From Antedon mediterranea (Eukaryota > Echinodermata > Crinoidea > Comatulida > Antedonidae), in contig NC_092672.1 in the NCBI RefSeq assembly GCF_964355755.1, forward strand, positions 36,452,501-36,516,500: a stretch of DNA of 64,000 nt, read 5' to 3'. Shown here in pieces: positions 1-64,000 of the stretch (within the stretch, counting starts at the first letter, position 1; each line of letters begins with the position of its first letter). The notes below the pieces were generated by a model that was not told the DNA's origin, made no database searches, and saw only the letters and a program-made list of their open reading frames with translations. A program made the position numbers and the translations under genes.

Positions 1-1320
1 GTGTTACACGAGCTTGTTGAAAATAAGCACTTTCTTATCAGTGGGGGGATAGTTCAAATTACACAGTAAAATCTCTATTCTTTTGTACACAAATTTTGTA
101 AATAGAGAGGCATTTTAAAAAGCTATGAAAAATAAACGGTGTGGTAAAAAATGTTATCAGATGACTAAATATAGGTAATATAACTTGAATATTACATTTC
201 TGGTATTTTTATTCAACTTCAGATTTTTATTTTCATGCTATAGCAAAAATTATCCACCGTATATCCACCACCGTTTTTCACCTTCTAGGGAGTCACCAGA
301 CATGTTATTACATTAGGTTAACTACCTAACTACTGAAAAAAGTCTTTTTGGTTTTTATAGAAGAATTTTACAAAATTTTGTATTTGACCATATTAAGGGA
401 AATTCATGTTTTTTCATCTTGATTTCTGTTACAAATATTTGATTTATGTACAATTAACCAAATATTATATTTAAAATTCATGCCTGTACCTGAGCTTTAA
501 AACAAACAAATTAATGCTAGACATCACACAACGTAGGCCTAAAAAATAACTGCATTGTCCGTATTGTAGGAACGGCTGAAAACCGTCGCCGGTGGCCATC
601 CTTTGCATATAATACTAGTATTATTAACTAGCATAGCTTTATCTTTATACTGTTATTGTTATACTACTGTGTACTACATTGGCCATTATTTACCGAATTA
701 CTGTATATCTGATTCTTCATAATTTCAAAATCATATTAATTTTTCATATCATTTTTATTGTTTCACAGTACATACAATTTTATAAAACAAATTACAAGAA
801 AAAGCCTTGTTAAAAATGATGTGTGGAATCTAAAAAAAAGGATTTTTGGTCTGGTGAGTTTCCAAAAGACATTAAACATTACAATGTAAAACATAAAAAA
901 GACTTCCTAAACATAAGATATAATTTATAAATTCCATAGGAGCAAACTATAATGAATATTGATAGATTGACTTATTATTTGTATTTTTTTTAAAGAAAGT
1001 AAGGTTCGGGTAATAATTTAATGTTTAACCAATGTAACCTTTATTATGATTATTGTTTTAAATACAACCTAATTTAAGTAGCATATCTTTCAAAATACTA
1101 CAGAATACTGTAGCAGAAATATTACAGACAAACTGTAAATTCAAACATACTGCACCCTTCAACACAGTGCATTTAATTAAGACATTTGTAATAGTAAAAC
1201 GAAAGGCTTGTAGACGAATGGACAAATGACATCTGCATGCAAAAATAAGGTTAAGTTTAAAAATGGATAACTTTGGGTTATGAAAATATTCATAATGTGT
1301 CTACTGTTTTGTTTTAATTT
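1..1320. other. Gene-free AT-rich stretch
   Basis: No open reading frame with recognisable protein similarity, no RNA gene and no clear repeat structure was seen. The stretch is AT-rich with short homopolymer runs. Nothing supports an exon. Confidence 0.5.
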
Positions 1321-1329
1321 TAAATCAAC

Positions 1330-1459
1330 TTTTTTCGACTAATTTTTGGTGAAAGTTAATAACTATTATGATACTTCAAAATGACCAACTTTTTTTCGAA
1401 ATATTAATTTTTTTAAATAAATTTATTTTGTTGAATTAGTCAAAGGGACAATACATCTT
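1330..1459 (-). repeat. Truncated dispersed repeat ending GGGACAATACATC-TTAA
   Basis: The end at 1445-1463 reads GGGACAATACATCTTAA. Its reverse complement opens a second copy at 40600. Both copies also share a stretch around 'TTTTTGGT..AAnGTnAATAACTATTATG'. The TTAA next to the end suggests a TTAA-targeting DNA transposon. The opposite end was not found for either copy, so both are called fragments. Confidence 0.45.
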
Positions 1460-1489
1460 AACGTTGAAATAATATTGAAAAACAAACGT

Positions 1490-1980
1490 AATAATGGCGT
1501 TAACACAATGTAATTTCAACCTTTATTCAATGTTGAAAAAATTTTGTCATTTTAACCAAAAATGCCAAATGGATTTTAACGTTGAATTAACGTTAACATT
1601 ATATTGTGTTATAAACGTAACACAATGTTCAATTCAAATCATGTTGCCATTTTAACCAAAAGCCAGCTCGATTATAACGTTAAATTATCGTTGAAATGAG
1701 ATTGATATAGAAACGTAATACTGTAATGGAGTTAAAACATGAAAACATAATTTCAACCTTTATTCAATGATGAAAACATGTTGTCATTTTAACCAAAAAT
1801 GCCAACTCGATTTTAACGTTAAATTAACGTTGAAAAGAGATTGCTAAAGAAACGTAATACTGTAAAGGGGTTAAAACATGAAAGCATAATTTATAACTAC
1901 CTCTTTCAATCTTTTTTCAACATTGAAAACATATCCTTTTAACCAAATTCGACTGGATTTTAACGTTAAATTAAATTGAT
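1490..1980. repeat. Degenerate tandem repeat rich in AACGTT
   Basis: A block with 'TTTTAACCAAAA', 'TTTTAACGTTAAATTAACGTTGA' type words and 'TTTCAACCTTTATTCAATG' recurs about four times, with the TTTTAACC anchor at about 1549, 1650, 1787 and 1937. Units of roughly 100-150 bp have diverged from one another. The AACGTT palindromes are self-complementary. No coding potential was seen. Confidence 0.6.
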
Positions 1981-1998
1981 AAATAAACGTAAACGGTT

Positions 1999-4490
1999 GG
2001 GCGATGACATCAACGGCTTATCTGATGTTTATATAGAACGTACCTGTTGCTATAATTTGTAATTGATTCATATAAATGTACAAAATAAAAATTTATGTAA
2101 AGATGCCCTTAAACACTCTCTGGCGGACAATTCGGTTACACAAGGTGTAGGCTTATCCCTTCACGTCCACACCATCCCACTCCCCCTCCGTTCAACATAT
2201 TGACCAACTCTCTCCCCCTCCCCATCCATGCTCAAATACACGATCACACCCAGACAAATTATTAAGAACGTAGGTCCAAAAACTCACTCTGGTAGACAAA
2301 CTGCATATTAGGCCTATATCTATATTAAAACAAACTGTATTTCTCTGCTTTTTTAAACGGACATTAAAAAAACGGTACGATGTATAGTCAAGACTCATAA
2401 TTTATCTCAGTCTGGAAGTATCACATTTAAAAAATTAAATGTAAATCAAATTTTTTTCAAAATATCGTAATTCAATAAACTCTCTCTCTAGTGGACAGTT
2501 TGGCTATCTTTACCGTTATAACAAATATTGGAACGTTTCTGGGCGATGAAATCAACGGCTTATCTGATGTTTATATAGAACGTACCTGTTGCTATAATTT
2601 GTAATTGATCCATATAAAAATGTACTAAATACACATTAATGTAAAGATGCCCTTAAACTCTCTCTGGCGGAGACTTAAGTTACACACGGTGTAGGCCTAT
2701 CTCTACACACCATACCCCCTTCCACCCCCTCCGTTCAACAATTATCGACCAAACATGAACCCCCCCCCCCTCCCCATCCAAGCTCAAATACACGATCACA
2801 CCTAGACAAATTATTTAGTTAAAAAAGAACGTAGGTCCAAAAACTCCCTCTGGTGGACAAACTGCATAGGCCTATATCTATATTAAAACAAACTGCATTT
2901 CTCTGCTATTTTTAAACGGACATTCAAATACGGTACGATGTGTATGTGTATAGTCAAGACTTGTCTCAGTCTAGAAGTATCACATTTAAAAATTAATTTA
3001 TATCATATTTTTTTCGGTGACAGAATATCGCCAAATGTAGGCCTATCCCTTCACACTATACCTCCCCCAGCCCCCTCCATTCCAAATAATGGCACGTTGT
3101 TGGGAGATGAAATCAACGGCTTATCTGATGTTTATATAGAACGTACCTGTTGCTATAATTTGTAATTGATTCATAATAATGTACAAAATACAAATTTATG
3201 TAAAGATGCCCTTAAACTCTCTCTGGCGGACAATTCGGTTACACACGGTGTAGGCCTATCCCTACACACCATACATCACCCCCCCCCCCCCCCCCCCGTT
3301 CAACATATCGACCAAACATGAACTCCCTCCCCCTTTGCTCAAATACACGATCACACCCAGACAAATTATTTAGTTAAAAAAGAACTTAGGTCCAAAAACT
3401 CCCTCTGGTGGACAAACTGCATATTAGGCCTATATCTATATTAAAACAAACTGTATTTCTCTGCTATTTTTAGACGGACATTAAAAATGTATATGTAGGC
3501 CTATAGTCAAGACAAAATTTGTCACCGTCTGGAAATATTACATTAACAAAATTAAATGTATATCATATATTTTTCGACAGAATATAGTTATTCAATAAAC
3601 TCTCTCTCTAGTGGACAGTTGGGCTATCTTTTACGTTATAACAAATATTGGCACGTGTTGGGCGATGAATTCAACGGCTTATCTGATATTTATATAAAAC
3701 GTACCTGTTGCTATAATTTGTAATTGATCCATATAAATGTACTAAATACAAATTTATGTAAAGATGCCCTTTAAATCTCTCTGGCGGACAATTCAGTTAC
3801 ACACGGTGTAGGCTTCACACCATACCCCCGCCCCCCGCACCCTCCGTTCAACATATCGACTAAACATGAACTAACGCCCCCTCCCCATCCAAGCTCAAAT
3901 ACACGATCACAACCAGACAAATTATTTGGTTAAAAAAGAACTTAGGCCCGTCCAAAAACTCTCTCTGGTGGACAAACTGCATATTAGGCCTATATCTTTA
4001 GGCCTATATTAAAACAAACTGCATTTCTCTGCTATTTTTAAACGGACATTAAAAAACGGTACGATGTATAGTCAAGACTCATAATTTTTAACCGTCTGGA
4101 AGTAGGCCTATCACATTAAAAAAATTAAATGTATATCATATTTTTTTCGGTGACAGAATATTGTAATTTAATAAACTCTCTCTTTAGTGGATAGTTGGGA
4201 TATCTTTTACGTTATAACAAATATTGGCACGTTTTTGGGCGATGAAATCAACGGCTTATCTGATGTTTATGTATCATAACGTACCTGTTGCCTGTTATAA
4301 TTTGTAATTGATCCATATAAATGTAAATATAAATTAATGTAAAGATGCACTTAAAAGCTCTTTCTGGCGGACACTGTTACAGTTACACACGATGTAGGCA
4401 TATCCATTGACACCATGCCCCCTCCTAACCCCTCCGTTCAACATATTATCGACCAAACATGAACTCACCTCCCCCCCCCCCCTCCCAATC
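1999..4490. repeat. Satellite-like tandem array, unit about 560 bp
   Basis: The anchor GGGCGATGAAATCAACGGCT (with small variants) recurs at 1999, 2541, 3102, 3660 and 4237, spaced 542-577 bp. Each unit carries the same ordered words: 'GTACCTGTTGCTATAATTTG', 'AAAGATGCCCTTAAA', 'TCTCTGGCGGACA', a C-rich tract, 'CGATCACACCCAGACAAATT' and 'GGTGGACAAACTGCAT'. The third unit contains a run of about 19 C at 3279-3297. About four and a half units are present, with small indels. The short open frames inside do not persist from unit to unit, so they are not genes. Confidence 0.85.
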
Positions 4491-4499
4491 CAAGTCCGT

Positions 4500-5090
4500 T
4501 TTCCTTTGTAAAAATAATAATAAACAATTAAACATAATGTCACATGGGCCTAAAACAACTTAAGATTAAACAATAATTATAATTATAGATAAAATTCGGA
4601 GAGCTATATAGGGTGCAAGATAATAATAATAACAATATTTAATAATAATAATGAATAATCATAGGCTTATAATGAGTTATGTGAGAGTACTTAGACAAAA
4701 CTGTCGGGATATCTAAAATGTTAACTAAGCTAAAATATTCTGTATCTCCCAAAACATGCGTAAATTTCGTAGGAGCATGCAACGTATTATTGTTGTAATT
4801 CAATAGGGGGTTTACTCTGTTACGGGATACTAAAATTGTAGAACAGTGTTGTACCACTACCAGAGAGATTTTAAAATCTTTGGTCGTATTACTTACTCTT
4901 TCATTATAGCTCTGTTATAAATGTAGAAATAGCGCCCTCTGTTGCCAATATTTTCTAATTCGTCAATGTTTAAAAAAATCACAATAGACAATTGTAAAAG
5001 GTCATTTATTAATTAAATAGAACAAAAAACTACACACAGTATATCAAATACCAGTATAAGTAATACCAATACGAGTAATTGACCACACTG
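4500..5090. other. Gene-free stretch after the satellite array
   Basis: No gene was recognised. A GCGCCCTCTGTTGCC word at 4932 matches the CTCF-core-like motif seen upstream of all three genes in the window, but it lies 2.7 kb from the nearest start codon. (TAA)n-like DNA occurs near 4620-4650. Confidence 0.4.
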
Positions 5091-5100
5091 TAGATACAAT

Positions 5101-5190
5101 AATTACCCACTGTAAAATGGAATCGCCGGGCTATTGTACTAGTTACAGTAATTACCCACTGTAAAATGGAATCGTCGGGCAATTTGACAA
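5101..5190. repeat. Short tandem duplication
   Basis: 'TTACCCACTGTAAAATGGAA' followed by TCG(C/T)CGGGC occurs twice in direct orientation, at about 5103 and 5152. The copies differ by a few bases. No gene is associated. Confidence 0.6.
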
Positions 5191-5199
5191 GGTACCGGT

Positions 5200-7540
5200 T
5201 GGCGGACACAAACTCCCTCTAGTAGACATACCGCATGGCGGACAGTCTGCAGCAACATGCAATTGATCAGCGCGGCTGCTGCACTTGATCGCTTATCGGG
5301 TTTTTGGTTTATGTTTACGTAACAGCGACCTCTATAATAAATGCGTCTAACACGCCTTTTAATTGGTCAATATTATTGTCGGTGTACTGCTATATCCTCC
5401 TGTGGACCAATGCTAAGTTGTGTACCACACGTCATACAGTGGGAAAGCCACTTCGCGTTTTGACCGTTAAATCGTGTAAAATCGACTTACTTCCGCATTG
5501 ACGATTTTGAAGCGCCACCTATCGTTGAAAACTGAAACCACGATTTTTCGTCGCCTAGCAAATAAGTGCTGTTTTATTTTAAGCTCTCATGAATATTTAA
5601 GAACCGCCCAACATTACCTATTATGGTAAAAGCATTTCCTAATAAGTATAATTGAATAACCAATCGGTTTCTTTCAAAGAAACCGAAGCTAATACAATAC
5701 ATTCGGCGACTGAAGTCGGGACTCGTGAAATTTATAAATGTGGTACGATTTGACTACTGTGTTGTTGTCCATTTTCTGAATAGTCGGAGGTGCATCCCAA
5801 CAAATTAAAACAATTATAATCAATTGTTTTATCAAGAATAATATTAGTTTAATCGAGTATGATATATTTCTATCCTGTTCAAAATTTGTTGGTGTATTCT
5901 CAGGCCTCGAAAGGTAGGTACATTTTCTAGCTGTGAGCGTGGTTTCGGCAACGCGAGACACGTGTGTCAGTATAGGCGATAGCGAGACGTGTGTTGTACT
6001 GTGTTGATGCTGATCCGATAGTCGTTAAGTTGTACTGATTACGAGTATCATTGGTCCTGGCCGGCCTAGCCTGGTGATCTGATCCCCCCCAAAAAATACT
6101 TTTTTTCAATCAGTATTAATATATTATTTGATTTATTAGGCTCAATAGATGCCTAGCTAGGCTACTAGTAGGCCTAGGCCTAGATTATAAATAATAATAG
6201 TAAATACTGTAATTTAATTAATAAAATACAGCTTCCATTTGCCTTACTTTTATGTCATCATATAATATATTATAATTATATATACAACCAGACATTAAAA
6301 TTTTTTAAAATAATATTTATTATTTTTTCTGACACTTTCAGGAATCGTTGATGATGCAGAGTTCTTTTTCTTTGTGACTTCAAACTGAGAGTGAAGTGGA
6401 TAAAAAGATGACACTGTCATACCCAAACTATAATTTAATTATTTAAAACAAAATGTTGAATTACAAAAATGTATGTTGCAGAGGATTTAGATGAATATTA
6501 CAATACAAATATTTATGTTGAATGCAAACCTACTACACTATACTCTGTAAATTATGTTATTGTCATGTGGTAGACCTTAAAAATTGAATATTTATTGTAT
6601 GTTAGGGCTATTTTATATTTTATTATTATTAATACTGAATTAGTTTAATATTTATACTACAATGTATTAATTTATATTATAGTATACAGTACTACTACTA
6701 CTAGTTTGTACATGTTTTTACCCAAAAAAAATGAATAAATAATTTGTTATTCAATCTAATTGCTTGTTTGTTCATCAATAGCAAAACAATTGTAAGCAAG
6801 TATATAACAGTTCTTGTTAGCCGCTTATTTCAGGTCATATTATTAGTATTAGCTAGGCCCGACGCGCCCGATCACAACGTCACTAAGTGACTTTCCGCCC
6901 CTGGAACCATCGCTCGCTAATAGGGCTAGGCCTCGGACTCGTATAAAAGCTATTATAATAGTTATGATAAATATTCCTCAACTAAAATGTATACTGTGAT
7001 AAATAAACAAGTAATAATATACGTTGTATTGGAATGTATTTATTTATATGAATTCTTATATGCGGACAATTATAAACATCGCGTATATCGTTCGCTATAA
7101 ATAAATTCATAAACACGATGACGATGAGTTTACAAAATGGCGGTTTCGCTAGTTTTCGATGGAACAAATAGTGGTACCTTTAGTTTGAATAGTCGGAGCT
7201 GCATCCCAACCACCGAATTTTGTATCTTAATATCGTATTCTGTAGATTATTAATTTTTCTAACAGGGATTTTAAATTCAGGACTGTTCAATTTTTCTAAA
7301 CATTTTATTTTAATGATTTTCTAGGGTACAATTTCGGAAAAAAGACATTGGTTGATTTTGCCGTTAAATTACAGATTATCGTTTTGTTCAAATACATTTA
7401 ATTTTACATGAGAATATATTAAAACCATTTATGAATTTATTTCACTAACAATATTTTTCCGATAATCAGCTAAATTTACAAATATTGTGTTTTTCCAACA
7501 CCCTAAAATTGAGCAATTTTCAACTAAATTAGAAAAGTAG
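5200..7540. other. Gene-free upstream region of CPD
   Basis: No protein or RNA gene was recognised. A direct repeat of 'GAATAGTCGGAGGTGCATCCCAA' type occurs near 5778 and 7187, 1.4 kb apart, and may mark the ends of an unrecognised insertion. A GCGCCACCTATCG word lies at 5512. Several TAGGCCTAGG words occur at 6120-6185. Confidence 0.4.
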
Positions 7541-7552
7541 GGCGCCCTCTCC
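7541..7552 (+). promoter_or_regulatory. CTCF-core-like GGCGCCCTCTCC upstream of CPD
   Basis: GGCGCCCTCT lies 117 bp upstream of the CPD start codon. The same core, GCGCC(C/A)TCTNNTG, lies 66 bp upstream of the FBXO21 start and 124 bp upstream of the HIP1 start. It resembles the core of the animal CTCF motif read on the opposite strand. Binding is inference. Confidence 0.35.
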
Positions 7553-7657
7553 GAGTCGAAATTTGACACGATTTGTCGACTGGCTGTCCCACTGCATAAA
7601 CGTAACATATGTTGTATTTTATTATAGACGATGGCGTAGTGAGTACGAAAGTTAAAT

Positions 7658-33532
<25,875 letters not shown>

Positions 33533-33572
33533 CCATAATATTTATATTCATAAAATAGAAAGATAGTTTTAT

Positions 33573-33719
33573 AGTAATCAACAAAGGAAATTCAATATTC
33601 AAATTATATTTGGTTTTTTTATGATGGGTAAATGAAAGCAAATGTTGTACTCAGAATTCTTCTGTTTACAAACTCCTTGTTTGCCAGTGTTTGCAGAATG
33701 CTGTATTGCTGTAGACTGT
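33573..33719 (+). repeat. CPD 3' flank segment shared with HIP1 intron 1
   Basis: About 145 bp from 'AATCAACAAAGGAAATTC' to 'GCTGTATTGCTGTAGACTG' is present in inverted orientation at 51045-51175 plus 48350-48372. There it is split by the 2.67-kb inverted-repeat element. The TTG at 33706-33708 is the unoccupied target CAA on the other strand. This copy is probably part of the CPD 3' UTR. Confidence 0.85.
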
Positions 33720-33995
33720 AAAGCCCTATCTACACTATCGAAGTTTATGTGCCCATATATGGACATGATGATGTCATATCACTACCATATTTTGGCATAT
33801 CACACTTTTTTTGTCAAACTAGTTTGATAGTATAGACAGAGCTTAGATGATGTCATATCACTACCATTTGGCATATCACACTTTTTTTGTCAAACTAGTT
33901 TGATAGTATAGACAGAGCTTAGATGATGTCATATCACTACCATTTGGCATATCACACTTTTTTTGTCAAACTAGTTTGATAGTATAGACAGAGCT
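33720..33995. mobile_element. MITE family A, copy 6, with tandem right-half repeats
   Basis: A complete copy (33720-33846) is followed by two more copies of its right half, each about 76 bp: GATGATGTCATATCACTACC through 'TTTGATAGTATAGACAGAGC'. The three right halves are nearly identical. Confidence 0.88.
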
Positions 33996-35139
33996 TAAGT
34001 ACAACATTCATCAAACTGGCAAACTTGGAATTTGCAAATAATAGTCAGCTAGTGTAGACTAGGCTTAAATAATTATACTAAAATATCATGCAATGTAATG
34101 CTTACAAAAATAATGTATGTTTTTACAGTGAGCTATTTGTATGATACGCCCCAATGCAAATGCCAAAAATTGCTGAAGTGCGAGATTGGTCATAATAAGA
34201 TTATGAATATTTAGATTGGACAAAAGGTAGGACAAGTTTAGTGTGTACAGTACAGTACAGTACATCAAATCAGTGATTAGTTGAAATTGACAGATCGTAA
34301 AGCATTATTTTATACTTTATTAAATGTAGTAAGGAGCAAGGGCAGGTATGTAAATATTAACATGATTATGTTAGAATTTGAGAAATTGCATTTAAAGAAC
34401 ATTTTTTTGTGTTTAAATGTTGCATAGATAATAAGATAATTTAGAGAGAAATATGATTTATATGATGTGTATTTTAATTACTGTTGGGTAATGATGGGTG
34501 TTTTTGATAATTTTTTATTAGTTAACAAATTTTACTTTTTTGATTACAAATAAGAACACTTTTTATTTCATATAGAAAGGTCTTTTTCTTTTATCCGTGT
34601 TTTATATTAATTTAAATAATCAGCAAAATCAATTTTGTAGAAATTACAACAATTCTTTTACTTTGATCTTCAAATTTTTGAAAGATAATTTATTTGAAAG
34701 ATAATTTATTCATGAATTTTCTTGATGAACCAGTGAAATTAGATTTAAATAGAAGCGGGAAAAACCAAAGATGGTGAAAAAAGATGGATAAATGAAGGAA
34801 AATTATATCGAAGAAATAGTATTGCAGAATGGATTGAGAAACAGGAGGATGGGTTGATTCAAGGAGTATTGTTCTGTGACAAAGAACACCCTATCAGTCG
34901 GACATTTTTATAAAAAAAGTATGGCAGAAAGCAATGAGAAACAGGCGGATGATGGCCGATTCAAAGAGTGTTGTTCTGTGACAAAGAACACCCTATCAAT
35001 TGGCGTTTTTATAGTATGCTAACAAGCGTAATAATGAAATATAATATTGCTGACTCTACAATCAAAAGTTTTTAAGATATGGACAATACTACATTGCAGC
35101 ATCGTATTAACAAATAATTCTATTGAATGTGAATAAAAA
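33996..35139. other. Gene-free stretch downstream of CPD
   Basis: No gene was recognised. A block with GAGAAACAGG(A/C)GGAT and 'TTGTTCTGTGACAAAGAACA' is tandemly duplicated with a 101-bp offset (about 34826-35012); the TTCT..AGAA part forms a small hairpin. Confidence 0.5.
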
Positions 35140-35295
35140 AAAATATAATATATATAGTATGTATATTGCTATAGGCAATATAATATATATAGTATGTATA
35201 TTGCTATAGGCAATATAATATATATACTGTAGTATGTATATTGCTATAGGCAATATAATATATATAGTATGTATATTGCTATAGGCAATATAATT
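35140..35295. repeat. 35-bp AT-rich tandem repeat, about 4.3 copies
   Basis: Unit 'AATATAATATATATAGTATG' + TATATTGCTATAGGC repeats head to tail with one 5-bp insertion (ACTGT). Each unit is partly self-complementary (GCAATATA / TATATTGC). Confidence 0.92.
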
Positions 35296-35787
35296 GCCAT
35301 GTGCTTAATAGAATATAATGCAAATATATATTTAATTCTTTGTACCTTTACTAATGTAAATATCTCTTTTGTAGTATGGGCATGGTTGTCGTCACATGGG
35401 AGTGGTTTGAACAAAATAATAATACAAAATGAAGTCAATCTGTGTTATTGTTTATGTGGAATTCAGATTTGTTAATATAAATACAACACAATTTTTCAAT
35501 AAAACACAACTTTAGTCACTTTTTCTTTCCCAAAAATATTACATATTTGTTTCTATAGTAAATTACAATCACACTATCAGTTATTTTCCCAGAATACTCA
35601 CAACATACGCTATTGTGAATACTCACAACATACGTTATTGTGAATACGTTATTTTCCCCGAATACTCACAACATAAATATTGTGTGTGCATATATACATT
35701 GTCCAATCTTTAGTTTGCTTGCGTAGTATGATACTGTTACAGTAGCCCAGTGCTAGATGTTAGATGAATTAAGAAACATCTCCAAAC

Positions 35788-35932
35788 TTAACCTCTGTCT
35801 ACACTATCAAACTTTATGTGACAAAAAAATGTGATACGCCCATATATGGACATGATGATGTCATATCACTACGGCCACATCGACTTTTTTGTCAAACTAG
35901 TTTGATAGTGTCGACGTGACAGAGCTTTACTT
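35788..35932. mobile_element. MITE family A, copy 7
   Basis: Ends 'CCTCTGTCTACACTATCAAA' and TTTGATAGTGTCGACGTGACAG (right end with a small insertion). It lies between CPD and FBXO21, which converge here. Confidence 0.85.
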
Positions 35933-36690
35933 GTTCACAAAATAGTTTTCATGTTAGTAACATTTTGTTAATTACCCTGTACGGCAATTTGATCTTTTTT
36001 TGGAAAGGGGCTTAATTATTTAATAATTTAAAGCTTGCTGGCTGGGGCATCCCTTTTCCATTTATACTTGTTTTCCTTCATTTATTATTAGTATATTTAT
36101 TATGTTACTTTGTATTTTGCTATATTATTTGTGAAAATAATTAATAATAATTATTTAAAACTTTATTTATGCAAAGTGACCACAGTGTCAAACACTATCA
36201 GTAATATTTGCTTGCAGAGGAACAGACTGCCAAACACATTTGATTTTGCAATGAAAACTGGCCTTATAATCAAAATATACTAATAATTATAATAAACTTA
36301 TTTTGAAATATAATTAGTAACAATTAAATCAATTAGTTTCAATTGTACTTATGACTTGCCATAAGTCTATAAAGTTAAATTATATTGTTATCATTTGTGC
36401 ATGTTTTTAGAATACAAATGTGTTAATGTTTTCATATAGTACACAACTCGTATTTAATTGGGACATTAACCCAGGCTAGGTTCAATCACGCTTAAGTTCT
36501 GTCTAGGACCAAATATAACAACAAATAACACACATTTGGTATTTAGATTATGTTAGATTATTTATACCTTTTACTAAGTTATTTGCAGCCCTTATAAATG
36601 CCACCAAACCTCCAAGACGAGCATTTAAAATATTTTTGTCCATGAAAGCTGATGTTTAAACTAATTGCCATCATTTTACTCGTCTTTTAT
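35933..36690. other. Intergenic DNA between CPD and FBXO21 3' ends
   Basis: No gene was recognised. It includes the presumptive 3' UTR of FBXO21 (minus strand). An ATTAAA word on the minus strand at 36453-36458 is a possible polyadenylation signal, with weak support. Confidence 0.4.
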
Positions 36691-39600
36691 CTAGGCAGTT
36701 TGCATTTCTGAAACACAGCCAGTATTTGATTTCTCGATCGTTACATTGACATCATCGGGGTACCGCTTGAGGAGCTCACTGTTGGCTTGGTAGTGCGTGT
36801 TCTTAAATGCCGTGAAATGCTTGCCTACCTCAGAGTGGCTTACAACTTCTGGGTTTTCCTCAACCATTAGGCTCTCTGTAAGACAAAATTAAATGTTGAA
36901 ATCTTTTCCCATTTCCCCCCCCCCCCCCATTCCCTCATTTTCATTCATTTATTTTCATTTTTCATTTATCTTATTATTTCAGAATACTATGATTACATAA
37001 CATATCAATAGAAAGAAATAATTGTACAGATAACAAAAACAAAATAATCTCCATCTGCTTGATTTGACCTTCACTGACCTTGAGCTGCGTAACGTTTAGA
37101 CTGATCCGATACAAGCACATTGTAGAATGGCTGTTTGTCCTTATTTGGAAGCCTGTCCACCCCCATCTGAATCTTCCAACTGTCTGGCATATCACATTGT
37201 GAATCCCACCCATAGATTACACACAGGTAGTCATATCTGTAATGGTAAACACAATACCATTGTATCAATATCTTCTTAAAGCTCTGTCTACACTATCAAA
37301 TGTTATGTGACAACAAAATGTGATGTGCTATGGACATGATGATGTTATATCACTGTCATATTTGGGCATATCACTACTATATTTAGGCACATCACACTGT
37401 CAAACTAGTTTGATAGTGTAGACAGAGCTTAATATGGTATCTATTGAATAGGGGTTGGCTGTAGTGTTAAAACATATTGCTCCTCAATTGTCTCAAAGTG
37501 TCCCCTGAATAAGTGTGTTCCAAAGAAAGGACTCTACTGTAGTATATTACATGATCATGTTTGTTCTGTGAACAGATTGTCATTGATGGTATTTAAATTC
37601 TTTTGAAAGCACTTCAATGAATTACTATCCTACCTGCGATGTCTCATTATCATTCCAACCGAATACTCCACATCCTGGTTCTCAGCCCGTCTTTTAACCA
37701 TAACCTCGTTCTTAAAAGCAAAATAAGAATTCTGTAATTTCTAGTAAAAATATGTGACTTCATAGAGATATTAAATTATTATATTGAAATATGTATTTCT
37801 TGCCCACTGCTGGATATTTGAAATTCAAGAAAAATCTCCAACCTTAACCTCTGTCTACATTATTTTACTAACTTTCTGCAACAAAAAAATGTGATGTGCC
37901 CATATATGGGCATGATGATGTCATACCACTGCTGGATAAATGGAATAAGCTAAGTCTGAGGACTTTTAGTGGTTCCATAATGGTTCCATGATGCTTTAGT
38001 AGTTCTATTGGTGGATATAAAGACTGTCTCACCTTATTCTTATTTTCTTCCTCGTGTAGTAAGAGTTTCGCCTCGCACATTAAATACTTCACTAGATTTA
38101 ACATATTGCGCCCAGTAGGTTCACATTTTGACAGGTAATTCAGTACCTATATGAAAACAAAAAGACTTTTTATCAAACAAAAGATTTCTCAAACAAAAGA
38201 TTTCTCAAGTCGAATGAAAATTAGCAGTAATTAAATTATGATAAATGATACATACCTCACTGATGTTCATACCAGATTGGAGATAGAATCTTCTCAACAT
38301 GATGGCTGCATCCATGTCATCTGAACAAAGGAGGAGAAACAGCTCATACCCATCTAGCATCCTCCTATAAACAACAAATATTGTTAATTGTAAGCTACAT
38401 ACCTATTTGTATTGTTACTGATGTTTAAACTTTATGTATAGTTATACCCAGGTTAAGATTTATATGAATCCCTTGTTATACTGTATATGATATGATTAAA
38501 TGTGGCTAGGTTTGATGGTATATGAAAACATGCTATCAGTGGCATAACATAGAGACCTAGGCTCCTGGTTTAGGAACCTAAAGTGGCCCTCCAACGCTGG
38601 AGGCCTCCGGCATTTTTAGCTTTTTTTCCTTTGGGCAATGCTTGGGACCTCCATAAGCTTTGGGACCTTGGGTTTACCCAGTGAGCTCTCATAGCCCTTA
38701 CACCACTACATGCTATGAGAATAAGATTACTAGTTTGTTATCTGAGTTTTCCCACTCTGCTCATAATACAGTAGACCCCTATTAAGGGGACACCTTCAGG
38801 ACCCAACAAAGTGTCCCTATAATAGAGGTGTCCTCTCTGAGTAGGGGTTACAGCATTTTGCCATTCTTTTATTTCACAAGAAAATGTCCCCTTAATAGGA
38901 GTGTTGCTATAGAAAAGTTTTACTATATACTGTATGGTATGAACATATTTTCATTTTGTGGCAAATAATCATAGTTAATCGTTAAGGACAATAAAGCCTG
39001 TCCCCAATGGTCAAAATAATACGTACACATCATCAAGGTGCGACGTAATCCTCATAAGATTTGCCACCATCCTCACGTACACCGCCCTCTTTGAGCACGA
39101 ACGGAAGTATTCATTGCCGTGTCTTCCCATCATTGGAGACAAAGAAAAACACTCAGCATTAGTTAACCTCTTGCCACTGTGAAACACATCTATGTACTTG
39201 TACTTCTTAGGGTTGTTCTCTTGCCTTTAATAAAACACCTCTTTTGTATTACAGTGACATCAAACTATTCAACTATACTATGTATTTATTGTCACCTTCT
39301 TGTCTATCACGCTCTAAATAAATTCTTTAAGCTGAGCCGAACTGGTAGACTGATCACTCTTAAAATCAAAACACTAAACGTTGCCGTCAATCATTTGTTT
39401 ATAATTCTATTCAGGTATTTAACAGCAAGATCGTAATATCTCTGTAATTTATTGGTTTTTTGTTTTTCTTTATATATTTATATATTTATATCAAATGTAA
39501 ATTAACCAACCAAATTTCATTTGTACCTGGTTGTGGAAATGACAATAAATACTATTGTATCGTATCGGTCACAAATTAGAAAACTCACATGGGTTGCACG

Positions 39601-42600
39601 TCCAAACGAAGAAGAAAGTGGTTTGGGAAATTAACTGGCTCTAGTGAGATGCCCAGACGTCTTGCAACTGCTGCATAGACGACGGCTAAGGAAATCGGGA
39701 TTCCTTTTTTGCTTTCTAAGACCTACAAATATCAAAATAATATAAATGTGTAAACATGTTTATTAGAGGGTAGGTTAAGCGTGGTTCCAACTAGAGATAC
39801 AATGCAAGGACAAATGCGCAACGCAAGCGAGTTGACCTCTGACAACCCACTGTTCGAATAATACATCACCTCCATTGCATTAGCTAGTGGGAACCAACCT
39901 TTAGGTTGCGTCGTGTGGGTGTTGTCAAGGTAATGTTTATAATAGTAATACAATGAAAACTTGTTTTATGTTTTACCTTGTTAATAAAGGAATTGTCTGG
40001 GTTGTAATAATCGGCCTTATTGCCTTCAAAATGATAAATCTCGTAAAAGACTTCATTGAACACATCTAGGGCTAAGATACACTGATCGACAGACAGTGAT
40101 TCTGTAAAGAAAAAACAATTAGCAACAAATGGCGTACACAGCATGGAACCATTCAAGTAGTGCAACATACAGTAGCTAGGTTTTGTTAATGCATGAAGTA
40201 AAGAACTCCATGGTTATGTAACCCGCCGTATCAAGTTTGAAAACCACAAAAAAAGGTGCTAATGCACTTTCGCACCACAATCTCTCTGGCTTACCAAATT
40301 TAAAAACATTCACCCGCTGCGGTGAGTAACCATGAAGTCTTATACCCAGTTTTAGGTGCGAAACTGCAGTAGCGCCAAACAAAATCGGGTTGGTTTACAT
40401 TTTAAAAGATAAATTTGTTATCTCACCATCTTCAGAGCCTTGGCTTGCAGGGTGGTTATCTCCGTACTTAGTACACAGATTCTGTCGCACCATATTAGCA
40501 ATGTCATTCAACTGTTTGTACACCTTTAATTTATTTACTCTTGTACCACATTGGTTCCATTGTGATATCAATATTGCACCTACAAAGATTTAAAACTGTT
40601 TAAAGATGTATTGTCCCCAAAACAACAATAAAAAATAATTATTTCACTAATAAAAAGACAAACGAAACCATTGTCTGACAGACAATTTAAATATTTTTTG
40701 CTTTAAATTACATTTTTTTAGGTAAATCATTTATTTTCCGATCCAGTTTTTGGTCAAGGTAAATAACTATTATGTGACATTAAAATGGCATATTCAATTT
40801 TACATCTTTTTGTCTCTGAAAACAAGTATTCATAATTATGTTTTTAATAAATAAATATATTCAGAGTATTTAGAGTGACTGATTTTAGGATTTGACGATG
40901 GACGCCTTCTTTAATTTACTCACTTTCTTCGAGGGTTTGATTGTCTTCAGGAGCGTCAAGGAGCTTCATGAATTCTTCTTCTAAACGTGGATGTTGCAGA
41001 CAACGTAGCGCCCTCAATGCATAGTACTTCTGGGTTAAATTTGAGAATCTGAAAGAGACAAGATTAAAAATACTTTGATCTCATTCCTGTGTAAAATAAC
41101 ATTTATAGAATTGAATTTATTTATTTATTTTTTACTGTATGCAAGTCAATTTTCGTATTCGATTGGGAACTTTCGTTGTCAACGTAAAGATTGGTTGAGT
41201 ACTTTTTGTATTCAAATTGTAAATTTGTGCTCAACAGAAAGTCATTCGAATAGAAAACGTTGACAACGAAAGCTTTTTCGTTAAGAACAATCTCAACGCT
41301 CAAAATACTCTGTTAAAAGAAGTACTCAACGGAAAAAATACTCAACGGTACACTTGAATACGACAATTACCAACAAAATGTTTGTTGGTGCCATATATTT
41401 CTGTTTTGGAAAAAGGCTAGAACGTTTAATATTATTATTATTTAGTATACTGTTATTAGAAATAAGTAATACAAAATAGGGGGCGCTGTTGTATTTCGAA
41501 AACAATAGTTTAAAAAAAATATTTTCCAAATGCGATAAGATTTTTTTTTTCGTACATGAAAAAAAGTACAATTGAATGACCGTTCAATAGTATAATAGTA
41601 TAATGTGCATACTATTGCATGCCATGTGACCCACAATCGTCCAATCAAATGACAGGAAGTTATTAAGGTGTTATATAATAATATAATGTGTATTATCATG
41701 TGACACTCTTACTCCCTAGATATACATACTCATCTCCGTTGTTCAGCAAGTCAAAAAGCTGTTCCTCGATGCAAATGTTGCCAACAATTGTGTTACTGTA
41801 GTCTGCACCTAGTTGTTGAAACGGCGTGAATCGCTTGTACGAAACTTCGCGATCTTCGTAACAGTTTTGGATAACGTCCTGTAGAAGGTTGTACACCTTC
41901 CTGACGGAGTGAAACCGAAACTTGTACAGCTCTTGCCAATCGTGTGATGCAGCTACAGAGTTGCTTATTTGTCCTAATTCTGGCCATCTAATGAATAAAT
42001 GATTTTTAAAATAAAAATATGTAAATATAATATTGATAATAAAGTAATCAGAAAGTATTGAGTAAATGCTAGAAGTTAAGGGTCATTTAGAATACAACAC
42101 ATCTATTCCTAGTAGCAGATCACCAGATTATAGTCTACAAATTTAATTATCCAGGTACCCATTTACACTGCTTCCTACTCGTCATAATCATAGTTATAAT
42201 ACTGTTAGATTTACTGTATCAACAAAAAAGATGAAAAAAAACGTCTGTATGTAGTTTTACATACATTTATGCCTTTTAACTATAGTTAGTGTGTACACCT
42301 ATACCTACAATATCTAGGCCTAGATATTTATTGTTTTTCTACAACAAGGAAACAGGTGACATGGGATGGAGAGATGATGGATGCGGGATTTAATCATCAT
42401 TTCTGTGGTTCGACACAGGCTTACAATAACATAACACGTACCTGCAGAGCACTTTTGCTTTCCAAACTTTATTGCTATGTGAAATCCTTTGGAACCTTTT
42501 GCACGTACATCTAAAACTAAGAATATCGTGTGCTTCTAGGGCTCTATCAAGAAGGATGTATTCTAGTAATTCGTCAGCAAAATCATCAAGAAAAGAAGAC

Positions 42601-42605
42601 TGCAT
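36691..42605 (-). CDS. FBXO21: F-box only protein 21 (12 exons)
   Basis: This is the substrate-recognition subunit of an SCF-type ubiquitin ligase. Minus-strand coding exons in order: 42605-42442, 41987-41730, 41048-40924, 40579-40427, 40101-39977, 39722-39589, 39224-39027, 38364-38256, 38146-38033, 37710-37634, 37236-37079, 36875-36691. All are GT-AG with continuous phase, giving 1800 nt, or 599 residues plus TAG (human protein about 628). Residues about 5-52 are an F-box (DELLEYIL..HDILSFRCTCKRF..VWKAKV). Residues about 250-345 are the SirB1/transglutaminase-like region, with ADYYNPDNSFINKVLE, KKGIPISLAVVYAAVARRLG and LEPVNFPNHFLLR. Residues about 470-590 match the YccV/HspQ hemimethylated-DNA-binding-like domain (SVGMIMRHRRYDYLCVIYGWD, QPFYNVLV). 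The exon 7 donor (GT|GTACGT at 39027) and exon 10 acceptor were chosen by phase and homology. Confidence 0.95.
37276..37433. mobile_element. MITE family A, copy 8
   Basis: Ends 'TTAAAGCTCTGTCTACACTA' and 'GATAGTGTAGACAGAGCTTA' form clean inverted repeats ending in TTAA-like bases. It lies in the FBXO21 intron between exons 10 and 11. Confidence 0.9.
37843..37930. mobile_element. MITE family A, copy 9, truncated
   Basis: The left half only: 'CCTCTGTCTACATTATTTTA' then GTGATGTGCCCATATATGGG and GATGATGTCATACCACT. The right inverted repeat is missing. It lies in an FBXO21 intron. Confidence 0.75.
38536..38715. mobile_element. MITE with AGTGGCATAAC termini
   Basis: 'CAGTGGCATAACATAGAG' at the left and 'CATAGCCCTTACACCACTA' at the right are imperfect inverted repeats. 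The interior has GGCCCTCC / GGAGGCC words. It lies in the FBXO21 intron between exons 7 and 8. Confidence 0.55.
38773..38905. repeat. Dispersed repeat with CCCCTATTAAGGGGACA
   Basis: 'GACCCCTATTAAGGGGACAC' and 'TGTCCCCTTAATAGGAG' make a hairpin-like pair. Related words occur at 60395-60412 and 62698-62745 in HIP1 introns, so this is a dispersed family. Confidence 0.6.
39772..39902. mobile_element. MITE with GGTTCC(A/C)ACTAG termini
   Basis: 'GGTTAAGCGTGGTTCCAACTAG' type left end pairs with 'CTAGTGGGAACCAACC' at the right. CAATGCA / TGCATTA words continue the pairing. It lies in the FBXO21 intron between exons 5 and 6. Confidence 0.65.
40600..40830 (+). repeat. Dispersed repeat starting TTAA-AGATGTATTGTCCCC, copy 2
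   Basis: The opening is the reverse complement of the end at 1445-1463, and the later word AAATAACTATTATGTGACATT matches 1360-1385. No right terminus was recognised. It lies in FBXO21 intron 3. Confidence 0.5.
41139..41372. mobile_element. Inverted-repeat element with TTTCGTTGTCAACG arms
   Basis: 'ACTTTCGTTGTCAACGTAAA' pairs with CGTTGACAACGAAAGC. The outer words TTTTCGTATTC and GAATACGAC also pair, and ACTCAACGG repeats inside. It lies in FBXO21 intron 2. Confidence 0.6.
41575..41692. repeat. Dispersed repeat, copy 2 (pair with 12.14 kb)
   Basis: It shares 'ACTATTGCATGCCATGTGAC' and 'CCAATCAAATGACAGGAA' with the copy in CPD intron 1. It lies just before FBXO21 exon 2 (in plus-strand order). 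Confidence 0.75.
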
Positions 42606-42670
42606 TTTGAGAAATGCGATATGACCAAAACAGGTCCTTCCTTCATTTACTACTGACAGTATGTAAACAA

Positions 42671-42684
42671 ACGCCCTCTATTGG
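42671..42684 (-). promoter_or_regulatory. CTCF-core-like ACGCCCTCTATTGG upstream of FBXO21
   Basis: It lies 66 bp upstream of the FBXO21 start codon. It shares the GCC(C/A)TCTATTG core with the word upstream of HIP1. Binding is inference. Confidence 0.35.
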
Positions 42685-42936
42685 ATTTCATCAGCTACAA
42701 ATTTCAGATATTTTGATTAAAAATGTAAATTATATAATAGAATTTCACGAAGAAAAAAACCTAAATGTTTCAATTTTTTTTTAAATTACTCTTTCTAATA
42801 ATATATAATAAAAAAAATTAATATGCATGTTATGTGCTGCTGCATGGGCGTATTTTTTTTTATCTATACTATATTTTAATATATGTGTATCAAAAGACAA
42901 AATTAATATTTTTTTTTTACTAAAACAAATTTCACG

Positions 42937-42953
42937 TGCCGAAACTCGGGATT

Positions 42954-43003
<50 letters not shown>

Positions 43004-43009
43004 TTCGGC
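42937..43009 (-). tRNA. tRNA-Phe (GAA), copy 1, with T-stem mismatch
   Basis: A 73-nt minus-strand tRNA. The acceptor GCCGAAA pairs with TTTCGGC, discriminator A. The D arm is GCTCAGTTGGGAGAGC, the anticodon stem TCAGA/TCTGA, and the loop CTGAAGA (anticodon GAA). The T arm is CCTGG-TTCAATC-CCGAG, where one pair becomes C-A. A-box TAGCTCAGTTGGG and B-box GGTTCAATCCC are present, and T-runs follow the 3' end. The T-stem change makes this copy the less certain functional gene. Confidence 0.9.
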
Positions 43010-43043
43010 AGTTGAAAAAAAGCTGACTATTGAAAACAATATT

Positions 43044-43120
43044 TCAGATATTTTGGTTCACGAAAAAAAAAACATAAATTGGGTTTATGTTTTAATTTTT
43101 TTTAAGTGCTTTTTGTAATG
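43044..43120. repeat. Flank of the duplicated tRNA unit
   Basis: 'TTTCAGATATTTTGGTTCAC' + GAAAAAAAAAACATAAAT and the following TTTTAATTTTTTTTAAGTG mirror 42702-42790 ('TTTCAGATATTTTGATTAAA', CACGAAGAAAAAAACCTAAAT). The tRNA and its flanks were therefore duplicated together as a unit of about 310-340 bp. Confidence 0.75.
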
Positions 43121-43244
43121 ATAAATATAAAAAATAATTGTATTTGTTTTATTATAAAATCTATACGTATGTGTATCAATAGAAATCATTTGATAACAAT
43201 AAATTTGTTTTACTAAAAGTAAAACAAAAATACAAAATTACACG

Positions 43245-43261
43245 TGCCGAAACCCGGGATT

Positions 43262-43311
<50 letters not shown>

Positions 43312-43317
43312 TTCGGC
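43245..43317 (-). tRNA. tRNA-Phe (GAA), copy 2
   Basis: A 73-nt minus-strand tRNA, identical to copy 1 except that the T stem reads CCTGG/CCGGG and pairs with only a T-G wobble. The anticodon is GAA. Minus-strand T-runs just downstream (TTTTGTATTTTTG) can terminate Pol III. It lies 308 bp from copy 1 in the same orientation. Confidence 0.95.
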
Positions 43318-43434
43318 AGTTGACAAATTCTGTCTGTTGGAAACAATACACTGAAACGCACTAAAATTATAGATAAAAAAAATAAACAAATCAATTCTAC
43401 TGATCGTCGGCCGGAAATGCATACAGTATAATTG

Positions 43435-43535
43435 CGTGTGTGTGAGCGCTACGCGTACCGGAAATGCGTGCATAAATGCGTACTGCATGCGTGAGCGCGC
43501 TACGTGATACCGGAAATGCGTGCAGGAAATGCGTA
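43435..43535. repeat. CpG-rich tandem duplication
   Basis: The words GTGAGCGC..CTACG, TACCGGAAATGCGTGCA and AAATGCGTA recur twice about 60 bp apart. It lies between the tRNA pair and the HIP1 start. Confidence 0.7.
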
Positions 43536-43720
43536 TGTCATATCGAGGTACGTATTAATACTCTTTAGTAGGCCTATATGCATGATTTATTTCGGATGGA
43601 TTGTGGTTTTTTAAGTAGGTAGGCCTATATATATTGCAAATAATTATTATGTCTTTCATTTTTTTATTAAAATTTAATTTATCGTGCTGTTATAAAATTA
43701 TTCATAACATTTTTAATACA

Positions 43721-43733
43721 GCGCCATCTATTG
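43721..43733 (+). promoter_or_regulatory. CTCF-core-like GCGCCATCTATTG upstream of HIP1
   Basis: It lies 124 bp upstream of the HIP1 start codon and shares its core with the words upstream of CPD and FBXO21. Function is inference. Confidence 0.35.
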
Positions 43734-43844
43734 TCAAACTTTGTGAGGCGGCGGTGATGGAAGTGTGTGGAAATTTTGTTTGCTAATGTATGAAAGTATT
43801 TAACTAAATTTACTGGAATAAAATACTTAATCAAAGTTTACACA

Positions 43845-46800
43845 ATGGCGTCCGTTGCCCGAAAACTAAGAAGAAGTGATACACTTGAAACTGAACGACA
43901 GAATTATGTCAAACAGCAGGTAAACAAAGAAAGTTTTCTATATCTTTATGCTCCACCAGCAATATAGTGCATCAGTATTTACTGTGTTAGATGATAGGCC
44001 GGGCTCGTTATTATTATCCTACTCTCACAGCACCATTGCAGTCGTCCACTAATGTACCACCGCAGACTAGCCTAGCTGTCTAAATTTTACCACCACGGCA
44101 CGGATTATTTTTAAAAACATCTCTTAGATATCTTATAACTGTAGCCTACTGAATGTATGTAAAGAAGAAAAATTCAAAAATATTATGAATGTAGACTTGA
44201 GTACTTAATTTGTGTAGATAGATGATAAAAATCTCTATATCAATTCTCTCAACATATTAGTTAGGGCATAGATAGGAATATCATAAGTATTTATAGATAA
44301 GTTCTGTCACCATTGACATTTGGCATTGGATGGGAAGCTCAACAGAAAATATTAGTTTGACAAAAAAGTGTGATGTGCCCGGGCCATATACCCGGGAAAA
44401 ATTTCATCTTAAAATTTTGTTTAGCAATATTGCTAATAAAACTGATTTTTGAGTTGAGAAACATAGTTTTCTATGGTATATTTTGCTTACAGAATTGTAG
44501 AAATGTGTAGCAAGAAGGTGGTTTTGTATAGCTTTTTGCTATGCTACACTGGCGAAATTATTCCCTGTATACTGTAAGGTAGTGGTATGCCCAAATATGG
44601 TAGTGATATGACATCATCATGTCCATATACATACACATATTATTTTTTCACATTTAGTTTGAAAACATTGTTCAGAAATTTATATAAATTTGTATAATTG
44701 ATGTGGTTTTTTCAGGTCATTAATATTTTGTAAATAATTATTACGTCTTTCATTTTTTTATTAATGTACTCTGTTATGTGTAGAAAATAATAATTTAGGT
44801 TCTTGACTGAGTTTAAGTCAACACATTTACAGCATCATAAATACTAATAAAGTAGTTCAGTACAAATACCATGACTTTTTTGTTTCATGTTTTAAAGGAA
44901 GGAAGTGATCGTGTAGATGGATTAGTTTCTTGTGGTTGAATATGAAACAGTTGAGAAAATGTTTTAGGAAATTCCAAGATATATTTTGATATTATTAGTT
45001 ACAGGATTACACTTGTATCCCAGGGTGGGGTTATACCCGATGATCACAATGCAGTCATCACTTTGCATTTTGCTCCAAATTTGGAAGTGGTATATATATC
45101 CAGGAGGAGTAGGGAGGGTGGGGGGGGGGGGGGGGGGGTCAGCATATACAGTACAGTACTGTCCATGTGTTAATATGGATTGTTTATTTTGCATTCATTT
45201 TTGGACAGAAACATGAATAGATGTACAGTATCATGACTATGTATTAATGCTATTTAATTACAGTATATACAGTAGTGCCTACTACAGTAACACTTTGTTT
45301 AGCTTTAATTATTGTCATATAGACTAATAAATACTGTATTGTTCTTTGTACTTTATGAAACTCCTATAAAGGATGAGTTTCAGTTTCGAAAAATATAAAT
45401 ATCATTTTTTATTTGTGCTAACCTTGATTAGAAGAGGTGGTTCTTGTCCCATTGTTTACATTTTTTACCAATATGATTATCAGCAGGATAGATTGGATTT
45501 GAAATAATATTTATGTTAATAATATTCAACATATTTGATAATCTGACACTTATTTATGCTATTGCTAAGAGCTGTAGAAAATAGTGTGTTGACATTAATT
45601 TAGCTGTTATGGCCTAGATTGCAAATAAGCTGATGACATGCAGTACAGTATCATTTAAACTACAGTATTCAATGATGGTGTACTGTGTACATTAATATAA
45701 ACTGTTAAAGTTGATTAAAATTTAAAAAAACCAGTTTTTACAGCTTTTGAAATTTATGAATAAAAAGAAGAACATTTATGAATTGAAAATGTATGGTTGA
45801 AATGCCAGTCTACTACATTGCACTTAACTTTGGGGTCCTAGGCCGTTCCAGGATCTCATCCAAATTTAATTGTTTGGGTATACAATAGTATGATTCAGCA
45901 TTTTTACACGTGTTCCAAACAGAGGTTCCAACAATTAATTTACTTCATTTTTTCATGGTCCACTCTGGCCCAACTAATTTGAAATAATTTGTGAGGTCAT
46001 CTAAATTTGGGTCAATCTAGGTTTCGCTTAAAATAAAGTACCCTGGAGTGTTCAATTTAATCGTAAGCACATAATGTACTGTAAGATACATTCCCCTGCA
46101 TCCCAAAACAAATGTCTCTGTGCGAAATTTAATGCATTTATTTCAGTATAGATGATAGGCTTATTTGTGTACTGTAGATAGGAAATTTACTTAGGTTTTT
46201 AAATGTGACATTTACTAATTGTAAACTAACAGTGCGAGTACATAGAATTATTGATTTGTACTTGAATTGTAATCCGATGATAAACCTTTTATTGTGAATG
46301 TAGGTGTGTGAGTGGAAATAACTAAAATGGAATATTTTGCTGCTATGACCTAAATCACAAAGTGTGATGACACATTCTAGTTTAATCCTGAATCACTTTG
46401 GTTTTCAAAGTATTTTCGTTTTCTGTCATAAAATTTTGTATTGTTATAATTAATAGATCCTGTACTGTACATTTGACATTGACTTGTAATTTTGTGGTCT
46501 GTTCCCCTCACAGTGGACCTTGGCATATCCTGAAATTAGTCAATGATAAACAGTATTCATGTAATCATCTGACTTTACTATACAAACAGGCTCACTATTA
46601 ATATATTATATTTTGTCATCTTTAAAATTATAATTTTTTTTATATTAAAGTGGAGCTACACTCAGACTTTCTCAGCTTATATTATGTTTAAGTATGTTTA
46701 ATTGAAAGTGATTACATAAAAAAAACAGGGAAAACACGGAAATATTTTTCAAAAACCCATTTCTAAAAAATCGGTCAGAAAATAGTGTTTTTTAATACAT

Positions 46801-49800
46801 TACACTTTTTCAGTAACTTAGGGGTTATTAGTTTACAATACGTCGCGAAACGCGTTACACTTAGCGACTGACGCGTTTTAGTCGCCGGTGAACTGTCTCC
46901 CCTTTGGTAAATTATGTGTCGAAAAATGGGGAATAAATTTTATACACACAATTAATACGATTTGTTTAGGCCTAAGTAATATTTCCGATAAAAATGTCAG
47001 TATAATTTACATGTATAACCTCATGATTTGCAATGTACAACAGCATAATAATCTTATCAGATTGCTTATTAACTTATTGCTTATTAACTAGGCCTAGTCC
47101 TAGCTAAGCCGTCTGCTCAGCCTAGCTAGCCTTGAATTTTTGTGTAAGCCTATAATGGCATTCATGGTTTTGAAAATGCTTGGTCATTTCGCCCCATTTA
47201 TCGTTCCTGGGTTTTCTCGCACATTCACAAGAATTGTGAAACACAAAATCCTATACAGAACAAGAGTAGTAAAGCGATGACCGATGTGGAAGCTTAGGCC
47301 TGACTGAAAAGCAACTTTTCAGGCACCCTATCATGGCCCATGGGTAGGCCGAAGTTGGGTGTCAACAGAACAAACTTCACTGCTGTCAGCCTAGCTAGAG
47401 GCCAAGCAGCATCGGTACATACCTACACTCTAGTAGGCCTAGGCCTAGCTTTATTGAATATATAGCCACGTCTTTCTCAAATCTCGTTAAATTTGACATT
47501 TTAGTAATAGTCTCATAATCACATTATTACACTGAAACATGATAGGGTCACATTCAGAATGTTTCAATATACTTTTCGCCCGTCAAAAATAACATCGCGA
47601 CAAAATAATAGATCGCCAGCTGCAGTAAGTGTGATTGTGAAAAATGTCACGTGATCAGACTCCCTAGCAAAATAAAAAACCCAATTGGACCCGAACGGGG
47701 GAAAGTGTCTATTTACGCAAAATTGCGCAATGTATACGCGATAAAAATACCAGAAATAGAAAGATCTGGAAAAATTACATAAAAATCCTTATTAAATTTT
47801 TTTTTTAGTGAAGAAATTAATTTGTTAGGATTATTCTAATATACCCCCCTTTTGCATGTAAAAGAATAGGAAATTACAAGGTATCCCCCCAAAACTCAAA
47901 AAGGCGTGATTTTCAAGAAAATCGTTCTCATTGAAAAAAAATTCAAAAAAATATGAAGTATGAGGGATGATATTTTTAAATAATAGTTGAAATGTATGAA
48001 AAATAGTAATTTTCTGAGTGGAGCTCCACTTTAAGATTTCACTTTATTTATCCACAATACAGGTTATTGAAATATTTTGGAGTATTCATGGTACGGTACA
48101 TTATAAAAATACTGTATTTAAACAATTTTACTGAGATTCGCAAATAAAATATTTAAAAACGTGTAAGTAAAATGAATGAAAATTTATTTGAATCTAAACT
48201 AAAATTTAACTTAAGTTCTGTATACACAATCAAACTAGTTTGACAAAAAAATGGTGATGCGCCCAAATATGGTAGTGATATACCCAAATATAGTAGTGAT
48301 ATGACATCATCATGTCCATATATGGGCACATAAACTTTGATAGTGTAGACAGAGCTTTACAGTCTACAGCAATAGTCCAGTCAAAAATCACCCTCACCAT
48401 GGTATAAGAACGTACCCTAATAAAATTTCATCCGTAGGTTCTATGTATATAGGTAATAACATTTCTTGATGTTGCGTCTTGCAAAACTTGGGATTTTACG
48501 AGAAAATTAGACTTTTATACCCAATTTATAACTACCTCATGTCGTATTATTGTGTACAGCGAATGCGACGAAGCGTGACTAAAATTACGAGACGCCGTTT
48601 GCGCCCGTTGAAAAATGCATTAACAAAGCTAAAAACTTACAAAATTAATAGTTTATACAATAATTTAAATATAGTTTACAATAAATTGTATAATAAAATA
48701 CATAACATATAAAGAAAACTCAAGTATAATCTCAAATATTTACAGATATGTGTTTAAAAATGTACAAATCAAAATGGCCTTCCATAAAATAAAGTGCGCC
48801 CTCACTCGTCATACTTTTATCGGACTTGTATGGATGGTTATACAAGGCATTAATAATACGAAACCCGATGCGGTTTGTTAGTTATTGCCTCTGCAAGAGG
48901 CAGAATATTATATTTTCACAAATATATTTCTAGTTTTTATCATGGAAAAAAAGAATTGTATATATTTAAACACATTACAACCTCCAGTCTACCATTCATG
49001 ATGGATTAAGTGAAGCGCCGTATTGTATATGCTATAGCGTAATGATCTTCTAGTTATCTGGTTATATTCTGGACATTCTTTTTTTCACAGCATTACTTGC
49101 GTGGATATCACAATGCATTTGTTTATTCGCGATTATAGTCAATATTAATTTGAGTAAGAATCATTTTTAAATGACAGTCCATTTCGCGTATACGATATAA
49201 TAAAGATTTAAATTAATAAAGTACTCTGAAATATTTTCTCATTGGTTATCCGCAACAAAGAATCCTTGTGATTGTTAGTTTTGTTTAATTTTCTTTGAAT
49301 TGTTTATTGGCATCCATATCGTATGATGTGTGAGACAATTTCGTGTTTTAAAAAATGTAATCCTGCCACCGAAGATTCTTTCTGTTCGAAGACTTCTGAC
49401 GGATAACTGTGTTATTCTTTTACATTTAATTAATTAATTAATGTTCATCTTCACTTTTGGTAAAAATAGCCTACATCTTTTAGGTTTAAAACGTCATTTA
49501 TAAGCATTTGTTGAATAAGCCAACAAATTAAACTACTGTGTTCTCCCAAGCTTTTTAAATTTTATTTAAATGCATTAAAATGCGTCGGACTCGGCGGATA
49601 ACAATATTTGAAATAAATGCATATAAAACTTTTGTTCTGGACTTTACTTTTTTGTCCCAAGTGAGAACTTTCAGGCCATGGAGGTGAACCGATCGTTTAT
49701 GACATGCTTTTGTGTATAAAATGTCCAATAATAATTGTAGGACTACTCTCAACCAAAACACTTTATATTAGAATGTATTTAATATACGTCACGTCTTAAA

Positions 49801-52800
49801 AAATTGGGAGAATTGGGTAATACAGTATGTCGTTTCTCGCGAATCTTACATCACACTCCACATTCTCACTTTCTTTTATTTAGTGAAATGTGAACGGTGG
49901 AAAAACGGGAAAATACTTTAAATTTAGAATGCTTTGAATTCTGGAAGACGACTTCGAACTTAAAGAATCGTCATGAATGACGTTTATTGGCTCAAACTTC
50001 ACACATCGGTACGATGTGAAGGCCAGACGGATTCAGAGAGGATCAAACCGGCTCCTCCTCCCCATTGGCAGTGGGGGCATCGGCGGGTGAAAGGGAAAAA
50101 TGATAAATGTTGATTCAGACGAATGCCAACCAGCCCCTTTGATACGCTCTTAATAATTGTTGGAAAGTGAAAGTAGGGCTACTTGAGGTAGGGCCTAGTA
50201 TCTTTCGTATAGGCCTACACGAAATGGATTATCCTTAAATGATTGGTTCTTACTCTAATTAAGATCATAATCGCGAATGATAGTTCAAAATATGCAATGC
50301 ATTGTGATATCCACGCAAGTAATGCTGTGAAAAAAAAAGAATGTCTATTCTAAAAATAAAACCAGCAAAACTAGTAGATCATTACGCTTCAGCAGATATA
50401 CAAATATACACTTAATCCATCATGATGGTAGACTGGAGGTTGTAATGTGTTTAAATATATACAATTCTTTTTTTCCATGATAAAAATTAGAAATATATTT
50501 GTGAAAATATAATATTCTGCCTCTTGCAGAGGCAATAACTAACAAACCGCATCGTGTTTCATATATTAATGCCTTGTATAACCATCCATACAAGTCCGAT
50601 AAAAGTATGACGAGTGAGGGCGCACTTTATTTTATGGAAGGCCATTTTGATTTGTACATTTTTAAACACATCTGTAAATATTTGAGATTATACTTGGGTT
50701 TTCTTTATATGTTATGTATTTTATTATACAATTTATTGTAAACTATATTTAAACTATTGTATAAACTATTAATTTTGTAAGTTTTTAGCTTTGTTAATGC
50801 ATTTTTCAACGGGCGCTAACGGCGTCTCGTAATTTTAGTCACGCTTCGTCGAATTCGCTGTACACAATAATACGACATGAGGCGGTTATAAATTGGGTAT
50901 AAAAGTCAAATTTTCTCGTAAAATCCCAAGTTTTGCAAGACGCAACATCAAGAAATGTTATTACCTATATACATAGAACCTACGGATGAAATTTTATTAG
51001 GGTACGTTCTTATACCATGGTGAGGGTGATTTTTGACTGGACTACAATACAACATTCTCCAAACACTGGCAAACAAGGAGTTTGTAAACAGAAGAATTCT
51101 GAGTACAACATTTGCCTTTATTTACCCATCATAAAAAAAACAAATATAATTTGAATATTGAATTTCCTTTGTTGATTAAGTTTAATAGTGTAGACAGAGA
51201 TACTAAATAATCAACAATGTACTGTTTACAGTAACAATCAATCTTTTTTTTTGTCAAAGTCAAATTGATATAAATAATAAAGAAACCTCTGACAGAGATA
51301 CTAAATAATCAACAATGTACTGTTTACAGTAACAATCAATCTTTTTTTTTTGTCAAAGTCAAATTGATATAAAGAAACCTCAAGATGATATGATATTTTA
51401 GTAACACTTTCATATTCAAAAGTAAGGTTTTCAATGACTTTCTTCATGGTTGACGATGATGTAATATCTATTTATAGAGTTAATCAGGATAAGTGTTACT
51501 TGGCTTGCTTCCAATTTTAAATGCTTCAATGAGCACGGTGCCAAGAAAAGCTCCTCAAACACGTTTTTAGACGATTAATCATATTCGTCACAGATCACGT
51601 CATTCACAAAATTAAAGAATAACAAACAGTTGTGTGTGATGTTAACATGCTGGGTTGAATCACATGACATCACAACATAAGTCTAAATGTACAAGAAAGG
51701 ATAATGCAATTGTGCTTGGTAGAATTACTGTAGGTAGAGTTCTTCAAAGTCTTGCCCCTTTGCTTGGTAGAATTAGGTGGAATCCCCCACCTTCAAAGTC
51801 TTGCCCCCTTGCTTGGTAGAATTAGGTGGAATCCCCCACCTTCAAAGTCTTGCCCCTTTGCGTGGTAGAATTAGGTGGAATCCCCCACCTTCAAAGTCTT
51901 GCCCCTTTGCTTGGTAGAATTAGGTGGAATCCCCCACCTTCAAAGTCTTGCCCCTTTGTGTGGTAGAATTAGGTGGAATCCCCCACCTTCAAAGTCTTGC
52001 CCCTTTGCGTGGTAGAATTAGGTGGAATCCCCCACCTTCAAAGTCTTGCCCCTTTTCCCTATGTACTGTAGAGCTTTATTGCTTCTTCCAGCCTACTTTC
52101 AACACCACACCTACTGTACTGTACCTCTCTTTACTTTTTCCCTAATTCATCTTAAACTTTGTGGCAGTACAGTAACCATCTCTATTTTGAAAATATTTTT
52201 TATTACCTTATTTATAGAGGGTGACCCTAAACAGCATATGCTGACAATCAAGGGGCTTCTTGATGAATGACATCAGTATTTTAGTTAAATTGTCAGTTGT
52301 AATACTAAAGTATAAACTGTATAGTAACAAACTACAGTAATGAAGTCGCCTATTGGTTGTTCATTCATTACTTACAGACAGTATATCAACATATTTAATT
52401 ACAAATTGTATATTGTGTTGTCAAATCAAATAGACTATTATTATTTAATCAGTTTACAAAGATTTATAAGATTGGATTGTATTCAAATAGGAAATCGTTT
52501 TGTTGTTAATGTTTACGGATGAATGCCAATGTACACACAATGTACACTATGTCAGACTTCCTATCAGGATATGTTGATTTCATTGAAAATTGCAATATTA
52601 GGAATTGTTTTATATATAAAGTAATATAGAAATGAGTGTGAAAGATATAATTGAAGTAGACGCTGTGATTGGACATTCAGAAAAAAAATCATAATGTACA
52701 GTACGTGTATTATTACCGTGTGAAATAAAATATACTGTAAATTGTACTGTACAGGTTAAAATTGTAACCTTAAGCTCTGTCTACATTATAAAACTACAGT

Positions 52801-55800
52801 AGTTTGACAAAAAAAGTGTGATGTGCCCAAATATGGTAGTGATATGCCGAAATATGGTAGTAATATGACACATCATGTCCATATATGGGCACATTCATGT
52901 TTTTGTCACATAAATAAAGTTTGATAGAGCTTTAGGACCTTTCTCTCTTTTCTTCCTCAAAGAATAAATTTGTGCAGTTTGAAGGCCATACAACAATCAG
53001 ATCATAACTTAATATACAGTGGCAGTAGATCATTATGAATAAAGCAATTTCTTATTGGTTATAATCCCTGGTGCCAAATAATATTTAATAGCAAATATTT
53101 TATAAATTCATAAAATAATTGAAGATACAGTCCCATACACATCTGGGAATACATATTGGAATTTATCCATGCATCAATTTGAATAGAATATTCTGTAGTT
53201 TGGAGGTACTGTATACTATGTTTGTTATTTTCATAACATTGTGTTTATCAAACGCTATCATGCATTCTCTAAAATTTATAAACAATTGCACTAAAAATAT
53301 TCAAATTTTGTACATTATCAAACCTGCAATCCATATGTGTACGTGACCTTTAAGGTCGTTCCGCAAACTGATGATGTATACATTCTTGCTAGACATTATA
53401 GATTTGTGGTGGATATTCTTACTAGTACAGTTAGCACCCTGAGGCGTGGTACGTCTCATGTTGCGGAGTCAAGTGAAGTAATGCTATAAATGATTTCCAA
53501 TTCTAATTTTGTTCAGTTGTTGATTTTTAACCGTATGTAAAGGACGACGGTGATAATCTTATGCTGAATTTGAAAAAAATTGGTTTTTGTGTACTTGGAA
53601 TAAATTTTAGCCATATTTAGAATCGGTTAACTTGGATACACTGTACGTACTCAGAGAAGGCTAGAGTATAACATGCCGTACCATAGGCTAGACTTTGTGG
53701 ACATGTTCCCACAACACGCTGGTGGGCCATCTATCCATTTAATGGTTCAATCTATTAAGGATTTGAGAGTGTTCACAAAAAAACAGGTGTGTAGAATTGA
53801 TTTAGAATTATGATAACTGTTTGTTCAGATGACATGTCTCTGGTAGTATATGACATTAATGTGTTGTACACAGTAGATACTTTCTTTAGCTTTGTATGAT
53901 TTCAGTAGTTTAAAAGTACAGCTAGTGTAAACATTGCTTGACAATTATAATGAAAAATTGAGTAAATTGTAGTATTTATTAATATTTAAAGTATAGTAAA
54001 AAAAAGGCATGCGGCTCCAAAAAATTAAGAGGGGCCAGAACATGAAACTAACATTTGATTTGTGTTTGACCTGATCGGTTGAACCATAACTAATTTGTTA
54101 TATTATGTGGATAATAATGGTACAATATTTTTGTGGCATGTGTGACATAGACCTGCATACTGTTGTTATTGACCTCTGAGGTCAAATACTCGTTTTACAT
54201 GAGCTGATACAAATGTTAATGATTACTACATCTACAATTTCAACTATTTTTAATCATCAAGTTTCATTGATTATTGTGTGTATTTCATTGTATTACTTAA
54301 CATTAAACAAGGGCTAATATTTAAATCAAATGTCTATTTGTCAAATCTTAAAAACAAAAACTGTTAACAATTAAGAATTTAGAAAAGTAGAATTTTTTTT
54401 AAATAGTTGTCTATAGTATTACGTGACTAGTTTACCTGGATGAACCGACATAGGCCTTTTTCCCTTCAAGGGAAGAACATAACCGAAAAGTAAAAATTGA
54501 TTCATGAACTCCCCTCCAAGATAGTGGCATCACCCATGCGCCACGCCCTCAGGTGGCGGCATCGCCCATGCATACTGTACCTCTCCATTTATTTGGAGAG
54601 AGAACAATAGAACCTAATAGTTTACTTTAATAAGTTTATTACTATACTGTATTTGTCTGAACATGGAGATATAAAATAAGCCTGAATTGATATGCTGAGT
54701 GAGTACAGTATATTTCCTATCCTTGATAGAATCTGTCCGATATCCCCGTGCATCTTGTTTGATTGAATCAACATAGGCTGGTGAATGACTTTGATTTTTA
54801 GCTGTACTGTAGGCCTATTTTGCAGATGGTGATTCTTTGTTAATGTTACTGTACATAGATGATTGTAATTGCCCCATACATTGACTAAAACTTAAATAGA
54901 TCAGGGGTCTACTTTTTTAAATGTTTCAATCTCAGTTTGTTTGTAGAAATTACTGTCAACTTTCGTAAAGCTCCATCTACACTATCAAACTTTATGTGAC
55001 AAAATCTATGACGTGCCCATATATGGACATGATGATGTCATAACACTACCATATTTGAGCATATCACTACCATGTTTAGGCACACTTTTTTTGTCGAACT
55101 AGTTTGATAGTGTGTAGACAGAGCTGTAGAGGATAAAAGTAATTTGTATATTGGACCATGGTGGTATAGATTCTTAATATTTAAAAATATACAGCTATGA
55201 TTTTGGGAAGTTTAGGGCTTGGAATGTTTTAAGAAAGTTTACTGAGGGCTTCAGTTTGTCTGGTTTTTGTAAAGTAGACAGAACATTTGTAACAATGTTA
55301 CGGTATGGCCAAATTTTAAAAGTTTAAATCTATGAAATTACAAAATGAATATCTTATCAGTATACACTGAGGATACAGTGTATGTACTGTATGATAAAAG
55401 TATCTAAGATTTTAAACAAAGAACAAATATTGAGTATGATTATGAAAAAAAATGAATAGATTAAAGATTAATGATGCTTTACACAGACTGTCTTTTTATT
55501 GTACACTCTCTTTAAAATTTTGAATTTCTATACACTGAATAAATTATGTAAATTAGGTTTAGTTATTGAATATATAAAGCGTGCCTGTATATTGATGTGC
55601 TAGTTGTAGAGTAATTTGTGTGTGGTTTAACAAAGAAATAAAGACATACCAAAGTTTAGTTATGTTTTTATCACATTCAATCAAATTAATGAAAAGTTCC
55701 TCTTTGAAATAATTATTTTTTGTAAAGTTATCATTTTAATAAAAAAATTGGTATTACTGTACAAACTGTACTCTTTGTCCTATACCTATTTTACTGTACT

Positions 55801-58800
55801 TACCTGTAGCCTTGCAAAACTCCAGTGTTACAAACACCAGGGCACACACCATACAAACTGCTGGTGTTGACACCCCGCTGTGTGTAAACTTCTAAGTTTT
55901 TAAGGCGATAAATTAAATGAAAGCGTTATGACTGTAAAACGATGGGTTAAATATCAGGAAATTGTAAATTTTTTGTTTGATTTTTAACCCCCAAATTCTT
56001 TTTTGTTTTTCTTTTTTTGAGGAATTTATAACATGCAATATTATATCATGACTGTATATGTACAGTAGCGCTTTTCCTTTTATGCAGTATACTGGACTTT
56101 TACATTAACAAATATGTTCTGAATTGATAGCGGACAATTCAATGTTAATAAATTGATATATAACATTGAGACTTGGACTTTAGTTTATGAATTATGTCTA
56201 TATTGTCCATCTGTACATTCTCTTAATGACCTATTATTCCATTCTGTAATCTAACAAGGTCAATATCACTGGACAATGTGATGACCTCCATTCAAAAATT
56301 TGCGAAGAGACTTTGGATATTGCCAATATACTGTACAGCTGTACCCTACAGTACATACTATGTACAGTAACACAGGCCTTGTCTTTTAAGGCGAGCGAGT
56401 GCGATCACTCACCTAACACACTCCTAAACTGCCCTTGAGGAGTGCGATTTACAACATACCTAAATTTTGTAAACTTCTACACATCAACATACAAACAGGA
56501 CACCTACAGCATCAGTATTGAGGAGTGCAATTTGTAGCACACCTATGATTTTCAAAAGACAAAGCCTGGTAACAAAGTCTGTAACAGTATAGAAAAAATA
56601 AATTGCTTACATTACAATTACATTGTTATGATAATAATAACTTGATTGTTTCTTTCTTTCAGACTACCAGCATTACTAAGGCTATCAACAGTCAGGAAGT
56701 ACCAGTCAAAGAGAAACATGTTAGGAGTATCCTTCACAATCCACTTCAGTTATTTCTTTCGATATCGGTTGCTATTTAAATCTGTACATTGTTTTTGTAA
56801 AATGAACTTTAATATTGTTTAATCTAATTACATCTTGTAAAGGTAAAACAAAACCCCTCTAGTGCCAGTCTTATTCTCCCTATCTAAAATTTAACAGTAA
56901 CTTTCTCCATTCTATCTCAAACATAACAGTCGTCAACACTATCTGTTCATACTCAACATCAATTTAGATGTGGGCTTCCCACTTACTGTACTCTCATACT
57001 ATAAAGATCTGTCTACACTATCAAACTAATTTGACAAACAATTTGAAGTGCCCAAATATGGTAGTGATATACCCAAATTTGTTAGTGATATGACATCATC
57101 ATGTCCATATATATACATCACATTTTTTTGTCACTAAAAGTTAGATAGTGTAGACAGAGCTTTAGAACAAAAGAAATCAATAGGTCTCACTTTAGGCAAC
57201 AATGATAAGAACTGTTAAGTTATCACCTTAACCCTGCATAGATGTTATCATTGGTTCGTTTCAAGAGAAGGGAGCTTCAACGTTTTGGACAGTTGTGACC
57301 CGCTTACCAAAACAAGGCAACCCAATCGTTTGCTGGAAGTTCTGTCATACGTTGCACAAATTAATGAGGGAAGGACATGAGCACGTAAGTTGAGGACGAC
57401 ATTCAGTTGCTATCTAACCGATGTATCACTCACATTGCATTGTTTTGCCTATTTAATACCTGGATAAACCAACATAGACCATTTACCCTGAGAAGAATAA
57501 AAGTGAATAGTATTTAACATTAACTAATACCCCTCCAAGACCTTGTTCTACTTTGTGCTTGACTTACCTGGATAAACTGACAATAGCCTTTCTCCTCTAA
57601 AATCGAGATATAACTCCAAAAAATTAGAACTTTTCATTGAACACCCCTCTCCACAAATGGTATCGCCTGTGAGGTGTACCCTCATGTGGGTGACCCTGAC
57701 AATACTGTACATACCATACCATTTATTTTCAAGATGTAGAAACATTTAATATTTCTTTTTGTAGGTTGTAAAAGATTCTCAGAAACATTCTGAGCACATA
57801 TCAGACCTGGGCAGTATGTGGGTAAGTTGTTAATTGCATGAGTATACAATTAATGTATGTATTTAAATGTACTATCAAACTCTGTCATCACTATCAAACT
57901 TTATGTGACAACAAAGTGTGATGTGCCCATATATGGACATGATGATGTCATATCACTACCATATTTGGGTATATCACACTTTTTGACTAGTTTGATAGTG
58001 TAGACAGAGCTTTAAAGCCACTCACTCACGCACCTATGGTTGCTATTTGGCTATCTGGTCTCTAGATCTCTGGTTGTTTAGCCTGTGTCTTCTTGAAGTT
58101 GATGATATGATATGTCATCATAGGCCTTCCCACCTTCCTCTTCCCTTGAGTAGACCTCCAGGTAATTAAGTCGAAAACAACCCTTTCTTTCTGCGTTTTC
58201 CAAATTTGGAAGACTGCTGTATTAAAGCCAACAACGGTTTTCAGTGTCAATTTTAATTGTTGTTTAGGGACATATGCAAGAAGGATATAGTAAGTTAATA
58301 AATGCGTATTGTTCCCTTCTGGTCACCAAGTTGGAATTTCATAAAAAGGTAAGAATACGATACATTTATATAACCAATTTGACTATATTGTCCTATCCAT
58401 GCTCTTTTGTCACATGGTACAAATATTTTTTGTTTAAAACCATGTTAAATATTGATTTATTGTGTTTTTTTCTCAAATCCTGATTACACACACTATTTGA
58501 ATATGTAGATAGTGCTTTGAGAGTTACTGTAGGGGAAAATGGCAAAAGACTTCCTACTTTCTAGGAGTTTTATCAGATAATCTATATTTTATTTTATTTA
58601 ATTCGGACACTTTGCCTTCAGTGTGACATGACCACAGTGCTGATTTTGCCATTTTTTCCCAAACTGTTGAGAAATATAGATATTTGTTATCAAACAATCA
58701 TTATTGGATTTATTCTTATGTTTATCCCACTCACATCCAAAATACTGCTGACGCCCATCGACGAGACATTGTACAAACGACTTTAGGCCCACATATGTTG

Positions 58801-61800
58801 CTGGATGCTCTTTGTTTATGATATCTAGTCTGTGTTTTGATAAAGCCCAGCGGAAGCTATCTTGTGTCCTCTTGATCTCTGTTATATACATCAATTGCAT
58901 TTCATCTTTTAATTGCACTCCCTGAGGGGCGTACATAGAAAGGAGACATGAGCCATAATCTATTTATAACTTATTTATGGGAAAATAATATTTGAATATT
59001 AAAGAATAACTTTAATATTTAATTTTTTATTTTTAATGTTGGACTTTGTTTTATAGACTAAATGCATAATTAATTCAAAACAATTATGGTGTGTATAATG
59101 TTTTTTCAGTATCCAACTTTTCCGGGAAACTTAGCTTTTGCAGATGTTGAGAAAGCTCTTGAAAAACTCGCTGAGAACGAAATAAATAATTAGTAAGTAT
59201 TTTCTGAGAAGCATTTCATTCTCAACAAACTTTGATTGTCTGCTATTTTTACAGTAAAAAGCCCCAACATACAGTAACAGTAATTCACTTAAAAGAAGTC
59301 ATATTTCATAAGTGAAATCAAATATGAAATCAATCTTAATAAACCTGCCAAAAAACATTGTACACCTTTCCAATAACAATAACACACACAACAAATAATT
59401 AAAAATAAGTTGCAAGTTTGCAAAATATAATTGGTCTAAAGTGATGTTTTAATTTGTTGTTTCAGCTTCCAGTTGTGTGTTGATATTTTTGATTACCTAG
59501 ATGGTCTTATCAATACACAAGACACAAGTAGGTATCATTTGAAATAATTAATTAAAATATCAAAATTGTCATATTGTCAAAAATATGATTAAATCATCCT
59601 GTGCAAGTAACCATGCATTACAATTGGTATGAGGTAAAATAGTACCTCTAGTATAATGTGGTTATATCAATCAATTGACCCTCTTTTTAATGTATAAAGC
59701 ATGGTTATAGTATTTGTAGGCCACCAGTGGTTTTTGGTAAGCTGCCCTCCACCACAGGAAGGTCATGAAGTTTAAATTCGGAAGCATTAGATCTTAAGAT
59801 CACTTCCTGTTAAAGCAAATGTATGCTTACAGATTGCTTCCAGGTGCCTTTCTTTCTGCTTTATATATGCTTTTTTAGGTAGCTTATCACTACGCATCAG
59901 TTTATATTATTACAATACGTTTTTTTAAATTTTTTTTCCTCAATGCCATTTGTAAATTACTCATATTCCATGTTGGAATAAAACTGTCAATGAAACTGAA
60001 AATAAATATTTATTATTAATCATAATTACGGTATTATTAATATCAATTTTATCATGCAAATGTTTTAAATTTCTAAATTTGTCTCTTCCTAGTAATTTAT
60101 TCACTGGCACTGCTAATAATCTTAATAAGGAAGAACATTTTGCATATTACATCGGAAGTCTTTAAAATCGTTTTTTGACAACTAACGTTTATTGAATTAA
60201 AAACACATTTTTCTCTCAATATTTCCTTATTGGCAATTTAGTTAATGGTTTAAATCTTTTCCTGACAAGACAGCAATTTTATTGTTCAAAAGAATTAAAA
60301 GGAGACTTATTCAAGATGTCAAAAGAAAAGTTGTTGATGATCCATCTCGCTCCCTATTTAGGGGGCGCTTTCCTGTGAAACGAATAACCTATGTGTCCCC
60401 TTAATAGACGTTCTACTGTGTGTTCATTAAAGAAATATAACTATGTTTTATTTGCAGTCTTTGGCTCATTTGATCTTTCCAAGAGCATATCAATGACAAA
60501 CTCAGGCCAATGTCGATTATCACCTCTCATACCTATCATCCAAGACTGCAGCCATCTTTACGATTACAGTGTTCGACTTATGTTTAAGCTACATGCATGT
60601 AAGTTTGTCTAGTACCCTGCTTAAGCTCTGTCTACACTATCAAATTAGTTTGACAAAAAAAAGTGTGATGTGCCAAAATAAGGTAGTGATATGACATCAT
60701 GTCGATGTGCACATCACATTTTTTTCACATATAGTTTGATAGTATAGACAGAGCTTTACCATACCATATTTTTTTTTGTTTTTTTACATTAAATGCAAGA
60801 TTCTAAAAGATTTGATGTGTTTGTTGGGTCAACATTACTATTCAACTAAATTTGTCTACACTATCAAACTAGTTTGACAAAACAAGTGTGATGTGCCCAA
60901 ATATGCTAGTGATGTGCCCAAATATGCTAGTGATGTGCCCAAATAGGCTAGTGATATGCCCAAATATGCTAGTGATGTGCCAAAATATGCTAGTGATGTG
61001 CCCAAATAGGCTAGTGATGTGCCCAAATATGCTAGTGATGTGCCCAAATAGGCTAGTGATGTGCCAAAATATGCTAGTGATGTGCCCAAATAGGCTAGTG
61101 ATGTGCCAAAATATGCTAGTGATGTGCCCAAATAGGCTAGTGATATGCCCAAATATGCTAGTGATGTGCCCAAATATGCTAGTGATATGCCATCAGCATG
61201 TCCATATATGGGCATATCATATTTTTATAGTGTATACATAGCTTTAGCCTTTTTTTTTTATTTTAAAAGTAAATTACCTGCATATTTTTTTTAAATAATG
61301 AAAATATATTTGATGTTATTTAAAATGACAAAAAATCCTCCTTATTTAAAAATAATAATAATTTAAAATAATAATAATTTAAAATAATAATAATTTAAAA
61401 TAATAATAATTTAAAATATATTTACCATTAAACTATATATTCTTAGAGTTCTTTTTTCAAAATTATAAATAAATTATCTGCTCATTTTTAAATAATGAAA
61501 AACTATTTTATGTTATTTAAAATGACAAAATCCTCCTTATGCTAATAACAAATTTAAAATATATTTGTGTTAATAGGTTTGCCAGCTGACATTTTAGATG
61601 GACACCGTGACCGTTTCAAGAAGCAGTTTGACTCCCTCAAGTCGTGTTTCTTACGAGTTAAAAACCTCATGTATTTTAGGAGATTAATCCAAGTGCCAAC
61701 ATTACCTGATGTAAGTATCATCTTGTTCATGTTAAGTACCTTCTTGTTCACGCTAAGTAGTTTATTTTTTCAGACTATATTAGGTTTTTTTTCCTCATGC

Positions 61801-63605
61801 CAAGGCCACATTTATTCGTCAAATAAGGTTTATAATTAATACAGAATATTAATTTTTGTTTTATTTCACCTTATTTATAGAGGGTGACCCTAGACAGAGT
61901 ATGCTAACAACCAGGGGCCCCTCTTGATGAGTTATGATAAGTGTCTGTGTGTGACAGTGGCTGTGTGTGTACTCGTACACCAGGGTAACTCCTTACTCAT
62001 CTCGAAAGATGTACTAGGTTCATGAATCAAATGTGTACACTGGACCATGTATGCTTATAAATAAAAATACAAATAAGAAACATAGTATGTCAAGTGCATA
62101 TTTGAGTTTATGATGATCACTAAATATTGACTTAATATTTAATTGTCATTTATTAGAAAATACAGTAAAAAAAAAACCACATTACCAAAGAAATAGTAAG
62201 TTAAGTACTTATCATGGAGTAATGGTGCTATATTCTGTCATTTAATGAAGTCTAGTTCTTTTATTACAAAGAATATTTAGGAGGAAAAATTTTACTATAT
62301 GCATTTTAAATTTCTTTTTATTTCAGAGTCCTCCAAACTTCTTCATCAAAACGACAGATTACAGCCATCATTACACGCCAGCCGTCGTCTTGCAAGGTGG
62401 TGATGTAGAATCGGAAACAATGAGTGTTACAAGTCACGAAAGTCCACCTGTAAGCAAATTAATTTAAATTTTATGCAAAGTAGAAATATTTGAGTATAAT
62501 TGTAAGATTTGAGTATAATTGTAAGCATAATGAGTACCCAGGGTTGATTGAAGCTAAGTTTCATTTTACTTAGATCATTACCTTATTCATTACCAATTAA
62601 TGTAATGTACCTGTAGACCATGTGACACATACGGTCACCATTTGTAAAATGAATAGCTTGTCATAAATATCAAAACACTACATGCAGCCAATTAGTAGAA
62701 CCCCTATTAGGAGGACACCTTGGAGGCTGTCCCTTTAATAGGGTATAATATGGTTGGTTGAGTGGAGCTGTAGCTTGGTGGTTATGATGCTTGGCTACCA
62801 ATCTAAGGGTCCTGTCATATGTCAGGGTTTTTTTCTCATGACAAATTACAACTCCACTCCCAAAGACTTAATAATAAGTCTTTGTTTATGTAGAGCATCT
62901 TGTGTATATGTTTGTCTTGTGAACAGGATTGCCACCTTTAAGAAGGATAGTGAATGAATTCACTTGTGGTAATCCTTGGCAATTTGCCTAAAATGAGAAT
63001 TAAAAAAAAACAAAACATATATGGCTCTTGTTTGTGTCATAAGAATGTGTCCACTTAATAGCTGTAACTCAAAAGAAAGGGTTGTAATGTATAATATATA
63101 CAAACATCTCACATTATGTTGGATGTATTCAATTTTCTGGTTTTACTTTATTTTCAGTAGCATCTTTGTATATGTGCCCATATTTTCTAATCTTTTTTTC
63201 CCCATTTTCCATTAGAGTCCTCGAGAATCAACGTTTTTTGACGACACCAGCTTCCAAGATCTGCTAGTGGATGTAGATGCTGCCCAGCAGAATGGTCAGT
63301 TCAATTCACCACCACCAAGAGATGACCGGTAATGACCAATTTATTTAGACAATATGTGTAAAAATACTAGTATACTTATTTTACATTTTTCTTATTTTCC
63401 TTTTAAATTAACAATATAATTATTTTATTGTTTGTTTAGGGATTGGTTGATTGACCAACTGAGGCAAGAGATTAGTAACTTAAAGTTTGAACTTGAGCGA
63501 GTGAAAAAAGACGACCAGAGAATCATGGATGATATGAAGAAAAAGCTGATGGACTTAACGAGACAACTAGAGGAGTATCGATCTATAGGAAGACAAATGG
63601 TTGAT
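43845..63605 (+). CDS. HIP1: HIP1/HIP1R (Sla2 family) endocytic adaptor, 5' part (12 exons, continues past window)
   Basis: This family links clathrin-coated pits to actin through an N-terminal ANTH lipid-binding domain, a coiled coil and a C-terminal talin-like I/LWEQ domain. Exons seen: 43845-43919, 56663-56726, 57242-57384, 57765-57821, 58268-58348, 59110-59192, 59466-59527, 60458-60598, 61577-61710, 62327-62449, 63216-63328, 63440-63605. All are GT-AG with continuous phase over 1242 nt (414 codons). ANTH (about residues 26-290): ITKAINSQEVPVKEKHVR, STFWTVVTRLP, CWKFCHTLHKLMREGHEH, LPADILDGHRDRFKKQF, RRLIQVPTLP. LLVDVDAAQQN (337-347) aligns with the clathrin-box region of HIP1. From about residue 360 a charged heptad-type coiled coil begins. 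Exon 12 ends in a good donor (GTAAGT), so the coiled-coil remainder and I/LWEQ domain lie beyond 64000. Invertebrates usually have one gene for HIP1 and HIP1R. Confidence 0.95.
44355..44660. mobile_element. MITE family A, copy 10, interrupted by a nested insert
   Basis: Left MITE words TAGTTTGACAAAAAAGTGTG and ATGTGCCC stop at about 44382. The MITE resumes at about 44580 with 'GTAGTGGTATGCCCAAATAT' and 'GATATGACATCATCATGTCC'. The roughly 195 bp between begins CCATATACCCGGGAAAAATTTC and ends GAAATTATTCCCTGTATACTG, an imperfect inverted repeat of its own, so it is probably a nested MITE. Confidence 0.65.
46649..48030. mobile_element. Non-autonomous TTAA transposon, 1.38 kb
   Basis: Terminal inverted repeats AGTGGAGCTACACTCAGA (left) and TCTGAGTGGAGCTCCACT (right) match at 17 of 18 positions. 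They are flanked by TTAA (46645-46648, 48031-48034). The interior contains several CGCG/GCGC-containing words and AGGCCTAG motifs but no transposase. The termini differ from those of the elements at 9.6 and 19.2 kb, so it belongs to a different family. Confidence 0.85.
48211..48360. mobile_element. MITE family A, copy 11
   Basis: Left end 'TAAGTTCTGTATACACAATC', two GGTAGTG/AGTAGTG units in the centre, right end 'TTTGATAGTGTAGACAGAGC'. It abuts, as copy 6 does downstream of CPD, the shared segment that was the target of the 2.67-kb element. Confidence 0.88.
48373..51044. mobile_element. Long-inverted-repeat transposon, 2.67 kb, TSD CAA
   Basis: The ends are TAGTCCAGTCAAAAATCACC (left) and its reverse complement (right, ending CTGGACTA). 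The arms pair over about 820 bp: 48373 to about 49195 with about 50210 to 51044, with few mismatches in the outer 750 bp. A middle of about 1 kb carries no recognisable protein. The flanks are CAA on both sides (48370-48372 and 51045-51047). The empty site reads ACAG-CAA-TACAGCATTC in the related copy at 33700-33712 (reverse strand). No transposase was found, so the element is non-autonomous. The superfamily was not assigned. Confidence 0.9.
51045..51190 (-). repeat. Right half of the CPD-flank-like segment
   Basis: 'AACACTGGCAAACAAGGAGT' and 'GAATTCTGAGTACAACATTT' continue the reverse complement of 33575-33705. The segment ends at a MITE family A terminus (TTTAATAGTGTAGACAGAG, about 51180-51198). 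Confidence 0.85.
51194..51385. repeat. 97-bp tandem duplication
   Basis: 'GACAGAGATACTAAATAATC' through 'TTGTCAAAGTCAAATTGATA' is repeated with a 97-bp offset; the copies are nearly identical. Confidence 0.88.
51715..52055. repeat. 49-bp minisatellite, about 7 copies
   Basis: Unit GGTAGAATTAGGTGGAATCC + CCCACCTTCAAAGTCTTGCC + CCTTTGC(G/T)T repeats head to tail. GGTGGAATCCCCCACC-type words are self-complementary. Open frames through it (51924-52270, + strand) arise from the repeat and are not genes. Confidence 0.93.
52206..52272. repeat. Dispersed repeat, copy 1 (pair with 61.87 kb)
   Basis: 'TTATTTATAGAGGGTGACCC' + TAAACAG and 'GGGGCTTCTTGATGA' match 61868-61930 ('TTATTTATAGAGGGTGACCC' + TAGACAG, CCCCTCTTGATGA). 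Confidence 0.75.
52770..52935. mobile_element. MITE family A, copy 12
   Basis: Left end 'TTAAGCTCTGTCTACATTAT'; two ATATGGTAGT units; right end 'AAGTTTGATAGAGCTTTA' with the GTGTAGACA part lost. Confidence 0.85.
54430..54605. repeat. Dispersed repeat with TTTACCTGGAT..CCCCTCC, copy 1
   Basis: 'TTACCTGGATGAACCGACAT' + AGGCCTTT, CTCCCCTCCAAGA and GGCATC(A/G)CCCATG words recur at 57448-57545 and 57563-57735, in the same order. Three copies in HIP1 introns. Confidence 0.7.
54966..55128. mobile_element. MITE family A, copy 13
   Basis: Ends 'AAAGCTCCATCTACACTATC' and 'TTTGATAGTGTGTAGACAGA'; ACCATATTTGAGCATATC units in the centre. Confidence 0.88.
56376..56573. mobile_element. MITE with AGGCCTTGTCTTTT termini
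   Basis: 'CAGGCCTTGTCTTTTAAGG' at the left pairs with 'AAAAGACAAAGCCTGGTA' at the right. 'GAGGAGTGCGATTT' words are repeated inside. It lies about 90 bp upstream of HIP1 exon 2. Confidence 0.72.
57003..57165. mobile_element. MITE family A, copy 14
   Basis: Ends 'AAAGATCTGTCTACACTATC' and 'TTAGATAGTGTAGACAGAGC'; GGTAGTGATATACCCAAAT units in the centre. It lies in HIP1 intron 2. Confidence 0.88.
57448..57735. repeat. Dispersed repeat with TTACCTGGATAAAC, copies 2 and 3
   Basis: Two adjacent partial copies (57448-57545 and 57563-57735) of the repeat at 54430, sharing TACCTGGATAAAC, CCCCTCCAAGACC or CCCCTCTCC, and TACTGTACATACC words. They lie in HIP1 intron 3. Confidence 0.65.
57880..58015. 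mobile_element. MITE family A, copy 15
   Basis: The left end has a small duplication (ACTATCAAACTCTGTCATCA); the right end is 'TTTGATAGTGTAGACAGAGC'. It lies in HIP1 intron 4. Confidence 0.85.
58075..58195 (-). pseudogene. Possible LINE ORF C-terminal remnant
   Basis: On the minus strand an open frame encodes LITWRSTQGKRKVGRPMM. The GKRK.GRP.TW/Y pattern is common near the end of the reverse-transcriptase ORF of many animal non-LTR retrotransposons. The fragment is about 40 residues with no other domain, in HIP1 intron 4 antisense. The match rests on this short motif only. Confidence 0.35.
58532..58668. mobile_element. MITE family B (GGGGAAAATGGCA), copy 2
   Basis: It shares the end words AGGGGAAAATGGCA and TGCCATTTTTTCCC, and the inner 'CTTCCTACTTTCTAGGA' and 'ACATGACCACAGTGCT', with 21524-21645. 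A 112-codon open frame on the minus strand (58936-58598) overlaps it; no function was recognised and no support for a gene was found. Confidence 0.75.
59528..60457 (+). other. HIP1 intron 7, no recognised gene
   Basis: No exon or RNA gene was seen. GGGGGCGCTTTCCTGTG at 60361 carries the GCGCC-type core on the minus strand, and 'GTGTCCCCTTAATAGACG' at 60392 belongs to the repeat family also seen at 38773. Confidence 0.5.
60621..60760. mobile_element. MITE family A, copy 16
   Basis: Ends 'TTAAGCTCTGTCTACACTAT' and 'TTTGATAGTATAGACAGAGC'; a single GGTAGTGATATG unit. It starts about 20 bp after the exon 8 donor of HIP1. Confidence 0.88.
60849..61247. mobile_element. MITE family A, copy 17, with 14-unit internal array
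   Basis: Left end 'TTGTCTACACTATCAAACTA', right end 'TTTTATAGTGTATACATAGC'. The centre (60889-61183) is about 14 tandem copies of a 21-bp unit, GATGTGCCCAAATATGCTAGT with variants (ATAGG, CCAAAA). Because 21 is a multiple of 3, both strands stay open (60856-61241), which gives spurious repeat proteins. Confidence 0.93.
61345..61420. repeat. AATAATAATTTAAA tandem repeat
   Basis: About four units of AATAATAATAATTTAAA lie inside a larger duplicated block; the 'TTATTTAAAATGACAAAA' + TCCTCCTTA words recur at about 61317 and 61513. The block lies just upstream of HIP1 exon 9. Confidence 0.8.
61865..62060 (+). repeat. Dispersed repeat, copy 2, with SINE body piece
   Basis: 61865-61930 matches 52206-52272. 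61978-62050 (CACCAGGGTAACTCCTTACTC, then GTGTACACTGGACCATG) resembles the SINE body at 23058-23150 (CACCGGGGTAACCCCCTACTC, GTGTACACTGGACC). It lies in HIP1 intron 9. Confidence 0.65.
62700..63010 (+). repeat. tRNA-derived SINE with A-rich tail
   Basis: The head at 62760 has an A-box-like TAGCTTGGTGGTTATGATGC; the B-box region (GTCAGGGTTTTTTTC) is degraded. The body ends 'TGGTAATCCTTGGCAATTTG' then ATTAAAAAAAAACAAAAC. The 3' body matches the SINE at 22975-23020 on the other strand. Directly upstream (62698-62745) is a 'CCCCTATTAGGAGGACACC' repeat word. It lies in HIP1 intron 10. Confidence 0.65.
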
Positions 63606-63892
63606 GTAAGTTCTGTTCTAGAATTTGCCTGCTTGTCTTAAGTGCATATTTTAATATTTTCATTTAAATAAAATCAATCTATCAATTCAATTTATTCCAT
63701 AAAACTAAGGATATGTACATCATATATATATATATGTTTATTATTTCCGACTTAGACACAATGTAATGACATAAGCGCAAGTAATTTTACCAATCACAAT
63801 GGGATGGATCACCTGATTATCCAAGTGGGAACCAAACTTAAGCCTCCTATTATTTTTAAATATTGTCTTCAACTCTGTGTACTTGTACTACT

Positions 63893-64000
63893 AAAGCTCT
63901 GTATCAAACTAGTTTGACAAAAAAAGTGTGATGTGCAAAAATATGGTAGTGATATGCCCAAATATGGTAGTGATATGCCCAAATATGGTAGTGATATAAC
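63893..64000. mobile_element. MITE family A, copy 18, cut by the window end
   Basis: 'AAGCTCTGTATCAAACTAGT' then TTGACAAAAAAAGTGTGATG and three 21-bp ATGGTAGTGATATGCCCAA units. The right end lies outside the window. It follows HIP1 exon 12. Confidence 0.85.

Follow-up and report, generated by a model that had tools for sequence, protein, structure and literature searches.

A young non-autonomous transposon family with long inverted arms and 3-bp target-site duplications, probably of AcademX-like affinity

Positions 48373-51044 of the window, the 64,000-nucleotide stretch of DNA that was analysed, constitute one 2,672-bp element whose bounds are fixed to the base. All features tested show it to be a non-autonomous DNA transposon with terminal inverted repeats (TIRs), and its family has spread recently and as one unit. 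The sequence-only reading had matched the element to no nameable family; the family is indeed new, but its kind is known, with nothing unprecedented about it, and its ends, a sister family and its duplication length indicate the Academ superfamily (AcademX-like), an assignment made with moderate confidence. The window family, of which the window holds a single young copy, is probably non-autonomous and of foldback type, with an AcademX-like transposon mobilising it.

The element and its surroundings comprise the following features:
48370..48372, + strand, left target-site duplication CAA (flank reading)
48373..49190, + strand, left inverted arm, 818 bp (self-alignment)
48373..48407, + strand, conserved terminal motif TAGTCCAGTCAAAAATCACCCTCACCATGGTATAA (end alignment and pattern searches)
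49191..50215, no strand, non-coding middle, 1,025 bp (ORF scan and six-frame Pfam search)
50216..51044, - strand, right inverted arm, 829 bp (self-alignment)
51010..51044, - strand, the same terminal motif at the right end (end alignment and pattern searches)
51045..51047, + strand, right target-site duplication CAA (flank reading)
~33575..33845, - strand, paralogous uninterrupted site with a single CAA at 33706-33708 (joined-flank alignment)

The coordinates first proposed for the element were exact, and its description as arms of about 820 bp around a middle of about 1 kb agrees with the arm lengths measured by self-alignment. The arms align over 843 columns at 91.8% identity when gaps and small indels are counted; blocks free of gaps reach 97-100%, and no internal tandem repeats were seen in the arms. 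The ends are TAGTCCAG...CTGGACTA, both reading TAGTCCAGTCAAAAATCACCC inward; re-reading confirmed the TAGTCCAG ends and the CAA on both flanks. End alignment and pattern searches show that several related families conserve the outermost 35 bp, a motif that is a probable transposase binding site. The middle has no ORF over 70 aa and the element none over 80 aa, and translation in six frames gave no transposase fragment and no Pfam match above cutoff, consistent with the original description of an element without transposase. A search of its middle for an XPG remnant gave no significant match (best E = 0.07).

Searches of the 354-Mb assembly (18 contigs) located the middle at 36 or more places at ≥84% identity over nearly the full query length. 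A genome-wide search with the terminal 17-mer, a check suggested by the sequence-only reading, returned ~100-105 ends, compared with 0-1 for a reversed control pattern, an abundance far beyond chance. That reading had also called for flanks from at least 10 copies; duplication length was scored on the 23 copies with both flanks read, and an exact 3-bp duplication was present in 21, with agreement at 4-6 bp in none of the 23. One seemingly odd copy merely carries a substitution in the terminal TA. The duplicated triplets, which include CAA, CAT, TAT, GGA, AAT, TTT and AAA, have no common motif. The boundaries of the inverted terminal repeats are constant across many copies, so neither of the outcomes named at the outset as contrary, different boundaries or a lack of the 3-bp duplication, was found, and the copies support a non-autonomous long-inverted-repeat transposon with TAGTCCAG ends. 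Among 12 young copies, identity is 99.2% between left arms, 98.9% between right arms and 99.0% between middles, compared with 96.2% between the left and right arm inside one copy. Because the same arm differs by ~1% between copies and the two arms by ~4% within a copy, the family spreads as a unit and its arm differences are inherited. Older copies (84-93%) have an uninterrupted middle too.

The empty site reported within the same window is real as an uninterrupted sequence with one CAA, but it is a paralogous repeat copy and not an allelic empty site. Both flanks joined with one CAA match 33845-33575 (minus strand) across the insertion point at 88%, and this site is one copy of a dispersed repeat built of 21-bp minisatellite units. 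Since the site is paralogous, evidence for the 3-bp duplication comes chiefly from the other copies (21/23). The minisatellite repeat (GTGATATGCCCAAATATGGTA-like) is dispersed at ~11 places in the window, some copies being flanked by TTTGATAGTGTAGACAGAGCTT, and one of them adjoins the insertion site of the window element:
9391, 12651, 26113, 29327, 33767, 37347, 48254, 52818, 57051, 60888 and 63928 of the window, dispersed 21-bp-unit repeat

Two further minisatellites lie in the window, one at 31574-32026 with 28 copies of a 16-bp unit (95%), and one at 51742-52055 with 6.4 copies of a 49-bp unit (97%), ~700 bp from the right end of the element.

A full-length relative enclosing a transposase had been proposed as the next object of search. 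Genome pattern and protein searches found no intact autonomous copy with TAGTCCA ends; they did recover XPG-encoding elements with TAGGCCA ends. The XPG-encoding elements are represented by the following locus:
C5:29668161-29675902, 7,742-bp XPG-encoding element carrying a 1,247-aa ORF

The two copies of this element share 99.94% identity in the 3' region that was compared, up to ...GATGGCCTA, and diverge past ...CACCCGATGGCCTA. Given a duplication of 3 bp, the sequence to the right of each copy called for CCA in front of the left end on C5 and for ACA on C8; CCA directly precedes TAGGCCATCGGGTGAA at C5:29668158 and ACA directly precedes TAGGCCATCGGGTGAA at C8:13748205, making both elements 7,742 bp long. 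With the prediction borne out at both loci, TAG...CTA ends and 3-bp duplications are features of nuclease-encoding elements here as well as of the window family. By a motif reading of its C-terminal part, the 1,247-aa ORF appears to end in an XPG/FEN-type nuclease tail (SPDTDVAIL..., GLHVFTGCDSTSAFYGKGKKKAMEVM); Pfam and PDB sequence searches made no independent call of an XPG domain. Its Cys-rich end resembles tesmin/TSO1 CXC (Pfam TCR, E = 0.004, below the model cutoff). Querying the PDB with the XPG/CXC piece returned nothing beyond chance sortase matches and a weak lin-54 match. Proteins of this XPG/CXC type have 145 matches in the genome, a large and diverse family with several other ORFs of ~1,060-1,555 aa, which would represent a big Academ-like expansion.

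The sister family, family B (L134), ends in TAGTCCA, has arms of 825 bp that are 97.5% identical to each other and shows the duplication ATA; its likeness to the window element is confined to the terminal 155 bp (74%). Over the arm, 15 or more additional copies are 98-100% identical. Its middle holds pieces of one XPG-like nuclease/CXC gene in both orientations, the gene's 3' part beside one arm and a diverged inverted copy of the same on the other side, so that the whole element is near-palindromic. The least decayed copy read retains 234 aa of XPG-like protein, and the family B protein matches the C-terminus of the 1,247-aa ORF with 30% identity across 200 aa (103 bits). Family B end pairs were examined for autonomous candidates: most are ~2.7-2.9 kb apart and two are at 4.6 and 6.1 kb, the latter holding LINE-like sequence, and none is an autonomous copy. 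At C10:17636489-17637004, family B ends lie ~516 bp apart, a very short derivative.

The arrangement of the two gene pieces in family B suggests how the long arms arose: the 3' half of an autonomous element would have been duplicated as an inverted repeat, and the window family would since have lost the genes. Foldback structures are held to arise repeatedly via transposase loss and arm elongation (view cited in PMC4079207). Under the proposed mechanism, a transposase supplied in trans would recognise the conserved 20-35 bp at the outer end of each arm, excise the element and insert it at a 3-bp staggered cut, producing the 3-bp duplication, with no strong preference in target choice. The enzyme most probably would come from Academ, lineage AcademX, nuclease-encoding and making 3-4-bp duplications, and we infer that an XPG-encoding element mobilises the window family. 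An ancestral autonomous element probably gained the long arms when the half carrying the gene 3' end was copied in inverse direction, its genes decaying afterwards, a state that family B still displays.

The probable assignment of the 7.74-kb elements to Academ, whose nuclease is XPG-like, draws on the XPG/CXC C-terminus of the ORF and on the duplication length. AcademX, a lineage of Academ (Kapitonov & Jurka 2010; Kojima 2020, both cited in PMC10045372), codes for a nuclease and generates target duplications of 3 or 4 bp (PMC10045372), a range matched by the 3 bp of the window family. The window family has TAGKCCA ends and a 3-bp duplication in common with nuclease-encoding relatives in this genome, and the sister family contains XPG-like pieces. 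The window family differs from AcademX in being non-autonomous with 820-bp arms. Repbase classification compares the first 11 bases with those of a classified element and allows at most one mismatch (PMC4455052); the window family and the autonomous elements (TAGTCCAGTCA versus TAGGCCATCGG) differ at several of these 11 positions and have TAGKCCA in common.

The strongest alternative, an unlikely one that still carries appreciable weight, is that the window family is a non-autonomous member of Harbinger, CACTA/EnSpm, Zator or Tc4/Tc5, all of which give 3-bp duplications. Tc4 of C. elegans has long arms, and Tc4/Tc5 resemble the window family in combining a long-arm non-autonomous structure with a 3-bp duplication. 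A fold-back structure of Tc4 is named in a title cited in PMC11071193. Against these superfamilies, only 4 of the 21 duplicated triplets are TWA, as Harbinger would require, and only 5 of 21 are TNA, the Tc4/Tc5 pattern; the window family has no TNA/CTNAG target and its ends differ from those of Tc4/Tc5. Its TAG...CTA ends (TAGTCCAG) are not the CACTR of CACTA/EnSpm, and the only gene remains in the same-ended family B are XPG/CXC-like. Mutator-type foldbacks, as defined in PMC4079207, have an 8-10-bp duplication that is absent from the window family, which also has neither the 6-bp duplication nor the AG...CT ends of Polintons. Harbinger, Tc4/5, CACTA, Polinton and Mutator foldbacks thus each fail at least one tested defining feature.

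Two variants of the preferred reading, in which an AcademX-like transposon mobilises the window family, keep the XPG-type nuclease and part from Academ. In one, considered doubtful, the TAGTCCA families would be foldback derivatives that arose from an XPG-nuclease lineage when the nuclease-gene end was duplicated in inverse orientation, with a partner separate from described Academ. The other, rated slightly lower still, posits a separate undescribed superfamily with TAG...CTA ends, a 3-bp duplication and an XPG-type nuclease. The match of the window-family ends to the XPG elements only as TAGKCCA favours this second variant, but an XPG-type nuclease with CXC-like cysteines and a 3-bp duplication is the combination associated with AcademX.

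Drosophila FB, Galileo and Tetris foldbacks (PMC4079207) resemble the window family in having very long inverted arms without a transposase, and for Tetris, as for the window family, the autonomous partner has not been found. Most foldbacks are placed in Mutator, with 8-10-bp duplications (PMC4079207), as against 3 bp here, and the arms of the window family differ from those of foldbacks in having no visible internal tandem repeats. Foldbacks often have no known enzyme source. This case would tie a young foldback-type family to a nuclease-encoding, Academ-like group through its ends, duplication length and sister family, and the sister family, caught with two inverted nuclease-gene fragments, offers a concrete route to very long inverted arms.

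Derivation from a Polinton/Maverick by deletion, with the arms kept and the middle lost, was suggested by a 19-kb arm pair on C9 (2196767-2215732) that encloses PolB, an rve+chromo integrase, an adenovirus-type protease, an A32-like ATPase and capsid-like genes, and whose outer ends both match the window element at 98%. The core of this pair has its own inverted ends (AGTAGTATATGG...CCATATACTACT) with ATCGTT on both sides, and the pair was rejected as an autonomous parent: the core is a canonical Polinton, with its own 6-bp duplication, nested in a copy of the family:
C9:2198080-2214390 (L052/L053), Polinton/Maverick, with relatives on C5, C11, C1, C3, C10, C8 and C2

The uninterrupted middles of the older copies also argue against the derivation, as does the absence of other Polinton copies, located by their integrase, from the 40 best arm matches, and the nested 6-bp duplication refutes it. 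Polintons thus have long inverted arms like the window family, occur in the same genome and are once nested in a copy, but differ in their 6-bp duplication and AG...CT ends and are not related by descent. A nested Polinton can mimic an autonomous parent unless the inner target duplication is checked. A full-length open capsid-like ORF is present in at least 11 Polinton copies (99-100% identity) and an intact integrase ORF in 8 (99-100%), because of which these elements look very recently active in this genome.

An assembly-made palindrome or local inverted duplication, named at the outset as a refuting possibility and consistent only with appearance in a single window, has a negligible chance of being correct and is excluded by the inherited left/right arm differences and by the dozens of copies scattered through the genome, which keep identical bounds and are each bordered by a duplicated triplet of their own.

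Other long arm pairs were also examined as candidate parents. A 16-kb pair (C3:34115164-34131512, L050/L051) is a geneless copy of the element filled with satellite, an array of >10 kb with a ~106-bp period. The giant 61-66-kb pairs on C1 and C5 have one repeat, inverted, outside both 'ends', identifying them as duplicated old insertions. Among copies spaced 3.4-6.4 kb, the two that were read (L114 and L115) are the window element split by inserted DNA, LINE-derived in one case. L116 (4.06 kb) has just 36-48 bp of arm in common and the duplication ATA; it was rejected as a transposase source, its interior resembling retroelement debris by eye, with no Pfam match and no transposase. At C11:18881432-18881586, three arm ends stand in tandem at exactly 60-bp spacing, possibly a satellite born from a transposon end.
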